Positions 1 to 64,000 of a DNA stretch of 64,000 bases are shown piece after piece; position 1 is the stretch's first letter; every line of letters begins with the position of its first letter. Origin of the DNA: Sulfolobus sp. A20 (GTDB lineage Archaea; Thermoproteota; Thermoprotei_A; Sulfolobales; Sulfolobaceae); assembly GCF_001719125.1 (NCBI RefSeq), contig NZ_CP017006.1, forward strand, positions 2,184,384-2,248,383, written 5' to 3'. The notes beneath the pieces were generated by a model. It made no database searches, was not told the origin of the DNA, and worked only from the letters and a program-made list of their open reading frames with translations. Position numbers and translations under genes: made by a program.

Positions 1-383
1 TTAACATTAACCTTTTAGGGTTTGTGTCTCATAGGATTTCATATAATTTGATTATTCTTAATTGAATTTTATTATTTAAAATATTAAAATAAATTTATCA
101 TTTTATAGCTATAATTTTTTATTATACTAACTATAATACTTGAGGAAAGCAAATAACATATCTTTATATTTAAATTATTAACGATAAATTTGACTTCCAA
201 TAATAATGAAAGTAGTTAGCTAAACATTACTTTATTCACTATTTTTCTATCTTAGGAGATATTTTTTATGATAAACCTCAGTAAACCTCCTAAATATATT
301 CAAAGTTTACGGGCTATAAACCTGAATAAGTGAGGGATATTTTTATAATAAACCTAAAACTATTATTTATTATTAGATGAGTC
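1..383. other. AT-rich intergenic leader
   Basis: No open gene is visible. A short motif around taaacct recurs at about 270-295, 318-322 and 350-356. A TATA-like stretch at 342-351 (tttataataa) sits about 33 nt before the first gene's ATG and is the likely promoter. Nothing else is recognised. Confidence 0.4.
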
Positions 384-848
384 ATGAATAAAAATGTAAT
401 AGTACCGATACTACTTGCAATCTTAGTGACTTCAATATTAGTAACATCTGAAATATATTTAGGGCCTATATTATCGATAAGGTTTGCAATAGTTCAGCAG
501 CCCGCTGTAGTTTATGGAGCCTATTTGAATTTAGGAAATCTAACACCAGGTGAGTATGGCAATGCATCTATATCTGGTACAATAAATGTATATAAGCCGG
601 GAGTCTATAATCTTAGTATAAATCCTGTATTAGGTGAGGCCTTTTCTCAATACACTATTACATTATCACTAACCAATTCAACTTCAGCTACAACACTGAC
701 ATTTTCTAACGGTTATCCATACTATCAAGCAATTTATTTAAACCAAGGTGATTACACAGTTTATATCACGCTCAGTTACCAAGTTAGTAATAATCCTACC
801 ATATACAATTACAGCGGTCCAGTAATGTATGTATTCTATTCTTCATAA
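384..848 (+). CDS. Hypothetical exported/membrane-anchored protein (154 aa)
   Basis: I do not recognise the family. Residues 5-25 form one hydrophobic segment that could be a signal peptide or N-terminal anchor. The rest is rich in Thr, Ser, Tyr and Asn with many N-x-S/T sequons, as is usual for glycosylated extracytoplasmic proteins of Sulfolobales. No Cys is present. The ATG at 384 is preceded by an AT-rich promoter region. A T-rich stretch follows the stop, so the gene looks monocistronic. It resembles the small beta-rich surface proteins of the 22.9-23.8 kb locus in style, but I see no clear homology. Confidence 0.6.
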   Translation: MNKNVIVPILLAILVTSILVTSEIYLGPILSIRFAIVQQPAVVYGAYLNLGNLTPGEYGNASISGTINVYKPGVYNLSINPVLGEAFSQYTITLSLTNSTSATTLTFSNGYPYYQAIYLNQGDYTVYITLSYQVSNNPTIYNYSGPVMYVFYSS

Positions 849-873
849 AGGTAAAACTTTTTTTCTCCTTTTT
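849..873 (+). terminator. T-rich putative terminator
   Basis: Runs of T directly after the 384-848 stop codon (ctttttttctcctttttc type) fit the oligo-T terminators of Sulfolobales. No hairpin is seen. Confidence 0.4.
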
Positions 874-886
874 CTATAAACAAAAC

Positions 887-1216
887 GTGATTTCGCTCAC
901 CTTAATTATAATCGATATCCTAGTTGGGATAATAGTATTCTTCGTCTCCAGAGAGGTAATGCTGAGATCGAATAAGGATAAAGAAGTGTTGACTACAAGT
1001 AGCTCAGATAATGATGATAAGGTCTTTAATGCCATAAAGAGTGGTGCTAAAACATTGAACGAAATAATGAAGTATACTGGCCTACCTAAATCAACTGCAT
1101 ATAAGTCATTGAAGAGATTGCTAAAACAGGGAAAAGTGGAGAAAGTAATTAATGATAAAGGTAATGTCAGATATGTTATTAAGAACGAGAAAGATAAGAA
1201 TAACAGCAGTAGTTGA
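887..1216 (+). CDS. Membrane-anchored winged-helix protein (109 aa)
   Basis: The N-terminus (residues 3-22) is one hydrophobic helix. It is followed by a charged linker and, from about residue 45, a winged helix-turn-helix with the pattern KVFNAIKSGAKTLNEIMKYT followed by LPKSTAYKSLKRLLKQGKVE, as in MarR/ArsR-like archaeal regulators. The basic C-terminus would lie in the cytoplasm, so this is probably a membrane-tethered DNA-binding protein. The start is a GTG at 887, only 38 nt after the previous gene. Ligand and targets are unknown. Confidence 0.65.
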   Translation: MISLTLIIIDILVGIIVFFVSREVMLRSNKDKEVLTTSSSDNDDKVFNAIKSGAKTLNEIMKYTGLPKSTAYKSLKRLLKQGKVEKVINDKGNVRYVIKNEKDKNNSSS

Positions 1217-1262
1217 TAGAAGAACGACATACCTTATCTTTTATGATGGGGAGAAGTCCAGT
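1217..1262 (+). repeat. Degenerate copy of dispersed IS200/605-type right-end motif
   Basis: The sequence reads gaagaacgac, then accttatc, then tatgatggggagaagtccag. It matches the 40-nt consensus seen elsewhere (agagcggcaaacc - hairpin - ggggaggaggtcag) in order and spacing, with several mismatches. Confidence 0.4.
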
Positions 1263-1374
1263 AACACGTAAAGGTTCTTACGGAAAGAGGTTTCACAAAA
1301 AATTATTAGCCGAGAGGGAGTGAGGAATGTTATAAGCTCATATAATTCGCAAATAATATTATATGAGTCCCTTC

Positions 1375-2121
1375 TCATTGTCCTAAAGCCCTTACTACTC
1401 TAAGCGATAATAATCCTGCCATTATACTTACGATCACATTCCCTGGTATAAACGCAAGTAAAGTAAAGATTATGTAAGCCCAATTAACGCTAGCTCCATA
1501 AATGAACGGCCTTAAAAATCCTAAGTAAAATATAGGATCTGGAATAGAAAGCAGTACTCCTAATATAACACCCTCTATTACTACTAGTATTGTTTGCTTT
1601 CTTCTCAATTTTCTCAATGCAATATCTTCTGACTCATTATTAGATGGTGTTAAACCAATACCAAATATCTTACCTCCAGAAATTGCAATAATTAAATCTA
1701 TGTATAATCCGTAAGTTAAAGCCTCATAAATGAAATATAGAGGTTGCCCTCCAAATCCGTAATGGAAAAGGTCAGCCAATAAAGTATAGATTGTTAAAGA
1801 TAACATTCCGCTACCCACTTTTCTAACTAAGCTTACGAAGATTATAATAATTAGAATCCTTCCCCAAAATCCAATACTTATGAATGGAGTCGATGGTATT
1901 CCTCTATCTATAAAAGGACCAATATAAAACTCCCACGCTGTCCCCAAGGATGCTCCAATAGCGAGATATACTATGTCTAAAGTGCTGAACTGCTTCAATC
2001 CTCCCTTTACTTTGGCTATATAAATAACAAAGACAGTAGCTAAAACGAAATAAGCTAAGACTATCTCCCAAGGTATCTCTCCGGGTATGTTGATTTCAGC
2101 CTTTATGCCATTCAGAACCAT
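1375..2121 (-). CDS. Polytopic membrane protein, possible ECF-type transporter S component (248 aa)
   Basis: About six to seven hydrophobic helices are visible, starting after a short N-terminal stretch (WEIVLAYFVLATVFVIYIA), with a charged cytoplasmic loop near residues 155-175 (NNESEDIALRKLRRKQ). Length and layout resemble substrate-binding S components of energy-coupling-factor uptake systems. I see no T component or ATPase next to it, so this is a suggestion only. It is transcribed alone on the minus strand from an AT-rich promoter (tttttaaatt about 25 nt upstream of the ATG). The substrate is unknown. Confidence 0.55.
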   Translation of the reverse strand: MVLNGIKAEINIPGEIPWEIVLAYFVLATVFVIYIAKVKGGLKQFSTLDIVYLAIGASLGTAWEFYIGPFIDRGIPSTPFISIGFWGRILIIIIFVSLVRKVGSGMLSLTIYTLLADLFHYGFGGQPLYFIYEALTYGLYIDLIIAISGGKIFGIGLTPSNNESEDIALRKLRRKQTILVVIEGVILGVLLSIPDPIFYLGFLRPFIYGASVNWAYIIFTLLAFIPGNVIVSIMAGLLSLRVVRALGQ

Positions 2122-2210
2122 ATTTTTAACTTGTGAGACAATTTAAAAAATTTTACCTATAAAGAAAATTAAGACTATATAGTGCTATATATTAATAAAT
2201 ATTACAAAAT

Positions 2211-2249
2211 GAGGATAGCCTCACCATGTATGGCGGGAAGGAAGTTAGT
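2211..2249 (+). repeat. Degenerate copy of dispersed right-end motif
   Basis: The sequence gatagcctcaccatgtatgg, followed by cgggaaggaagttag, matches the second half of the consensus (cctcgcc...ggcgggaggaggtcag). Confidence 0.4.
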
Positions 2250-2310
2250 AATAAGCCAGATGAATATCTAGGATAAGAAAGGATTATTACTTCGGTATTG
2301 TTTTCAAAAA

Positions 2311-2320
2311 TCTTATAAAC
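2311..2320 (+). promoter_or_regulatory. TATA box of thioredoxin gene
   Basis: tcttataaac lies about 28 nt upstream of the ATG at 2343, the spacing expected for a leaderless Sulfolobales transcript. Confidence 0.55.
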
Positions 2321-2342
2321 TAAATATAATAAATATTAATTA

Positions 2343-2765
2343 ATGACCACCTTTGAAGAAGACGCTGAGTTAGAAGCTATTTTGAATAATAAGTTGAAAA
2401 AACTGATGAAATCTCAGAAAGAGAGTCCTAAGTATCAAGGTGGAAAGGTATACCATCTTGATCCAATTACCCTAGACGAGTTTATTAATAATTTTAAAAT
2501 AAGCTTAGTAGATTTCTGGGCTGAGTGGTGTCCTCCATGTCACATCTTATCTCCGATTATTGAAGAATTGGCAACAGAGTATAGAGAAATAGGATTTGGT
2601 AAAGTAGATGTGGAGAGATACCCCGATATAGCCAGTTATTATGGAGTAGTTAACTTACCCACATTACTACTATTTTATAATGGAAGAGTTGTAGATTATA
2701 TCGTGGGTGCTGTACCAAAGGAATATATAGAGGCTAAAATAAGGAGGTTTAATGATGTAGCGTAA
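2343..2765 (+). CDS. Thioredoxin-family protein with N-terminal extension (140 aa)
   Basis: Cytosolic thiol-disulfide oxidoreductase. The active site WCPPC has its cysteines at residues 63 and 66, inside the usual FWAEWCPPCHILSP context. The cis-proline loop is VVNLPTLLLF, around residue 108. About 40 residues precede the thioredoxin fold; they are charged and probably helical, so the protein is longer than a minimal 105-residue thioredoxin. The active site has Pro in place of the common Gly (CPPC rather than CGPC), which usually shifts redox potential. It stands alone with its own TATA box, and no thioredoxin reductase is adjacent. Confidence 0.93.
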   Translation: MTTFEEDAELEAILNNKLKKLMKSQKESPKYQGGKVYHLDPITLDEFINNFKISLVDFWAEWCPPCHILSPIIEELATEYREIGFGKVDVERYPDIASYYGVVNLPTLLLFYNGRVVDYIVGAVPKEYIEAKIRRFNDVA

Positions 2766-2854
2766 TCAAAAGGAGGATAGCCTTTCAAGAGAAACATTAA
2801 TCTAAGTTTTCTAAAGTCTTTATCATGACGAGGAAGTAAATATTAGCACTAAAC

Positions 2855-4399
2855 CTATTTAGTTACAATAAATCTCAATAATTCCCTCTCATATATCGTA
2901 CCTTTAAGCTTATTATCTTTATCAATAATTCCAATTACTGGAGTCTCTGTTTCCCTAAACTTCCTCAGTACGTCTAAAACTTTAGAATCTTCTCCCATTA
3001 ATACTGCCTCATCAAGATATACATCACATACTCTTAATCTGTCGTAATCCTCTGGGTTTATTTCTAAGAGTGTCTTAACAGTTATAATTCCAATCGGTCT
3101 CATCTCACGGTTCACTACAATTGCAGCCCTAAGACCCCTTTCGTTCAGTTTATTTATTACCTCCCTTAAATTATTGTCGCAAGTAACAAATTTAGGTTGA
3201 TCTAAGCTTAAAATAGACGATATTCTCGTGTTAAGTTTAATTTTGGTCTCCTCCTTACTAACCTTAAATCCAGTCTTAAGCTTGAATAGTAACGGAATTA
3301 CTAACGCAGAAAGGGATATTGCTAAGGTGGAGTAAGAGTATTCTAGTGCCGTAATAGCATTAAGGCTAAGGGCACTTACCAGTAATGAAACGTCTACCCC
3401 ACCTTTTGTAGACGTTCCTAGCCCGTTAATTGTTGGATCTACGTTTACGAGTCTTGCTGACAAATATCCAGCTAAGAACTTTGAGCCTACTATGCTAATA
3501 AATAATATAATACTATATAGTATTATCTGAGGAGATATTTTGACGAAATAAAGTCCTATACTTACGAAGAATAGAGGTTCAAAGAAACCATAAGTGAAAC
3601 CATGCAGTTTCTCCAATAGCTCTGGTCTATCCTTAAAGTAATCCCTCAACAAATACCCCAAGAAAAGTGCCGAAATAGCTGAATTGAACTTCAGATACTC
3701 TGCCAAAAAACCTATGATGAGTATTAACGCTATCACACTGGCGAACTCGATTTCCCTTACTTTTATGTAACCCTCTATCTTCTCAAGTAATTTAGCTATT
3801 ATGGGGCCTAAGGCTATTATCAGCGCGAAAATTCCTATTATTTCCAAAGTAACATATAAAACACTGATACTTATTGTACTTCTCGCCTCGAGGAAAATTG
3901 AAAAGATGATTACAGAAATTATTTCAACGAGAGTTCCTTGATAGAATAAACTAGCACCTAACTGCTGTCTACTTATTCCTAAATCTATTAATAGTCTAGT
4001 TAAAGGACCAACGCTCGTCATCATCAGTGGTACTAATAGGACTAGGGAATTGGTCGTTTGAATTATCTCTTCTAATGTTAAGAATATTATGATAAACGGT
4101 AATAATAACTGTATAATTACACTATAAAATGTGAAGTAATTAAATCTAAACTCACTACTTATTTCCTCAGCCCCCGCAAGGAACAATAGAAGGATAATCC
4201 CTAATGAGGAAATGAAAGATATTATGGAATTAACCGGTATCAAACCAATTACACCCCTACCTAATATAATTCCAACTATGATCGATCCAACAAACGGAAT
4301 CAATCCCAGTCTCGAAAACGCTTCCTCGGCTACCTTCGCTAGTATTAGCATTATTCCAAGATATAGAAGAGTGATTTCTAACACGTTCATACTAAACAC
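2855..4399 (-). CDS. Kef/CPA2-type cation:proton antiporter with C-terminal CBS pair (514 aa)
   Basis: Residues 1-385 contain about twelve to thirteen transmembrane helices with the Na+/H+ exchanger pattern of the CPA2 family (PFVGSIIVGIILGRGVIG near the start; a long core with LAGAEE and TSVGPLTRLL). Residues about 400-514 hold two CBS motifs (FVTCDNNLREVINKLNERGL and a second ending GTIYERELLRF) that usually bind adenine nucleotides and regulate transport. The membrane position and cation exchange follow from the family; the ion is not determined. The ATG at 4399 has an in-frame alternative at 4390 (MNVLEI), equally plausible. Single-gene unit on the minus strand. Confidence 0.88.
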   Translation of the reverse strand: MFSMNVLEITLLYLGIMLILAKVAEEAFSRLGLIPFVGSIIVGIILGRGVIGLIPVNSIISFISSLGIILLLFLAGAEEISSEFRFNYFTFYSVIIQLLLPFIIIFLTLEEIIQTTNSLVLLVPLMMTSVGPLTRLLIDLGISRQQLGASLFYQGTLVEIISVIIFSIFLEARSTISISVLYVTLEIIGIFALIIALGPIIAKLLEKIEGYIKVREIEFASVIALILIIGFLAEYLKFNSAISALFLGYLLRDYFKDRPELLEKLHGFTYGFFEPLFFVSIGLYFVKISPQIILYSIILFISIVGSKFLAGYLSARLVNVDPTINGLGTSTKGGVDVSLLVSALSLNAITALEYSYSTLAISLSALVIPLLFKLKTGFKVSKEETKIKLNTRISSILSLDQPKFVTCDNNLREVINKLNERGLRAAIVVNREMRPIGIITVKTLLEINPEDYDRLRVCDVYLDEAVLMGEDSKVLDVLRKFRETETPVIGIIDKDNKLKGTIYERELLRFIVTK

Positions 4400-4531
4400 T
4401 TATCGTAACTTGTAATAGGTTTTTCGTTTTAAGTCAAAGATGAAGAGAATTTTTAGAGGACACTATTTATAATTTAATTCTGTATAAGGAAGTTAATAAA
4501 AAAAGAATAAAAATTTAACTCACTTTCGTAC

Positions 4532-4981
4532 TCAGAAGTCCTTAACTAATGTTTCACAAGGTATCTTTACGTCACTGATTTCTTTACACAAAATCACATC
4601 ATCGTCATATGCATCAAGAATATACACTATATCATCTGATACCGTATGGATATCAAACCTTTTGTACTTTTTGAATAACGATAGTGCTGGTTTATTGTAA
4701 CTTCTCGTGGAGGCTATTATATAGCTTAATCCCTTGCTTAAAAAATACCTCTCTGCCTCTTTTAATAATCTCTTACCATAACCCTTCCCTCTATACTGTG
4801 GCAGTATTCCCATATAGAAGATTATTCCTATATTGTCCTTTACCTTTAGTTCTACAAATCCTGCTACCTTATCTTCTTGATCCTTTATAGTTATTATCTT
4901 CGACCATTTGAGGTTCTTTTTTGCGTAGTATGCGTCAAATTTAGAAAGGGATTTGTCTATTACCTCATCCAGACTACTCAT
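4532..4981 (-). CDS. GNAT-family N-acetyltransferase (149 aa)
   Basis: The acetyl-CoA pyrophosphate-binding motif A is visible as ILPQYRGKGYGKRLLKEAER, at about residues 75-95, preceded by the beta strands VAGFVELKV and IGIIFYMG. The C-terminal Asn/Tyr region (STRSYNKPALSLFKKYK) is typical of GNAT motif B. It probably acetylates a small molecule or a protein N-terminus or lysine; the substrate cannot be read from sequence. The gene is monocistronic, with 130 nt to the antiporter gene. Confidence 0.85.
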   Translation of the reverse strand: MSSLDEVIDKSLSKFDAYYAKKNLKWSKIITIKDQEDKVAGFVELKVKDNIGIIFYMGILPQYRGKGYGKRLLKEAERYFLSKGLSYIIASTRSYNKPALSLFKKYKRFDIHTVSDDIVYILDAYDDDVILCKEISDVKIPCETLVKDF

Positions 4982-5120
4982 TATCCCTTGTCTCTTTCTG
5001 AATAATTATCTTCAAAGGGGGATAATAAACTTTTAGTTAAATGGGATAATTTTAATACGTTTAGATAAAAATATAAATACGTTTTATTTTGAAAAACTTA
5101 TACATTTAAATCGGGAGAAA

Positions 5121-5162
5121 ACTGACCTCCTCCCCATCTTGAAGGGGGAGGCTTGTCCTTCC
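5121..5162 (-). repeat. Dispersed right-end motif, minus orientation
   Basis: Read on the minus strand: ggacaagcctcccccttcaa, then gatggggaggaggtcagt. It has the consensus order and the exact ggggaggaggtcag end. It lies in the 268-nt gap between the GNAT gene and the ATPase. Confidence 0.6.
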
Positions 5163-5249
5163 TTTGTCAGACCTCTTCTCGTAAATAGTGTGAGTTCCTC
5201 TAATAGCGGATTCCGATTAACCCTTCTCCAGTCTGGTTTACGTCAATGA

Positions 5250-6536
5250 CTATTCTTCTTGTTCATACCACTCCCTCAACTTCTTTAAGTCAACGTATTC
5301 TACCTTTTCGGAGTTTTCCATTCTGCGAAAGCTCTTTGCAAATATAACAATTTTTTTCACGTTTAAGTTAAGCCTCTCCAATTTACTCTCGAGCTCATGT
5401 AAGATTCTGATACCGTCAACCTCGTCACTCCACTTGCATTCCCCAGCAATGTTTAATCCCTTGTCCATGATGTCAATTTCAACGTCCTTGTACCAATGCC
5501 TTCCGACATCCCTAAGCCCATATTTATCCTTCACGTACTCCCTTGCAATGTCTTCAAATACCCTTCCTAAATATTCGTTGTACTCCTCCTCCCTTATCTC
5601 GTATCTTCCTTCTTCTATTTCGCTGAGGTTAGGGTAAATGAACTTAAACCAGAAGTTGGTGAAGTTATCTACTATTATATACCTACCCCTCTTCGAAGTT
5701 CTCCTCTCTAAAATCGGAACCTCCCTCTTCACTAGTCCAATCCTCTCTAACTTCTTTATATATGAAGATATCTCTCCACCAACCTTAACGAAGTCCCTTA
5801 TTTCGCCTAATGTGTTTTTACCCATAGCTATGGACAACAGAATCTCCTTATATGTGGATATCTCACTAAATTCGTATCTTAACGAGAAGTCCATTTCATC
5901 TTTTAAAAAGGAGTCAATCCTCTTCAACTCTTCATTTATCCACTCCAAAAAGGGAGTTTTAACCTTGATTAAATAATAAGGCACACCTCCGGCAAAACCA
6001 TAAACCCTTATACCCTCAACTACGTCGAAATTAAACTTCCTCAAGTCCTTAAACTTCAACTCCTTTAAATTTATAGCTGAAGTCCTCCTACCGTATAGTG
6101 GGCTCTTATACGAAAGCAGGTCACTCATCATTGAAATTGACGAGCCCACCAGTATTATCTTTGTATTAGTACCCTTCAAGACCTCATCCACTATCCTCTG
6201 AAAAATAGAAGGTATCGAATTATCCTCCTCGATTAAGTAAGGGAACTCGTCTATCACAATAACCTTGTCCTTGAGAGCATAGAAGAGTGACTCCCAATCC
6301 TCCTTTACGTGTTTAATCTCAGGAAATAGCCTTTCAGCGGTTTGCTTAAACTTTAATAGATTATTCTTTCCCTCGACTGCTAGATAATAAACGGAGGGAT
6401 AGCCCTCTATCGCCTTTAAGATCAACGAAGTCTTCCCAATCCTTCTCCTACCATAGACTATTATAAGCTCTAAAGACTTTGATTCGAGCCTCTTTTTAAT
6501 AGCCTCCAATTCCTTTTCCCTATTCACAAATATCAT
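5250..6536 (-). CDS. Archaeal P-loop ATPase with C-terminal DUF234-like domain (428 aa)
   Basis: Walker A GRRRIGKTS is at residues 29-37, and Walker B VIVIDEFPYL near residue 95 is followed by a sensor-like LVGSS. Residues about 230-290 look like a winged helix (GEIRDFVKVGGEISSYIKKL). The C-terminal 110 residues, with ECKWSDE, resemble the nuclease-like DUF234 domain of the Arch_ATPase family (PF01637/PF03008). Family members are abundant in Sulfolobales and their roles are mostly unknown. The gene is bordered upstream by a 78-nt repeat that recurs inverted at 13.8 kb, and then by a broken tnpB. This suggests mobility of the region. Confidence 0.88.
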   Translation of the reverse strand: MIFVNREKELEAIKKRLESKSLELIIVYGRRRIGKTSLILKAIEGYPSVYYLAVEGKNNLLKFKQTAERLFPEIKHVKEDWESLFYALKDKVIVIDEFPYLIEEDNSIPSIFQRIVDEVLKGTNTKIILVGSSISMMSDLLSYKSPLYGRRTSAINLKELKFKDLRKFNFDVVEGIRVYGFAGGVPYYLIKVKTPFLEWINEELKRIDSFLKDEMDFSLRYEFSEISTYKEILLSIAMGKNTLGEIRDFVKVGGEISSYIKKLERIGLVKREVPILERRTSKRGRYIIVDNFTNFWFKFIYPNLSEIEEGRYEIREEEYNEYLGRVFEDIAREYVKDKYGLRDVGRHWYKDVEIDIMDKGLNIAGECKWSDEVDGIRILHELESKLERLNLNVKKIVIFAKSFRRMENSEKVEYVDLKKLREWYEQEE

Positions 6537-6556
6537 ATTCTAAAATATCATATTCT

Positions 6557-6634
6557 AAAATATGAATTTAGTCTCACATGATTACACTTGACAAAGTGAG
6601 GGAGGACTAAGTCCTTTAGAGCGGAAAACTCTCT
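6557..6634 (-). repeat. 78-nt repeat upstream of ATPase gene, inverted partner at 13822-13899
   Basis: Reverse-complementing 13822-13899 gives this sequence with about two mismatches over 78 nt, including the stretches agtctcacatgattacactt and tagagcggaaaactctct. It covers the upstream region of the 5250-6536 ATPase on the minus strand. Confidence 0.8.
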
Positions 6635-6639
6635 TAATG

Positions 6640-6690
6640 CTAATCTCTGACCTCTTCCCCGCCCTAAAGGGTTTTGCCGAGGTCTAAAGA
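6640..6690 (-). repeat. Right-end motif directly downstream of a tnpB fragment
   Basis: On the minus strand, cctcggcaaaaccctttagg then gcggggaagaggtcag follows the stop of the 6692-7072 tnpB fragment. This places the dispersed motif at the tnpB 3' end and identifies it as an IS200/IS605-type right end. Confidence 0.7.
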
Positions 6691-6691
6691 G

Positions 6692-7072
6692 TTACTCCCC
6701 TTTAAGGGAGTTACTCCGTTTGACGTTACGAGAAAGGAAAGGGGCTTCTTTAATACGCTTACAATCCTCTTTATTCCCAATGTTTAAAGCACCATTAACA
6801 TCACTGTGAAGCTTATGACCTAAAGGGCAATTAATAACTCCCCTAGGCTTCCTCTCAACGAGAACGTCATGGAAAGCACAGAAACGTGAAGTGTTATACT
6901 CTACAACGAGGAACACGTTTATACCATACTCATAGAGCTTATACACTATAGCCTCAATCAACTTGCGATAAGACCAGATATTTGAAGTGAACTTATTACC
7001 CTTATCTTGAGAGATGAAGTAAGGATAGCCCAAGTAAACAGTTGATACACCTAACTGCCACAACGCCAACAT
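6692..7072 (-). pseudogene. C-terminal fragment of IS1341-type TnpB
   Basis: Only the last 126 residues or so remain. The RuvC-III and zinc-finger region is readable: RFCAFHDVLVE followed by GVINCPLGHKLHSDVNGALN, where the DVNGALN aspartate is the third RuvC catalytic position. The finger is C-x2-H ... C-x2-G-H instead of the usual four-cysteine form; the same variant occurs in the 13.3-kb copy. The N-terminal RuvC-I/II regions are missing, so it cannot be an active nuclease. The RE motif follows immediately. Confidence 0.8.
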
Positions 7073-7107
7073 CTAAATAAAATTATGAATCTCTAAAATG
7101 TCTATAT

Positions 7108-7515
7108 ATGACTAATATTCTCATAGCTAGGGCTGAGGAGTACTTAGAGTTAGCACAGTACGCTTTATCCAAAAAAATGTATTCCCAAACTTGTTTCTTG
7201 TCCAGTGTAGCCTCTGAATTATACATGAAAGGGGTAAGCCTAGCGATCTCTGGAGACTTCACATATTTTCATGATGGGAAGCAAATATTATCATATATAA
7301 GGAATATCGATAGTAAACTGGCAGAGATGATTGATAACTTTGTTAAGGAAAATAGAGAGAAATTGAGAAGGTTAGCTAGTGAGTACACTATAGCTAGATA
7401 TGACATGGAGTTAATTTATGAAAGAGAAGATGCAGAGATGTGTATAAGGATAGCAAAACAAATATTTGAATTTGGAAAGAGATTAATTGAAAAACATACA
7501 AATAGTATTGCTTAA
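7108..7515 (+). CDS. HEPN-domain protein (135 aa)
   Basis: An all-helical protein with the HEPN pattern: a start of ARAEEYLELAQYALSKKMYS, the S-x5-E-L-x-M-K helix (SVASELYMKGVSL), and a late helix carrying the conserved ARYDM stretch. HEPN proteins are often RNase toxins or partners of minimal nucleotidyltransferases (MNT). No MNT gene is adjacent, so the partner is missing or elsewhere. A strict R-x4-6-H ribonuclease motif is not evident. It sits between a broken tnpB and a MITE. The ATG at 7108 is chosen because an upstream ATG (7099) hits a stop within five codons. Confidence 0.8.
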   Translation: MTNILIARAEEYLELAQYALSKKMYSQTCFLSSVASELYMKGVSLAISGDFTYFHDGKQILSYIRNIDSKLAEMIDNFVKENREKLRRLASEYTIARYDMELIYEREDAEMCIRIAKQIFEFGKRLIEKHTNSIA

Positions 7516-7530
7516 ATCATCGTCTTTGAA

Positions 7531-7557
7531 AACGCCTCCCTAAGGAGAGGAAGTCAG
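7531..7557 (+). repeat. Dispersed right-end motif (short copy)
   Basis: aacgcctccctaaggagagg followed by aagtcag. It has the hairpin-plus-GGTCAG end format and lies 16 nt after the HEPN stop. Confidence 0.45.
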
Positions 7558-7680
7558 ACTCCGTTCTAGAATTTAGATTAAAGAGCCCAACTTTCATTAC
7601 CTGAGGGAAGAGAGGTTAGTCTGCTAGTTTTATTAGCGTCACATCCTATTAGATCAAACGTATCCTACTCCCACGTTCAC

Positions 7681-7722
7681 AAAGGAAAGACAAGCCTCGC
7701 TCTTTAAGGTATGGATGAGGTC
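7681..7722 (+). repeat. Dispersed right-end motif
   Basis: aaagacaagcctcgctcttt followed by aaggtatggatgaggtcag. It matches the consensus rgcaaacctcgcccttta...ggaggtcag. Confidence 0.55.
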
Positions 7723-7751
7723 AGTATTTAAAAATACATAGGAATGATTGA

Positions 7752-7964
7752 GTGTGGACAACAATTTGATTGAAAAATTTTCTTTAAAAAACGGAAAAGT
7801 ATTTTTGGAGCGAGTTATTTATTAGGCGAGAATGTGAATGGGTTTGATTTCCCTCATTTAACTCAACAAGAAATACAATAACAGGATGGCTGAAAACATT
7901 CTTACCCAATGTACTCGAAATCAATAAGTGAGAATAAAATTTTATGAAATTGTTGCCAACATGC
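7752..7964 (-). mobile_element. MITE copy 1 (213 bp), minus orientation
   Basis: The ends form terminal inverted repeats: gtgtggacaacaatttg at the left, and the reverse complement of the right end reads gcatgttggcaacaatttca. Internal blocks (aaatcaaacccattca, gaaaaatactttt-like, gcgagttatttattaggcga) match, in reverse orientation, the copies at 32025-32255 and 33995-34246. No coding capacity is present. A 72-aa reading frame in it is not a gene. Confidence 0.8.
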
Positions 7965-8030
7965 GAAGAATTCAGCTTATAGCTTATTTTTTCAATTCTC
8001 AATATATCTCTTAAAATGCTTTCTAATTGA

Positions 8031-9086
8031 CTAGAAATGAAATTCCATTTCTCTTAAAATAGGGTCTACTAACGTGTACTCTCCCTCCTCAACCTTCTCA
8101 ATGAAATTGTAATTTACCAAAGCTTCAAGTACTGAGCTCAACTCCTTATCGTCTATCTCTCTCTTTAATCTCACGGTTACAGCGAATTTTATATCTTTCC
8201 ATCTCTTGGCGATTTTGATGGAGGATAACGTTGCTAAGTATAATTCCCTATTCCTACCTTCGAGGAAATGGTTCAATTCCTCTAGCATTAATTTCCTACC
8301 TTCATTTATAGTTATCTTCAACGAATCATTGAAGCTAAGCTTTCTTATAGCGTAATTATTGCCAAACAGCGTTAACCAACCTACCACTCCATCTAATCTG
8401 TTAACTACTTCCTCAGCTTTACTGTCTTCAAGGTCCACGTTTAGCTCCTCCATACCCGCCTTTAAGAAGCCTATTGAAACTTGTTTGTTAAAAGGTCTTA
8501 GCTTGATTTCAATAGGTGGTCTTCCCAATAAGGGTGAACCCTCCTTTGGATTTAGCAAAGCTTTTACTAAGCCAACATAAGATCCAGAGAATAAGAACCT
8601 AACCTTTGGGTTACTCATGAAGACGTTTCCTAGGACGTCTAATAGTGGCTTAGTAACTGAGGAGAGCTCTTGTACCTCATCTAATCCTATAACTAGGTCA
8701 TGGTTTATGGACAGAAGTAGTTCTAATAAGCTCCTTTGAACGTTTAATTTACCGCCCTTTAACTCTACACCCAAAGGACCTAGGTTAAAGTTAACACTAA
8801 CGTTCAATAATTTGAATAATTTATTTCTATTTATCTCTGAGATCAGTAAAGATAGCAATTCTCTCAACGTTGTAACTCCCCTTAAGTTCAAATAAATTCC
8901 ATCAATCCTATCGTTCTTTTTCAACTCATTAATTGCAACTTTCATGACACTGGTCTTTCCTATCCCTCTTTGCCCACCGATTATTATCCAATTTTTGGAA
9001 ATTATTTGTTCCCTTATGTATTGAACCTCCTTTTCTCTTCCGAATAACTCTTTTAACTCTGTTTTAGGATGTAAATCGAATAGCAA
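8031..9086 (-). CDS. Archaeal AAA-type ATPase (about 351 aa)
   Basis: The Walker A IIGGQRGIGKTS lies around residue 40 and Walker B DLVIGLDEVQEL near 135, followed by LFSGSYVGL and a C-terminal winged-helix-like region (KREIDDKELSSVLEALVNYN). It belongs to the Arch_ATPase (PF01637) group, which is expanded in Sulfolobales; its function is unknown. I chose the TTG at 9086 (giving MLFDLHPK). A GGTGGGGG purine block sits just upstream as ribosome site. The GTG at 9098 adds four residues but lies inside a palindrome. Confidence 0.82.
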   Translation of the reverse strand: MLFDLHPKTELKELFGREKEVQYIREQIISKNWIIIGGQRGIGKTSVMKVAINELKKNDRIDGIYLNLRGVTTLRELLSLLISEINRNKLFKLLNVSVNFNLGPLGVELKGGKLNVQRSLLELLLSINHDLVIGLDEVQELSSVTKPLLDVLGNVFMSNPKVRFLFSGSYVGLVKALLNPKEGSPLLGRPPIEIKLRPFNKQVSIGFLKAGMEELNVDLEDSKAEEVVNRLDGVVGWLTLFGNNYAIRKLSFNDSLKITINEGRKLMLEELNHFLEGRNRELYLATLSSIKIAKRWKDIKFAVTVRLKREIDDKELSSVLEALVNYNFIEKVEEGEYTLVDPILREMEFHF

Positions 9087-9095
9087 ATGTACCCC

Positions 9096-9119
9096 CACCA
9101 GTTACTGGTGACCCACCAG
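9096..9119 (-). promoter_or_regulatory. Palindrome plus half-repeat at ATPase translation start
   Basis: caccagttactggtg (9096-9110) is a 15-nt odd perfect palindrome, followed by gac and another caccagtt half. It overlaps the ribosome-binding region of the ATPase gene, so it could be an operator or a structured leader. Confidence 0.45.
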
Positions 9120-9154
9120 TTAATATTATTTCTCATTTATAAGTTTTACAAACT

Positions 9155-9986
9155 GATGAAAGCCTATAATCAATCCAGTATTGAATCCTACGCTAGTGCA
9201 TCAAATAAAACCTACCCCAAACTCAGTTGGTAACTTCTTTACAATTTTAATAAGGTTATTGAGGTCTTCAAGGAATATAGCAGGAACATTAAACGACTTA
9301 GCTATATCAACAACCCACTTACCTACTTCCCTTGCAGAATCCTCCAAGACATTTTTAGCCTTCCTGTAGGATGACCTTATCCTGTTCAGGATCCTCTCAC
9401 TATCCTTCCACCTCTTTTCATACTTCTTCTGTAAGCCCTCGGCTAAAGCCTTATAATGATGAGCATCCTCCAAACGGGTAGAAATCCTAGCGTAATATTT
9501 ATCATCTTTACCAACAACTACCTCAGCCATGTTAACATCAATTGCAACACCGTCTTTAGCCTCTGGTTCCTTCCATTCCTTTAGAAGAGTGGCCTTTAGA
9601 TTTTCCATCCCTCAGCAATAGCCTAGCCTCTCTTATTTCCCAGTCCTTGTATTCTGACAAGTTCCTCGGATAGCCTAGGATTTGCAACTCGCCAACTCCC
9701 ACTATCCTTACACTCATTTTATTGAAATCGATTGAAAATGATAGGGTTGGGGTTAACCAACGTTACGTAATATTGGGTACTTACTGCGTTTAGGGTTCTT
9801 CAACCACAACTTGTACTTTACTATAGTATTTCTATAACAGTCTATGGCGACCTTTGACGATAGATTAAACTTTTGCCTTAGTGTTTTGTAAGTACCCTTA
9901 TGCGTGTCTTTTAACAAGTTCCTTAGCTTATTCTCCCTTAACCGTTCTAAAACGAAACGTAAGCCTTTTTTCACAGTTAGAGACAA
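9155..9986 (-). pseudogene. Broken IS1341-type tnpB (second lineage)
   Basis: The N-terminal part is at 9753-9986 (FVLERLRENKLRNLLKDTHK, then the NPKRSKYP element). After a gap with a frame change, the middle part lies at 9201-9608 with RuvC-I (VAIDVNMAEVVVG), the arginine-rich helices (EKRWKDSERILNRIRSSYRK) and RuvC-II (AIFLEDLNNLIK). The zinc finger and RuvC-III are lost. The sequence gatgaaagcctat at 9155-9167 marks the downstream edge. The same box occurs near the broken tnpB at 21.7 kb. Confidence 0.78.
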
Positions 9987-10099
9987 GGCTGAGCAGAGGG
10001 GCGTTAAAGGTAATCTTCAAACTGTAGCTCAGATTTCTTTCCCACTCTTCTTATCCCCTCTACTCGTAATAAATAGGAAAGAGTTTATATTACTTTGTA

Positions 10100-10122
10100 A
10101 TCCCCGCCCTAAAGGGCGAGAG
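10100..10122 (-). repeat. Right-end hairpin, minus orientation
   Basis: ctctcgccctttagggcggg on the minus strand. It is a nearly perfect hairpin (CGCCC-TTTA-GGGCG), the cleanest example of the family with 35953-35992. Confidence 0.6.
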
Positions 10123-10148
10123 TTTCATCACCTTTGCAAACCGTGGGT

Positions 10149-10179
10149 GGGATTTGAACCGGGACCTTTGCCTTACCAG
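10149..10179 (-). other. Partial tRNA-Thr copy: left attachment site of integrated element
   Basis: These 31 nt match 12212-12243 of the intact tRNA-Thr gene with one missing C. They run from the anticodon loop (ttaccag on the plus strand) to the T arm (gggatttgaacc). This is the direct repeat expected after integration into the 3' half of a tRNA gene. In one frame it encodes GFEPGPLPYQ, the att-encoded peptide seen in SSV-type integrases. Confidence 0.85.
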
Positions 10180-10219
10180 ATCGATAGGCAGAATATAAAC
10201 TACATACGTGAGCTTATGA

Positions 10220-10993
10220 GTGAAGATATCCACAGGCACAGTAGAGAAACGCGAAAACGGTGAGCTTAATGCACGTATCGTATCAATTAATGCCAGTCCA
10301 GTTGTCATCTCAACGTCATTCGCAGACGACATAGAGATAGTGAGAGAACAGTTGTACAACAAGTTCTTCAAGATATATGTATACCCGCGGGGACTAAACT
10401 TGTACAACGTTATACAAAAGATAGTAAGAAGGGAAGAACTAGAGTACCCGTTTGAGGTCAAGTCGGTAGTTATGTGTTTCCTAAGTGAGATGCCTAAGAG
10501 TGAGGAAATAAGTGATGAATTAGTCAACGCACTTCATGGGTTTGCGTCAAAGGTTCTAACGTATACGAGTAACTATGGCGTTGTCTTCGGAGCCGTTGAA
10601 ATGTTGAGGAATTTCGTGAAAGTCCACGCGGTAATCAACTTCAAAACCGTTGCCTATATTAATTACTTCAACGCCGTAATGAATGAGTTCTACAACGAGA
10701 TACTGTTTGACGCGTTAGGGCTCACAGAGAGGGATATAAAGTCCCTGCGATATGTGAGAAACGCCGGCGAGTTACTTAAGACTGACTACATCTTCGCCTT
10801 AGCTAAAACCACTAAGCAATACATAATTAACGTGCTGAAGGAATTAGAGCGCAAGGGGTTGGTCTATAGCGATAGACCCAACAGCAAAAAGTTCATATGG
10901 GGTCTGACTGAGTTAGGGCAGAGGGTCCTCAACTTCGGTGAGGCGAAGTTAAGGTCGAGGCGATTTAATCAAAGTGAAGACGCAAAACGTTGA
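10220..10993 (+). CDS. Element-encoded winged-helix protein (257 aa)
   Basis: I do not recognise the family. Residues about 180-245 form a winged helix-turn-helix (TDYIFALAKTTKQYIINVLK, then ELERKGLVYS and a wing). The N-terminal 170 residues are mixed alpha/beta with few features. It is the only large intact gene of the integrated remnant, so a regulator or replication-related DNA-binding protein of the virus or plasmid is likely. The start is a GTG at 10220 that overlaps the end of the putative int(C) fragment, so the first residues may be junction sequence. Codon use is richer in G/C than chromosomal neighbours. Confidence 0.6.
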   Translation: MKISTGTVEKRENGELNARIVSINASPVVISTSFADDIEIVREQLYNKFFKIYVYPRGLNLYNVIQKIVRREELEYPFEVKSVVMCFLSEMPKSEEISDELVNALHGFASKVLTYTSNYGVVFGAVEMLRNFVKVHAVINFKTVAYINYFNAVMNEFYNEILFDALGLTERDIKSLRYVRNAGELLKTDYIFALAKTTKQYIINVLKELERKGLVYSDRPNSKKFIWGLTELGQRVLNFGEAKLRSRRFNQSEDAKR

Positions 10994-11371
10994 AGCTATC
11001 GTGAATAAGGAATTTTTGAGGGGCTAACGGAAGAGGCGATAAGACAAATGCCGTGTCAAGCGAAGGAGTGCGAGAGGGCGACGGAAAGGCTAATAGAGGC
11101 GTTGAGGGCGTACCGACGTGTCGGCTGAGGATAAAGGGCGAAAAAACCTGACCGTTTCGCATACTTCTACAGTTGCATCACCGGTGCGAAAGAGCAGTAT
11201 AGCGGTTTAAACGTAATATGTGACCACTGGCAAGTACGCAGGCTGAGAATATAGATAGGTTCGTGAAGTTTTTAGAAGTTTCGCAGACGAGCTAACATTT
11301 ATTGCGAACATAGAGTACGAGGCATCCTTTGGATAAGGTTTTTAAGTAAATTCTTTTTTCCTTTTTCTAGA
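10994..11371 (+). pseudogene. Decayed coding sequence inside integrated remnant
   Basis: Readable stretches such as NKEFFEGLTEEAIRQMPCQA, then ECERATERLIEALRAYRR are interrupted by stops and frame changes. No family is recognised. TATA-like gtttttaagtaaa at 11337-11349 belongs to the next gene. Confidence 0.4.
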
Positions 11372-11674
11372 ATGAAATGGAAAACCATACTCCTTCTCTC
11401 AGTAGCAACAGTACTGATAGCCAGTGGCGTAGTGCTGCACTCCATGGATAAACCGATAACAATACCAATAAAATTATCCGCAGGGTTAAAATATTGTGTA
11501 AATGGAGTTTGTTCAAATGTAAAACCTAAGGTTATTTCATCTGGTTCTGCTGTTCCCGTGCATCCTCCGCCTTTGACGCTCAGCCCACCCCTCTATGCCC
11601 AGCTATGGTTTGTGCCACTGATAGCAGGGATAGCTATCCTAGGCTTTCTAGGGTTCAAGAGGTTCAGGTTATAA
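11372..11674 (+). CDS. Small bitopic membrane protein of the integrated remnant (100 aa)
   Basis: There is an N-terminal hydrophobic segment (TILLLSVATVLIASGVVL), a short ectodomain with two cysteines (YCVNGVC) and a proline-rich stretch (VHPPPLTLSPPL). A C-terminal transmembrane helix (FVPLIAGIAILGFLGF) ends in KRFRL. This layout is common for small fuselloviral or plasmid envelope-type proteins, but I cannot name a homologue. A TATA-like box about 25 nt upstream and a T-rich terminator just after the stop suggest it is still a working transcription unit. Confidence 0.6.
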   Translation: MKWKTILLLSVATVLIASGVVLHSMDKPITIPIKLSAGLKYCVNGVCSNVKPKVISSGSAVPVHPPPLTLSPPLYAQLWFVPLIAGIAILGFLGFKRFRL

Positions 11675-11958
11675 GCTCTTTTTTAATCATCTCTTTTTCC
11701 CAAATATGCTGAAGAAGGGCTTACTATTACTCGTGGTCATATCAGTTACCCCCAATTATACCTACCTCTGCCCTAGCATCAATGTTTACCAGAGGTAGAC
11801 CGAGTTTTTATCACAACAACACAGTCTGTCGGTTGTGTGTACCGGGGGTAGAATGTCGATAATCCCTGCACACATGTCAGTCTAACTGTAACTATTACTA
11901 CCTAGGAATTTTTACCGCCTACTTTCAATCTGACGTAAATTCCCGTAACTTTTTATGT
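11675..11958. other. T-rich terminator followed by decayed sequence
   Basis: cttttttaatcatctctttt directly follows the 100-aa gene. An ATG at 11706 opens about 30 codons with a signal-like start (LKKGLLLLVVISV), then stops, so it is probably a relic of another small secreted protein. Nothing else is recognised. Confidence 0.4.
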
Positions 11959-11990
11959 GTTACCAATGCTTATAAACGCGTTTTGGTAAC
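11959..11990 (+). promoter_or_regulatory. TATA box of int(N) flanked by an 8-nt inverted repeat
   Basis: gttaccaa (11959-11966) and its exact reverse complement ttggtaac (11983-11990) flank cttataaac (11969-11977). The GTG at 12004 is about 30 nt downstream of the TATA, as in leaderless genes. A repressor bound to the repeat would block transcription-factor access. Confidence 0.5.
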
Positions 11991-12003
11991 CATAATACAA
12001 GAC

Positions 12004-12243
12004 GTGAAAACGGCGAAAGAGAAGATGCGTTATAAATATGGTGACTATATTTTACACCCGATTAAAGGTAGGTATTACGTCTATAAATTGGAAACGGTAA
12101 ACGGTGAGATTAAGGAAACTTACGTAGGTCCTTTAGTTGATGTCGTTGAAACATATCTGAAATTGAAAAATAGAAGTGGGGGTGTGGGGGACGCCCCACT
12201 AAGCCGCGGCCGGGATTTGAACCCGGGACCTTTGCCTTACCAG
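12004..12243 (+). pseudogene. int(N): N-terminal part of an SSV-type tyrosine integrase
   Basis: The deduced protein contains [27 protein letters not shown], then [16 protein letters not shown] and a junction peptide PGPLPYQ. By memory this follows the N-terminus of the SSV1 integrase ([20 protein letters not shown]...) closely. SSV-type integrase genes carry attP inside the gene and are split by integration; here the reading frame runs into the tRNA-Thr gene exactly as expected. The catalytic C-terminal half (R...H-x-x-R...Y) is absent. I prefer the GTG at 12004 over the TTG at 11983. Confidence 0.85.
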
Positions 12244-12276
12244 GGCAACGCTCTGGCCAGGCTGAGCTACCGCGGC
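12203..12276 (-). tRNA. tRNA-Thr (GGT anticodon)
   Basis: On the minus strand a full cloverleaf folds in 74 nt. The acceptor stem is GCCGCGG/CCGCGGC and the D arm is GCTC...GAGC. The anticodon stem TTGCC/GGCAA has loop CTGGTAA, giving anticodon GGT for threonine ACC/ACU. The T arm is CCGGG-TTCAAAT-CCCGG. No intron is seen and no CCA is encoded. It served as the integration target of the 2.1-kb remnant, and the element restored the 3' half. Confidence 0.97.
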
Positions 12277-12301
12277 ACCTTAAGTTATAATGGCTAAAGA
12301 G

Positions 12302-12311
12302 GATATAAATG
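12302..12311 (-). promoter_or_regulatory. TATA box of tRNA-Thr
   Basis: catttatatc on the minus strand lies about 26-35 nt upstream of the tRNA 5' end, suitable for archaeal tRNA transcription. It also lies close to the stop of the aldo/keto reductase gene. Confidence 0.5.
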
Positions 12312-12320
12312 TATCGCAAA

Positions 12321-13193
12321 TTAACTCCATGGTCTTAATGACTTAAGAGTACTTACCATCTTATCTAAGAAGTAACTCCTCTCCCTAAAGTGTTCATCAA
12401 TAGCCCTCCAATCCTCTTCTGAAAGCCTCCATCCCATTGCCCCAGCGTTCTCCTCAACGTGTTCAACCCTCGAAGCCTTCACTATAGGTAATAAGTTATT
12501 CCTACAGATATACCAATTTAACGCGACTTGAGTTGCGGACTTATTATATTTCCTTCCTATAGTAGATAAAAACTCATTTCTTGACAATATTCCATTTTCT
12601 AAAGGTGTATAAGCCATGTATAACATTCCGTTCTTTTCCGCATATGCTAAAGCCTTCCTCTCATCACCTCTACTTAATAGGCTGTAGTGGTTCTGTATTG
12701 CAACTATTTCATACTTACTAACACACTCCTTAGCTTTCTCTATCCCTTCTACGTCAAAATTACTTAACCCAAAGAACCTTATTATCCCGTCATCTACTAA
12801 CTTCTCAAACGCCTTAATCGTTTTGCATATTGGAACTCGAGAAGGTGAGTGAAGTAGATATAAGTCAATGTAAGTACCTAACCTCTTCGCACTCTTGTTG
12901 GCTGACTTAATTACGTTATCGTAATCAGCATGACTAGGCCAAACCTTTGATACTATGAATATGTCATCCCTTGCCAAACCCTTAATAGCCTCCCCTACCA
13001 ACTCTTCAGCATGACCATTCCCATACATTTCAGCAGTATCTATAGTAGTAATCCCTAGCTCTACTGCCTTTCTTATAGCGTCTATCCATTCCTTATCTCT
13101 ACTATGATCAGCATACCAATAACCTCCTCCTATCCTCCAAGTGCCAAAGGCTAAGGAAGAAATCGTAAAATACTTGAATTTCTTCTTATCCAT
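12321..13193 (-). CDS. Aldo/keto reductase (290 aa)
   Basis: NAD(P)H-dependent carbonyl reductase of the AKR superfamily with a TIM-barrel fold. The catalytic tetrad is readable: Asp and Tyr in TTIDTAEMYG, Lys in FIVSKVWPSH, and His in DLYLLHSP. Cofactor-side motifs are IRFFGLSNFD, IQNHYSLL and the late VKASRVEHVEEN. The length is normal for the family. It is a single cytosolic gene, directly beside the tRNA promoter. The substrate is not predictable; sugar or steroid-type aldehydes are common for relatives. Confidence 0.9.
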   Translation of the reverse strand: MDKKKFKYFTISSLAFGTWRIGGGYWYADHSRDKEWIDAIRKAVELGITTIDTAEMYGNGHAEELVGEAIKGLARDDIFIVSKVWPSHADYDNVIKSANKSAKRLGTYIDLYLLHSPSRVPICKTIKAFEKLVDDGIIRFFGLSNFDVEGIEKAKECVSKYEIVAIQNHYSLLSRGDERKALAYAEKNGMLYMAYTPLENGILSRNEFLSTIGRKYNKSATQVALNWYICRNNLLPIVKASRVEHVEENAGAMGWRLSEEDWRAIDEHFRERSYFLDKMVSTLKSLRPWS

Positions 13194-13227
13194 AAATCTC
13201 TATAAATATTAAAGGTTAAAAAAAGCT

Positions 13228-13610
13228 TGACCTTCTCCTAAAGAGTGAGGGCTACGCCGAGTTTTAAAGCATTACTCCCCTTTGTTAAACAGTTTTACGT
13301 TGCAAGAAAAGAGAAAGGCTTCTTCAATACGTTTACAGTTTTCTTTATTGCTTTCTTCATTGTGTTTAAATCACTATTTACGTCGCCGTGAAGCTTATGA
13401 CCTAAAGGGCAATTAATGACTCCCCTAGGTTTTCTGACAACTTCAACGTCGTGAAATGAACAGAGCTTAGAAGTTATACTCGACAACGAGAAACACCTTT
13501 ATACCATATAGCTTATTCGTGATTGTACCAATTAATTAAGACCAGACGTTTGAAATATCTTATTACCCTTATCTTAAGAGATAAATTAGCCTAAATAGAA
13601 ACGCTTAGTC
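13228..13610 (-). pseudogene. Second C-terminal fragment of the same TnpB lineage, with right end
   Basis: The longest open part (13295-13486) encodes CSFHDVEVVRKPRGVINCPL followed by GHKLHGDVNSDLN, nearly the same as the 6.7-kb fragment including the C-x2-H and C-x2-G-H finger. Upstream similarity continues, with stops, to about 13610 (attacccttatct block shared with 7000). A degenerate right-end motif (ctcggcgtagccctcactct then ttaggagaaggtcaag) follows on the minus strand at 13228-13260. It is non-functional. Confidence 0.75.
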
Positions 13611-13674
13611 TCTATAACGTTTTGGATAGATGAGAAGCTAAAGTCGTATAATAGTAAATAAGCCTTTAATAATA

Positions 13675-13708
13675 AGAACGGCAAACTTTACGGCGGGGAG
13701 GAGGTCAA
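13675..13708 (+). repeat. Dispersed right-end motif
   Basis: agaacggcaaactttacggc then ggggaggaggtca. This is a very good match to the consensus end. Confidence 0.6.
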
Positions 13709-13821
13709 TTACTGAATACCTTTTTCCTTTAATACATTATCTTTAGCGTCAAGCTCTTGTATCTTCTCATCTTAATTCTTTAGCTTATCTAGTTCAGCAA
13801 TTCATTGGCATGATTTTAGTA

Positions 13822-13899
13822 GAGAGAGTTTTCCGCTCTAAAAGACTTACTCCTCCCTCACTTTGTCAAGTGTAATCATGTGAGACTAAATTCATATTT
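13822..13899 (+). repeat. 78-nt repeat, inverted partner of 6557-6634
   Basis: It is identical in reverse complement to the upstream region of the 5250-6536 ATPase except for about two positions. Similarity stops abruptly at ttcatatttta on the right. No ATPase gene follows here. Confidence 0.8.
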
Positions 13900-13935
13900 T
13901 ATATCTTCTGAAAACAGAAGTAATCACAAAATGGA

Positions 13936-13975
13936 TTAAGGCCTCTCGGCATTTATTGCAAGAAAGAAGTCAGAT
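13936..13975 (+). repeat. Degenerate right-end motif
   Basis: ttaaggcctctcggcattta then ttgcaagaaagaagtcag. It has the consensus order, with a decayed hairpin. Confidence 0.4.
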
Positions 13976-14067
13976 AGAAAGAATTTCCTGGCAAAACCCA
14001 CCTATCCTCTTACCTAAATTATAAGACCCCTATCTTATCTCTTTCACTCCTCGAAGGATGAGATTTT

Positions 14068-15576
14068 TTATCGTCTAGTCTTACTTAGTTTATATAATAC
14101 TGTAAAAAATAATGCTAATAGTAATATAAGTACTAGTATGCTGATATTAAATATATTTGCAGATGACATAATTACATTATTATTTTCACTCTTTGTTGAT
14201 AAAGTTGTTATTTCTGAACCAGTTATCATTTGATGTAAATTAAAGCTTAATGAAACATTGCTAAATAGCTCGACTATAATAGACTTTGGAAATACTGAAT
14301 AGCCTGGTGAGCTCAAAGAAACGTTATATACACCTGCTGGGAGAACTAACGTTATGTTCGTGTAATTGTACGTCATAGTTTCGTTATTTACGCGTAGAAC
14401 AACTGGCCCTTTTGTGTCATTAACGTATACGTGAACGTAATAATACGGTCTTACGTAGTCCACGTACAAAGTGTAATTTGAATCTAAGTTAAGTATGATA
14501 TTTGTCACATTCGGCTTTTCAATCCACGAACTAAGTATAGTTATATTATAAACCCCTTCTGCTAGCAACAAGTTCATGGTGGAATTAGTTGACTCCAACT
14601 TCGTGCCGTTTATTATAACTCCCCACTGTTGCCCCTCGTAAATTAAATCTTCTGCCTGAACTCTCAGCTCATATAATCTCGGCAAGGTTAATTGATATCT
14701 CAAAATACCATTAGGTGTAGCAGCGTAAATAGAACCATTGTAAACTATCATAGAATAGACGGGGGTATTAGTGTGGTAAAATACTTGAGAATTTATCAGA
14801 TCTATGGCATCTAACCCTTGATAGGAAGCTACGTAAAGGACACCGTTTAAATAAGCTATGTACTCTGGTACTACATTAGTAGGAATGAATGTTATGTTAT
14901 AGTCGTATATTTCATTAAAATACACGTCGTCAATTTTATCTAATTTGAGCACGCTCAAGTTATGGAAAACAAAGATCCCAATTGGGTCAAAGGTCCCAGA
15001 AATAAAGTACTTTCCCGCAAACGCCATTGCTGAAAGCGCGTCCTGGCAATTTATAGTTGTGTGAGTGGAGCCATTATAGTACAAAAAAACGTAGCCGAGC
15101 TCAGAGTCCACTATAGCTGAATTATTTGTGAACGTCATATAACCGAAGCTTCCTATAATATACCACTTACCTACTATCGTAGACCCATTAAGTTCGTAAA
15201 CATAGTCGTTATAAGTAGTTACGTAAGTGATGTTAGTGTAATTGTCATAAAATAACATAAAGGGCTCTGTTATGTTCAGTCTGTATAGCGAACCATTATA
15301 GTAGTATAAAGATCCGTTTGACACTATGTAAATCGAAAAGTTATTTGATAATATTTGCAGGGGATCATAAATGTGCAAAAAGGGCACTAAATTATCGTTT
15401 ATATAGTAATAAATGGTGTTTTCAGCGGGATACGAGACCAATATCTTACCGTGATATACAGTGAGGGAATAAGGATATAGTTTAGATGTTTGTGAAAAAG
15501 GCGATAGTGAGAGTAAGCTCATTAAAATAAAAATTGACAAAAGTAGCGGAAAAATCGATGACTTCATGATACTCAC
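14068..15576 (-). CDS. Secreted, C-terminally anchored beta-propeller-like surface protein (502 aa)
   Basis: A signal peptide is clear (FPLLLSIFILMSLLSLSPFS). Residues about 35-310 carry repeated YYYNGSLY / VYNGSIYAATPNG-like units that suggest a beta-propeller. Residues about 330-450 contain two PEGA-like modules (LLAEGVYNITI and LVLPAGVYNVSLSSPGY). A C-terminal transmembrane helix (ISILVLILLLALFFTVLY) ends in KLSKTRR. Dozens of N-x-S/T sequons predict heavy glycosylation. Its GTG start overlaps the preceding gene's stop by four nt (15573-15576), so it is translationally coupled; an ATG at 15567 is an alternative. It is the last gene of the three-gene minus-strand unit. Confidence 0.7.
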   Translation of the reverse strand: MSIMKSSIFPLLLSIFILMSLLSLSPFSQTSKLYPYSLTVYHGKILVSYPAENTIYYYINDNLVPFLHIYDPLQILSNNFSIYIVSNGSLYYYNGSLYRLNITEPFMLFYDNYTNITYVTTYNDYVYELNGSTIVGKWYIIGSFGYMTFTNNSAIVDSELGYVFLYYNGSTHTTINCQDALSAMAFAGKYFISGTFDPIGIFVFHNLSVLKLDKIDDVYFNEIYDYNITFIPTNVVPEYIAYLNGVLYVASYQGLDAIDLINSQVFYHTNTPVYSMIVYNGSIYAATPNGILRYQLTLPRLYELRVQAEDLIYEGQQWGVIINGTKLESTNSTMNLLLAEGVYNITILSSWIEKPNVTNIILNLDSNYTLYVDYVRPYYYVHVYVNDTKGPVVLRVNNETMTYNYTNITLVLPAGVYNVSLSSPGYSVFPKSIIVELFSNVSLSFNLHQMITGSEITTLSTKSENNNVIMSSANIFNISILVLILLLALFFTVLYKLSKTRR

Positions 15577-17774
15577 GAGAGTAGTAGTGGTTCTAAGTTA
15601 GTTATTGGAATTGGTTCAAACCACTGAGCGCCTGGCGGTAGCCACATTATACCGAAGAATATCGCAGGCGCAGCGTTGTTACCTACATCCAAGTTGAACG
15701 TGAAAACGACAGTTAAATTAACTGGCTTATTCAAGAAGTACGAGAACTCCGGTAAATTATTGCTAACAAATTCTGGGTTGTCGCTGTACTCGACATATAC
15801 TTGATTGTTGACTAGCTTACCTTCAAATACTAGCTTTCCATTTATATACACCAATGCCCATTCATCTGCATAACCGCTTGGTGGTAGGTTATTTTCAGCA
15901 ATTGGTACGAAGTCTGTGAAATTAGCTGAGAACGTATACATACCAGGTTTCTCCGGGACCAGGATTCCTTGAGATTCAAAGGTTATATTAATGTTTTTAC
16001 CAACGAGCAATGAGGGGTTAAAAAGCACTGGGGATGGGCCTCCCCAAATTACAATATCTCCAAACGGTGCAAAGGCAGTTGGAATAGCGCCTGCCCACCC
16101 CCAGAAGCCGTTTAAGTTAGATAGGTCAGCTAGGTTATAAACTTCTACCGCTTCTGAAGAGAGTTGATTATTGGGAGGATTGTGCGGGTTAGTAAAGTAG
16201 GCAGGCTGGGTTGTTCCTGTCTGAGTATCTAAATAAACCTCTTGAGCGAAGTTCTGAGACCATAATACTACAACATTGTTAGGTGAAGGTATCTCTCCAT
16301 AAGAATATATCTGCTCCACTTGGGTTGAAGTCAACGGTATGTCATAGACAATGGTGGGACCTAGTGCGCCATTGAAAGAATAAGCTTTAGAACCGGCGTC
16401 GGCTATATCTCCAGAAAACCCCGGCAACCAAGTTAGGGTACTTTGAGCTGGACCAGGAGGTGGGGCAGGGGCTGGACCCGTCGCATTGTAGGCCGAACCT
16501 ACGTCAAAGAAGGCTGTAGCACTTGCATTGAGATAGGTTATTCCACTTATCTGAGCCTCGCTGACCAACGTTCCATTTATATACATAGCCATTTGACCAG
16601 TTTGGGCGTTATACACTCCTACTGCTAAAGTTAACGCTGAAGATGGCTGACCGTTCTCCTCACTTACTTGTGGGAGACCGTTTGGGTCTAGGATTGTAAC
16701 CCATGTACCATTAGCGAGCTGGACAGTAAAGGCAAGGTAATAGTGTGAAGATTGAGGTGGATTATTAGCTGGAGGATTATTTGCGCTACCTATATCTATG
16801 CCAGAGCCTACAATCAAACCGGCGTCTCCGGTCCACACTATATATCCACCTTCTGGTGGGGTATTGCTGACATATGCCACATCAGCTTGTGGAGTAATAG
16901 CTCCTTTGCTTGTCGTCTGTATGGTTATAGGTTCTATATTACCGCTTGCTATAAACCATTGGACTATTGACTGAGTCTGCAGCTCCGGGTTCCTCTGCTC
17001 TAAGGGTATTGTCCCTATGTTATCGTTATCGCTCTGGTAACCGGTTAAGAAAGACGAGATTGGGAAGTAGCTTGACTCGATGCACTTTTGTATTAAATAG
17101 GAGTTAGTGCCTAGTATTAACGTGGCTTCTCCAGGGAGAGTTGTCTCTTGTCCATTTGGATATATTATTACAGTACCGGCAGGCAATGTTAGTTTCTCAC
17201 CACTGGCTACTTTTGGTAAAGAATTAGGAGAGGGGGTTATAATTAGCGTACCTTGTGGAAGTGTATATTCTCCGCTTGATGTCTCCAAAGTAGCTTGTCC
17301 AGAAGTGATAGTGTATATATTTGCACACGTAATAAGACCAACAGTAGATTCAACAGGTACTGTTATCATATTTCCAAGGCTCGTCAGTATTATTATTGGT
17401 CCAGTATAATAAGGAGGGGTAAATAGAGCTATTGATGTACTATGCTCTACCGTGATGCTTGATGGATAAGCCATTTCCCACGAGCCATCTTGATAATAAT
17501 ATATGTACTTTATGGAGAGAGGAGTGAAACCAGAAATGTATTCAAAATTAAGTAGAACTAAACCATTACTACTAACAGTTGCGTATATACTAGGATCACC
17601 GCTTTCAACTTCTACCAACTGAAGACTTTTTTCATTATCTACTTGTGATATTGATAGCTTTGATTGATGTGCATAACTTGTGTTTAAACTATTTAATAAA
17701 AAGAAAGGTATCAGAACTGAGAAGATTAGTATTAATGCAATAAGACCTAAAATTAGTGGTGCTTGTGCTTTCAT
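15573..17774 (-). CDS. Giant adhesin-like protein with pilin-like N-terminus, LamG-like and PA14-like domains (733 aa)
   Basis: The N-terminus is a short basic tip followed by a long hydrophobic helix (APLILGLIALILIFSVLIPF), like archaeal pilin-type proteins. Residues about 35-140 resemble the whole 164-aa protein encoded at 23353 (shared pattern Y-x-Y-x2-GSW ... S-T-x-x-x-F ... P-x2-I-x-T-x2-G-N). Residues about 330-500 look like a LamG/concanavalin-A fold (MAMYINGTLVSEAQISG; IPLTSTQVEQIYSYGEI). Residues about 550-720 look PA14-like (GMYTFSANF...WALVYINGKLVFEG). A proline-rich linker (PAPAPPPGPAQ) separates modules. It lies 4 nt after the 181-aa gene. A carbohydrate-binding tip protein is inferred. 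Confidence 0.65.
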   Translation of the reverse strand: MKAQAPLILGLIALILIFSVLIPFFLLNSLNTSYAHQSKLSISQVDNEKSLQLVEVESGDPSIYATVSSNGLVLLNFEYISGFTPLSIKYIYYYQDGSWEMAYPSSITVEHSTSIALFTPPYYTGPIIILTSLGNMITVPVESTVGLITCANIYTITSGQATLETSSGEYTLPQGTLIITPSPNSLPKVASGEKLTLPAGTVIIYPNGQETTLPGEATLILGTNSYLIQKCIESSYFPISSFLTGYQSDNDNIGTIPLEQRNPELQTQSIVQWFIASGNIEPITIQTTSKGAITPQADVAYVSNTPPEGGYIVWTGDAGLIVGSGIDIGSANNPPANNPPQSSHYYLAFTVQLANGTWVTILDPNGLPQVSEENGQPSSALTLAVGVYNAQTGQMAMYINGTLVSEAQISGITYLNASATAFFDVGSAYNATGPAPAPPPGPAQSTLTWLPGFSGDIADAGSKAYSFNGALGPTIVYDIPLTSTQVEQIYSYGEIPSPNNVVVLWSQNFAQEVYLDTQTGTTQPAYFTNPHNPPNNQLSSEAVEVYNLADLSNLNGFWGWAGAIPTAFAPFGDIVIWGGPSPVLFNPSLLVGKNINITFESQGILVPEKPGMYTFSANFTDFVPIAENNLPPSGYADEWALVYINGKLVFEGKLVNNQVYVEYSDNPEFVSNNLPEFSYFLNKPVNLTVVFTFNLDVGNNAAPAIFFGIMWLPPGAQWFEPIPITNLEPLLLS

Positions 17775-17778
17775 TCTC

Positions 17779-18324
17779 TCAACCCTCGTAAGTGTAACCT
17801 ATTCTAAAATAATACCCCCCACTATTATAAATTACCCATAAAACGACGGCATAATTTTGCTGAACGTTTATAGTTATTTGGAAAGTAGTATTTGAAGGTA
17901 TACTATAAGCTTGAATACTTCCAGTTAATTGCCTTCCATTAAGGTCATATACTGCGGGCAGTGTAACTAGCTTAGCTGGTTTGCCATTATCGTTAGGTAA
18001 GGTAATAGAATATTGTGATAGTTGAGTAGGAGTCAAGCCACTAACACTAGGCAATTCACTCACTGGCACAGTGAACACAATAACTGAAAAGTTGCCAGAG
18101 TAAGATGGGGAGTATATATAAGATAAGAACACATATCCATTAGATGAGGACTCAGGAGGGCTTAGATCAATATAGATGGTAGACGCTAAAGACTTGGCTA
18201 GCTGAAGAGCAGAATTAAAGGCATATTGAGGTACTACAAGTGCTTGCGTGAACGTGAACGCCACTAGTCCAATAAGTAAGACCGCGATAATTATAATAAA
18301 CTCAGAAACAGTAGTACTTGACAT
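17779..18324 (-). CDS. Pilin-like single-helix surface protein (181 aa)
   Basis: There is a hydrophobic helix at residues 8-31 (SEFIIIIAVLLIGLVAFTFT) with a glutamate just before it, recalling the Glu-5 position of type IV pilins, but no basic class III cleavage site is visible. The ectodomain (SSNGYVFLSYIYSPSYSGNF ... QQNYAVVLWVIYNSGGYYFR) is clearly similar in layout to residues 1-200 of the 803-aa protein encoded divergently at 19216. It is the first gene of the minus-strand unit. It probably assembles at the cell surface; no function is proven. Confidence 0.65.
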   Translation of the reverse strand: MSSTTVSEFIIIIAVLLIGLVAFTFTQALVVPQYAFNSALQLAKSLASTIYIDLSPPESSSNGYVFLSYIYSPSYSGNFSVIVFTVPVSELPSVSGLTPTQLSQYSITLPNDNGKPAKLVTLPAVYDLNGRQLTGSIQAYSIPSNTTFQITINVQQNYAVVLWVIYNSGGYYFRIGYTYEG

Positions 18325-18559
18325 GTCATTATATATTAGAGTTAATCTTCTATAAAAACTTTTCCGAAAAATAATGTGTGAGGATACAACACCGTTACTA
18401 AGCTAGAATTAAAAGAGGAAGAAGATTTATTAGGGATATACCTCATTTATTGCCATCACATTGTTAGAGGCAAATAGGAATACATTAGGAGGAACTTGAG
18501 GATGTAAATGCATAAGTGAGTTAAGGAGTTACCCTTGAATTGGCTATTCCAGGATTTTT

Positions 18560-18776
18560 AAACCATAACAAAGCAAATACTCACCTTTCAAGGCAGAGGA
18601 TAATGTTTTTAGTGAAGGATAGTTACTGAGAGAAGCCAATAGAGGTGTAGTGAGGATGTGCCCTTCCTCCTCAATACGAATCTCGAGGAGGGTGGGGAAA
18701 AGGGATAGGGGTAATCTAGTTGTAGACTGAGCCATTGCTGGACGAGTGGATGTCAAAAATGCCCACTATCTATTAA
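18560..18776 (+). pseudogene. Decayed reading frame, probably transposon-related
   Basis: One frame reads YSPFKAEDNVFSEG, stop, LLREANRGVVRMCPSSSIRI then SRRVGKRDRGNLVVD, stop, AIAGRVDVKNAHYLLS. It leads straight into a right-end-type sequence at 18779. By position it may be the tail of a tnpB-like gene; the family is not proven. Confidence 0.4.
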
Positions 18777-18778
18777 GT

Positions 18779-18837
18779 GATGAAGGCGGTACCTGTGAAC
18801 TGCCCTAAGGGAACTCTCACCCTTTAGAGGAGGTAGG
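18779..18837 (+). repeat. Longer right-end copy with upstream box
   Basis: The box gatgaaggcggta is followed by ctgccctaagggaactctca then ccctttagaggaggtagg. The gatgaa box plus ctaagggaactctc block also occurs in reverse at 27450-27584, so the conserved element is more than the 40-nt end. Confidence 0.55.
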
Positions 18838-19186
18838 TTTTTCTGCCTATGCCAAGAATTTGTTGGACTTATATATAATATTGCGAACCCTATGGGACCT
18901 TGCCCTTAGACCTCTAGTTCAAATCTTGTACACTTGAGTATGCTTCAAAGCGGAGCTTTACAATAAACTGGAATGGATAAAAGTGGAAAGCATTCAAAGA
19001 AGCTAAAATACATAGATAAGCCATAATTATGACGTAAACCTCACGTTAAGAGACCGTATAGTCAGTAAATGAGGGCATAATCTCCTAAATGGAAATAGAT
19101 AAAAAGAGCAACAAAACACTCAACTGGAATAAGACTACAACCCAATTTGTAGCTTCATAACGGCACTATATATATTTGACGGAAAA
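18838..19186. other. Gene-free stretch between divergent surface-protein units
   Basis: Fragmentary reading frames only. cgttaagagaccgtatagtc at about 19043 is loosely shared with ataagggaccggataatc at about 33955, suggesting another degraded insertion element. The promoter of the minus-strand unit lies just right of 18324. Confidence 0.35.
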
Positions 19187-19195
19187 AATTATATA
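19187..19195 (+). promoter_or_regulatory. TATA box of the 803-aa gene
   Basis: attatatag lies about 25 nt upstream of the ATG at 19216, supporting a leaderless start there. Confidence 0.5.
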
Positions 19196-19215
19196 GAAGT
19201 TAATATAATAGTTAT

Positions 19216-21627
19216 ATGATAATTATGGAAAATACAGTAGCATTATTCTTGCTTATAATTGTAGTATTAGTCATTGGTGCAGTATTAGTCGGCTATTCTG
19301 GTTCCCTTACAAGTATCACATACAATCAAGTAAACCCGTTAGAGACAGCATTGAAGTTAGCTAGCGTGATACAAATCAGTAGCTCACCCCCGGCGGTTAA
19401 CTATATTGTACCATCCTATGGAGAACTGCCTAAGTTAAATATCTCTGAGAGCGTGTTAGTAAACATAAACGTACCAAACTATACGGGTGATCTGATTATA
19501 CTACCTATCCTTGTCACGAGTTCTTATCAGCCTTATATAAACAGTAATGGCATTACCTCAACTTCCCCTAACCAAGTAGGTTACATTAATGTTGAGGGAA
19601 ACGTTAAGCCCATTTCTATTCAAGGACAGCTAATAAACCTGTTAAGTCAAAGTGGAGGGGTTGAGATTAATAGTCAAGCCTATCTAATTCAGAACGGAGA
19701 GACTGTCAATATAACTTACGTAACTAATTCCAGTTACATCCCAGCACTTTGGGTATTAACAAATATCTCGGGAGAGCTATTTAGGATTGCCTTTACTTAT
19801 TTTGCCCCAACGACCTATCTGAACACGCCCAGTAACGGGGTAATCCAAACTTATACTACTCTAGTACAAGAGTTCCAACAGATATTTCAGAACGTACCTT
19901 TGGCTAACTTTGTAGGGGGGCAAAATACGCCGGGAAGCTTAAGTATACAACCCGGCGTGACATATGACGTTTATAATGGGCAAGGTCCTATAGGGTTCGT
20001 AAGCTTATATGTACCACCTACTCCCGCCTTAGAGAGCAATGTGGAGATAGCGCCAAATGTGAACCTTGAAGGGAGTGCGATATATTACGATAATGTATTT
20101 TTTACAACTACTCCAAACATACCAATATATGAACAACAGATAAACTATGTTCCTATAAGCTACTTTATAGACCAGATAAACCCCAACGGTATAGTGCAGA
20201 GCTATGAGCAAACCGTCAACCAGATGTTCTCCGGTCTTTCATTCACTACCATAAGCACCCCCGTCACGATCTCTGGGACGCAGACGTACAACGGCCCAAT
20301 TGAGTTCACTGGCCCCGTTACTTTTGGGAGTAATGTTCAAGTTACCTTCAACGGACCGGTGATATTTAAGGGCACCGTGAATTTCCAGGGGTCGGGCGAC
20401 AAAATCACCTTCAACGGGCCTGTGGTATTTGAGGGAACCACCACTCTTCCTCCAAGTTCTTCATTTTACTTCGCAGACGGTCTATTATCCAACGGTACAG
20501 GAAGTTGTGTGATAATAAATAATCACGACTACTTAAATGTCCAAGGGCCTGTACTTTTTGACGACCCCTCTGGTGCGATTAGGATATCCTCATATATAAA
20601 TATACAAACGAACTCTATAGTCTACTTTAATGCTCTTACAGTGATTATCGGCCCAGGTGTCAACATCCAAGATCAAGGTCCCCTTATAGCTTGTACCACT
20701 GAGCTTACATTCTCTCCCAACGGTAATTTGAACGTAAACGGTCCCTTTCTTTTAAACGGGAAAAACGGTGGACTGACTATATCTTCTAATGCCGTGATAA
20801 ACGTGAACAGCGTAGCCTACATATCGTCTAATTATGCCTTGTCGATATCGCCTAATTCCGTAATCTCGTCAGTAGGTTATCTGATATTTAACTTCGGTAA
20901 ATCTGGTACAGTTAACCCTTATACACAACTGATAGTTAATCAGGGTAACCCCAACAATTACCCTGTGTCGCCACCACTGATCAACCCACAGCCCGGAGAA
21001 ACTTATTACGTGACCTTCTCAACGTGGTTTAGCATTATACCCAATAACCAGAACGAGGTTGTAGCGAACGTTACGTTAGAGGCAGACAATAGCCCTAGCC
21101 CAATAGTGTTTTCCTTAAGCCCGGTCTCCCCTACGTCTTATGAACTAGGGATAACTTCTGGGAGCGGACAGACACAGACCATCCCCTATGAACTTTACTT
21201 GAATAGTTACTATTTCCTCAGCTTGGAGTTAAAGATAGTTGACACCAATAACGTGTTATCTGTCTGTCCTTCATACGTTATAATGAACAGTTCATGGCAA
21301 TATTCTGGGTCCTCCCCAGAATTTACAGTTAAACCTGCAGGGTTGTACCTTACGGCTGAGCTAGGTAACGAGAGCTTCTATCAGCTGATGTTAACTAACG
21401 GTACGGAAATACCCGCAAACTTACTTAACGTAATCTCCTCTTCACCTATCGTCAACTACGCTAATTACATTCAATCCCAAGGTTTAAACCCAAACACCGT
21501 TGGGGTAGCGTATTTCTATTTAATTACTCCTAGCAATCTCATATCAGAATTGACTCCAACGTATACAAATATAGAAGAGTTTCCGGTTACGTTGTACGTC
21601 GAAGGCTATACATGGAGTGGAGCTTAA
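19216..21627 (+). CDS. Giant adhesin-like protein: pilin-like domain fused to a beta-helix and lectin-like module (803 aa)
   Basis: A pilin-like helix lies at residues 7-29 (TVALFLLIIVVLVIGAVLVG) after Glu-5. The domain up to about residue 200 is paralogous to the 181-aa protein (NYTGDLIILPILV; IPALWVLTNISGELFRIAFT). Residues about 350-560 contain irregular repeats such as ITFNGPVVFEGT, VTFNGPVIFKGT and LNVNGPFLLNG, as in right-handed beta-helix proteins. The last 200 residues look beta-sandwich/lectin-like (YYVTFSTWFSIIPNNQNEVV). Codon use is richer in C/G than most neighbours. It is transcribed divergently from the 181/733/502-aa unit. Cell-surface attachment and adhesion are inferred. Confidence 0.65.
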   Translation: MIIMENTVALFLLIIVVLVIGAVLVGYSGSLTSITYNQVNPLETALKLASVIQISSSPPAVNYIVPSYGELPKLNISESVLVNINVPNYTGDLIILPILVTSSYQPYINSNGITSTSPNQVGYINVEGNVKPISIQGQLINLLSQSGGVEINSQAYLIQNGETVNITYVTNSSYIPALWVLTNISGELFRIAFTYFAPTTYLNTPSNGVIQTYTTLVQEFQQIFQNVPLANFVGGQNTPGSLSIQPGVTYDVYNGQGPIGFVSLYVPPTPALESNVEIAPNVNLEGSAIYYDNVFFTTTPNIPIYEQQINYVPISYFIDQINPNGIVQSYEQTVNQMFSGLSFTTISTPVTISGTQTYNGPIEFTGPVTFGSNVQVTFNGPVIFKGTVNFQGSGDKITFNGPVVFEGTTTLPPSSSFYFADGLLSNGTGSCVIINNHDYLNVQGPVLFDDPSGAIRISSYINIQTNSIVYFNALTVIIGPGVNIQDQGPLIACTTELTFSPNGNLNVNGPFLLNGKNGGLTISSNAVINVNSVAYISSNYALSISPNSVISSVGYLIFNFGKSGTVNPYTQLIVNQGNPNNYPVSPPLINPQPGETYYVTFSTWFSIIPNNQNEVVANVTLEADNSPSPIVFSLSPVSPTSYELGITSGSGQTQTIPYELYLNSYYFLSLELKIVDTNNVLSVCPSYVIMNSSWQYSGSSPEFTVKPAGLYLTAELGNESFYQLMLTNGTEIPANLLNVISSSPIVNYANYIQSQGLNPNTVGVAYFYLITPSNLISELTPTYTNIEEFPVTLYVEGYTWSGA

Positions 21628-21690
21628 TGGAAAGTTTTTGTTCACCTCTAAGAAGATATCGTTAATTTAAAGTCAGTTCTTTTACAAGGC

Positions 21691-22755
21691 GATGAAAGCC
21701 TATAGCGGGGATGAGAAGTATATAAAACTCCTTTCTCTTCTTTTTTACGAGCAGGGAAGATAGTAAGAATATTGGGTTAGGAATCAGAGCTACTATTAGC
21801 CTAATGATTCTTCTGTCACTCACCTGCTTAACCTTGTTCAAAGATATGGATTTGAGATATTGAATGTTTGCGGGAAAGTAAGCTTAAGGAGAATCTAAAT
21901 TGAAGTTCATAAGTGGACTCATCAAGTCTTGAAGGAGGAGTTTAACCTACGCCCTAAACTAGCATAAGATTATTATAGATATGCTATAGAAGTATTTAAG
22001 GGTAGGCTTAATAACCCTAAACGTAGTAGGTATCCTATCGTAAAGTTTACGTTGGTTAACTCCTAATATCTCATATAAATTAGACCTTAACAGGTTGATC
22101 GTGTGGATTGTCAAGTTGGTGAGCTACCAATGCTAGGTTATCCAAAAAATTTACCATTTTATAAAGATTGGGAGATTAGGGAGACTAGTTTTGAGGGGTA
22201 GGAAAGCTTTTCTGAAGGTATCTCTTCTCAAGAGTTTGAAGCTAAGGGAGAGGTTGATATTAACATGAGTAATGTCGTTGTTTTCAAGGCCGATGATAGG
22301 TACGTTAGAATTCCAACACGCTTAGATGATGATCATAATTATGAGAGTTCAGCCGAGAGTATGCAAAGGAAATATGACAGGAAATGGAAAGAGGGCATGA
22401 AAATATCAAATCACAAGAAGGCTAAAAACATTATATGAGGACCCTAGGAAGGTTGGATTGTTGATAAAGCTACGTTATTAGATGTCTCAGCGGTGTTCTT
22501 GGAGGATTTGAATAAAATGATTAGGAGGTTACTAGTAGAGTTTAGGGATAAGTTATATTTGATGCTTTATCATCGGGTTCAGTACTGAATTGAGCGGGAG
22601 GTAAAGAAGCATAGTCTGATTGATATTCACCCTAGGTTCTCCTTAACTAGTTGCCCTAAGTGCGGGGATAGGATTGGAGAGGTTACTTATAAATGTTTTC
22701 GTTGTGTTAATTGTGGTTATGAGAATGATAAAGATGTTTTATGAATCTTTATGGT
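21691..22755 (+). pseudogene. Degenerate IS1341-type tnpB
   Basis: The order of TnpB parts is readable through many stops. The N-terminal part is VLKEEFNLRPKLA followed by NNPKRSRYPIVK near 21930-22060. RuvC-I is VDINMSNVVVFKADDRYVRI, followed by KYDRKWKEGMK near 22250-22400. RuvC-II is AVFLEDLNKMIRR near 22490. The zinc finger is CPKCGDRIGEVTYKCFRCVN followed by CGYENDKDV near 22650-22735. The gatgaaagcctat box at 21691 matches that at 9155. Unlike the 6.7/13.3-kb fragments, it keeps the classic four-cysteine finger. Confidence 0.78.
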
Positions 22756-22891
22756 TCTCGGAGCTTCTCGACATACAAGAGATGTAATTGTAAATATACG
22801 AGGGTAACCCTCTAATAGGGGGAATTCGGCTCTCAAATTACTAGATACTACAAACTTTATATAGAAGGAGGTAATAATATCTATAAGGATT

Positions 22892-23350
22892 ATGAGTTTA
22901 TGTGATAAGAAGGGTATGGAGCGATCTTCTAAAAGCTCGAGGGCGTTAAGTGACATCATAGCCTTTTTAATTACGCTAATAGTAATACTATCCTTTATCC
23001 TCCCTTTAACTTTGTATATTTTAAATAATGCTACGTCGGTTAGTCCTACTGTTCAACAACAAGAAAAGGTTATAGGTCCAGTTATAAATGTTACTTATTC
23101 TCCTCCTTTAATTTGCTTAAAATATCCTTCAAGTTTAGGTGGAGAGGTTGAATTACTTAATGTGTACAACTATACCTCAGGTTATTATTCGCAAGTAAAG
23201 ATAACCCCTTATAGCTCACAGAACGGTGAGATAATATACGAAATTAGTAATCATCAAGAGTCTCCGAAAGAGCTAGTGGTAGAAATCTACTACAATGGAC
23301 AGTTTTACTTTGCCTATTTACCTCAGTATGGTTATGCTCTGGTGGGGTAA
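22892..23350 (+). CDS. Pilin-like membrane-anchored surface protein (152 aa)
   Basis: A basic N-terminus (KKGMERSSKSSRA) precedes LSDIIAFLITLIVILSFILP. This is the arrangement of a class III (PibD-type) prepilin signal, with possible cleavage after SRA. The rest is a small beta-rich domain with few charged residues (VNVTYSPPLICLKYPSSLGG). TATA ctttatata lies at 22854-22862, and a purine-rich gaaggaggt lies upstream of the ATG. The next gene starts 2 nt after its stop, so both are cotranscribed. Confidence 0.68.
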   Translation: MSLCDKKGMERSSKSSRALSDIIAFLITLIVILSFILPLTLYILNNATSVSPTVQQQEKVIGPVINVTYSPPLICLKYPSSLGGEVELLNVYNYTSGYYSQVKITPYSSQNGEIIYEISNHQESPKELVVEIYYNGQFYFAYLPQYGYALVG

Positions 23351-23352
23351 AA

Positions 23353-23847
23353 ATGCTTAATAAGGGTTTATCAAATGTAGTAGCTACAATAATTATTATT
23401 TTAGTATTCCTAACAGTTTTCATACCTTTTTTATATACTTATTTTGACGTTCAACAGTTAGGTAATGAATATCAGTTAATGGGAGAAAACGGGTTGTATT
23501 ATAAAAATATTGAGACGACGGATCTTGAGACGGGGAAAATTCAGGTATCTTATTATGTATTCCCTCAAGAAGGTAATACATATCTGGCAGAAATAACGTT
23601 CACTATGGATTCTCAAATTGTATTAGGTCAGCTCAATTATCTGGAAATAGCTGGAATTTACAATTACACTGGTAGCCAATGGCAATTGATCTCATATATA
23701 AATGGAAAGCTTGTAAATTATCCATTACAGCTCCCCATAGGTTACGCAAGCACCTTAACCTTTTACGAAGCCTCTCCTTCTCCAGTAGTAATTCAGACAT
23801 ATTATGGCAATCTTTTGTTCTTAACTCCAAACTCGACTGGTTACTAA
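23353..23847 (+). CDS. Pilin-like surface protein with class III-type signal (164 aa)
   Basis: The N-terminus MLNKGLSNVVATIIIILVFL has the K-G / hydrophobic boundary of archaeal type IV prepilin signals. The ectodomain (YNYTGSQWQLISYINGKL ... VIQTYYGNLLFLTP) matches the domain after the hydrophobic helix in the 733-aa protein. It is the second gene of the plus-strand pair after the 152-aa protein. No assembly ATPase, PilC-like platform or peptidase is found in the window, so those would have to be supplied in trans. Confidence 0.7.
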   Translation: MLNKGLSNVVATIIIILVFLTVFIPFLYTYFDVQQLGNEYQLMGENGLYYKNIETTDLETGKIQVSYYVFPQEGNTYLAEITFTMDSQIVLGQLNYLEIAGIYNYTGSQWQLISYINGKLVNYPLQLPIGYASTLTFYEASPSPVVIQTYYGNLLFLTPNSTGY

Positions 23848-24189
23848 AAGTTTATCAAAAATACTGAGTATGTATACAGTGGCGTTATGAAGCTAAAAAT
23901 TATGGGGTAAAAGGGTTTAATTTCAAAACGCCAAGAAATTGAAATGATAGACTGGAAAGGAATTAGTATTCTTATCGAAGACGAGAAAAACTTCAAGGAA
24001 GCTAATATATCTTTATGAGAGAAGCACAAGTGTGAACAACAATTTCGTTCTAGCTAACGTTTATTTCGGGTAAACTAGGAAAGTCAAATTTTTGAGTTCC
24101 GTGATTGCTGGCCTATGTAATAAACTTTGAATAATATACTTCTAATAAGCTATTCTAACAGACATGGAATATTTAAAGAGTGTTGGTAA
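23848..24189. other. Intergenic region with a MITE-like terminal repeat
   Basis: gtgtgaacaacaatttcg at 24030-24047 matches the terminal inverted repeat of the three MITE copies, but no partner end is nearby, so it may be a truncated copy. A short frame EMIDWKGISILIEDEKNFKE (near 23940) may be transposase debris. Confidence 0.4.
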
Positions 24190-24201
24190 CGTTTTTATTT
24201 T
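24190..24201 (+). promoter_or_regulatory. TATA-like element deciding the start of the dihydrolipoamide dehydrogenase gene
   Basis: cgtttttatttt centred near 24196 lies 25 nt before the ATG at 24221. This supports a leaderless start there rather than at the upstream ATG 24164, which would lie before the promoter. Confidence 0.55.
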
Positions 24202-24220
24202 TGAAAGTTTTTTTAATACT

Positions 24221-25558
24221 ATGGCAGAATTTGACGTAATTATTCTAGGTGGAGGAGGTGCCGGGTACACTGCAGCCTTTGAGCTGTCTAAGGCTAACAT
24301 GAAAGTATTATTACTTGAGCCTAAAGGAGTTCTAGGTGGGAATTGCCTCTATGAAGGATGTATCCCATCTAAAACACTGTGGTATGCCTCACATTTCATA
24401 GACGTGAAAAAGAGGCTACCATTTCTTAAAGTAGAAGTAGATTTTGAGAAGGTTATGGAATGGAAAGACACGGTTCAAGAGTTAAGGTTTGGACAACACG
24501 ATGATGAGTTAAAGGAGCATGAAAATGTGACCTTTATGAAAGCTGAGGGTAGGTTAATAGACACTAACAAGGTTAAAGTTGGGGATAAGGTCTACACTAG
24601 TAAATACATAGTAGTTGCAACTGGTGCAAAACCTAATGTTCCCCCGGGTTTTGAGGATGGTATTACAACACATGAATTATTAATGCCAGGGACTAAGTTC
24701 AGAAAGTTACCAGAGACTCTAGCTATTATAGGCGGGGGTTATATAGGTGTTGAGATGGCTGGGATCCTTGCTAAGTTTGGTGTGAAAGTTACCTTGTACG
24801 CCCAGAGAATACTAAAAGTAGTCTCTCAAGAAGTTCAACAAGTGTTAGAAAATAGGCTTAGAGAACTTGGTGTTGAGATAGTCAAGGAGAGGTGTAAGGG
24901 GGTTAAAGCTGACTCTGGGAAGAAGAAGGTTTTAAGCGAGAAAGGTGAGAAATACTTTGACGAAGTTTTAGTGGCAACTGGTAGAGTTCCGGAGACAAGC
25001 CCAGTGGAGGGAATAGTACCTTTAGGTAAGAAAGGAGAGATAGATGTCGATTACAGTATGGCTTCTAAGATAGATAATATTTACGCCCCGGGTGATGTGA
25101 ATGGTAGGCATATGCTATTTCACGTTGCAGTACTAGAGGGATGGATAGCAGCGCAAAACATTATAGAGGGCGGAAGACCAGTCGTTAAAATTGACTATAA
25201 CGCAGTACCTTATGCAGTATATAGTGACCCACAAGTGGCGTGGGCTGGTATGTGGAAGGAAGACGCAATAAGGGCTGGATTTCAAGTCGAGGTAAGACGT
25301 TTCGACTTGTCAAAGGACTCTAGGGCACAGATAGATGGCTTTGCAGAAGGTTGGATGGATATCGTTGTAGAGCAGGGAAGTCAGAGGATTTTAGGTGCAC
25401 AAATTGTAGGTGAAGACGCTGATTTGCTTATAGGAGAGCTGGCCTTAGTCACGGGTGAAAGATTAACTACTTATGACCTAGCTAGGCTTTCACAACCGCA
25501 TCCAACTCAGTTAGAGAGTATTTTAACCTTAGCGAGAAAAATAACGAAGAGGAAATGA
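24221..25558 (+). CDS. Dihydrolipoamide dehydrogenase-like FAD disulfide oxidoreductase (445 aa)
   Basis: FAD-binding GGGGAGYTAAFE lies near residue 10, with the redox-active pair GGNCLYEGCIPSK (Cys 42 and 47). The second Rossmann motif is LAIIGGGYIGVEMAG, the second FAD motif is NIYAPGDVNG, and the C-terminal base region is SQPHPTQLES (His-Pro...Glu). All catalytic parts are present, and the length is slightly short of the usual 460-470. It may act as E3 of a 2-oxoacid dehydrogenase complex (E1 genes are at 45.8-47.8 kb) or as a related NAD(P)H reductase. Its stop overlaps the start of a 55-aa gene (ATGA). Confidence 0.9.
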   Translation: MAEFDVIILGGGGAGYTAAFELSKANMKVLLLEPKGVLGGNCLYEGCIPSKTLWYASHFIDVKKRLPFLKVEVDFEKVMEWKDTVQELRFGQHDDELKEHENVTFMKAEGRLIDTNKVKVGDKVYTSKYIVVATGAKPNVPPGFEDGITTHELLMPGTKFRKLPETLAIIGGGYIGVEMAGILAKFGVKVTLYAQRILKVVSQEVQQVLENRLRELGVEIVKERCKGVKADSGKKKVLSEKGEKYFDEVLVATGRVPETSPVEGIVPLGKKGEIDVDYSMASKIDNIYAPGDVNGRHMLFHVAVLEGWIAAQNIIEGGRPVVKIDYNAVPYAVYSDPQVAWAGMWKEDAIRAGFQVEVRRFDLSKDSRAQIDGFAEGWMDIVVEQGSQRILGAQIVGEDADLLIGELALVTGERLTTYDLARLSQPHPTQLESILTLARKITKRK

Positions 25559-25722
25559 ATGGGGTAAGGGCGTCACTTGGAATACTTTCGATTGAGGGGT
25601 TTGTGTTCTGGTTACACTATCAGTTTTTCACAAATGGAAAACTTACCTTAAATGAGGAGGAGTTCAGAAGTCCTAAAACAATACTTGAAAAGGAGAGAAG
25701 TTTGTTAGTTAACTTTAAATAA
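25555..25722 (+). CDS. Small protein translationally coupled to dihydrolipoamide dehydrogenase (55 aa)
   Basis: The ATG at 25555 overlaps the preceding TGA as ATGA, and the frame runs uninterrupted to TAA at 25722. The protein reads MNGVRASLGILSIEGFVFWL then HYQFFTNGKLTLNEEEFRSP and a charged tail. It has a hydrophobic N-terminal third and an acidic/basic C-terminal part. I do not recognise the family. The tight coupling argues that it is translated; it could be a small accessory of the reductase. Confidence 0.5.
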   Translation: MNGVRASLGILSIEGFVFWLHYQFFTNGKLTLNEEEFRSPKTILEKERSLLVNFK

Positions 25723-25743
25723 AGTTAAAATAGATATATCTTA

Positions 25744-27228
25744 ATGCCTGATGAAGAGTACGACCTAAATTACGCTTACAGAGCGTTGCTCATCTTAGCT
25801 CCAATAGCTATTGCAGTAATGTACACGGAGGCTATGTTAATACCCTCTTTGCCAACGATTGCAAATGATTTTAACGTAAACTCCGCTACCGTAAGTTGGG
25901 TTTTAACAGCTTACTTAATAAGTGGTGTAGTCGCAAACCCGATTGTGGGTAAATTGGGTGACATTTATGGTAAAAAGAGGATTCTAGTTTACGTTATGAT
26001 GATATACACTATTGCCGTAACACTTAATGGCTTTGCCCCTAACTTCACTCTGTTCATAATTTTTAGAACTATTCAAGGCATAGGTTTGGGGATGTTTCCA
26101 TTAGCCTTTAGCCTAATAAGGGAGGAATTTCCACCTCACTTAGTACCTAGAGCTCAAGGATTAGTTAGTGCTATGTTTGGGATAGGGTCAGCGATTAGTT
26201 TGCCTATAGCTGCGACAGTTGCACAAGATATAGGTTGGCAGTATAATTATCACTTCGTTATACCCTTTGTTATATTGTTGACTTACTTAACCTCTAAGTA
26301 CATTAAGGAGAGTAGGTACGTTAATCCTAATACTAAGATTGATTACATAGGGGCTGGTATATTGGGATCGTCTTTAGCCTTAATGACTACAGCCTTTTCA
26401 GAGGCCCCAACTTGGGGATGGCTGTCAACGTCTTTTCTAATAACTATGTTATTAGGTGTTGTGCTATTCACTACCTTCATATTTTATGAATTAAGAATAC
26501 CATATCCTTTAATATCAATAAAGCTTCTGAAAGAGAAAAACGTGTTAGCGTCTAATATTGCTGCTTTTGTAGCAGGTTTCGGAATATTCATGGCATATCA
26601 AGCTATAACTTATTTGCTTGAATTGCCAAATCCTGTTGGCTTTAATTTAGATATTTTGAGTACAGGAATTACTATGTTGCCAGTTTCATTAAGTCAAATG
26701 GTTGGGGCTCTGTTTGCTTCAAGGCTTATATTGAGGTCAGGTACTAAATTCGTCATAGTGATCTCCTCAGTAATTCTATCATTCTTTTACTTTATACTCT
26801 CGCTTATTGCAATTTCTGGTTCTTCAGCTGGTTTAATTAACGTAGTATTATTCTCAGCTCTGGCTACGTTAGGTGCGTCAATGTTAAATGTTGTATTAAT
26901 AAACATACTTACCTTTTCCGTCGAGAGAAGAGTTTTAGGTATAGCTACTGGTATGAACACTGTTTTTAGACTAATAGGAGGAGCCTTTGGTCCCTCTATA
27001 GCCGGTTCCTTAATATCTACTTACTATACCTATTTAGTTTATCCAATGTCCTTTGGTGGGAATAGTTTTTACTTACCAATTCAATTACCCTCTGATTACG
27101 CTTTTCAATTAACTTTCACGATTTCAGCACTAGCAGGATTAATGATGGCTATCATAGGTAGTATGACTAGGGATATTAGAATAGGGAAGATGAGAGTGGG
27201 TATATCTTCAAACATGGGGGAGAAGTAA
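25744..27228 (+). CDS. MFS multidrug-type exporter, 14-helix DHA2-like (494 aa)
   Basis: About fourteen hydrophobic helices are visible. MFS motif A is GKLGDIYGKKR in the loop after helix 2. A drug:H+ antiporter motif C-like stretch is GIGSAISLPIAATVAQDIGW in helix 5. Early signature: LPSLPTIANDFNVNSATVSW-type (here IPSLPTIANDFNVNSATVSW). The length and helix count point to the DHA2 group. Substrates are unknown. It starts 21 nt after the 55-aa ORF and could be in the same operon, though AT-rich sequence before it could also hold a promoter. Confidence 0.87.
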   Translation: MPDEEYDLNYAYRALLILAPIAIAVMYTEAMLIPSLPTIANDFNVNSATVSWVLTAYLISGVVANPIVGKLGDIYGKKRILVYVMMIYTIAVTLNGFAPNFTLFIIFRTIQGIGLGMFPLAFSLIREEFPPHLVPRAQGLVSAMFGIGSAISLPIAATVAQDIGWQYNYHFVIPFVILLTYLTSKYIKESRYVNPNTKIDYIGAGILGSSLALMTTAFSEAPTWGWLSTSFLITMLLGVVLFTTFIFYELRIPYPLISIKLLKEKNVLASNIAAFVAGFGIFMAYQAITYLLELPNPVGFNLDILSTGITMLPVSLSQMVGALFASRLILRSGTKFVIVISSVILSFFYFILSLIAISGSSAGLINVVLFSALATLGASMLNVVLINILTFSVERRVLGIATGMNTVFRLIGGAFGPSIAGSLISTYYTYLVYPMSFGGNSFYLPIQLPSDYAFQLTFTISALAGLMMAIIGSMTRDIRIGKMRVGISSNMGEK

Positions 27229-27280
27229 CATATTAATAGAAAAATCCCTAAAGTATTAACATGGTTATAAGGAAAATCTT

Positions 27281-27303
27281 ATCCTTTAAGGAGGAGGTCA
27301 GAT
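27281..27303 (+). repeat. Right-end motif, 3' part only
   Basis: tatcctttaaggaggaggtc ends in the canonical aggaggtcag. Confidence 0.45.
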
Positions 27304-27449
27304 CCAGAAAAGTATATCCTTGATTTATCAGCATTCATGTATAACCTATTTTTATATTTATAACTTTTTATATTAAAAAATACAATTATGCTAACAAGTA
27401 TGAGATTTATAACTCAAGAAAAGTATCTGGTAAGGAGGAGTCATAAATT

Positions 27450-27584
27450 CTGACTTCCTCTCTGCTTTAAAGTTCCCTTAGCGGTTCATTGTTTTCCCCC
27501 TCATTTTAGAGGCAGTCAAGAGGCGCAGAGAACCCCTCTTAACAATATCGACTTTTCCACCCCAGCCTTGTAAGGCTTTCATCA
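27450..27584 (-). repeat. Long right-end element (about 135 nt), minus orientation
   Basis: On the minus strand it runs from gatgaaagccttacaaggct, through ccgctaagggaactttaaag, to cagagaggaagtcag. It is the fullest non-coding copy. It joins the gatgaa box seen beside broken tnpB genes (9155, 21691) with the ggtcag-type end. Confidence 0.55.
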
Positions 27585-27692
27585 TTTTGTAATAAATCTA
27601 AAGATATGGAATTATTATATTGGTATGTTAAAATTAAAAATTTGTAAAAATTAGAAGTTAACTTAATAAAGCATCTCTATCTATATAAATCT

Positions 27693-28382
27693 ATGAGATT
27701 TTTATTAGTTAGTGATATACATAAGTCCTACGAGTTCTACAGAGGATACGATGAGTCTGTAGCAGTCGAATGGTTATTAGAAATAATAGATGAAACAAAG
27801 CCTCAAGTCCTCATTTCTGCAGGAGATTGGGACGAAGGGATGACTTCCGAGGATTTCGGGAGAATATTATCAAAAGTAAAGCTCCTAACAGTCTATGGTA
27901 ATCATGAAAACTTTCCAATAATACAGAGATACGCTATACCGAATGGTAAAGTATTCGAATTTGGGGGTTTAAAAATAGCAGGAATTAACGGACTTGTAGG
28001 GGATAATAATATTAAAGGAATACCTATAACTACACCAACTCAATTTATGAACGCTATTTATAGGATAAAGAAATATGTGCCTAAACTGGATATTCTTGTG
28101 ACACATCAGCCTCCTTATATTCCAGAGATATACCCTAAGATGAGACCTGATAATTACAATGAGTTAGTGTTTGAAGCAGTTGAGGATTTAAAGCCTAGAT
28201 TGTTCTTCAATGGACACATGACTGCCGGCTGTTACTCCTCTTATAAATTTCCTTCCGGAACTAAATATCTCAGAGTTGATAGTTCTCAAATTTATAAGTG
28301 CTATGGATTATTAGAGTCTGAAGTGAATGAAGTAAGAGTATATAATGAGGATAATGAGGAAGTATTTTCTTTAACTTTTTGA
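27693..28382 (+). CDS. Calcineurin-like metallophosphoesterase (229 aa)
   Basis: All metal-ligand motifs are readable in order: D-x-H (LLVSDIHKS), GD (ISAGDWDEG), GNHE (TVYGNHENF), H (LVTHQPPY) and GH (FNGHMTAG). These ligate a dinuclear metal centre for phosphomonoester or phosphodiester hydrolysis. The protein is cytosolic, without signal or membrane segment. The substrate is unknown; archaeal relatives include phosphodiesterases and nucleases. The ATG at 27693 follows an AT-rich TATA-like element and the gene appears to stand alone. Confidence 0.9.
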   Translation: MRFLLVSDIHKSYEFYRGYDESVAVEWLLEIIDETKPQVLISAGDWDEGMTSEDFGRILSKVKLLTVYGNHENFPIIQRYAIPNGKVFEFGGLKIAGINGLVGDNNIKGIPITTPTQFMNAIYRIKKYVPKLDILVTHQPPYIPEIYPKMRPDNYNELVFEAVEDLKPRLFFNGHMTAGCYSSYKFPSGTKYLRVDSSQIYKCYGLLESEVNEVRVYNEDNEEVFSLTF

Positions 28383-28514
28383 CCTTAAATTATATATAAA
28401 GTGTGTGAAAATTCACAATATATATGGCGATTTTATGTGAAAAGTTTACAAATTGATAAAACTTATAGGGATGAGTTCCTTTACTTCGGAGATTAACTTT
28501 TTAAATAATTTGAA

Positions 28515-28556
28515 TAAAAGAACGGTAGCCTTCTTAGGTGGAGAGGAGGTAAGTGG
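28515..28556 (+). repeat. Dispersed right-end motif
   Basis: aaaagaacggtagccttctt then aggtggagaggaggtaagtg matches the consensus with a decayed hairpin. It lies in the leader of the permease gene. Confidence 0.5.
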
Positions 28557-28607
28557 TATGGAAAGTTTTTAATAGTTCAAGTATAATTATCAACTAGGTT
28601 GATTTAA

Positions 28608-29792
28608 TTGAACTTGATTGATACTTTATGGTTAGCGTATAAGGGTTTGATGTCCAGAAAGGCTTTAGCTTTCATTTCAATTCTTGCAATATTTATAGGC
28701 ATCACCTCAGTTTCTTACATACAAGCCTTCTCTACTGGCTTTGAGAACTCGATACTATCCATATTTTTCTCACTAAATCCTGAGAACATTTTTGTAACTC
28801 CAAATACTTTACCCTACGTTTCGCCTACAGATGTAGCCTTAATGCAGACTTTACCCGGTGTAAGAGGCGTTTATCCAGTGATAATTTTTCCGGGAATTGT
28901 TGATATTGCAGGGAAGGTAACAGATGTGACAATTATTGGAGTGAATAATATCTCAGCATTAATAGGGAATGTAGGATTAGAAAACGGTACTTTTTACCCT
29001 GCCTATGCTGTTGGACCTTATGCCGTAATTGGGAATGGAATAGCTAATCCTGTAAGCAATATCTATCTTCAACCTGGTCAAACGTTAGTAGTGAAATTAC
29101 CTAATGGGAACAGTGTTCCTTTAACGGTTTATGGTATAATGAAGCCTGCTGAAACTGTAATAGGTAGTACGGCAAACGCGATATTTATACCGTTGAGCGA
29201 GGCTAAAGCCTTGTTTAATACGCCGGGTTATTCTTTAGTGGTCATACAGTCTGATGGCTTAAACGGTATTAATAGTATAGTGAACTACTTAAAGGACATC
29301 TATGGTAATGGATATACTATACAAACAGTTGAACAAATAATATCTGAGATAAGAGTTGCTTTAGTAGGTTTTTCGTTCTTCCTAATAATAATAACATCTG
29401 TTTCACTTCTAGTTGGTTCTGTTGGAATCTTAGGGATTACTTTAGCAAGAGTGTACCAGAGGATAAGGGAAATAGGTATAATGAAGACTTTAGGTTTAAC
29501 TACTAGGGATATATTGCTTATAATACTATTTGAAGCTATTATTGTTGGGCTCATAGGGGGAGTGGCAGGGGTAATCGTAACGTTTTTAGTAGTAACTGGG
29601 GTGAACTTAAACGGGATTTCAATAAATTTAGGACCAGCATCTAGTTCAGGTCTTACTGTATTCTTATCACTCTCAGCTCAAGACGTTTTGATATCTTTAG
29701 GTATAGCGATTTTAGCCAGTGTTATAGCAGGGATTTATCCAGCGTTAAAAGCGTCAAGACTAACAGTTATCGAGGCTATCAGAAGGGATTAA
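28608..29792 (+). CDS. FtsX/MacB-like ABC transporter permease (394 aa)
   Basis: The N-terminal helix (ALAFISILAIFIGITSVSYI) precedes a large extracytoplasmic MacB-type domain (residues about 45-240, with GVRGVYPVIIFPGIVDI). Three C-terminal helices carry the FtsX signature (VYQRIREIGIMKTLGLTTRD) and an end LKASRLTVIEAIRRD. It is normally partnered by an ATPase (LolD/MacB type); none is adjacent, so the ATPase gene must lie elsewhere or be lost. The start is TTG at 28608; the upstream sequence aggttgatt may serve as a ribosome site. Confidence 0.86.
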   Translation: MNLIDTLWLAYKGLMSRKALAFISILAIFIGITSVSYIQAFSTGFENSILSIFFSLNPENIFVTPNTLPYVSPTDVALMQTLPGVRGVYPVIIFPGIVDIAGKVTDVTIIGVNNISALIGNVGLENGTFYPAYAVGPYAVIGNGIANPVSNIYLQPGQTLVVKLPNGNSVPLTVYGIMKPAETVIGSTANAIFIPLSEAKALFNTPGYSLVVIQSDGLNGINSIVNYLKDIYGNGYTIQTVEQIISEIRVALVGFSFFLIIITSVSLLVGSVGILGITLARVYQRIREIGIMKTLGLTTRDILLIILFEAIIVGLIGGVAGVIVTFLVVTGVNLNGISINLGPASSSGLTVFLSLSAQDVLISLGIAILASVIAGIYPALKASRLTVIEAIRRD

Positions 29793-30042
29793 CAAACTTA
29801 TCCCCTTGGAAGTTTCCCTTCGTAAGCAAGAGCAATAAATTTTGTACTTTTTGGTAATATCTATTTATCTTGAATGAAATGGTTTACTGAAATATTTTTC
29901 TATTGATTTTTCCCTAGAAAAATTACGTTTCTTTCCTATCGGAGTAAAATCTTAACCTTAAGGGTAGAAGGATTTAAATTATGCGATATAAATTTCATAC
30001 TTTTTAACTTATTTTTAAAAAGTCATGATCCTCTAACAAAAT

Positions 30043-30435
30043 ATGTTTTACGAAATAGCCTTCATGATTCACATGTTAGGCTTAATAGGCTGGGGTGGAT
30101 TAACTACCGGTGCTTATTACTTGTTTACTTTTTATAAGCTTACTGATGTTAAGATTTTAACAGCTTATAGGAGGTTAGTCTACTTAGAAATTATCTCACT
30201 TATAGCAATGGCTTTATCTGGACTTTACATGTGGTCTAGGTTAAACTATCCTTCATGGGTTTATCCAGCACTTGTCATCTCTCCTATTTTAGCTTATGGT
30301 GAATACTTGCATTGGAGATTAACTTACGTGAATGACATTAACACATTTATGTCAAAGATGAAGTACTTATCGTTATTTTATACTGTTCTCGCAATATTTC
30401 TCATTTACGATATGGTATTCAAACCTAGTTTTTGA
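30043..30435 (+). CDS. Four-helix integral membrane protein (130 aa)
   Basis: Four hydrophobic helices with histidines near the first (FMIHMLGLIGWGGLTTGAYY) and a later YGEYLHWRL resemble DUF2269/CopD-like membrane proteins in layout. Family assignment is tentative. TATA-like cttatttttaaaa lies about 25-30 nt before the ATG, giving a leaderless gene. Monocistronic. Confidence 0.62.
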   Translation: MFYEIAFMIHMLGLIGWGGLTTGAYYLFTFYKLTDVKILTAYRRLVYLEIISLIAMALSGLYMWSRLNYPSWVYPALVISPILAYGEYLHWRLTYVNDINTFMSKMKYLSLFYTVLAIFLIYDMVFKPSF

Positions 30436-30639
30436 AAGCCTTTTTTTAGAAGTTAAATAAGAGCCAAAAAAGTTGAGTATAATATTTGTCCCTCTCCTCT
30501 ATATATATTCTTGAAACGCAGGAAGGGTAAAGTGAAGGAAACAAGGGTCTGGACGAATCAAGTAAGGTTGGGGCTTTAAAGCCCATTAGCTATGAAACGA
30601 TGAAGGCGGTAGTTACTTTATTGTCGGGGAATTTTTAGT
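30436..30639. other. Intergenic with gatgaaggcggta box
   Basis: ctttaaagcccattagctat followed by gaaacgatgaaggcggtag (30576-30612) matches the block at about 18757-18792. It is interpreted as a degraded TnpB-element 3' region. Confidence 0.45.
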
Positions 30640-31077
30640 TTATTTGCTTTTGTCTGCTATGATTTCTTAGGTAATGTGATTATTGATAGACTAGGGCATA
30701 AAGAGGTTTTCACTAAGTAAGATCAGATACCAGTTAGGACTCCTTTAACTCACACTTTGCCTAGGAGTGTTCTTTGGGTGTTTTATCCATTATTCCGATA
30801 ATTGTTCTTCTATTCCTCTCTGATCGTCTTTCTCTAAAATTATACTTAATAATAAATGGAATAATAGTAGGTCCTTCTCACATGCTCTTGGACTTGTTTA
30901 CGGAAAGGGGGATATATGTGAAAAAGAATGGGAAGTGGAAGAGGTTTGCCTTATCCCATTATAAATTATGATAATCCTTTCGTAAATGGTTTTGTAATGT
31001 TCTTAGGAGTTCTTATGCTTATCGTATCAGTAATTTATTATAGTTATAATATTAAAGATAATAAAGCGAGAAACGAA
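30640..31077 (+). pseudogene. DUF1286-family membrane protein, frameshifted
   Basis: Pieces in different frames align with the DUF1286 pattern as I know it: GNVIIDRLGHKEVFTK, stop, TPLTHTLPRSVLW, then SIIPIIVLLFLSDRL, GIIVGPSHMLLDLFTERGIY, VKKNGKWKRFALSHY, and after another frameshift YDNPFVNGFVMFLGVLMLIV. The family is a Sulfolobales membrane protein of unknown role with conserved His and Asp residues. At least one stop and two frameshifts make it a pseudogene. Only 65 codons (30774-30971) are open in one frame. Confidence 0.6.
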
Positions 31078-31348
31078 AAGTCTTTGAACCAGTTTTCGCA
31101 GAAGTAGGGACGGGGCAAGTGATGAGATTCCCAACAGGCGAACGGTGGGCGTGAGTGCTAGAGCCGAGACCTGTTCTAATGTTCCACTCCTTCTTTAAGG
31201 TAAAAAGGTTCTTCTTGTTTTGGATTAACTTAAGCTTCTTAAAAGCATAAGCTCTTTTTCCAATCCTTTTTGGGTAGATCATATGAATTCATTCCTTTAT
31301 ACTCTTGACCTTTCAATCCCTTTAGAATATTCCAAAATGGGGGATATA
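31078..31348. other. Relic-like sequence without intact gene
   Basis: A block including gatgagattcccaacaggcg then aacggtgggcg reads as GQVMRFPTGERWA. I suspect this is the tail of a transposase but cannot prove it. No intact gene is seen. Confidence 0.3.
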
Positions 31349-31415
31349 GGCGGGGAAAAATGATTGAGAAACGAACCACTGACTTCTGATGAGACCCTTG
31401 ACCGCTGACCCCGCC
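31349..31415 (+). ncRNA. Candidate C/D box sRNA
   Basis: The order is a 7-nt stem half ggcgggg (31349-31355), box C-like atgattga (31360-31367), about 11 nt, box D' CTGA (31379-31382) and 3 nt. Then come box C' CTGATGA (31386-31392), a 12-nt guide-sized spacer, box D CTGA (31405-31408) and the stem half ccccgcc (31409-31415). This is the layout of archaeal 2'-O-methylation guides. Box C is imperfect. The 3' part also resembles the dispersed IS end, so coincidence is possible. Confidence 0.33.
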
Positions 31416-31565
31416 CTAATACTAATTTCTTCTTTTAGAGTGAAAAAGTTTTCCAGTTTTCTGAAAACTCCCCTATCTTAGGTCAAATAATAGTAGACTC
31501 ATTAATATTACAAAATTAATACTAAACGATGGATTTTTAAATTCTAATATCAAAATCTAATTATA

Positions 31566-32003
31566 ATGTGCAAGAATTGGAAAATCAGTTACGCTATAAG
31601 AGGTGTAGAGAATGATAAAGAGCTGAGGGAGTTCTTATTAGAAAATTTTCCTAGCCCTAAGGTGCTTAATTTGATTAAAGGAAAGATCGATTTGATAACT
31701 TCTAACCCTTTTAAGTACGCTAGAGAGAAATTAGGTAGAGATAAGTATAACAATCCGATGTTTTCGATAGAAGTTACGGGCAATATAAGGATACTCTATA
31801 GTGTTGATGCAAAAACTGTGTTATTTACGTTTGGAGGATTGGGTTCCATAAGAAGGTTTACTCTTAGCCTTTTCCCTTTCTTCAGCCACTTTGATAAGCT
31901 CGTCCCAGAACTTATCATGCTCTTCCTTGCTCTCAAAGACTACAAGTGTTACATCCTCTTTCTTCACAATATTCATATGTATAAGGTTGTTGAAAGAGGA
32001 TAA
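31566..32003 (+). CDS. RelE-like toxin-type ORF, probably with an abnormal C-terminus (145 aa)
   Basis: The first 90 residues look like RelE/ParE mRNA-interferase folds: the helix pair KELREFLLENF...VLNLIKGKIDLI, then NPFKYAREKLG and the strand GNIRILYSVDAKTVLFTF. The last 55 residues are hydrophobic and coincide with an antisense reading frame that looks more protein-like (31821-31976). A normal RelE would end near residue 90-95, so the 3' end may be disrupted. No antitoxin lies upstream on the same strand. The ATG at 31566 has an AT-rich promoter. Confidence 0.5.
   Translation: MCKNWKISYAIRGVENDKELREFLLENFPSPKVLNLIKGKIDLITSNPFKYAREKLGRDKYNNPMFSIEVTGNIRILYSVDAKTVLFTFGGLGSIRRFTLSLFPFFSHFDKLVPELIMLFLALKDYKCYILFLHNIHMYKVVERG
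31821..31976 (-). CDS. Short antisense ORF, antitoxin-like (51 aa)
   Basis: It encodes MNIVKKEDVTLVVFESKEEH then DKFWDELIKVAEEREKAKSK, a strand plus a charged helix, as in small antitoxins. A TATA-like attttatcc lies about 25 nt upstream on the minus strand. It overlaps the end of the RelE-like ORF by about 155 nt, which is unusual. Only one of the two is likely full-length and functional. Confidence 0.35.
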   Translation of the reverse strand: MNIVKKEDVTLVVFESKEEHDKFWDELIKVAEEREKAKSKPSYGTQSSKRK

Positions 32004-32024
32004 AATGGTTTTGGGAACTAGACG

Positions 32025-32255
32025 GTGTGTGGATAACAATTTCATTTACCCCATTATTCCAACTTATGTCAATAGATTTCGAGTAAATTGTATTGAAGAA
32101 TATTTTTAGCCATCTCGTCATTGTGTTTCTCGTTGAGTTAGTGAGTGTTAGGAAATCAAACCTATTCATCTTCTCGCCACAATAAATAACCCTAAAAATA
32201 CTTTTCCACAATAGACAAAATTCAATTTATATCAACCAAATTGTTGTTCACACAC
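32025..32255 (+). mobile_element. MITE copy 2 (231 bp)
   Basis: The left end gtgtgtggataacaattt and the right end caaattgttgttcacacac form inverted repeats. Its interior is about 85% identical by eye to copy 3 (blocks aatagatttcgagtaaatt, gaagaatatttttagccatc, gtgttaggaaatcaaaccta). It is non-coding. It lies between the antitoxin-like ORF and the 79-aa gene. Confidence 0.85.
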
Positions 32256-32369
32256 GAGTTGTATAAACTTAATTCTCTGACTGAAAACGCTTACCACGGC
32301 GCTTTTTAATTTAACAAATAATTCCGTAGAACCAAAAATAAATATGAGGGATTAGTCTAATTTATCTAT

Positions 32370-32609
32370 ATGGTTAAACTTGTAGTAAAGTACAAGATAC
32401 AAGGAAAGACTTACTCGCTGAGGCTTGAAGGAGAAGACTTGGACAAAGTATTGCAGGAGCTATGTGAAAAATTCGACATTAAGGAGTATTCGGTATCTGA
32501 ACTAGTTAGTATATCACCATTAGGTAAAATTATAGGTACCGTTACTTCAAACTTACTCTCACACTCTGCTGACTACAAGATCTCCGACGATAAAACAACC
32601 CTAGGTTGA
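32370..32609 (+). CDS. Small conserved-looking hypothetical protein (79 aa)
   Basis: No family is recognised. It has a beta-hairpin-like start (KLVVKYKIQGKTYSLRLEGE), a helix (LDKVLQELCEKFDIKEY) and a polar end. No membrane segment or metal motif is seen. It sits 6 nt before the MFS gene (32616), so they form an operon, and it may regulate or assist that transporter. The promoter aaaataaatatg lies about 30 nt before the ATG. Confidence 0.6.
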   Translation: MVKLVVKYKIQGKTYSLRLEGEDLDKVLQELCEKFDIKEYSVSELVSISPLGKIIGTVTSNLLSHSADYKISDDKTTLG

Positions 32610-32615
32610 ACAAGG

Positions 32616-33746
32616 TTGATCAAAAAAGATAATTTCTTCTACTTATCATTATCCACTTCATTATCAACCTTTGGTAACTCTCTATGGATTTTCTATCTAC
32701 CATTAATCCTCCTGAAAATTGGTTTAGACGTGACACTGCAAGGAATCATATACTCAATCGCAACGATACTGGGGATTATCTTGTCTCCAGTCTCAGGAAT
32801 ATTGGTGGACAGGTACTCTGCCAGGCTAGTTCTCTTTTCCTTCACCACCTTAGCTTCCTTGTTAAACCTTATTTTGTACTTCGGAATAACTTACAATTTA
32901 AGGGATTTTTTACTAGCTTGTGTAATCCTATATTTGAGTTTAATTCCTCCTTTCATTTCGGTAGCATCTAAAGTAATATTGGCTGAGTCTAAGAGACCAG
33001 CCCAGGCATATGGGTTATTCTTATCTATAGCCTCAACACCAAGCATTATAGGACCATTCCTAGGCTCTTTTCTGATTAGTAATGGCTTGTCCCTTCTTAT
33101 CTCCTCTTTTATTAATGTCGTTAGTGCGGTATTGAGATTAAAGGTCTTTGAAGTGAAAGGAAATAATATTGACCAACGCGGAATAATTTCCGGAATAATC
33201 TCGGCACTCATGCAGCTTAAACAAAAAAGATTAATGATTTTATCCATTTCCTTGGGTCTGTTTTCCCTTATAGCCTCACCTGACAGTTACATACTGATAA
33301 TCTACAGCGTTGACCACTTAGGCTTTGATAAAACGACCTTAGGCATATTCTATTCAGTCCAAACCTTATTATATACAGTCGTACCTGCATTGATAGGGAG
33401 AATCGCTTCACGGAAAACCTTGATATTAGCGTATATTCTTGAGGGGATTTCTTTTTACTTACTCACAGTCACGGGGTCAACAATTGTTGGCTTTATGATT
33501 ATGACCCTCTTGGTGTTTTCAGCAATAGCATGGGAGGTATCGTTTTTTGGGGAAGTGGCTAAAATTGGAGGAAGGGGAGTAAAGTTTGGGATTTTGTCTG
33601 GCATATCAAGTTCATCTACAGCCATTACCTTGGGATTTTCAGGTTACTTATACCAGATTAGTTCGACCTTGTTATTCTACTCGTACGTAGTGTTGATCCT
33701 CTTCTCGTTGCTAGCGTACATAATTGCGTTATACAAAGGCTCCTAA
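32616..33746 (+). CDS. MFS transporter, 12-helix (376 aa)
   Basis: Twelve hydrophobic segments with the loop signature SPVSGILVDRYSARLVL (motif A form G-x3-D-R-x-S) after helix 2 and a symmetrical second half starting near LMILSISLGLFSLIASPDSY. It is probably a drug or metabolite exporter; the substrate is unknown. The TTG start at 32616 lies 6 nt after the 79-aa gene. The second half contains PALIGRIASRKT, the pseudo-repeat of motif A. Confidence 0.82.
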   Translation: MIKKDNFFYLSLSTSLSTFGNSLWIFYLPLILLKIGLDVTLQGIIYSIATILGIILSPVSGILVDRYSARLVLFSFTTLASLLNLILYFGITYNLRDFLLACVILYLSLIPPFISVASKVILAESKRPAQAYGLFLSIASTPSIIGPFLGSFLISNGLSLLISSFINVVSAVLRLKVFEVKGNNIDQRGIISGIISALMQLKQKRLMILSISLGLFSLIASPDSYILIIYSVDHLGFDKTTLGIFYSVQTLLYTVVPALIGRIASRKTLILAYILEGISFYLLTVTGSTIVGFMIMTLLVFSAIAWEVSFFGEVAKIGGRGVKFGILSGISSSSTAITLGFSGYLYQISSTLLFYSYVVLILFSLLAYIIALYKGS

Positions 33747-33994
33747 CGTTTCCTTAAAATTGAGAGAGATGCGCTTAGGTTATTCTTCTCCATTTTTGTA
33801 TCAACGCCATTTTACAAAATTTTTGTAAAAATGTTTTTTCTCATATTCTTGAAACTTATCAGCTAACTCGTTAGCCTTCAAACGTATCAGTGTGTAGTCA
33901 GTGAACCTTGATTCATGTTTACAAAAGCTACTCTGACTACATTAGATACTCAATTATAAGGGACCGGATAATCAGTACTTATCGGGGACGTATA
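33747..33994. other. Intergenic with AT palindrome
   Basis: ttttacaaaatttttgtaaaa (about 33811-33831) is a near-perfect odd palindrome shortly after the MFS stop. It could be a terminator structure or an operator. The rest looks like degraded insertion-element sequence. Confidence 0.35.
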
Positions 33995-34246
33995 GTGTGT
34001 TGACAACAATTTCATCCATCTCCATAAAATTTTATTCCAACTTATGCCAATAGATTTCGAGTAAATTTTGTTGAAGAATATTTTTAACCATCTCGTCATT
34101 GTGTTTCTTGTTAAGTAAGGTGAGTGTTAGGAAATCAAACCTATTCATCTTCTCGCTCTAATAAATAACTCGCCCTCACCCAAAAAAATACTTTTCCACA
34201 ATAAAGAAAATTCAATATATATCAAACCAAATTGTTGTCCACACAC
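33995..34246 (+). mobile_element. MITE copy 3 (252 bp)
   Basis: The left end gtgtgttgacaacaatttca and the right end caaattgttgtccacacac are inverted repeats. The interior matches copies 1 and 2. It has no coding capacity and no clear target duplication. It is the longest copy, with an extra block near the left end (atctccataaaattttattc) that is also present in copy 1. Confidence 0.85.
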
Positions 34247-34278
34247 GCCTTAAATGGCGAGGTTTGCCGTTCTTTTTA

Positions 34279-35820
34279 TCACGTCTTACGTATTAGTAAC
34301 AATAGTGCTATAATTACTATGATAATTATTATTCCTATAATTACATAAGCAATGGGAAAAGATGTAGTATGATAAGTAATTGATGGTGTAGTGGTCGTAG
34401 CAATCTTGCTTGTACTCAAATTTGACGAAGGAATTATAGATGTCGTTGTAGTAGTTAATGTTGAAGTAGATGTAGATGAAGTACTTGTTGTAGATGTTGT
34501 AGTTGTGCTCGTTGTAGTAGTTGTCGTAGTACTAGTCGTAGTAGTACTAGAAGTCGTAGTAGTCGTTGTAGTTGAAGTACTGGAAGTCGTAGTAGTTATA
34601 CTAGTCGTAGTAGTACTGGAAGTCGCTACTACGCTTATGACTAACACGATTACTTGAGTTTCTGATGCTGAAGACTCAAGCTCATATATATAGCCTTGAT
34701 TATATACGGCAATTTCTAGATGTCCAGATTGTCCAGATGATTGAGATGAATGTTCATAAGCTATTGTGCCATTATAATACATTATAATTGTGTTGATCTC
34801 TGATAATAATGGGTCAGTAGAAATATAATTAACCCCTGATACAATTATATAATGATTAGCGAAACTAACAGTAAGAGGAGTTTTAATGTCCTTTATGTTA
34901 ATAACCTTATATTGATTACTTGTTAGATTAACCCTCAATAGGTTGCTTCCTACAATAACGTATAAAGTATCATTTACGATTTTAGAAGAACTTGGTATAA
35001 TAGTACCAGCTACGGGTATTTTGTATAACACTTTGCCATTAGAGACATTGAGAATGAGGGTAGACGAGGCATTTGATACTATTAAGTAGTTTTGTTCTAA
35101 AGAAGCCCCTTCAAATCCAACTACACTTATATTCCACTTTCCTAGAAGGTATATTGCAGAATTAAAGCTTCCAGTTGATGATAAAGGTGTAAGGGAAATA
35201 GAAGATGCTATTGAGGGTATTCCAGTAATTACTAATAATCCGTATTTAGTCTGATAAACATTAGTTACGTACGTTCCATTAAATGTGTAAACCTTAGTCG
35301 GTGTTATTAGAGTACTCTTATTTACACCTAATGATACGTATACTATCCCATTTGATGTCGGAAAGCCCATAGTGAAGTTATTGAAAAACTTCCAGCCAGT
35401 TATGTCAAAGCCATGTAGTATTGTAACATTTGCCTTAGCGTGTTCAATTAAATTTGTGGTATTTATAGGTATGAGTTGTGAAATGTTTACATAAATCGTA
35501 TTAATTACTGCATATGATTCATTGTATATAAGGATCTCTGAAACTTCACTAACATTTGTGGCATATGGACTAAAAGAGTCAACTAGAAATCCTTCGCTTC
35601 TATTTACGAAATATATTAATGATGTTATGTTTACGCCACGAGATTGAAATGAGGTTGATACGAGTTCTGTCGTTACAAGGACACCGTTTCCGTAAGGAAA
35701 CTCATAATAGCCTATGCCATTCAATGTTATTACATTAACCGTTTTAAGTTGTATTCCCGCGAATGCAATAAGCGATAACAAAAGAATTACAAACATTAAA
35801 ATGACATTTCTTCTATTCAT
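34279..35820 (-). CDS. Secreted surface protein with Ser/Thr stalk and C-terminal anchor (513 aa)
   Basis: The signal peptide is NVILMFVILLLSLIAFAGI. Residues about 30-390 carry a beta-rich, propeller-like ectodomain with many N-x-S/T sequons. Residues about 395-470 are almost only Ser and Thr, a glycosylated stalk. A transmembrane helix (AYVIIGIIIIIVIIALLLLI) ends in RKT. The design matches S-layer-associated or solute-binding surface proteins of Sulfolobales, but I see no transporter partner. The plus-strand Val-rich frame over the stalk is an artefact. TATA aatatatatac lies about 28 nt upstream on the minus strand. Confidence 0.72.
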   Translation of the reverse strand: MNRRNVILMFVILLLSLIAFAGIQLKTVNVITLNGIGYYEFPYGNGVLVTTELVSTSFQSRGVNITSLIYFVNRSEGFLVDSFSPYATNVSEVSEILIYNESYAVINTIYVNISQLIPINTTNLIEHAKANVTILHGFDITGWKFFNNFTMGFPTSNGIVYVSLGVNKSTLITPTKVYTFNGTYVTNVYQTKYGLLVITGIPSIASSISLTPLSSTGSFNSAIYLLGKWNISVVGFEGASLEQNYLIVSNASSTLILNVSNGKVLYKIPVAGTIIPSSSKIVNDTLYVIVGSNLLRVNLTSNQYKVINIKDIKTPLTVSFANHYIIVSGVNYISTDPLLSEINTIIMYYNGTIAYEHSSQSSGQSGHLEIAVYNQGYIYELESSASETQVIVLVISVVATSSTTTTSITTTTSSTSTTTTTTTSSTTTTSTTTTTTTSTTTTSTTSTSSTSTSTLTTTTTSIIPSSNLSTSKIATTTTPSITYHTTSFPIAYVIIGIIIIIVIIALLLLIRKT

Positions 35821-35952
35821 ATTTTTCTCTGAATTTAAAGTGGTATATATATTTTTTGTTCATGATTAAATTGATAATAGAGAGACAAACCTCAAATTTT
35901 AAGGTAGAGTAAAAGTTATTAAGACAAAAATATCTCTCGTGTTACTACCCTC

Positions 35953-35992
35953 TGCTGACCTCTATCCCGCCCTAAAGGGCGAGGTTTGTCCT
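35953..35992 (-). repeat. Right-end motif, minus orientation, near-consensus
   Basis: On the minus strand: ggacaaacctcgccctttag then ggcgggatagaggtcagc. The hairpin CGCCC-TTTA-GGGCG is intact. Confidence 0.65.
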
Positions 35993-36084
35993 CCCTTTTT
36001 CAACTTAATGAAGATGTGTAGCTGATTATCACTCCAGCAATACCAGAGGTAGTTGTTAGACTATTTCCCAAACGGTTTTCAACA

Positions 36085-36310
36085 AAGGAGACTAATTAAG
36101 TTAGCTGACATAACATCAAAGATGTGGAACGAAGTCAATCATGAGGGAAGACAACAGTTCTTCAAGAAAGAAAAAGTAGACCTAAAAGGTACTTGAGACA
36201 AGTATTATGAGAAGTATAAAGGTGTATCGGGAGTTAATGCACAGCTATATTACAGAAGAATAACGAGGGTTGGTCAGCATTCTCCTCCATTATCATTCCT
36301 AATCTCTTCC
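36085..36310 (+). pseudogene. N-terminal fragment of IS1341-type TnpB
   Basis: One frame reads LADITSKMWNEVNHEGRQQF, FKKEKVDLKGT, stop, DKYYEKYKGVSGVNAQLYYR. This follows the TnpB N-terminal pattern (NEVNY-x-RRQxFF ... KYYExYK ... NAQ) and one stop interrupts it. Only the N-terminal 75 residues or so are present. Right-end relics flank it on both sides (35953 and 36329), so it is an internally deleted element. Confidence 0.72.
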
Positions 36311-36328
36311 ACCAGAGTAACCCCTTAG

Positions 36329-36372
36329 ACCTCAGTAGAACCCTCACCTTTAGGGCAAGTAGGAGGTCAGAC
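36329..36372 (+). repeat. Right-end motif overlapping the 3' end of uppP
   Basis: cagtagaaccctcaccttta then gggcaagtaggaggtcagac. The stop codon and last residues (about LTSYLP) of uppP on the other strand are encoded inside this motif. Confidence 0.65.
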
Positions 36373-37192
36373 CGCTTATAATTCCGCTAATTAATGCTAT
36401 AGCTCCTAATGTGAATACAAGGAGAAGTATTCTATTACTCTTAGCGAACCTCAGCAACGACTCTATTAGAATTAGGCTGACTAGCGTAGCTACAATTATT
36501 GAAATTACCAATGCATTGAGACTTATAATATGTATTACATTAGTTACTGTATGCTTTGAGATAATAACCGAGACCCCTATAGCCCCTAATGCAGCTGGGA
36601 TTAAGGCTAAGAATGATAGCCTAAAGGCTTCTTCAGGTTTTACGCCAAGTAATAATAACGCTGACGTGGTCATCCCTGACCTACTAACTCCGGGTAATGC
36701 TGCTAAGCCTTGAGCTATTCCAATTATTATGAAATCCTTAAGCCTCATGTCCTTTAAGCTTCTATTTGGGACGAATTTCTTTCTAGATAGGTAGATCACT
36801 AGCCCATCAATTATTAACACTAAGCCCAGAATACTCATTGGTATTCCAACTACCGGTCCAGTTATCAGATTCACTATAAATAGATAGATAGGAACTCCTA
36901 CTATTCCAGTGATTATCGTAACCACTATTAAATAAACCAATAGTTTTAAATCACCACCTTTACCCAACTTCACTATTGCCAAAATAACGTTGTACACTTC
37001 TCTCCTAAAGTATATTATAGCAGCGAATATGGTTCCTATCTCCATGAACAGTCCAAAGGCATAACCTTGTGAGAAGGACAAACCCAAGATAAGGGTTGAG
37101 ACCAATAAGATTTGGGTTTTACTACTAATTGGTATCCACTCACTTATACCTTGAACGATCCCTAAAATAATCCCAATTAAGATAGCGTCCAT
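36350..37192 (-). CDS. uppP: Undecaprenyl/polyprenyl-diphosphatase, BacA/UppP family (280 aa)
   Basis: Integral membrane phosphatase of about eight helices that recycles polyprenyl diphosphate carrier lipids; in archaea the carrier would be dolichyl-type, for N-glycosylation and exopolysaccharide. Both active-site signatures are present: EWIPISSKTQ, with Glu 18 (E-x-x-P-I-S-S), and PGVSRSGMTTSALLLLG. The length is normal. The last six or seven residues and the stop are provided by an IS right-end relic (36329-36372), so the natural C-terminus has been replaced. The function is likely intact because that tail is not catalytic. Confidence 0.93.
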   Translation of the reverse strand: MDAILIGIILGIVQGISEWIPISSKTQILLVSTLILGLSFSQGYAFGLFMEIGTIFAAIIYFRREVYNVILAIVKLGKGGDLKLLVYLIVVTIITGIVGVPIYLFIVNLITGPVVGIPMSILGLVLIIDGLVIYLSRKKFVPNRSLKDMRLKDFIIIGIAQGLAALPGVSRSGMTTSALLLLGVKPEEAFRLSFLALIPAALGAIGVSVIISKHTVTNVIHIISLNALVISIIVATLVSLILIESLLRFAKSNRILLLVFTLGAIALISGIISGLTSYLP

Positions 37193-37355
37193 GTGTTGAT
37201 CAATATAGGAAACGTTAAAAATTTTCCCTATATAGAATAAATAGGCTATATAATTCTATGTAACATATTTTTCAATATTCTAACTATATAGAAATATAAA
37301 GGGTAAAATTAATAATATTTATAAATAACATATCCTAGGTAATTGTAGATGAAGT

Positions 37356-38741
37356 ATGAATCCATTTAAGCCATTAGACGATAAAAAGTTGAGTTGGTTT
37401 CACTGGAAGTCTTTGATAACCACTGGAATGGGAGTTTTCACTGACGGGTACGATCTATCATCAGTAGGCATAGTGTTATTAACTGTACTCTCAAGCTTCG
37501 GGATAACTCAGAAAAGTTCAGACTATGTTCTCTACACATCCCTTATATCTGGCTCTGCCCTAATAGGAGCAGCAATAGGAGCAATAGTTTTCGGTTTGCT
37601 CTCGAACATGGGCAGAAAGAAGTTTTATGGGATCGATGTGACTCTTCTAACGATAGGTGCTATTCTTCAAGCTTTCGTGAGCAATCCATTAGAGTTGGTT
37701 CTAATTAGACTATTATTGGGCATAGGGGTAGGGGCAGATTACGTCCTATCACCAATGATAATGGCGGAACACTCTAACGCTAAGGATAGGGGGAAAATTA
37801 TTGCCTTAGGCTTTGGACTCTTTTGGGGCTTTGGTGCTACTACAGCTGCTTTATTATACTTAGCTTTGTCAGCAATTAACTTAAGTCCAGATTTGATTTG
37901 GAGGATAGTGTTAGCTTCTGGAGCAATACCAGCTGCTTCAGTCATTTATCTTAGAAGAAAGATTCCAGAAACTGCTAGATTCTTAGGAAGAGTTAAGGGA
38001 GATATACCTACCTTGAAAAACGTTGTAAAGGAGGTAACGGGACAAGAAGTTATGATAAGTAAAGACTTGAAGGATTATAATTCGTTTAGCTATTACTTCT
38101 CTAAATATTGGCGTAAGTTTCTAGCAGCGTGCATATTATGGTTCCTATTTGACATCGTGGCATATTCTGGAATCTTGTTCGGTCCCTCATTAATAGCTAA
38201 GAGTTTAGGAATAAACTCGGGCGTGTTTCAGTTATATATAGAAGCAATCTTCACTATTCCCGGAGGATTGATAGCGTTATCGCTCATAGATAGAGTTGGT
38301 AGGAAACCATTGCAAATTATCGGATTTATAGGAATGGCATTATCACTATTTAGCTTTTCGTTATATAAGGATTTCGCAGGACTATATTTCTCACCTTTAA
38401 TTGCATTTGCAATATACGGGATGAACAATTTCTCATCACAAGTAGGACCGGGCTCAGTGAGCGCTTCCGGGATGTTAGGAGTTGAGCTAAGTCCAACGAA
38501 AGTAAGAGGATTCATACAATCCTTAACCGTTGCTTCCGGTAGAATAGGTGCAGCACTAACATCTTTCGTGTTTCCAGCTCTATTTAACGCATACGGAGAG
38601 TCCTTCGCAGTTGGGTTCTTAGGCAGTGTGGCTTTAGTCTCTGCCATAATAACTCTGTTATTCATACCAGAGACTAAGAGTAAGCCGTTAGAGGAAGCTT
38701 CGGGAGAAACGCTATTAGAGGAGGAGAGAATAATTAAGTAG
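37356..38741 (+). CDS. MFS permease, sugar/phosphate:H+ symporter type (461 aa)
   Basis: Twelve helices with the start HWKSLITTGMGVFTDGYDLS, which is typical of the PHS-like/general substrate transporters of Sulfolobales. The loop motif FGLLSNMGRKKFYGIDVTLL is motif A, and the repeat is LIDRVGRKPLQIIG. The central part includes RLLLGIGVGADYVLSPMIMA, and the C-terminal end is PETKSKPLEE, the sugar-porter ending. The substrate (phosphate, organic acid or sugar) is not resolved. Its ATG follows a TATA-like AT stretch at about 37315-37330. Monocistronic. Confidence 0.88.
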   Translation: MNPFKPLDDKKLSWFHWKSLITTGMGVFTDGYDLSSVGIVLLTVLSSFGITQKSSDYVLYTSLISGSALIGAAIGAIVFGLLSNMGRKKFYGIDVTLLTIGAILQAFVSNPLELVLIRLLLGIGVGADYVLSPMIMAEHSNAKDRGKIIALGFGLFWGFGATTAALLYLALSAINLSPDLIWRIVLASGAIPAASVIYLRRKIPETARFLGRVKGDIPTLKNVVKEVTGQEVMISKDLKDYNSFSYYFSKYWRKFLAACILWFLFDIVAYSGILFGPSLIAKSLGINSGVFQLYIEAIFTIPGGLIALSLIDRVGRKPLQIIGFIGMALSLFSFSLYKDFAGLYFSPLIAFAIYGMNNFSSQVGPGSVSASGMLGVELSPTKVRGFIQSLTVASGRIGAALTSFVFPALFNAYGESFAVGFLGSVALVSAIITLLFIPETKSKPLEEASGETLLEEERIIK

Positions 38742-38779
38742 TTAGTTTTTTATTCAACTGTTTCAATTTTTCAAAACAT

Positions 38780-39235
38780 ATGGAGGCAGGCAATGCTAAA
38801 AAAATTGTTTCTGTTCTTAACTTAATTATTTCTATCTCCTTACTCGTCTTGATTACGATAATAACTAGGACTGAATTCATTTTACCACCCTTTATTGCGA
38901 CAGCTTCTACTAAATACGCTGATCCGGATTGGAAAATGAATAGAAACTTAACCGTCTTATCTTCCTATCTACTTTGTAGTGTGATAGCCGTCCTATTCTC
39001 CCTTTTTAATCTTAGCTCTATCGTGTACGCTACGTTAGCATCATTCTTATCCTTCCTCGTGGAAGTAGTTTTAAATATAGAACACCCACCCTCATTGTTA
39101 GTTACTTTTCTGGGTGTGTTAGAAAAGGTAAAATTATTTTATATATTACACCCAGTCCTCACTGGGGTAATCGTGATTGAAGGAGTAAACTACTTGTTAG
39201 TTAGATATTTGGAGCCAAAACTGAAGGGCATATGA
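38780..39235 (+). CDS. HPP-family integral membrane protein (151 aa)
   Basis: Four hydrophobic helices. The motifs EFILPPFIATASTKYADP and IEHPPSLLVTFLG match the HPP family pattern (P-x2-A-S-T and H-P-P). Bacterial relatives have been linked to nitrite transport; the role in archaea is unproven. It follows the permease by 38 nt and may share its transcript. The first ATG (38780) is preceded by caaaacat and no strong ribosome site. Confidence 0.75.
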   Translation: MEAGNAKKIVSVLNLIISISLLVLITIITRTEFILPPFIATASTKYADPDWKMNRNLTVLSSYLLCSVIAVLFSLFNLSSIVYATLASFLSFLVEVVLNIEHPPSLLVTFLGVLEKVKLFYILHPVLTGVIVIEGVNYLLVRYLEPKLKGI

Positions 39236-39316
39236 TATCCTCACTTTGTGAAGTGTTAAGGTATAATTAAAGATGAAAATTATGTAAAAAATTTATGAAA
39301 TTGGTTGAAAAATAGC

Positions 39317-39610
39317 TTACGTGTTTAATTCTTTAAGTATTCTATGCTTAGGTTTTCCTTCTAGTATATTCTTTCCGTAATTGATAGTGTTTTTATATTC
39401 TTCACTTAGGGTGAATTTTTTAAAAGATTCTATATCCTTCCACTCAGTGTATATTAAGTAGTCTGTGGGATCTTCTACAGACTTGTAAAGCTTAGCTTCA
39501 ATTAAACCTGAGTTCGTTTTCTTTAATATTCCTAATACCTCGAGGAATTTCTCCTCAAAGTCCTTTTCATATCCCTTCTTTACCTTATAATAAAGTCCTA
39601 CATTTATCAT
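39317..39610 (-). CDS. odsN: OdsN: dimeric alpha/beta-barrel (ABM-like) protein of the cbs-sox cluster (97 aa)
   Basis: Ferredoxin-like fold typical of antibiotic-biosynthesis-monooxygenase proteins: strand MINVGLYYKVKKGYE, helix EKFLEVLGILKKT, strand GLIEAKLYKS, then YLIYTEWKDIESFKKFTLSE and a C-terminal helix. It is the gene directly downstream of soxN (27 nt), the position of odsN in the S. acidocaldarius cbsAB-soxLN-odsN cluster. The name therefore rests on synteny. It is cytosolic. A heme-related or oxygenase-like role is only suggested by the fold. Confidence 0.78.
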   Translation of the reverse strand: MINVGLYYKVKKGYEKDFEEKFLEVLGILKKTNSGLIEAKLYKSVEDPTDYLIYTEWKDIESFKKFTLSEEYKNTINYGKNILEGKPKHRILKELNT

Positions 39611-39637
39611 ACCTCATCACCTTTCTAACCATGCTTG

Positions 39638-41236
39638 TTAATCCCTCCTATAAACTACGTAATGGTATAAAGATATCGCCTCACCCAGCATTATGAATAT
39701 TAACCCTAGATCGATCCCAAACAAGTTAGAAAGGTAGCCAGTTGCAGGTATTACCCACAGTTGAGAAGCTAATATGACTGCAAAGATGAAGAGGATGCTT
39801 ATTAATACTTCAGCTATTTTCTTCTTTAGTTCTCTGTTTCTCGGCTTTTCAGGAGTTATTATGGTTTGCTCTTGTTTCTCAATCTTCAGCGCTATTGGCG
39901 ATATATTCTTTATAGATAGGATAAATACTAACGTAAATAAGGTGAATGCAATTATGGTTAATAGTGACGGGGAAGCGATTAAAGTTACTAGAGCCCCACC
40001 AAATAATATAGAAGTTACCAAAAGAATTAAGATGCTTAACGGGTTAGCGATTGCTTTATTATTTGTTTTAGCAGGCATAACGAAAACTCCCACTAAAGTA
40101 ATGATAGCCGGTGGTAAGTAGACCATCACTTGCTGGGCTATTGGTATTTCTACTCCAGGTGTTAAATCCCCCCAGATCGTTGTTTGTATTAGGTAGGTAA
40201 TCATTAATATACCAAAGGCCGTGAATAACCTTCTCTTTGTTAGGCTTAGATAAGGCGATCTATCTATGAAAGGGACCAGAATTAGATATAGTAATGGGAT
40301 GATAACTCCGATAAATAAGAATATCACAACGTCGCTTGTGAAGTCTGCTATCTTATATAGGAATAGGAAGAACCATGGAGGATAAGTTGTAATATGTGCT
40401 GCTGCTGGGCTATTAGGTGGAGGGGCAGGTTTAGGATTTAAGAAGGGATTTAGCTGCTGGGGTAAACCGTTTAAGTATGCTAAGGCGTTAGGTATTAGTA
40501 GTATGAATCCCCAGGTTAAGAAGATTAGTGACATCATATATACAAAGTTTCTAGGCCACCAAGGATTGAACTTTTGCCACTCTTCTTTTGTATATACTGC
40601 AGGAGCTTTATCCTTAACTTTCTTTGAAGGCATCATGCCATAATGTTCAGCTAAGAAGAAGTGGAAGGCGAATAGTAAGCCTATTAGGGCTACGAAGATT
40701 ATGTGCCAAGCTAAGACTCTTCCATAATCTCCTGCATCATAGTTTCCAAACAGGATAGGAATGAAAATTGATAATCCCGGTATACTGCTTATTATACCTT
40801 CGCCAACGTCTACAGCACTCGTAGCTAATGCATCGCCAATAAGACTGTATCCTAAAAAGGCTGTTCCCAAAGTGAGTACAAGCATTATAACTCCAATTAT
40901 CCATAACAACTCTCTAGGTTTTTTGTATGCTCCAGCAAAATAATTTCTGAACATGTGTACATATGCTAAGATTATCATAGCATATGCACCATAAAGATGA
41001 CTATATAGTATTACGGAACCGTAGGGCACTTTCTGTATTATGAATTCGGTAGAGGAATATCCTGCCTCTGGATTATAGTATAATAATAAAATCAAACCTG
41101 AAATTACTGTATAGATGAACGCAGCAGCTACTAGTGAGCCTAACCAATAATTGACGTTATACATATAATCTGGTGTTCTAAAGAATGGTAAGTCATCCAA
41201 TCCCAATCTTTCTCTAAACCAATCTGATACTCCCAT
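39638..41236 (-). CDS. soxN: SoxN cytochrome b-like subunit (532 aa)
   Basis: Polytopic cytochrome b of the SoxL-SoxN (bc1-analogous) complex. The N-terminal four-helix bundle supplies heme ligands, with histidines in LYSHLYGAYAMIILAYVHMF and AWHIIFVALIGLLFAFHFF. The second half has the Qo-site-like region (WWPRNFVYMMSLIFLTWGFI and PPWFFLFLYKIADF) followed by extra helices; it is longer than mitochondrial cytochrome b. It oxidises caldariella-type quinols together with the Rieske protein SoxL2. It lies 45 nt downstream of soxL2 and 27 nt before odsN in one operon. Confidence 0.93.
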   Translation of the reverse strand: MGVSDWFRERLGLDDLPFFRTPDYMYNVNYWLGSLVAAAFIYTVISGLILLLYYNPEAGYSSTEFIIQKVPYGSVILYSHLYGAYAMIILAYVHMFRNYFAGAYKKPRELLWIIGVIMLVLTLGTAFLGYSLIGDALATSAVDVGEGIISSIPGLSIFIPILFGNYDAGDYGRVLAWHIIFVALIGLLFAFHFFLAEHYGMMPSKKVKDKAPAVYTKEEWQKFNPWWPRNFVYMMSLIFLTWGFILLIPNALAYLNGLPQQLNPFLNPKPAPPPNSPAAAHITTYPPWFFLFLYKIADFTSDVVIFLFIGVIIPLLYLILVPFIDRSPYLSLTKRRLFTAFGILMITYLIQTTIWGDLTPGVEIPIAQQVMVYLPPAIITLVGVFVMPAKTNNKAIANPLSILILLVTSILFGGALVTLIASPSLLTIIAFTLFTLVFILSIKNISPIALKIEKQEQTIITPEKPRNRELKKKIAEVLISILFIFAVILASQLWVIPATGYLSNLFGIDLGLIFIMLGEAISLYHYVVYRRD

Positions 41237-41281
41237 AAAAATTGATTAATCAATCAAAAATAAAAAAATAAAGCGTTGGAC

Positions 41282-42259
41282 TCATGACGAGAAAGGATTT
41301 TCCGTTTCAGTGACTGTTGTTTTATCTCCTACTGGACTTCCAAAACTCGAGCTTAGGTCATCAGTAGGATCTTGTGATGGTATACCATTACTACCGTTAG
41401 GATATGTCGCCACACCAACAGATCCTATTGCGTATAAGTAATCTGTTGAAGAGTCCCATTCTAGTATGACACTAGGCAAAGGTCTGACTGTTGGACCAGT
41501 TAATACAGCTCCTCCGTGATATGGATCATAAGTTGATCCATGACAGTCACAATGTATCAAAGCTGGTACATTAGCTTCTTTTGCCGCTAATAATGCTGCA
41601 GCAGTTAATTGATCTGGTTCTGAAGCTGTTAGCTGTCTTGGATTAACGTAGCTAGGAGGGTAAAAGTGGATATAAGGTGGAGTACAACCTAAATGTTGAC
41701 AAATTGCTGAATAAGCCACTATTGATTTATTAGGACCTACCCCTCCCGGGAAATCGTAAGTTTTTCCAGTTTGAGGTACTACGACTTTAGTAGGTTGAAT
41801 CTCAACTGGTTTTCCGCTAGAGTCCCCTAAGTTTATCAAGAAGTTTGGTTCACCAGTCATTGGGTATTCAAAAATTATTATGTATGGACTATTTACTGGT
41901 AAAGAAGAAGCTTTTATTGGATTTCCAGAGGAATCTACTAAGAGCGATTTCGGGAAACCGGTGGTCACAGTAACCGTAGGTGGAACGAGAACTCTAACCC
42001 CCGGAATGATTCCTACAACTGCAGCTGCAGCTATTCCAAATATCAAAGACTTTAGGAACTTTCTCCTCTTTTCATCTACACTACCTACGTTTTTGTTAGT
42101 GTAATTAAATAAATAGTCCTCCCCTTTGCTCACGAATTCTTTCACGTCAAATCTAGTCTTAGGATCTCTCATCTTACTCGCTAACTTCCTGAAGAAGGTT
42201 AAGTTAGAGTAATCTAAGATTTCCCTTTCTTCACCTTTACCTAATCTAAACTTTATCAA
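41282..42259 (-). CDS. soxL2: Rieske iron-sulfur protein SoxL2 (325 aa)
   Basis: [2Fe-2S] Rieske protein. The cluster-binding motifs are C187-x-H189 in SAICQHLGC and C237-x2-H240 in HCDCHG, with Cys192 and Cys239 as the stabilising disulfide pair. A twin-arginine-type signal (KRRKFLKSLIFGIAAAAVVG) lies at residues 64-83, after an unusually long cytosolic N-terminal extension of about 60 residues. It would be exported folded and remain anchored. A long insertion between the two motifs is typical of Sulfolobus Rieske proteins. Electrons pass from quinol via SoxN to this centre and on to cytochrome b558/566. Confidence 0.94.
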   Translation of the reverse strand: MIKFRLGKGEEREILDYSNLTFFRKLASKMRDPKTRFDVKEFVSKGEDYLFNYTNKNVGSVDEKRRKFLKSLIFGIAAAAVVGIIPGVRVLVPPTVTVTTGFPKSLLVDSSGNPIKASSLPVNSPYIIIFEYPMTGEPNFLINLGDSSGKPVEIQPTKVVVPQTGKTYDFPGGVGPNKSIVAYSAICQHLGCTPPYIHFYPPSYVNPRQLTASEPDQLTAAALLAAKEANVPALIHCDCHGSTYDPYHGGAVLTGPTVRPLPSVILEWDSSTDYLYAIGSVGVATYPNGSNGIPSQDPTDDLSSSFGSPVGDKTTVTETENPFSS

Positions 42260-42295
42260 AATTAATCACTAAAAAATAAGATGGTTGGAAAAAAT

Positions 42296-43231
42296 TTATC
42301 TTTTCCTCGTTGGACTAATAATATCAATTATACGTTTTTTCTCATGATAAGTCATTAGAGAGAATCCTATAATAGGGGATATCATATAAACTAAGATTAA
42401 GTATCCATCTATGCCTAAAAATACTGTTGAGATTATAATGAAATATCCTATGCCAGCTGAATAATTACCTTTGATTATCGATATTATAATTCCCATAGCC
42501 GAGAGACCTAAAGCTAATACTAGGAGCGTAATATGGTAAGGATTATAGAGGTCAATTCCAAGTGTTGAAGGTAATATCATGTCCATTAAAATTTCCAAGT
42601 ATCTATTGTTAACTATTGAGTGTAATAAAAAGATGAATGGGATAAAAGCTAATACACCAGTAAATAAGCTAACGTAATTTCTGGCACTTCTCTTTTCTCC
42701 CCATAATATAACGTAGATTAAGAAACCTAGTAGTGAGATTAAATAAATTGTAATATAACTTGTAAAAAGCGCATGATGAAAAACGTTTAGTAGTATGGAG
42801 CCTAATAGACCTATATCTACCATAAACATTGTAGGTAATAAGAGAAGGGAGTAAGGCGAAGATTTAAGGATACTTTCGATCATTAATGAAATGCCTATTA
42901 CTACTATAAATATTTCAAACGAGTACCAGAGGAAAGAAGTATTATAGTTTGGAATTAATGGAACGAATAGGGAGATTATGAGTGAGGCACTAATTAGCGT
43001 CATTAATTTATATTTCTGAATTAGTAATACCGATATCACGATTAGGGTGAAAAAGTACACATAAAAGAATATCCCACCTAGAGCTTCAAGAATTCCCTCA
43101 TTTGGGACGTTAAGGGGAAGAATAGAGGGGTACATAAAGGCTTCCTTAAATGCGAACTGAAGGAAAGAGGATATACCTAAAATGATTAAAAAAAGGTTTA
43201 AATTTCCTTTCAACTGTTCAAAAAAGTTCAT
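42296..43231 (-). CDS. cbsB: CbsB: hydrophobic subunit of cytochrome b558/566 (311 aa)
   Basis: A very hydrophobic protein with about nine to ten helices and few histidines. Its identity rests mainly on synteny between cbsA and soxL2 and on the length and hydrophobicity reported for CbsB. It is thought to anchor the glycosylated heme subunit CbsA. Its ATG overlaps the cbsA stop by 4 nt (ATGA at 43228-43231), and it is followed after 36 nt by soxL2. Confidence 0.85.
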
Positions 43232-44613
43232 CTCCTAAACACCACATATAGTATTACCAGAGCCACTAGGGCAATAACTACTCCTACTATTGTGACGTAA
43301 AGTGTAGCTGGTGGTACGGCAGAAGTTACTGAAACTGAAGTAGTTGTTGTCGTCGTGGTAGTAGGCGGAGTCGTAACTAATTCTAACGTCAAGAAACTAG
43401 AGGTGATTGATTTATCGAATAATGTCTCACCTAACTTGCCTTGCCATACAGCAAATGCAACGTAGTATGTATTTCCTATAGATATATTTGGCATAAATGG
43501 TTCATAATCAGAAGGAACTGTAAGAGGTCTGGCGAACTCAACTATCCATGACCCGTTTTCATACTTTGCCCCAGTCCATATAAAGAATAATGACCCATTC
43601 AATCCCTCAGATTTTATTGGAGTATACCATATTCCGGCTGTGTCCACCTCATACATGTTAGTATTATTTGAATATAATGGAACAGCGAAACCGTGATCAT
43701 TAGGATCAACATAGGGTAAACCAGTTAATGACTCGTTTTGCCAAATGTTTGCTTTAAATGCGGGGTCATAAGTAGAATTATTCCAAGTAGCACCGGATAC
43801 CCACATCCATATATTCGCTGATCCCCCAGCTTGGGCTAAAGATCCTCCAGCATCCTTAAACGTTACTCCATCAAAATTTTGCCCGGGGTATTTTCCACCT
43901 ATGTTCATGCCATCTTTAGTTGGTGTACCACTTCCTAAATACCACATTATTGCAGCCCTATCTGGATAATACCACGTTGAGTTGGTGTAGTAACCATAAA
44001 ACATGCCATCACTATATAATAAGTCCTCCATCGGTCTCAATGAGTGCCATAGTAATATCGTTCCATTAGATAGTACGGTTATTTGAGTATTGTTTGGAGC
44101 TGGTAAAACTATTCCAGAGTAATTGAAAACTATCCTGCCCATTTCTTCTTTCCCATTTATTATTGAAACGTAATTGGTATAGTTCTTCTCTAAAGTGTAC
44201 GTAGTTCCGGGGGTGAGCTCAATTATTCTAAATAACCCTGGACCAGAAGCATTAGGATATATACCAGCAGCAGCCGTTGACCAAACGTTAAATGCTGGCT
44301 CTGGTGCTTGCCATTGTTCGAGTATAAATATCCATGACCCATTCCAAGCAGCCTTAACTAAAAGATAGTGTGTTAATCCTGAAGTAGGAGCCATTGGTAT
44401 ATTAGCTGTTAAAGATATATTGATCCAAGGTATTTGTGCCCAATAGCTAGCACTGCCCGGGTTAGAGAGATCAGCGGAACCTACTACCTTATATACTGGT
44501 ATTTGAGGAGAAGTCTGAGCTAATGAAACGTTTTCTATTGTGAAGATTACTGAAAGGAGGAAAATCATCAGTAATACTCCTATCGTTATCTTCGATTTAA
44601 TTTTAACACTCAT
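43228..44613 (-). CDS. cbsA: CbsA: glycosylated di-heme cytochrome b558/566 subunit A (461 aa)
   Basis: First gene of the cbsAB-soxLN-odsN operon. It has an N-terminal signal/anchor ([20 protein letters not shown]), a large extracellular domain (residues about 35-410) rich in N-x-S/T sequons, a Thr-rich stalk ([18 protein letters not shown]) and a C-terminal helix ([20 protein letters not shown]) ending in FRR. Candidate heme ligands are Met and His in the ectodomain (e.g. [16 protein letters not shown]). The known S. acidocaldarius protein is a highly glycosylated b-type cytochrome on the outer membrane face. Its terminal role (electron acceptor of SoxLN) is inferred. Confidence 0.92.
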
Positions 44614-44795
44614 TCCTTTTCACATTAACTTTTTTCGTCTAAGGGTGTATTAAGCATAAAACGTTGGACTGATTATTTTAATAAGGTCGTGAGGACAATA
44701 GAAAGTATTTTGCTTAATAAAACTATTTTAATGGAATTTTTAGAAGGTTAGTTAGTGAACAATCGATTTTAATACCACGTTTTCATTATCTTTAA

Positions 44796-45794
44796 TTGAT
44801 GAAGGCTTTAGTATTTGATAAGAACGGTATTGAGAACTTAAGGTATACTGAATATAAAGATCCAGAAGTGAAAAGCCATGATGTTTTAATAAAAGTCGAA
44901 ATGGCTGGAGTTAATCCAGTTGATTATTACACTGTGAATAGCCTTAAGGTAAATCCCTTACCTCATATTCCCGGAGTAGAGTTCAGTGGGGAAGTTGCAA
45001 AAGTAGGAGATCACGTAAAGAGTGTGAAAGTAGGGGATAAGGTAACAATCTATGGAAGAATATTTGATGGAACTTGTGATATGTGCATGGCTGGATATGA
45101 GACTGTGTGCAGGAATGGTGGAAGGATAGGAGTTGACGCTAACGGCGGTTTCGCAGAATATGTAGCAGTAGAGGAAAAGTATGTGTTTAAGTTACCAGAT
45201 GAGTATTCGTGGGAAATGGGATCTAGTTTGACAGTAGCTTCTTTGACAGCATATCACGCTTTAAAAGAGGCTAACCTAAGACCGTCCGAAACAGTAATTG
45301 TATTTGGAGCTTCTGGGAACACTGGAATGTTCATAGTGCAATTAGCGAAGAAATTTGGGGCTAAGGTAATAGCCGTGAGCAGAAAATCATGGCTTAAGGA
45401 TTTTGGGGCAGATCTAGTAGTTAGTTATGACGAGGTGGAAGAGAAGGTTAAGGATTTCACAAAGGGCAAGATGGGTGATGTGGTGATTAATTCATTAGGC
45501 TCTCAATTTTGGGATAAGAGTTTCTCAGTTGTTGGCTTAAAGGGAAGGATAGTTACTTTTGGTACCTTACTGGGTGCTGAAGTTAAGGTAAACTTAAGCC
45601 AACTATACTCTAAACACATAAGTATACTAGGAGTTAATAGGGGTAATAGAAAGGACTTCGTAGAGTTATTAGATTTATGCAGGGATTGTAAAGTAAAGAC
45701 TTGGAAAATTTATAACTTAGAGAACGGTGTTGAAGCCTTAAAGGGATTGTTTGATGAAAAGAGGGATGGTAGAATATTTATTTCAATGCATTAA
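44796..45794 (+). CDS. Zinc-type MDR alcohol dehydrogenase/quinone reductase family (332 aa)
   Basis: GroES-like N-terminal domain with GVNPVDYYTVN and PGVEFSGEVAKVGDHV. Three clustered cysteines (FDGTCDMCMAGYETVC) look like part of a structural zinc site with one ligand missing or replaced. The Rossmann motif VIVFGASGNTG binds NAD(P). The catalytic zinc ligand Cys of true ADHs is replaced by Pro in GVNPVDYY, and the His-Glu pair (PGVEFSG) lacks the usual His. A quinone-reductase or enoyl-reductase-like activity is therefore possible. The 3' end overlaps the E1-beta gene by 12 nt, convergently. Confidence 0.85.
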   Translation: MMKALVFDKNGIENLRYTEYKDPEVKSHDVLIKVEMAGVNPVDYYTVNSLKVNPLPHIPGVEFSGEVAKVGDHVKSVKVGDKVTIYGRIFDGTCDMCMAGYETVCRNGGRIGVDANGGFAEYVAVEEKYVFKLPDEYSWEMGSSLTVASLTAYHALKEANLRPSETVIVFGASGNTGMFIVQLAKKFGAKVIAVSRKSWLKDFGADLVVSYDEVEEKVKDFTKGKMGDVVINSLGSQFWDKSFSVVGLKGRIVTFGTLLGAEVKVNLSQLYSKHISILGVNRGNRKDFVELLDLCRDCKVKTWKIYNLENGVEALKGLFDEKRDGRIFISMH

Positions 45795-46784
45795 TAATTT
45801 TTTAGCCTCATCGTATATGCTTTTAACACTTGGTATTACCGCATTTTCTAACGGTTCTGAGAAAGGTATTGGAACATCTGGCACTGCTAACCTCGAAATC
45901 GGTACTTTCAACTCCCTTAGCGTCTTACTTTGAATTCTGAAAGCTATCTCTCCGGTCATACCGTAACTCATATAATCCTCATCAACTATCAAGACTCTCC
46001 CAGTCTTCTTAGCTGATTTGATAATAGTTTCTTCATCTAATGGAACTAGAGTCCTTAAGTCTATCACCTCAGCCGAAATTCCATCTTTCTCCAACATTTC
46101 AGCAGCCTTCAAGCTCCTATGAACCATTAGTGCTGTTCCTATTATCGTTATGTCACTTCCCTCCTTTCTGACTTTAGCCTTACCGAAATCTATTTCATAA
46201 GGCTCATCTGGAACTTCCTCTTCAATGCCTTCAAAAGGTAAGAAAGGCAAGCCAGTTAGCAATTTATGACCGAATATAAATACTGGATTTTGATCTCTTA
46301 AAGCCTTGATCGTCAATCCTTTAGCATCATAAGGTGTTGATGGAATTACTACTTTAAAACCTGGCAAGTGTGCAAATATGCTATAAAGTACTTGTGAGTG
46401 CTGTGAGGAATCTCCGTAGCCTCCTCCAATTGCAGTTATTACGGTAATTGGCATAGGAAATTGTCCACCACTCATGTAGTAATTCTTAGCCATGTGATTG
46501 AACATCTGATCAAAACCAGCACCTAAGAAATCAACAAACATTAGGGATATTACGGGGTGTAAGCCTACTGAGGCTGCACCTACACCCATACCCATGAATG
46601 TTTGTTCAGTAATAGGCGTGTCAATAATTCTTTTCCTACCAAATTTATCAAATAATCCCATCGTAAAACCGAACACTGCCCCCCAGTACGTTACGTCCTC
46701 GCCTAGAACTACTATTTTATCATTCCTCTCCATCTCTTGTCTTATTCCCTCGCTTATAGCTTGAGCAATTCCTCTTATCCTCAT
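45783..46784 (-). CDS. 2-oxoacid/acetoin dehydrogenase E1 component, beta subunit (333 aa)
   Basis: Transketolase-like pyrimidine-binding and C-terminal domains. The start MRIRGIAQAISEGIRQEM leads to VVLGEDVTYWGAVFGFTMGL, RIIDTPITEQTFMGMGVGAA, and later FIFGHKLL and VIDLRTLVPLDEETIIKSAK. It forms an alpha2beta2 thiamine diphosphate enzyme with the gene immediately upstream (4-nt ATGA overlap). No E2 lipoyl acyltransferase is in the window; the E3-like gene is 20 kb away. The substrate (branched-chain 2-oxoacid, pyruvate or acetoin) cannot be decided. Confidence 0.92.
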   Translation of the reverse strand: MRIRGIAQAISEGIRQEMERNDKIVVLGEDVTYWGAVFGFTMGLFDKFGRKRIIDTPITEQTFMGMGVGAASVGLHPVISLMFVDFLGAGFDQMFNHMAKNYYMSGGQFPMPITVITAIGGGYGDSSQHSQVLYSIFAHLPGFKVVIPSTPYDAKGLTIKALRDQNPVFIFGHKLLTGLPFLPFEGIEEEVPDEPYEIDFGKAKVRKEGSDITIIGTALMVHRSLKAAEMLEKDGISAEVIDLRTLVPLDEETIIKSAKKTGRVLIVDEDYMSYGMTGEIAFRIQSKTLRELKVPISRLAVPDVPIPFSEPLENAVIPSVKSIYDEAKKLLMH

Positions 46785-47824
46785 GCGAAAACACCTCTTA
46801 AAGCTTCTTCTGGGCTAGGATACGGACTTTTCATCGCGAAATCTATAGCTTCTTGTACCTCCCTTCTAGCCTCTTCCCTTAATTTAGCTAAAATTTCTGA
46901 ATCAGCGAAGTTAAGCCTTAATAATCTGTTCTCTAACCTCCTTATAGGATCTACTTGGGACCAAAACTCAACTTCATCCTTAGTTCTGTATTCCTCTCCA
47001 TCTCCCTCAAAGTGTCCGACGTATCTATACGTTATAGCTTCAATCAGTGTTGGTCCAAATCCTTTCCTTCCCCTCTCAACAGCTTTCTTTGTTGTAATGT
47101 AAACGTCTATCACATCCATACCATCAACGAGGTAAGATGGAACGTTATATGCTAATCCCTTTTGATAGTGGAAAGTGGTTGACATTACAAATGATTTAGG
47201 GGTTGAATCAGCGTATTTATTATCCTCTATAACAATTATTAAAGGCAATTCCCAAGCACTGGCTATATTTAAGGTTTCTGAAAAGGTTCCATGGTTGGAA
47301 GCTCCTTCTCCGGCAAATGCAAAAGCTACATTATCCTTACCTAAATATTTGAAGGCAAAAGCAGCTCCAGCAGCTTGAGGAAATGAAGCACCTACAATCC
47401 CACTACAAGCGAAGTTTTTCTCTTTGTCAAATAGATGCATATGTCCTCCTTTTCCCTTACATAATCCATTTGACTTTCCAAAGATTTCTGAGGCTAATTT
47501 CTTTAGATCTACACCTTTAGCTATAGCGTGATGATGAGGTCTATGCGTACTTACCACTACATCGTCTAATCTAACGTTATATAAAGAGCCTACAGCTACT
47601 GCCTCTTGTCCGATTGATAGGTGCATCTCACCTCTTATAATTCCTGATGCCATGTTAAATGGGTTTTTCCCCTCATGGTATACTTTCCTAATCCCCTCTT
47701 CAAAATACCTTATTGTGACCATTTTCTTGTACATGTTTAGTAAATCATTTGGCTTTAAACCTGAGCTATCTATTATAAAATTTAAATCTTTTATCGTTGG
47801 TTCAGGTTTTATGATCATGAACAT
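46781..47824 (-). CDS. 2-oxoacid/acetoin dehydrogenase E1 component, alpha subunit (347 aa)
   Basis: The thiamine diphosphate motif is visible as FAGEGASNHGTFSETLNIAS followed by ELPLIIVIEDN, with the preceding signatures EEGIRKVYHEGKNP and GKGGHMHLFDKEKNF. It catalyses decarboxylation of the 2-oxoacid with the beta subunit encoded just downstream. Length is near the family norm. The ATG at 47824 has an in-frame ATG two codons later, and the promoter aggaaaaatataata lies immediately upstream. Cytosolic. Confidence 0.92.
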   Translation of the reverse strand: MFMIIKPEPTIKDLNFIIDSSGLKPNDLLNMYKKMVTIRYFEEGIRKVYHEGKNPFNMASGIIRGEMHLSIGQEAVAVGSLYNVRLDDVVVSTHRPHHHAIAKGVDLKKLASEIFGKSNGLCKGKGGHMHLFDKEKNFACSGIVGASFPQAAGAAFAFKYLGKDNVAFAFAGEGASNHGTFSETLNIASAWELPLIIVIEDNKYADSTPKSFVMSTTFHYQKGLAYNVPSYLVDGMDVIDVYITTKKAVERGRKGFGPTLIEAITYRYVGHFEGDGEEYRTKDEVEFWSQVDPIRRLENRLLRLNFADSEILAKLREEARREVQEAIDFAMKSPYPSPEEALRGVFA

Positions 47825-47914
47825 TATTATATTTTTCCTACTTAATAACCTTTCGTAGATAAGTCAATTAAATATCAAAAACTTATCTTTACCTAAAAAT
47901 TTTGTAGGAAGAAC

Positions 47915-48730
47915 TCATTCATAAATCACTTTTATTCTTCTCGTCATTGGAATGTCTTCTGCGATCTTCTCGTATGTTAGGGTATTTCCTATATTTATCT
48001 CATAAAGAGAAGTAGTCGAATATACGATCTTATTATCGTTTACTCTAGATATTGCTGTAGTTCCGAAAGTAGGCCTAGGTAATACAATTTCCAAAGTCCT
48101 TGACTCTAGACTATCATTAAATAGAAGTAATGGATGATCACTCATCTTTTGAGCTAATAATGTATTTCCTAGATCCTCGATCCCATGGAAATACCCTCTA
48201 GTTAATAGTCTAAAGTCACTCATATCCTCAGTTACATAAAAACCATTGGCAGTAGCTAAGAACAGTTTATTCCATTTAGGCAACAAATTATGTGAGTCAG
48301 CGAAGAAGTTAATTGGTTTAAGCGAGGAAAGTTCGTCTCCAACCAATAAGTTTCCCTCCTCTACCGTAGCAACGAACTTTCCCTTATAGATGGCTATATC
48401 CGTAATGTGAGCGTATTCTGAGTGTGGAAAACTCCAACCAAGCTTTTTTCCCTCTTCAGATAAATCGAGTATTTTCTTCTTCAAATCATCTAAAGTGTAA
48501 ATTTTGGGTCCCTCAACTAAGGCAAAGAGTTTACCATTATATTCGTATAATCTCCAGCAACTATCATCCAACAATTTTTTACCGTTTAGAGTAACTCCGC
48601 TATCAGCAGAACACACATATAGATCTTTTCCTCTTAGCAAAAAATCGTAGACTTCCTCACCATCACAACAAACTCTCTCAACTTTTCCCTTTACTTCATA
48701 TAATCCATTTTTAGTGCCAACTAAATACAT
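47915..48730 (-). CDS. Beta-propeller-like cytosolic protein (about 271 aa)
   Basis: The start MYLVGTKNGLYEVKGKVERV and repeated strand patterns (LYVCSADSGVTLNGKKLL, KLFALVEGPKIY, KFVATVEEGNLL, KLFLATANGFYVTEDM, KIVYSTTSLYEI) suggest a six- or seven-bladed propeller of the BNR/YWTD style. I chose the ATG at 48730. A longer frame to 48769 adds 13 hydrophobic residues, which could be a signal but lacks support. The function is unknown. It is a single gene with its own AT-rich leader. Confidence 0.65.
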   Translation of the reverse strand: MYLVGTKNGLYEVKGKVERVCCDGEEVYDFLLRGKDLYVCSADSGVTLNGKKLLDDSCWRLYEYNGKLFALVEGPKIYTLDDLKKKILDLSEEGKKLGWSFPHSEYAHITDIAIYKGKFVATVEEGNLLVGDELSSLKPINFFADSHNLLPKWNKLFLATANGFYVTEDMSDFRLLTRGYFHGIEDLGNTLLAQKMSDHPLLLFNDSLESRTLEIVLPRPTFGTTAISRVNDNKIVYSTTSLYEINIGNTLTYEKIAEDIPMTRRIKVIYE

Positions 48731-48825
48731 AATAAGAAACTTAGCTTTAAAGGTTAAAAAATATAACAATCAATATTAAAGATTAGTTATCGAGTTAATA
48801 AAATGGTTAAGCTTAGAATTTATGA

Positions 48826-48872
48826 TAGAAAGAGCGGTAAACCATGTCATTTATGGTGGGGAGGAGATCAGA
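48826..48872 (+). repeat. Dispersed right-end motif, long copy
   Basis: gatagaaagagcggtaaacc then atgtcatttatggtggggag gagatcag. It shares the 5' part (gatagaaagagcg) with the copy at 50650. Confidence 0.6.
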
Positions 48873-49048
48873 AGCTAATATAAATTCTTTCTCGGAATCC
48901 TCAGAATTCTTCCAGAAAAAATTTTGCGAGGAAAATTAGTAAAAGCCATTATTATAGAGGGGAAATTACAAGCCCTAAAAGACATCAATCAGATAAGATT
49001 AATAAAAAAATATTTAAGTTGGGGCGTGAAATATGTTTATGATGTTAT

Positions 49049-49411
49049 ATGAAATATATAACAATTAAGGTTGACTTTTCCTCTAATGTGCCCATTTATA
49101 AGCAAATAGCTAACTCTATAATTGAACTAATAGCTAAAGGTGAGTTGAAACCCGGAGATAAATTACCTTCTATCAGAGAATTAGCTACAATGTTAGGTAT
49201 TAACATGCTTACCGTAGATAAGGCTTACAAATACCTAGTTGATGAGGGGTTTTTAACAGTATACAAGAAGAGGTTCATCGTTAGGACTGACATCAAAGAC
49301 GAGTACTGGAAGAATATGTTGAAGGTTGTAATTTATAGGGCAATAGCCTCGAAGGTCAGTAAGGAGGAAATATTAAAGGAAATCGAGGACATAGTCTCGT
49401 CTTTAAGGTGA
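49049..49411 (+). CDS. YtrA-subfamily GntR transcription regulator (120 aa)
   Basis: N-terminal winged helix of the GntR type: VPIYKQIANSIIELIAKGEL, then KPGDKLPSIRELATMLGINM, LTVDKAYKYLVDEGFL. The short C-terminal part (about 45 residues, helical) is the mark of the YtrA subfamily, which lacks a large effector domain. The start overlaps nothing upstream; its stop overlaps the next gene's ATG by 4 nt (49408-49411). A YtrA-like regulator in S. acidocaldarius represses its own locus with an adjacent membrane protein, so autoregulation is likely here. Confidence 0.9.
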   Translation: MKYITIKVDFSSNVPIYKQIANSIIELIAKGELKPGDKLPSIRELATMLGINMLTVDKAYKYLVDEGFLTVYKKRFIVRTDIKDEYWKNMLKVVIYRAIASKVSKEEILKEIEDIVSSLR

Positions 49412-50526
49412 TGATCACGGTCAGTAGTATAGAACTTATCCTTCCAACATTCCTTACGATAATATCAGTAATACTAGGGATCTTCTATGTAGTAGCACCC
49501 TCTTTAGAACCACCAGACAGAGTGTTAGGTGCGAAAGTCACTGAAGAGTTCAGAAAGAGTAACAAATGTAAACAGATAATTAAGCAATACAGAATACGTG
49601 GTGTAATGATAGTCGTGATTTCCCTCGTATTAGGTGGGGTTCTACTATTTGAAGTCTCACCACTCGTACCATTCCCAATTATAATCTTGTTAATACTGGG
49701 AAGTGTAAATTACGTTACATCAAGGAAGAGGGTAATCCTAGAGAGGGGCGAGATAAAGGAGCCAAATGTTAGGTATGCTGTTATAGATACTAGTAAGAAA
49801 AAGGGGTTCGGAGTATGGTTCTTAGCATTACCTTGGTTAATCCTCCTAGGCATGTTAATCCTAGGTGTAGTCGACTACCATAGCATACCCTCTGAGTTGC
49901 CTTTCCACATTAACTCAAACGGAGTAATAGCCTATGCACCTAAGGATCCAGTTAACGTCTTACTTAATCAGATTATTAACGCTTTTTTGCTCTTTATCTT
50001 CACTATAGTGGGTATAGCAGTATATGTTTCAAAACCGCGTATAAACCCAGCCTACCCCGAAGAGTACTATAAATCTTACGAACGTAGCAAGGAATACGCA
50101 GTAGCAACTATAGGGATAATTGCAACTGGTCTCACCCTTCTCGAGAGTTTATTAACTTTATGGTCTTGGGGGATCTTTCCTTTAAACTCTATAAGCGTAG
50201 TATTACCACTCTCTATGGTTGCCTTCTTATCGTGTGCTATACTCGGTATTGTGATTAGCTTAGCGAAGATGAGTATCGAAGGTGGTAGGTACTTAAGGGA
50301 GTTGGAAAAACAAGGGAAACTTAAGTTGAGTAACGCTATAGAGGACGACGATAAGTACTGGAAGTTGGGGATGTTCTATTACAACCCTAACGACGACAGA
50401 GTAATTATACCCAAAAGGTTCGGTTCGGGCTACACGTTTAATTTTGGCAATAAGAAGGCTCTCATTCTATTCATAAGTCTACTCATGTTACCTATTGCAA
50501 CAATTTTGATTGTCATTTTAATATAG
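49408..50526 (+). CDS. DUF1648/DUF5808 membrane protein coupled to YtrA-like regulator (372 aa)
   Basis: About eight helices. A DUF1648-like loop (IPSELPFHINSNGVIAYAPK) follows helix 4, as in SdpI-related immunity/stress proteins. The cytosolic C-terminus carries a DUF5808-like signature (DDDKYWKLGMFYYNPNDDRV then IIPKRFGSGYTFNFG). Together with the coupled GntR gene this is a recurring two-gene module. A role in envelope stress or toxin immunity is inferred from SdpI relatives only. Confidence 0.82.
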   Translation: MMITVSSIELILPTFLTIISVILGIFYVVAPSLEPPDRVLGAKVTEEFRKSNKCKQIIKQYRIRGVMIVVISLVLGGVLLFEVSPLVPFPIIILLILGSVNYVTSRKRVILERGEIKEPNVRYAVIDTSKKKGFGVWFLALPWLILLGMLILGVVDYHSIPSELPFHINSNGVIAYAPKDPVNVLLNQIINAFLLFIFTIVGIAVYVSKPRINPAYPEEYYKSYERSKEYAVATIGIIATGLTLLESLLTLWSWGIFPLNSISVVLPLSMVAFLSCAILGIVISLAKMSIEGGRYLRELEKQGKLKLSNAIEDDDKYWKLGMFYYNPNDDRVIIPKRFGSGYTFNFGNKKALILFISLLMLPIATILIVILI

Positions 50527-50649
50527 CTTTTTTCCAGAGGATCAGAAGCCCTTAAGATGGGTAACGATATCGTATGTTTTTTTCCTAAACATGCTTATCC
50601 CCTTAGGAGAGGTATGAGGGCTATACACGGTAATTCAACTGTATAAACA

Positions 50650-50687
50650 GATAGAAAGAGCGACAAACCTCGCAGGGAGGAGGTCAG
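50650..50687 (+). repeat. Dispersed right-end motif abutting the vapC stop
   Basis: agatagaaagagcgacaaac then ctcgcagggaggaggtcagt. It ends exactly where the vapC stop codon (minus strand, 50688-50690) begins. Confidence 0.6.
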
Positions 50688-51116
50688 TCAAACTAGACTA
50701 GTAGGATCTATTCTCTTTATTAGGCTAACTCTATCATAATCGTGGTTTGTAGATATTATAGTCTTATCCTTATCATGTAGTAAGCAGGTCGCGATTTGGT
50801 AAGCCTCAAAGGTGTAAGTGATACCATATTGTTGCATTAAGGCTAAGGCTAATAAATCTACGTCAATTGTAGTAGGTACCCAGGTGAGGTTAGGAATGCT
50901 TATTAAAGCACCTATTTTACTTAGTATATCTGATATGGGTAACCTCTCCTCATCTCTCAGAATGTAGTAGATCTCATGAAGTGATTCCCTATTCGCTATT
51001 ACCTCCATTTCTCCCCTTGAGATTTTAGAAAATACTTTATCAGCTACTTCTTTTAGCTCATCCCTCTCCTTTAGATGAGCCAGTATAACATCAGTGTCGA
51101 TCAGCATTTTCTTCAA
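50688..51116 (-). CDS. vapC: VapC-type PIN-domain ribonuclease toxin (142 aa)
   Basis: PIN fold with acidic residues in KMLIDTDVILAHL, ESLHEIYYIL and ISTNHDYDRV. The usual third-position Asp (in D-A-x-x-A) appears as Glu in YTFEAYQIATCL, a conservative change. The family cleaves RNA and is neutralised by VapB. The start overlaps the end of vapB by 26 nt, so the genes are coupled. The last codons lie next to an IS right-end relic (50650-50687), which may have trimmed the natural tail. Confidence 0.85.
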   Translation of the reverse strand: MKKMLIDTDVILAHLKERDELKEVADKVFSKISRGEMEVIANRESLHEIYYILRDEERLPISDILSKIGALISIPNLTWVPTTIDVDLLALALMQQYGITYTFEAYQIATCLLHDKDKTIISTNHDYDRVSLIKRIDPTSLV

Positions 51117-51330
51117 TTTCCCTCTTCATATTGATCTCTGCATCATTCCTTAATTTAATGGTATCCCTCTCGGATTTTATAACGTTAGACGAAAAGAGTA
51201 TTGGATCCTTAGGGATTGGTATTCCGATAAAGAAATTTCCCAAATCCAGTATAATGATTGAACTCATTGAGGAATAATTCTTAGGTAATTTTATTCTTCC
51301 TCTATCATCAATCTTTACTACATATCCCAT
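51091..51330 (-). CDS. vapB: VapB antitoxin, AbrB/SpoVT-type (79 aa)
   Basis: N-terminal swapped-hairpin DNA-binding motif VVKIDDRGRIKLPKNY, typical of AbrB-like antitoxins. The C-terminal charged helix (EINMKREIEENADRH) would bind and block VapC. It is the first gene of the vapBC pair on the minus strand, followed with overlap by vapC. The VapBC complex is expected to repress its own promoter. Confidence 0.82.
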   Translation of the reverse strand: MGYVVKIDDRGRIKLPKNYSSMSSIIILDLGNFFIGIPIPKDPILFSSNVIKSERDTIKLRNDAEINMKREIEENADRH

Positions 51331-51415
51331 ACTTAAAATAATATTCCCCGTATTATTAATCTTTTCCCCACATAAAATAGTTAACCTTTTAATTATTCAA
51401 AGATCTAATCACTTA

Positions 51416-52633
51416 ATGAAGTTAGAGAAATGGCATATTAAGATGATAATGCTCAACTTTCTGAGCTATACCTTTCTAGTTTACAACTACTCTACTATAT
51501 TAGTCTTCAATTCACCCTACATTTCCTCTCAAATATTCTCAAAATATTCTGTAATCGGTGCTTACTCGGCAGTACTAATTAGTGTGATCATGAGAATACC
51601 GGGGTCATACATATTAGGTCCGTTGAGTGATAAATATGGTAGGAGGCTGATTACGAGAATTAGTGGGATTGGTTCGGTAATACCGTTGGTCATAGTTCCA
51701 TTTATATCTCATAATCCCATTCTCATAATCTTATTGTATGCTATTCAAGGATTCTTCACTGGAGGATTAACCGCTGGGATAAACGTAATAGGTTTGGAGA
51801 ATTTACCGGAAGAACATAGGGGTTGGTTCAGTGGTTCAGCCTTTTCAGTAGGTGGTTCAGCATATCTAATAGCATCCTTAGTGTTCTTCACACTATATTC
51901 AATTCTAGGTAACAATGGTTATGATAGCATAGGATGGAAAATTATGTTCTTCACTTCCATAGTTATGATACCTCTTTCTTTTTCTCTACCAGAGTCAATA
52001 AAGATCATGAAGAGTAAAAGGGTTAAAAACCCCTTAGGTCTATTAATCAAAAATTATAGAAGAGAGTTTATCTTCGCATCTCTAATGACCGGTCTATGGG
52101 CTTCCATTAATGCTGTAGTGATATTACTTCTACCTAACTTCCTATATGATAAAGGTTTGACAAAAGTTGAAGTTTCTCAGATAATTACCTTGTCTGGAGT
52201 AATTACAATAATTTCACCTTTCTTAGGTGGCTTATTGAGCGAGAGAATAGGTAGGAGAAAGGTGTCAATAATAGGTTCCATTCTTAACCTATTGTCTTCC
52301 CCAATATTTCTATTCATTAATTCCTTTAATTCAGCATTATACTTAGTTTCAATTCTGAGCTTCTTAGCCTTATTTGGGTCGGGAGGAATAATGGTCTACG
52401 TTAATGAGTTGTTTCCAACTAACATTAGGAGTTCGGGGGTTTCCATAAGTTGGAGTATAGGATTTACAATAGGTACACTGATGTCTGTAATAGTTTTATC
52501 AATCGTTGATATCATGACAGGCATAAGCAAGTTCAGTGTGGTCGAAACTTTTGCCTTGGCTATTTTAAGTGTGTTTGCTTTACTCTTAAGCGTTTTATCT
52601 AAGGAAACTAAGGGGAACTTAGAGAGATTTTAA
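51416..52633 (+). CDS. MFS transporter, metabolite:H+ symporter-like (405 aa)
   Basis: Twelve helices. Motif A is LGPLSDKYGRRLITRISG after helix 2, and its repeat GGLLSERIGRRKVSIIG is at mid-protein. The segment FFTGGLTAGINVIGLENLPE, followed by FPTNIRSSGVSISWS, matches the general substrate transporter group. The ligand is unknown. Divergent from vapBC with about 85 nt between. Monocistronic, with a T-rich region after the stop. Confidence 0.85.
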   Translation: MKLEKWHIKMIMLNFLSYTFLVYNYSTILVFNSPYISSQIFSKYSVIGAYSAVLISVIMRIPGSYILGPLSDKYGRRLITRISGIGSVIPLVIVPFISHNPILIILLYAIQGFFTGGLTAGINVIGLENLPEEHRGWFSGSAFSVGGSAYLIASLVFFTLYSILGNNGYDSIGWKIMFFTSIVMIPLSFSLPESIKIMKSKRVKNPLGLLIKNYRREFIFASLMTGLWASINAVVILLLPNFLYDKGLTKVEVSQIITLSGVITIISPFLGGLLSERIGRRKVSIIGSILNLLSSPIFLFINSFNSALYLVSILSFLALFGSGGIMVYVNELFPTNIRSSGVSISWSIGFTIGTLMSVIVLSIVDIMTGISKFSVVETFALAILSVFALLLSVLSKETKGNLERF

Positions 52634-52912
52634 ACTTAAATAATGAGAAAAACCTCTCTATTCATGTCGAGGAGTAATGTAGGAATATCACTTTATTTAA
52701 ACGTAAAAATCTGGTAAATTCCTTCTCTGGATAAAAACCCCTAATTTTAACATTAGAAATTTTATTCTATAAAAAAACTTCACGGTGGATTTAGGAAACT
52801 GAAGAAGAATATGAGGAGTTTAGTTTTTCTGTCCTCGTCCTTTTCCTTATCTTCTGTGTTTTTACCTTTCATCAAAAGTATAATCTATCTTCCAAATTTT
52901 TAAATTCATCTA

Positions 52913-54595
52913 CTAATGCTTATACACAGCGAATCCTTTACTAAGAGTGTATACTCCTTCTTTTATTTCCCTTGGAAATTGATGTGAAGATGATAAGACT
53001 AAATTTCCCGTATAATTTACTTTTAGAGTTGATTCTGAAAATACATAAATTATAAATATTCTTTCGTATTTTACTATGATCCAACTATTTCCGTAATCTA
53101 TGGATAAATTTCTGCTACATGGGGTTAAATACTCTCTTCTCACTTTTATCAAGTTTTTGTACAAGGAGAGAATCTCTTCATTGATATTCCAACTTAGTTT
53201 TGAAGCATTAAACGTCTCTTCAGATTGAGGATCAGTCGTTTGTCCATTATCCCTTCTCCTACCCTCCCTCACTCCTTGAATTAGCTTAGGATCAGAGAAG
53301 TCTGAGAAATAATAAAAGGGATTTTTCTCTGCATATTCTTCGCCCATGAATATCATGGGAATATATGGGGATAGTAAATATAGGGCAGAAGCTATCTTAT
53401 AAGACTCTTTATCTATTAGCTCAATTAATCTCTTTCCATCTCCCCTATTTCCTACTTGGTCATGATCTTGGACATAAACTACGAATTTACATCCATCCAA
53501 ATCCTTTACAGGTTTTCCATGAGTTTTCTTTCTGAACTTAGAGTATTTACCATCATATACGAACACGTCCCTATAAGACTTAACTATATCATCGATGCTC
53601 CCGAAGTCTGCATAATACCCACTTCTCTCTCCTGTCAAAAAGGCATGAACTGAGTGATGAAAATCATCAACCCATTGGGCGTCATTATTATAGCCACACT
53701 TTTCCTTAGGGTTTATGATCCTTGGATCGTTTAAGTCACTTTCAGCTATTACTATTCTCTCGTATTTATGCACAACATCAGCTATATCCTCTAGGATATG
53801 TTTTGGGGAATTATCAATTATAGCATGAACCGCATCCAGCCTAAAACCATCAACATTATAATCTTTAATCCAAAACTCAACATTCTCAAGTACGAATTTC
53901 CTAACCTCGTCGCTTCCACTATCATCGAAGTTAAAGGTTAATCCCCAAGGTGTCGAATACTTACTTGAGAAGTAGGGTCCCAATAATGTCATGTAATTTC
54001 CCTCAGGTCCAACGTGATTGTAAACCACGTCTAATATTACTGCTAACCCTCTCCTATGAGCCTCGTTAATAAACTTTTTGAAGGATAACGGACCGCCGTA
54101 GGAGTTTTGCACTGCATATAAATAAACTCCATCATACCCCCAATCCCTTTTTCCAGGGAACTGAGCCACTGGCATGACTTCAATTGCGGTTACTCCTAAT
54201 TCTTTCAAATAATCAAGCTTACCTATAGCGCTCTCAAATGTCCCTTCTTTAGTAAACGTACCAACGTGCAATTCGTATATTATGAGGTCATTCATTTTAA
54301 CCCTTGAAGAGGGTAAAAAATCATAATTGGCTGAAATTATCTCTGAATAGCCGTGAACTCCTTCAGGCTGATACCTTGATGCAGGATCCGGTATTTCCAT
54401 TTTATTATCTAGAATAAATTTATATCTATCTCCGACACTTACATTGTTAACGTGAACTCTGAAATAACCTAAATCGTCTCTTTCCATTTCATAAACTCCC
54501 TTACCTAATACCTTAACTTTTACGTCTTTCTGATATGGAGCCCACAAGGTAAAGGTTACGCCATTATCTTCAACTTTTGGACCAAATGAAGTCAT
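52913..54595 (-). CDS. treZ: Maltooligosyltrehalose trehalohydrolase TreZ (560 aa)
   Basis: GH13 enzyme that releases trehalose from maltooligosyl-trehalose made by TreY. Domains: N-terminal beta-sandwich ([18 protein letters not shown]), catalytic barrel (residues about 90-460) and C-terminal sheet. Catalytic regions: nucleophile Asp in [12 protein letters not shown], acid Glu in [11 protein letters not shown], and the third Asp in [12 protein letters not shown]. The length is right for Sulfolobus TreZ. In S. solfataricus treZ sits with treX and treY; here neither is adjacent on either side, so the operon is split. Cytosolic. Confidence 0.95.
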
Positions 54596-54730
54596 AAATA
54601 ACAGTTGTAAAGATTAGCTAAAAATATCGTGGTATAAACTGAACTTCCTTCCCACCATATCCCTTTTGCGAGTATTGAAAAATTAACAAATCATGTTGGA
54701 CATTTTGAAAGAGCGAGAATTTAGTATTTT

Positions 54731-55225
54731 TCAAATTATAGTTTGAGCTATAGATCCAGCTAATATCATCATTGCGATCGATATTAGCAAAAAGGTTATG
54801 TTGAGCTTTGATAGTTTGGCTATTGAACTCCTCAGCTCTAGCCCAGCTATATCACCCTCTTTTACGTTCATGACTAATCTAATCCTATTACTCATCACTA
54901 TGCCCGAGCCAAAAGCTAGCAATCCGAAAGCCCCTCCTATTAGGTTTAAGAAAGCTCTAATCCTAACACTAAGGTTTTCATGTAATACCGCGTCCACTAT
55001 AAATAGGTTTCCTTTGTATGGTATTAAATAAATATACGCGAATATAATGATACCCGTTATGATAGTAATTACAGAAGAGATCATGAAGAACTTTCCCATT
55101 TTTTCGTACTGCTTCTTATCCTGAGGCTTTACTAAGAAGTTGAGAAATGCTGCTCCAGCCCACAATGCTCCAAAAAATCCGTGAATCTCATTTAGCACGT
55201 CAAAGATTACATTCATAAATTTCAA
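54731..55225 (-). CDS. CopD-like four-helix membrane protein (164 aa)
   Basis: Four to five helices with an early His-Gly-aromatic-Gly stretch (LNEIHGFFGALWAGAAFLNF) like CopD/DUF2269-type proteins that may bind heme or copper. It lies divergently next to a cupredoxin gene, which fits a copper or redox theme but is only context. The start ATG at 55225 is preceded by AT-rich sequence; 135 nt separate it from the treZ start side. Confidence 0.65.
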   Translation of the reverse strand: MKFMNVIFDVLNEIHGFFGALWAGAAFLNFLVKPQDKKQYEKMGKFFMISSVITIITGIIIFAYIYLIPYKGNLFIVDAVLHENLSVRIRAFLNLIGGAFGLLAFGSGIVMSNRIRLVMNVKEGDIAGLELRSSIAKLSKLNITFLLISIAMMILAGSIAQTII

Positions 55226-55404
55226 CTCCTTTAAGAGGATAAAAACTTTAGCCGGAGTAATAGGTTTATCACATTAAGATAAAAATTATAATAAAGCTTA
55301 ATATTTCTTTAGGACACATAGTAAAATAATTTAAGATAATGAAAAAGTTACAGAAAATCTACGATAAGGAAAAATTTATTATTCACAATATCTAATAATA
55401 TTTT

Positions 55405-56124
55405 ATGAATAAGATTCTTCTAATAAGTATAATACTTGGAGCTACAGTAGCGTCGATAGTTGGTTATGCATATTACACGTACTACTATTTGCCTAACTAC
55501 TATTATCAACAGTCGTTATATTATTATAACCATCAGTTAGGAATGATGGGTTATGGAGGAATGATGATGAGTGGTAGTATGATGGGTGGGTATGCCAATC
55601 TCCAACAAATTCCCATAGGTGAAAGTTATACGCATGCTGAAAACTCCTCTTATGTAAAAATATTTCCCTCAAACGATTCCATAATATTTTATACAAAAGA
55701 TATTAATTTAGTTATATTATCTATGGGTCATACCAGAGCTTACAATCTAACCCATTATATACCTCCTTCCAATATGCACGCAGAAGATAACGTTTTCGTA
55801 ATTGATGGTCTAATAAATCCAACACTTGTGATCCCACAAGGTGCAACAGTCCATATAACATTAATTAATCTAGATGAAGGTGATTATCACAATATTGCTA
55901 TAACTACGCTTAGTCCCCCTTATCCTTATTACGTTATGATGTATGTGAGAATGAACATTCTAACCATGACCCCTATGTTACCTCCGGCAAACTATAATTC
56001 CGGTTATGCATATTCATTCTCTTCTAACGTCGTATTTTACAACCCTGGAAATTATTACTACATATGTGAGTATCCCGGACATGCAGAAATGGGAATGTAT
56101 GGTGAGATAATAGTTTACGGGTGA
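55405..56124 (+). CDS. Sulfocyanin/rusticyanin-like membrane-anchored cupredoxin (239 aa)
   Basis: N-terminal helix (ILLISIILGATVASIVGYAY), then a Tyr-rich and Met/Gly-rich linker (GMMGYGGMMMSGSMMGGY). The cupredoxin domain spans about residues 75-239. The type 1 copper ligands are His162 (GDYHNIA), Cys221 and His226 (YICEYPGHAEMGM) and Met231; the C-x4-H-x4-M spacing matches sulfocyanin and rusticyanin. The Met-rich linker might bind extra Cu(I). It faces outside the membrane and could pass electrons in the respiratory chain. The next gene's ATG overlaps its stop (ATGA). Confidence 0.87.
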   Translation: MNKILLISIILGATVASIVGYAYYTYYYLPNYYYQQSLYYYNHQLGMMGYGGMMMSGSMMGGYANLQQIPIGESYTHAENSSYVKIFPSNDSIIFYTKDINLVILSMGHTRAYNLTHYIPPSNMHAEDNVFVIDGLINPTLVIPQGATVHITLINLDEGDYHNIAITTLSPPYPYYVMMYVRMNILTMTPMLPPANYNSGYAYSFSSNVVFYNPGNYYYICEYPGHAEMGMYGEIIVYG

Positions 56125-56459
56125 GATTAATGGAAACTTATCAAATATTGGGTATAGTTGCCTCAATATTAATATTGGTATCGTTATTCATCATGATGAC
56201 TATGTCCTTCCCATATTATGGAATGATGGGAGGTAGATTTGCTATGATGAGAGGTTTCTTCTTCATGCCATTCTTTGTCGCGATACCATCGTTAGTACTA
56301 GGTTTAATTGGTTCGCTAATTTCAGATAAGCAGGTTGGGGGGATATTATTAATAATTGCGTCAGTCCTATCGCTACCAGTATTCTTTGGATTCTTTGGTG
56401 TTTCCTTCGTTCTTCTTCTGATAGCTGGTATATTAGCGCTTACTACTAAGAAAACATAA
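56121..56459 (+). CDS. Met-rich small membrane protein coupled to cupredoxin (112 aa)
   Basis: About three to four helices (QILGIVASILILVSLFIMMT; VAIPSLVLGLIGSLI; VLLLIAGILALTTKK). The loop after helix 1 is loaded with Met (MMGGRFAMMRGFFFMPF), similar in flavour to the linker of the cupredoxin it overlaps by 4 nt. I do not recognise the family. A role in copper delivery or membrane assembly of the cupredoxin is inferred from coupling only. Confidence 0.65.
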   Translation: MRLMETYQILGIVASILILVSLFIMMTMSFPYYGMMGGRFAMMRGFFFMPFFVAIPSLVLGLIGSLISDKQVGGILLIIASVLSLPVFFGFFGVSFVLLLIAGILALTTKKT

Positions 56460-56486
56460 ATTGTTGTAATGTACAATCTCATCCGT

Positions 56487-57122
56487 ATGAGACCTTACAT
56501 AATAATATTTTCAACAGTTTCGATTGACGGTAGGCTTGCTACCAAGACCGGTTATAGTGAGTTAAGCTGTCCTTATGATAAGCAAAGACAACATGAATTA
56601 AGGACTGAGGTAGACGGCATAATGGTCGGGGCTAATACGGTGAGAGTAGACAACCCATCTTTAACTATAAAATATGCTAAGAGGAAGGATAAAGATCCTC
56701 TAAGGGTTATAGTTAGTAAGAGCTTAAACTTAGATCCTTCGTACAAGATTTTTTCAGTCCCACCTCCTACAATAGTATATACCATGAACCTCAATTCCCA
56801 CATAGGTGAAAATTTGAAGAAAAAAGGGGTTATTATAAGGACGTTTAGCGAGTTTAAGGAGATATTTGAAGATTTATACACCAATTTCAATGTCAAGAAA
56901 TTAATGGTAGAAGGTGGAGGAAATTTGATTTGGAGCATTATTAAAAATGATTTATATGACGAAATTAGGTTGACAGTATCTCCAAGAATATTTGGAAATG
57001 GGGTAAGTTTCGCACAAGGTGAAGGATATATAGGGAATGACTCACCAAAATTACGCTTGGTTGATTTTAAGCTATGTGAGTGTGGTAATGAAGTGCATTT
57101 AATATATAAAAAGCAAAGTTGA
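56487..57122 (+). CDS. RibD C-terminal-type reductase, riboflavin pathway (211 aa)
   Basis: NADPH-dependent 2,5-diamino-6-ribosylamino-4(3H)-pyrimidinone 5'-phosphate reductase of archaeal riboflavin and F420/FAD synthesis. Dihydrofolate-reductase-like fold: [20 protein letters not shown], then [29 protein letters not shown] and the late [10 protein letters not shown] start at the ATG 56487 because the homologous region begins there; the upstream ATG at 56469 adds six unconserved residues. Fungal/archaeal type, without the N-terminal deaminase of bacterial RibD. Not functionally tied to the cupredoxin genes before it. Confidence 0.88.
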
Positions 57123-57404
57123 GACAACTCTAAATAATTCGTGTACTTATACTATTTTCATCTGAAACTTTCTATATCTTTTCCGTTTTAAATTAAGGAC
57201 TGGAACTTATTATGGTTCTTCATGATCGAAGTCCTCCGTTTCAAAAATTAATAAATTCTCAATTTTCTAATTTATATAAATAAATACTGAATATTTTTAA
57301 TATTATTAAAAATTCTCTATTACAAAGTTATGGAAAGTCTCGCCATATATGGTGGAGAGGAAGTCGGCGCAATAATTATATTTTTCCATTACTCTATCAT
57401 ATCT
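57123..57404. other. Intergenic leader of tricorn gene with right-end relic
   Basis: AT-rich, with a TATA-like element around 57280-57300. The relic at 57330-57366 lies in the frame of the downstream gene and makes its reading frame look 25 codons longer than it is likely to be. Confidence 0.45.
57330..57366 (+). repeat. Dispersed right-end motif at the 5' end of the tricorn frame
   Basis: atggaaagtctcgccatata then tggtggagaggaagtcg. It matches the consensus including the ggagaggaagtc end. Confidence 0.5.
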
Positions 57405-60400
57405 ATGCTTGGTTACTATATGTTCCCGGATGTCAGAGGTAACTTGTTAGCCTTCACCTCTGACGATGATATCTGGCTGTTAAACCTTGAAAGGAAAGAT
57501 AACAGACCTATAAGGTTAACTAGCGGGTTAGGAGTGTCAATAAGACCAAAAATTAGCCCTGACGGAAAAAAGATAGCTTTTACTGCGCTTTGGTTAAAGA
57601 GTGGCAAGTCAAGTTCAGATGTTTTCGTCTTAGGGGATGGGGAAGCCAAAAGGGTGACCTATTTTGGTAGAAATAGTAGAGTTGCCGGTTGGTTGTCTGA
57701 AAACGAGATATTGGTAATAACTGACTTTCACACTCCCTTTACTCAATGGACTGAAGCCTACAAAGTTAACGTAAATGATGGAAGTTTTGAGAAGCTTCCC
57801 TATGGTATAGTTTCTAACATCGTTATGAGTAATGATATTATAATCTTAGCCAGAGGGTATCAAGATTTACCTTTCTGGAAGGGTTATAAGGGAGGAACTA
57901 AAGGTGAGCTTTGGATATCTTATGATGGAGGTAAGTCCTTCAATAAATTCGTTAGCTTAAATGGAATAGTAAGTTGGCCTATGATCGTGAAGGGTAGAGT
58001 GTACTTTTTATCTGATCACGAAGGGGTGGCTAATCTTTATTCCGTAGATCTAGATGGAAAAGACTTAAAGAAACATACAAACTTTACCGAATACTATTGC
58101 AGAAATGCTAGTTCTGATGGAGAGAAAATAGTTTTCCAGAACGCTGGAGACATTTATATATATTACCCTGAGAAAGAGAGTCTTGAAAAAGTCGAAATAG
58201 ATTTACCAACAGATAGGAAGAAGAGACAACCTAAATTCGTAAGCGTAACTGAATACTTAACTGAAGTCTCGACAAATAATAATTACGTAGGTATAATTTC
58301 GAGAGGAAAGGTTTTCTTAATGAAACCTTGGGATGGACCATCAGTACAGTTAGGAGAGAAACAAGGTGTCAAATATAGACAAATTCAAATTTTACCCTCT
58401 AACGAAGTGTTAGTTGTAAACTCTAATGATGATAAATTAGTAATCCTTGGAAAGGATAGTAAAAAGATAGACATAGATTTCGGAAGGATAGAGAGAATCA
58501 ATGTTTCTCCAGACGGTAAGAAGGTATTAATATCTAACAATAGGCAGGAATTATGGCTTTATGAGATTGAAAATAATTCAGCCAAGTTAATAGACAAGAG
58601 TGAATACAACATTATTTTTGAGATGGACTGGCATCCAGATAGTGAGTGGTTCGCTTACTCCTTCCCAGAGGGTCATCAGGTACGTTCTATAAAGTTAGGT
58701 CATATTTCTGGTAAGACGATAAGAATCACTACTCCATATGGTTATGATTTCTCGCCTTCTTTCGATCCAGATGGTAGATACTTATATTTCCTTTCAGCCA
58801 GACATCTAGAAGCAACAGATGATAAGGCTATTTTTAACCTATCCTTCCAAAAAGTCGTTAAACCATATCTCGTAGTGTTAAGCAATTCTTATTCTCCTTT
58901 TAATCAACCATTAGAACAAGTAAGTGATAAGAAGGGTATAGAAGTTGAAGGAATTCAAGATAGGGTATTACCATTCCCAGTGAATGAGGATAATTACGTT
59001 AAGATAGCGGGAGCTAAAAACAATAAAGTCTTCTTACTATCTTACCCTATAAGGAATGTCAGATCGTTTAGTGATGAGGGAAACGGAAAACTAGAGGTTT
59101 ATGATTTAGATTCGAAGAGTAAAGAAACCTACGCGGATAACTTAAATGATTTCGTACTATCAAATGATAAGTCAAAGATCATACTAATGTTTAAGGACAC
59201 GTTAAGAATGTTTGACGTTAATTCTAAACCAGATTTGAACTCTCAAGGGAGGAAAGGAGGGGTAATTGATTTAACGAGGGTTAAGGTGTTAGTAGAATTC
59301 GATAAGGAATGGAGACAAATGTTAAGAGAGACATGGAAGCTAATGAAACAGAACTATTGGAATGAGAATAAACTAGAAGGATGGAACAGTGTATTGCCTA
59401 AATACGAGAGATTATTAGATAGGATAAGTACGAGGTATGAATTGTCAGATTTAATACAAGAGATGCAGGGAGAGACTAAAACGTCTCATTCCTACGAATT
59501 TCCTTATGACTATGATACTCAAGAGCCATTACAAGTAGGAGGATTAGGAGCTGAATTTGAGTATGATAACGGTTGTTTTAGGATTACCAAAATATATGTC
59601 GGAGATCCTACAAATGAAAATGAGAGAAGCCCACTTAGGGATCCTGGAGTGCAACTGAATGTAGGGGATTGCATAAAGGCAATAGATGGAGAAGACGTGG
59701 GAAATAATGCTATAAAAAATATTTATTATTATTTGTTCAATAAAGATCAAATAATTTTGGATGTAATTACTAAGGATGGAGCGAGCAGGAGAGTTAGTGT
59801 TAAGGTTCTTCATGATGAGAAGTTCTTATTATATAGATACTGGGTGGAGAAAAATAGGGAGTATGTGCACGAGAAGAGTAAAGGTCTCTTAGGATACGTC
59901 CACATTCCAGACATGGGTTTTCAAGGTTTTGCTGAATTTTATAGATTATTTAGGTCAGAGTTTGACAGGGACGGATTGATAGTTGACGTGAGATTTAACA
60001 GAGGAGGATTTATCTCTGGGTTAATCCTACAGAAATTATTGCTTAAAAGGGAAGGATACGACGTTCCTAGACATGGGAAGAAAAATCCCATTCCCTTCTT
60101 CTCCTCACCTAAGGTCTTAGTAGCCATTACCAATGAGAATGCCGGCTCAGATGGTGATGTATTTTCATACTTGTTCAAAAAGTACAAGTTAGGAGTGCTG
60201 ATAGGTAAGAGGACTTGGGGTGGTGTTATCGGAATAAGTCCAAGGCATAGATTAGCAGACAAGTCCACTGTTACTCAACCTGAATTTGCATTACACTTTG
60301 ACGATATCGGTTTGGGGATAGAAAATTACGGTGTTGATCCAGATATTGAAGTAGAAATAAAGCCAGAAGACTATGCAAATGAGAAAGACACTCAGTTAGA

Positions 60401-60440
60401 TAAGGCTATAGAGTTAGCACTGAAGCAATTAAATAAATGA
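57405..60440 (+). CDS. Tricorn protease (about 1011 aa)
   Basis: Large self-compartmentalising serine protease that degrades peptides downstream of the proteasome. The N-terminal six- and seven-bladed propellers (LLAFTSDDDIWLLNL; ISPDGKKIAFTALW; VSPDGKKVLISNNR) occupy two-thirds. A PDZ domain (VGDPTNENERSP ... LNVGDCIKAIDGEDV) and the C-terminal tail-specific-protease domain follow. The catalytic Ser is in NENAGSDGDVF (about 60147), and the Ser-His pair is in ETKTSHSYEF (about 59483). I start at ATG 57405 (MLGYYMFPDVRG; 57420 also possible), because the upstream ATG at 57330 lies in an IS relic. Cytosolic hexamer by family knowledge. Confidence 0.93.
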   Translation: MLGYYMFPDVRGNLLAFTSDDDIWLLNLERKDNRPIRLTSGLGVSIRPKISPDGKKIAFTALWLKSGKSSSDVFVLGDGEAKRVTYFGRNSRVAGWLSENEILVITDFHTPFTQWTEAYKVNVNDGSFEKLPYGIVSNIVMSNDIIILARGYQDLPFWKGYKGGTKGELWISYDGGKSFNKFVSLNGIVSWPMIVKGRVYFLSDHEGVANLYSVDLDGKDLKKHTNFTEYYCRNASSDGEKIVFQNAGDIYIYYPEKESLEKVEIDLPTDRKKRQPKFVSVTEYLTEVSTNNNYVGIISRGKVFLMKPWDGPSVQLGEKQGVKYRQIQILPSNEVLVVNSNDDKLVILGKDSKKIDIDFGRIERINVSPDGKKVLISNNRQELWLYEIENNSAKLIDKSEYNIIFEMDWHPDSEWFAYSFPEGHQVRSIKLGHISGKTIRITTPYGYDFSPSFDPDGRYLYFLSARHLEATDDKAIFNLSFQKVVKPYLVVLSNSYSPFNQPLEQVSDKKGIEVEGIQDRVLPFPVNEDNYVKIAGAKNNKVFLLSYPIRNVRSFSDEGNGKLEVYDLDSKSKETYADNLNDFVLSNDKSKIILMFKDTLRMFDVNSKPDLNSQGRKGGVIDLTRVKVLVEFDKEWRQMLRETWKLMKQNYWNENKLEGWNSVLPKYERLLDRISTRYELSDLIQEMQGETKTSHSYEFPYDYDTQEPLQVGGLGAEFEYDNGCFRITKIYVGDPTNENERSPLRDPGVQLNVGDCIKAIDGEDVGNNAIKNIYYYLFNKDQIILDVITKDGASRRVSVKVLHDEKFLLYRYWVEKNREYVHEKSKGLLGYVHIPDMGFQGFAEFYRLFRSEFDRDGLIVDVRFNRGGFISGLILQKLLLKREGYDVPRHGKKNPIPFFSSPKVLVAITNENAGSDGDVFSYLFKKYKLGVLIGKRTWGGVIGISPRHRLADKSTVTQPEFALHFDDIGLGIENYGVDPDIEVEIKPEDYANEKDTQLDKAIELALKQLNK

Positions 60441-60748
60441 GGAAAGGCTCTCTGGGGAAGTGGAAATCAATGCCCTATCTTCGTCAGTCCCCTTCAAGAT
60501 CCTCTCACCTCGCTGTAAGGTATCCTATAAATTCCTCCTTAAATCTCGACTGCCTTTATGTTACCTTTTCAGTTCACCTCAACAAATAGCTTATTCCTAG
60601 GATTTGACAAACTTTTTTGGTCTCATTAACCTTCCCACAGTCGATTTTCAATAAATGATTTTGTCAATAAAGAGGATTCAGTCAGCACACTAGATAAAAA
60701 ATCGCAAAATTTTCTACGCAATCCAAATGTTACGATGAATATTAGCTC
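60441..60748. other. Gene-free stretch
   Basis: No intact ORF, repeat copy or hairpin is recognised. AT content rises toward the MFS stop at 60749. Confidence 0.35.
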
Positions 60749-61876
60749 TCATTTTACTTTATTTTCATATTGAATAAGGTAATAAAATATTCCAACTAGT
60801 AAGGGAATAAGGGATAAATAGAGAAGAGATTGCTTATATCCCAAAGTCTTTATCATAACTCCCATGTATAGGGGTGTAATAATACCGGATAATGGATATA
60901 GAGAATTAAAGATTCCAAATCCTAAACCTCTAAACTTCTGACTTAAGTTTGCCACAATTATACTACTTGATACGATGAAACTTCCCCAAACTAGACAATA
61001 AAATGACATAGCTATAAATGCTGAAATAGTATTAAATGCAATGTAATTTAGTAAGAGGTAAAGAGAGGCAAGCATAAAACTTAATGAGAATACCTTTGAA
61101 TTCTTTACTTTCTTTGAAATCAAATAGGTAAAGAAAAGGATCGATGGTATTTCTAGTATAGCCTCAACACTTAATGTAAGTGTAGATAGGGGTAAACTAA
61201 CTCCTAAGTCAAAGGTATAGTAGGTAGGCAAATAGAGGTTTTTAATAGTATCTATTGAGAAGAGGACAAATATTCCTAAAAACGAGATTATCGTAATCAT
61301 TTGACTAATGGGTACGGGCGTGTTTCCACTTACTACTTTGGTTTTACTACTATACTGAGATAAGCTAAGATATACCATAATTGCATAAAAGATGGCTGAT
61401 ATGCCAAAAATATAGTTAATACCTAAGGTCTTAAAAACAATTCCCGTTATTCCAGTACCTATAGACCATCCTATTGATCCGCCTAACCAAAAGAAACCAA
61501 ACCTCTTCTCAGCCTCAGTTCCTTCAGAAGCTGAGACCATGATCATAGGATACATAGCTGATATAGTGAAACCTAATAATGGAAAAGCAAGTATTAAACG
61601 ATAAAATAACGATAAAAATATTAATATTAGTTCACCCATTATACCCATTATCATACCATTTCTCTTTCCCTTTATTCTATCGTAAAAATAACCGATAATT
61701 ATTGATGAGGCAAAGGATATAATCGATATTCCAGAAATAACAATACTAATCACAATAATACTTATTCCAATCGATTTCATAAAAAGAGGTAATAAGGGAT
61801 ATATCATTCCAATAACTAGCTGATAAAAAACGTTTATTAGCATGTACGCTACTTTACTATCATAGTCCACTTCCAA
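60749..61876 (-). CDS. MFS transporter (375 aa)
   Basis: Twelve helices. The loop IIGYFYDRIKGKRNGMIMGI is a motif A-like signature, and the C-terminal half mirrors it (FTYLISKKVKNSKVFSLSFM). The segment EAEKRFGFFWLGGSIGWSIG is common to set-like or sugar-efflux MFS proteins. The substrate is unknown. It is transcribed alone on the minus strand; the next intact gene on either side points the other way. Confidence 0.8.
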   Translation of the reverse strand: MEVDYDSKVAYMLINVFYQLVIGMIYPLLPLFMKSIGISIIVISIVISGISIISFASSIIIGYFYDRIKGKRNGMIMGIMGELILIFLSLFYRLILAFPLLGFTISAMYPMIMVSASEGTEAEKRFGFFWLGGSIGWSIGTGITGIVFKTLGINYIFGISAIFYAIMVYLSLSQYSSKTKVVSGNTPVPISQMITIISFLGIFVLFSIDTIKNLYLPTYYTFDLGVSLPLSTLTLSVEAILEIPSILFFTYLISKKVKNSKVFSLSFMLASLYLLLNYIAFNTISAFIAMSFYCLVWGSFIVSSSIIVANLSQKFRGLGFGIFNSLYPLSGIITPLYMGVMIKTLGYKQSLLYLSLIPLLVGIFYYLIQYENKVK

Positions 61877-61940
61877 AAATACACTAGAGTAGTATAAAAG
61901 TAATTAGCCTAACATTTTATCTGCTCGTTTCCTACATGTA

Positions 61941-62200
61941 TAGAAAGATATTGGTTATGTATTGTAAAAGAATTTGTAGATGATACTGAACTTCTATCAA
62001 TATTGTCAGAGTTGGACTTCTGAGGAGGAAAAATAGATGTAGGTATTCAAAGAGAGGGATATATTAATAATATTTTTAGGTTATTAAAATCTACAAACAT
62101 TATAGCGTTGTCTGGAATAAGAAGGAGAGGAAAATCGACGATACAATTTTCAAAGAAGCTTATCGATAATGGAATTGATAGCAACGATACACGCTCATAA
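61941..62200 (+). pseudogene. N-terminal fragment of an AAA_14/archaeal ATPase
   Basis: One frame reads VKEFVDDTELLSILSELDF, stop, GGKIDVGIQREGYI, then STNIIALSGIRRRGKSTIQF and KKLIDNGIDSNDTRS, stop. GIRRRGKST is the Walker A typical of this ATPase group. Everything after about 75 residues is missing, and an IS right-end relic starts 10-15 nt later. Confidence 0.65.
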
Positions 62201-62212
62201 TTAGACTTGATG

Positions 62213-62250
62213 ATGAAATCTCGCCTTTTAGTGCTGAGAGGAAGTCAGAG
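62213..62250 (+). repeat. Dispersed right-end motif at the broken ATPase
   Basis: gaaatctcgccttttagtgc then tgagaggaagtcagag. It has the consensus order with a decayed hairpin and lies just after the truncated ATPase fragment. Confidence 0.5.
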
Positions 62251-62364
62251 TAGTAGACGTGAGGATATAATCAATTATTTTTACCAGCTCGTATTTATCT
62301 ATTGATTAAATTTCCTTTAATTACTTTTTATAAAACAAAATTTATTTAGTATATTCTAGACAAA

Positions 62365-62373
62365 CTTATAAAC
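62365..62373 (+). promoter_or_regulatory. TATA box of the rhodanese gene
   Basis: cttataaac about 25 nt before the ATG at 62395, as in leaderless transcripts. The same octamer serves the thioredoxin gene. Confidence 0.55.
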
Positions 62374-62394
62374 ACTGTTAAAGTATATTAGCAT

Positions 62395-62802
62395 ATGCAA
62401 GTGGTAGAGCAATACGCCTCACCATTTTATAAAAACATAATTGATTTACCTCCATCGATGGTAAGAAAGTTGTGGAAGAAAAATCAAGTAATAATATTAG
62501 ATGTTAGAACACCAGAAGAATATGAAGATCATCACATACCCGGGGCATTATTAGTACCGTTAGACTACTTGGAAATATTGGCAAAGTATATTCCCCAACA
62601 TAAGGACGTAGCAGTGTTCTGTGAGCATGGGAATAGGGCAAGATATGCGACTTATGGAATGCCACATATTTATAAGAGAAGGGCTTATTACGTGATAGGA
62701 GGAATGGCTCTATGGATGGCTATGGGGTATGAGGTTGAAAGAGGAATGGATGAGAACGGAATAAAATGGCAGGAGTGGTTAGAAAAAGAATTTAATCAGT
62801 AA
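62395..62802 (+). CDS. Single-domain rhodanese-like sulfurtransferase (135 aa)
   Basis: Rhodanese fold: IILDVRTPEEYEDHHIPGAL, and the active-site loop with Cys76 in VAVFCEHGNRARYATYG. CEHGNRA provides the persulfide-forming cysteine and the cradle Arg. The rest (YYVIGGMALWMAMGYEVERG) is the conserved C-terminal helix. It likely handles sulfane sulfur or cyanide in the cytosol. It is leaderless, and ends 6 nt from the stop of the convergent hydratase gene. Confidence 0.9.
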   Translation: MQVVEQYASPFYKNIIDLPPSMVRKLWKKNQVIILDVRTPEEYEDHHIPGALLVPLDYLEILAKYIPQHKDVAVFCEHGNRARYATYGMPHIYKRRAYYVIGGMALWMAMGYEVERGMDENGIKWQEWLEKEFNQ

Positions 62803-62808
62803 AAATTT

Positions 62809-63408
62809 TTATGAAAACTTCACTGTTATCGTCTTCTTTCCTTCAACCCTTACTTTATCTCCCTTACTTATCTTATAAGGTCCTATGAACACTCCTAAGG
62901 AGACGTAACCCTCCATGTTAGGTTTAACTACATCAGAAGGATTATAAGTAGGACCTCCTTCAGCTACGAACTCATCGTTGATTATTAACTTAAACGTTCC
63001 AAAAGGTGGCTCTATCTGCTTACCTACATACAATCTTCCTGCAAATGCGTCATCTGCTATGATATAATGTTCCCCTAAATCCCATGTATTAAACCTAGTA
63101 GCAGGTATCTCAAGACCTAGAAACGTCTTCTCTACTTTACCATTCTTTACTAGAGCTATTATCTCAACCTCCAATTTATGAGTCTTAAACCATAAGTCAA
63201 TCTCGTTGTTAAACGTGATCATGGGTTTTGTTAATACACCAATTGCCTTACCTTGTAGAGCGATTTTATATCCACCTAAACCTTCATTCTCTACTAACAT
63301 TCTAGAGAATTCATTATATACTTGCAATGCCTCATCTTTCTCAAGAGGAAAAGGCTCAATTTCTCTTCTATTCTTATACGCTTCAAAGAGCATCTCAGCT
63401 TTATTCAT
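62809..63408 (-). CDS. 2-keto-4-pentenoate hydratase / fumarylacetoacetase-like protein (199 aa)
   Basis: The start [20 protein letters not shown] is typical of MhpD-like hydratases, followed by [20 protein letters not shown] and [13 protein letters not shown]. It is shorter than the usual 260 residues and lacks the middle metal-loop region; the E-x-E stretch ([10 protein letters not shown]) remains as possible metal ligands. Probably a catabolic hydratase or decarboxylase, substrate unknown. I start at ATG 63408. The longer frame to 63483 adds a hydrophobic run that overlaps the promoter (cttttta). Confidence 0.75.
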
Positions 63409-63424
63409 AGATATACGAATAGTA

Positions 63425-63443
63425 AATGAAAATAAAAAGCTTA
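63425..63443 (-). promoter_or_regulatory. TATA-like element of the hydratase gene
   Basis: On the minus strand aagctttttattttcattt lies about 20-35 nt upstream of the ATG at 63408 and supports that start. Confidence 0.45.
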
Positions 63444-63590
63444 AGATCGTTTTCTGCAATATAAGAATATTATAATACAGCAATAGATGAATTAATGAGT
63501 ATTTTTAATTTCAATATTCACAATAAAATCGCTCAACCATTTTGAATATCGAGAAAAGTAATATATTCTCCTATTTCACTAACTAGATGA

Positions 63591-64000
63591 ATGCAATCTC
63601 AAAGAGTTAGACAAGACTACATGGTCATATTAGCTTACGTCATCCTTCAAATAGTAATATGGCTGAAGGGAGGATTATGGTACGGAGGTGATCAAGGTAC
63701 ACTATCATTTCCCTATGTCCCGGAGTCAAATTTCATTAATAACTTATTTTACGCCATATCCAATTTCCCTTTTCTATCTGGTCCTACAATCTCTGCCCCT
63801 AGCATATGGTTTAGTGGGGCTTTCGCTTTATTTAATGCACTTCGATTCTATTATAGTGAATACCTTTTATTGATTTTACTCTTCTTCCTCGGAGCATCTT
63901 ACATGTATAAAATAGTAACCCCTTACCTTAGATATAGGGATAATGTGATAACCCCTTTAATAGTAAGCATAGTGTACATGACTAACTGGGCGTTTTACTT
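63591..64000 (+). CDS. Polytopic membrane protein, partial at window end (at least 136 aa)
   Basis: The frame from ATG 63591 stays open to the last base. It starts MQSQRVRQDYMVILAYVILQ and continues through at least three hydrophobic helices, with loops containing GGLWYGGDQGTLSFPYVPES and TISAPSIWFSGAF. This resembles the N-terminus of large multi-helix membrane glycosyltransferase-like or surface proteins, but no family is certain. An in-frame-looking ATG at 63587 leads to a stop after seven codons. TATA-like aatatattc at 63560-63568 is 25-30 nt upstream, so the gene is leaderless. Confidence 0.6.
   Translation, partial: MQSQRVRQDYMVILAYVILQIVIWLKGGLWYGGDQGTLSFPYVPESNFINNLFYAISNFPFLSGPTISAPSIWFSGAFALFNALRFYYSEYLLLILLFFLGASYMYKIVTPYLRYRDNVITPLIVSIVYMTNWAFY

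Follow-up and report, generated by a model that had tools for sequence, protein, structure and literature searches.

A motorless pilin-like surface locus in Sulfolobus sp. A20 as a rearranged allele of a Sulfolobaceae-wide gene cluster with exchanged ectodomains

The six divergent genes at positions 14068-23847 of the DNA analyzed here (the window: 64,000 nucleotides, corresponding to positions 2184384-2248383 of the single 2,688,317-bp contig of Sulfolobus sp. A20, whose genome has been published; PMC5127849) are, as judged from sequence profiles, a rearranged and divergent allele of a locus distributed across the Sulfolobaceae, to which new ectodomains and a non-pilin protein, P502, have been added. 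This finding displaces the initial annotation's proposal of a dedicated and possibly undescribed six-gene system, since the locus is found in most of the family. The best reading, to which we assign a probability of about 0.48, is that the genes encode pilin-like subunits that carry interchangeable adhesins and, most likely through the Aap machinery, are assembled in trans as putative minor or tip subunits. A20 (handle G000) is placed in genus g1 with G001-G006, and other genomes are called by handle throughout. The features discussed are:

14068..15576, minus strand: P502 (component F), 502 aa, with a Sec-type signal or anchor at the N terminus and a C-terminal membrane anchor
15573..17774, minus strand: P733, 733 aa, stem C (residues 2-143) plus head733 (244-731)
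17779..18324, minus strand: P181, 181 aa, stem A, a compact pilin homologue without a prepilin-peptidase motif
18325..19215, no strand: divergent intergenic region, made up largely of dispersed MITE-like repeats that have enlarged it
19216..21627, plus strand: P803, 803 aa, stem B (4-199) plus a predicted right-handed beta-helix (about 345-560)
21628..22891, plus strand: TnpB (IS200/IS605-type) relic between P803 and P152
22892..23350, plus strand: P152, 152 aa, stem E, prepilin motif SRA↓LS
23353..23847, plus strand: P164, 164 aa, stem D without the usual large ectodomain, motif NKG↓LS
25744..27228, plus strand: MFS transporter, a chromosomal marker

The six open reading frames, three per strand, were confirmed with the sizes and coordinates originally given, as were the 4-nt overlap and 4-nt gap on the minus strand and the 2-nt gap on the plus strand. 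Homologues of these genes recur in other genomes, and chance open reading frames are ruled out for this reason. An N-terminal hydrophobic helix, at first ascribed to almost all of the proteins, is present in all six. The description of the ectodomains as glycosylation-prone applies to P502 only, which contains 24 N-x-S/T sequons versus 7.1 in shuffled sequences (0 of 2000 shuffles reach 24); the other five proteins are at or near chance. TATA-box-like AT-rich elements are located upstream of both start codons flanking 18325-19215.

A fundamental question is what this locus looks like in related organisms. Reading of 20-kb stretches together with iterated profiles revealed a recurring Sulfolobaceae arrangement in which gene B (~460 aa) is divergent from an operon of A (187 aa), C (550 aa), D (478 aa) and E (160 aa). 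By our own count, ~24 of 31 genomes have this ordinary locus in complete or near-complete form, among them every one of the six g1 relatives of A20, and the A family, detected in all 31, is the most conserved part of the locus. C is related to D, and A is related to B. The first relatives across the family were found by using the P733 N terminus and P181 as queries; P733 alone gave no match against the named genomes, and the A1 alignment gave one contig, labelled ‘Euryarchaeota archaeon’. This public contig (L092 / L038) carries the version of the locus from Sulfolobaceae genus g8, and its label is probably wrong.

Stem profiles (HMMs) were built solely from the stems of other genomes and then scored on the window proteins, which resulted in one copy each of stems A to E: P181 is assigned to A (171 bits), P733 to C (72.6 bits), P164 to D (51.7 bits, with the match covering the full stem length), P803 to B (46 bits) and P152 to E (27.9 bits, the weakest assignment). 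The ordinary gene order is absent in the window, where the order is F-C-A // B-E-D, and the ordinary ectodomains of C, D and B are absent there as well, such that head733 is carried on C instead, the head of D has been lost, and B bears the predicted beta-helix. All six genes occur in this same altered order in G008 (genus g3). G017, also in g3, retains A, C, D and E in their ordinary form and has in addition a B stem that carries the head of P733, and a relative of P502. An ordinary copy of the locus was not found in the A20 genome, where A-family matches other than P181 are limited to the stem of P803 and a 177-aa gene that lies separately, upstream of the window. A paralogous two-gene set just upstream of the window (2180761-2183388; L085 10762-13388) encodes a 177-aa A-like pilin and a 698-aa D-stem protein; similar pairs were seen in G020, where the pair (L077 6540-8872) adjoins the ordinary locus, and on a contig of G024 (L083 515-2867).

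The ordinary locus can be linked to published work on virus entry. In S. solfataricus, sso3138-3141 is the SIRV2-entry cluster (Deng et al. 2014, as relayed in PMC5454432, PMC4456609 and PMC7217056); mutations at sso3138-3141 and sso2386-2387 block SIRV2 (PMC5454432, PMC7217056, PMC4456609), and both aapE/F (sso2387/2386) and sso3139/3140 are needed for infection (PMC7217056). In G003, which is taken as S. solfataricus, the ordinary locus lies at 2.9296-2.9352 Mb; within the 100 kb examined, no other place has four single-TM surface proteins encoded in a row on one strand. SSO3140 would presumably fall at about 2.93-2.96 Mb, as interpolated from ATPase-gene locus tags. A literature search to check the SSO numbering by flanking-gene tags found no paper. 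By position and gene content, rather than by locus tags, the ordinary locus is therefore likely, at a high degree of confidence, to be sso3138-3141. The latter comprises four consecutive co-oriented single-TM surface genes (166, 478, 550 and 187 aa in G003), and the A20 window has one stem of each type; however, the two differ in gene order, in the large ectodomains and in the added P502, D is headless in A20, and its A protein is only ~40% identical. No description of the five-stem definition, the stem/head exchange or the A20 allele was found in the literature surveyed, and papers beyond that survey may differ.

The ectodomains, referred to here as heads, are exchanged between stems. Head733 (~490 residues, P733 244-731) scores 508 bits against its own head profile, and its carrier differs between genomes: stem C in both A20 and G008, stem B in G017, and an A/B-like stem in G021. 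As placed by these profiles, one ectodomain type sits on different stems in different genera, which constitutes head exchange. The P733 head probably includes a ConA/LamG-type lectin domain: Laminin_G_3 is matched in P733 at 19.3 bits (E 1e-3), below the curated Pfam cut-off of 27.6, and only in the homologue L038 is the match, at 28.1 bits, above it. In the 822-aa relative of P733 in G008 (L037 8643-11111), the head with the lectin domain is partly duplicated in tandem. A PA14 domain in P733, suspected by eye, was dropped, as it is without Pfam support.

The AF2 models rest on shallow alignments. The model of P733, derived from two sequences, has a mean pLDDT of 33 and was not used for fold search; that of P803 has a mean pLDDT of 40, with local values of about 55-74 in the beta-helix region. 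The P803 ectodomain is predicted to be a right-handed beta-helix, which the hydrophobic periodicity of this region fits, and the model reaches VIA-align Z scores of up to 14.6 to beta-helix adhesins, tailspikes and a tapirin; Foldseek returned no match under E 0.18. The Z of 14.6 is to 6n2c, a Caldicellulosiruptor tapirin with which the model shares the beta-helix, but this likeness is one of fold alone, beta-helices match one another widely, and the model is of low overall confidence. P502 is predicted to carry a beta-propeller, with its family profile matching the designed propeller Ika8 (E 1e-3), and a PEGA-like domain (PEGA PF08308, E 5e-4, just under the cut-off); its C-terminal TM segment is at 467-500. 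Orthologues of P502 are present only in G008 (50%) and G017 (37%).

The heads of C and D look labile. Ordinary-locus C is frameshifted in G020 (L077 11156-12840), D contains an in-frame stop in G010 (L074 5261-6658), and in G026 (L082 9405-10320) both C and D are reduced almost to their stems; in REY15A, premature stops are reported in sso3139 and sso3140 (PMC5454432). The broken or headless C or D genes in three separate lineages would fit either selection acting on a virus receptor or sequencing error.

How do these proteins relate to pilins? P181 is supported directly as pilin-like, in that the A-family profile matches the solved Saccharolobus pilins 6w8x (E 9e-4) and 8fjs (E 1e-3) and can be aligned with the mature forms of Saccharolobus pilins starting at about residue 3. 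P733, P803, P152 and P164 appear pilin-like through homology to the A-E stem families, together with the PibD motifs in P152 and P164. P502 is not a pilin, as it has no prepilin motif and has a C-terminal membrane anchor. When the PibD site (K/R)(G/A)↓(L/I/F)(S/T/A) was sought in the window, P152 (SRA↓LS) and P164 (NKG↓LS) matched, P733 (KA↓QA) was off at one position, and no motif was found in P181 or P803. Across genomes, PibD-type motifs occur in 15-16 of 17 C, 15-16 of 16 D and 19 of 20 E sequences (loose motif), and in 0 of 21 A and 0 of 19 B sequences (B under the strict motif). The alignments therefore suggest two stem classes, C/D/E with PibD motifs and A/B as pilin homologues without them. 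The A sequences have no K/R within the first 12 residues, which may reflect a different processing route.

That stems A and B are motif-free in 40 aligned sequences (strict motif) argues against a simple all-pilin fibre. It is also the main reason for keeping an alternative hypothesis, which we consider possible if on balance improbable, that the proteins form a cell-envelope complex serving as an adhesin or secondary virus receptor. The archaellum proteins ArlF and ArlG offer the model here, being single-pass and membrane-held with ectodomains in or above the S-layer. In addition to the A/B stems, in which no genome shows a prepilin motif when the strict form is applied, this hypothesis would account for the C-terminal anchor of P502 and for the lack of ATPase linkage, and it agrees with a view reported in the literature, that sso3139-3141 form a membrane complex that may act as a secondary receptor (PMC4456609). 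It is at odds with the prepilin motifs in C, D and E, with the match of A to filament-forming pilins, and with the SIRV2-resistance phenotype that aapE/F and sso3139/3140 mutants share (PMC7217056).

The view of the initial annotation that this is a pilin/adhesin-type locus without its own motor, requiring assembly in trans, is borne out. Neither an assembly ATPase (PF00437) nor a platform protein (PF00482) is present at the A20 locus, and the nearest ATPase is ~150 kb away. Among the matches listed, compared by eye, every above-cut-off secretion ATPase of a complete genome is more than 50 kb from the locus, the closest being at about 52 kb in G011. The locus is thus conserved elsewhere without belonging to a ups, aap or archaellum operon, and in these genomes was not found beside a secretion ATPase. 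With no motor at the locus, any fibre must be assembled in trans. Secretion ATPases are encoded in A20 at about 950, 1699, 1925 and 2043 kb, and a fifth, weaker match is found at 576 kb; platform-protein matches lie beside three of the secretion ATPases, and there is one A24 peptidase gene, at 938.6 kb. Any of the four ATPases could be the partner. The putative Aap genes are the ATPase at ~2,043.5 kb, which we infer to be that of Aap from its open-frame length, and the platform protein at ~2,041.4 kb.

The original idea for this locus, a separate fibre polymerized through machinery encoded elsewhere, now appears unlikely; one of these four ATPases would drive it, and P181 would be its main subunit, decorated by the large proteins. 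P181 is a compact pilin homologue whose family occurs in 31 of 31 genomes, and the lack of a nearby motor would suit such a fibre; however, the P181 family is without a prepilin motif, the abundant solved pili of this group are of AapB/PilA type (PMC11178815, PMC7347861), S. acidocaldarius has three well-studied type IV pilus systems (PMC11178785), and the five-stem set resembles minor subunits.

The A20 allele was probably not inherited with the rest of the chromosome. The P181 tree groups A20 with G008 of genus g3 (100/99), with G017 as their neighbor (85/84), and does not allow a single g1 clade, which is 36 log-likelihood units worse (p-AU 0.001). The MFS gene beside the A20 locus has orthologues, 79-87% identical, near the ordinary locus in five g1 genomes. 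Since P181 groups with another genus and monophyly of its own genus is rejected, it is likely that another lineage's version horizontally replaced the ordinary locus and that transposons were inserted afterwards, with long branches as a caveat. The initial annotation had also proposed acquisition, and was right as to the outcome but not as to its grounds, which were flanking tnpB relics and the codon use of one gene. The relics exist, with the stretch at 21628-22891 matching TnpB-like fragments (CPKCG motifs) when translated and a second relic at about 9170-9843, but the former is inserted inside the locus rather than flanking it. Such relics are common in the A20 genome (16 matches to 21628-22891, including itself) and were rejected as proof of acquisition. 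G008 has no relic at this site and its P803 and P152 equivalents overlap, so the gap in A20 is most simply a later insertion. The repeats of 18325-19215 have 28 matches in the A20 genome, including the region itself; the A-B spacing is 57 bp in G003 and 265 bp in G008. The atypical codon use of P803 was confirmed (z -7.4), placing it among the two most atypical genes tested in the window. The most atypical (z -7.9) encodes a 257-aa winged-helix-like protein at 10220-10993, adjoining the TnpB relic at about 9170-9843; the tRNA-Thr gene in its vicinity (12202-12276) is the sole Rfam match. A viral or proviral origin was rejected, as scans of viral contigs gave no relative.

A recently acquired island of conflict or mobile-element cargo, unrelated to host surface structures, could also combine the g3 grouping of P181, the codon bias of P803 and the transposon relics. 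We consider it very improbable: one of each ordinary stem is kept, the A20 locus replaces the ordinary one and is not added to it, the chromosomal neighborhood is unchanged as marked by the MFS orthologue, the relics lie inside the locus and belong to genome-wide repeats, and the viral-contig scans found no relatives.

Under the preferred reading of Aap-assembled tip subunits, stems C, D and E would be cut by PibD (the single A24 peptidase gene, ~938 kb) and then incorporated by a type IV pilus machine whose genes lie outside the locus, most likely that of Aap, as minor and probably tip subunits displaying large adhesive heads. The lectin head on P733 and the beta-helix on P803 may bind glycans or surfaces, with P502 as a membrane-anchored accessory surface protein. 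This reading is supported by the need for both clusters in SIRV2 infection, by the binding of SIRV2 to the tips of isolated pili (PMC7911016), by the Aap pilus tip, which has not been reconstructed and for which the minor pilin AapA is proposed (PMC11178785), and by the precedent of the ConA-lectin modular pilin PilC in the Streptococcus sanguinis tip complex (PMC9934059). The locus resembles the Aap pilus in its type IV pilin-type stems, PibD-type motifs and proposed adhesion role, but lacks AapE, AapF and AapX, and its subunits are up to several times larger than AapA and AapB. The S. sanguinis PilA/PilB/PilC complex is likewise built of modular pilins, with a short stem and a grafted head that includes a ConA-like lectin (PMC9934059); it is bacterial and lies inside a complete pil locus, and the likeness meant here is one of architecture. 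We propose that rod-shaped viruses exploit the ordinary version for entry, and that head exchange and head loss would be favored as a result.

The identity of the archaeal pilus tip and the need for two unlinked clusters in rudivirus entry are two questions to which a motorless stem set offers one testable answer. We tentatively suggest, while considering it somewhat unlikely, that a motorless modular five-stem complex (C, D and E with the PibD motif, A and B without), whose heads are exchanged between stems and genera, makes up the tip, or else the base, of adhesive pili in archaea and is a host-range determinant for rod-shaped viruses, with A20 carrying a wholly swapped allele. If true, this would be a case of archaeal surface proteins swapping ectodomains with one another.
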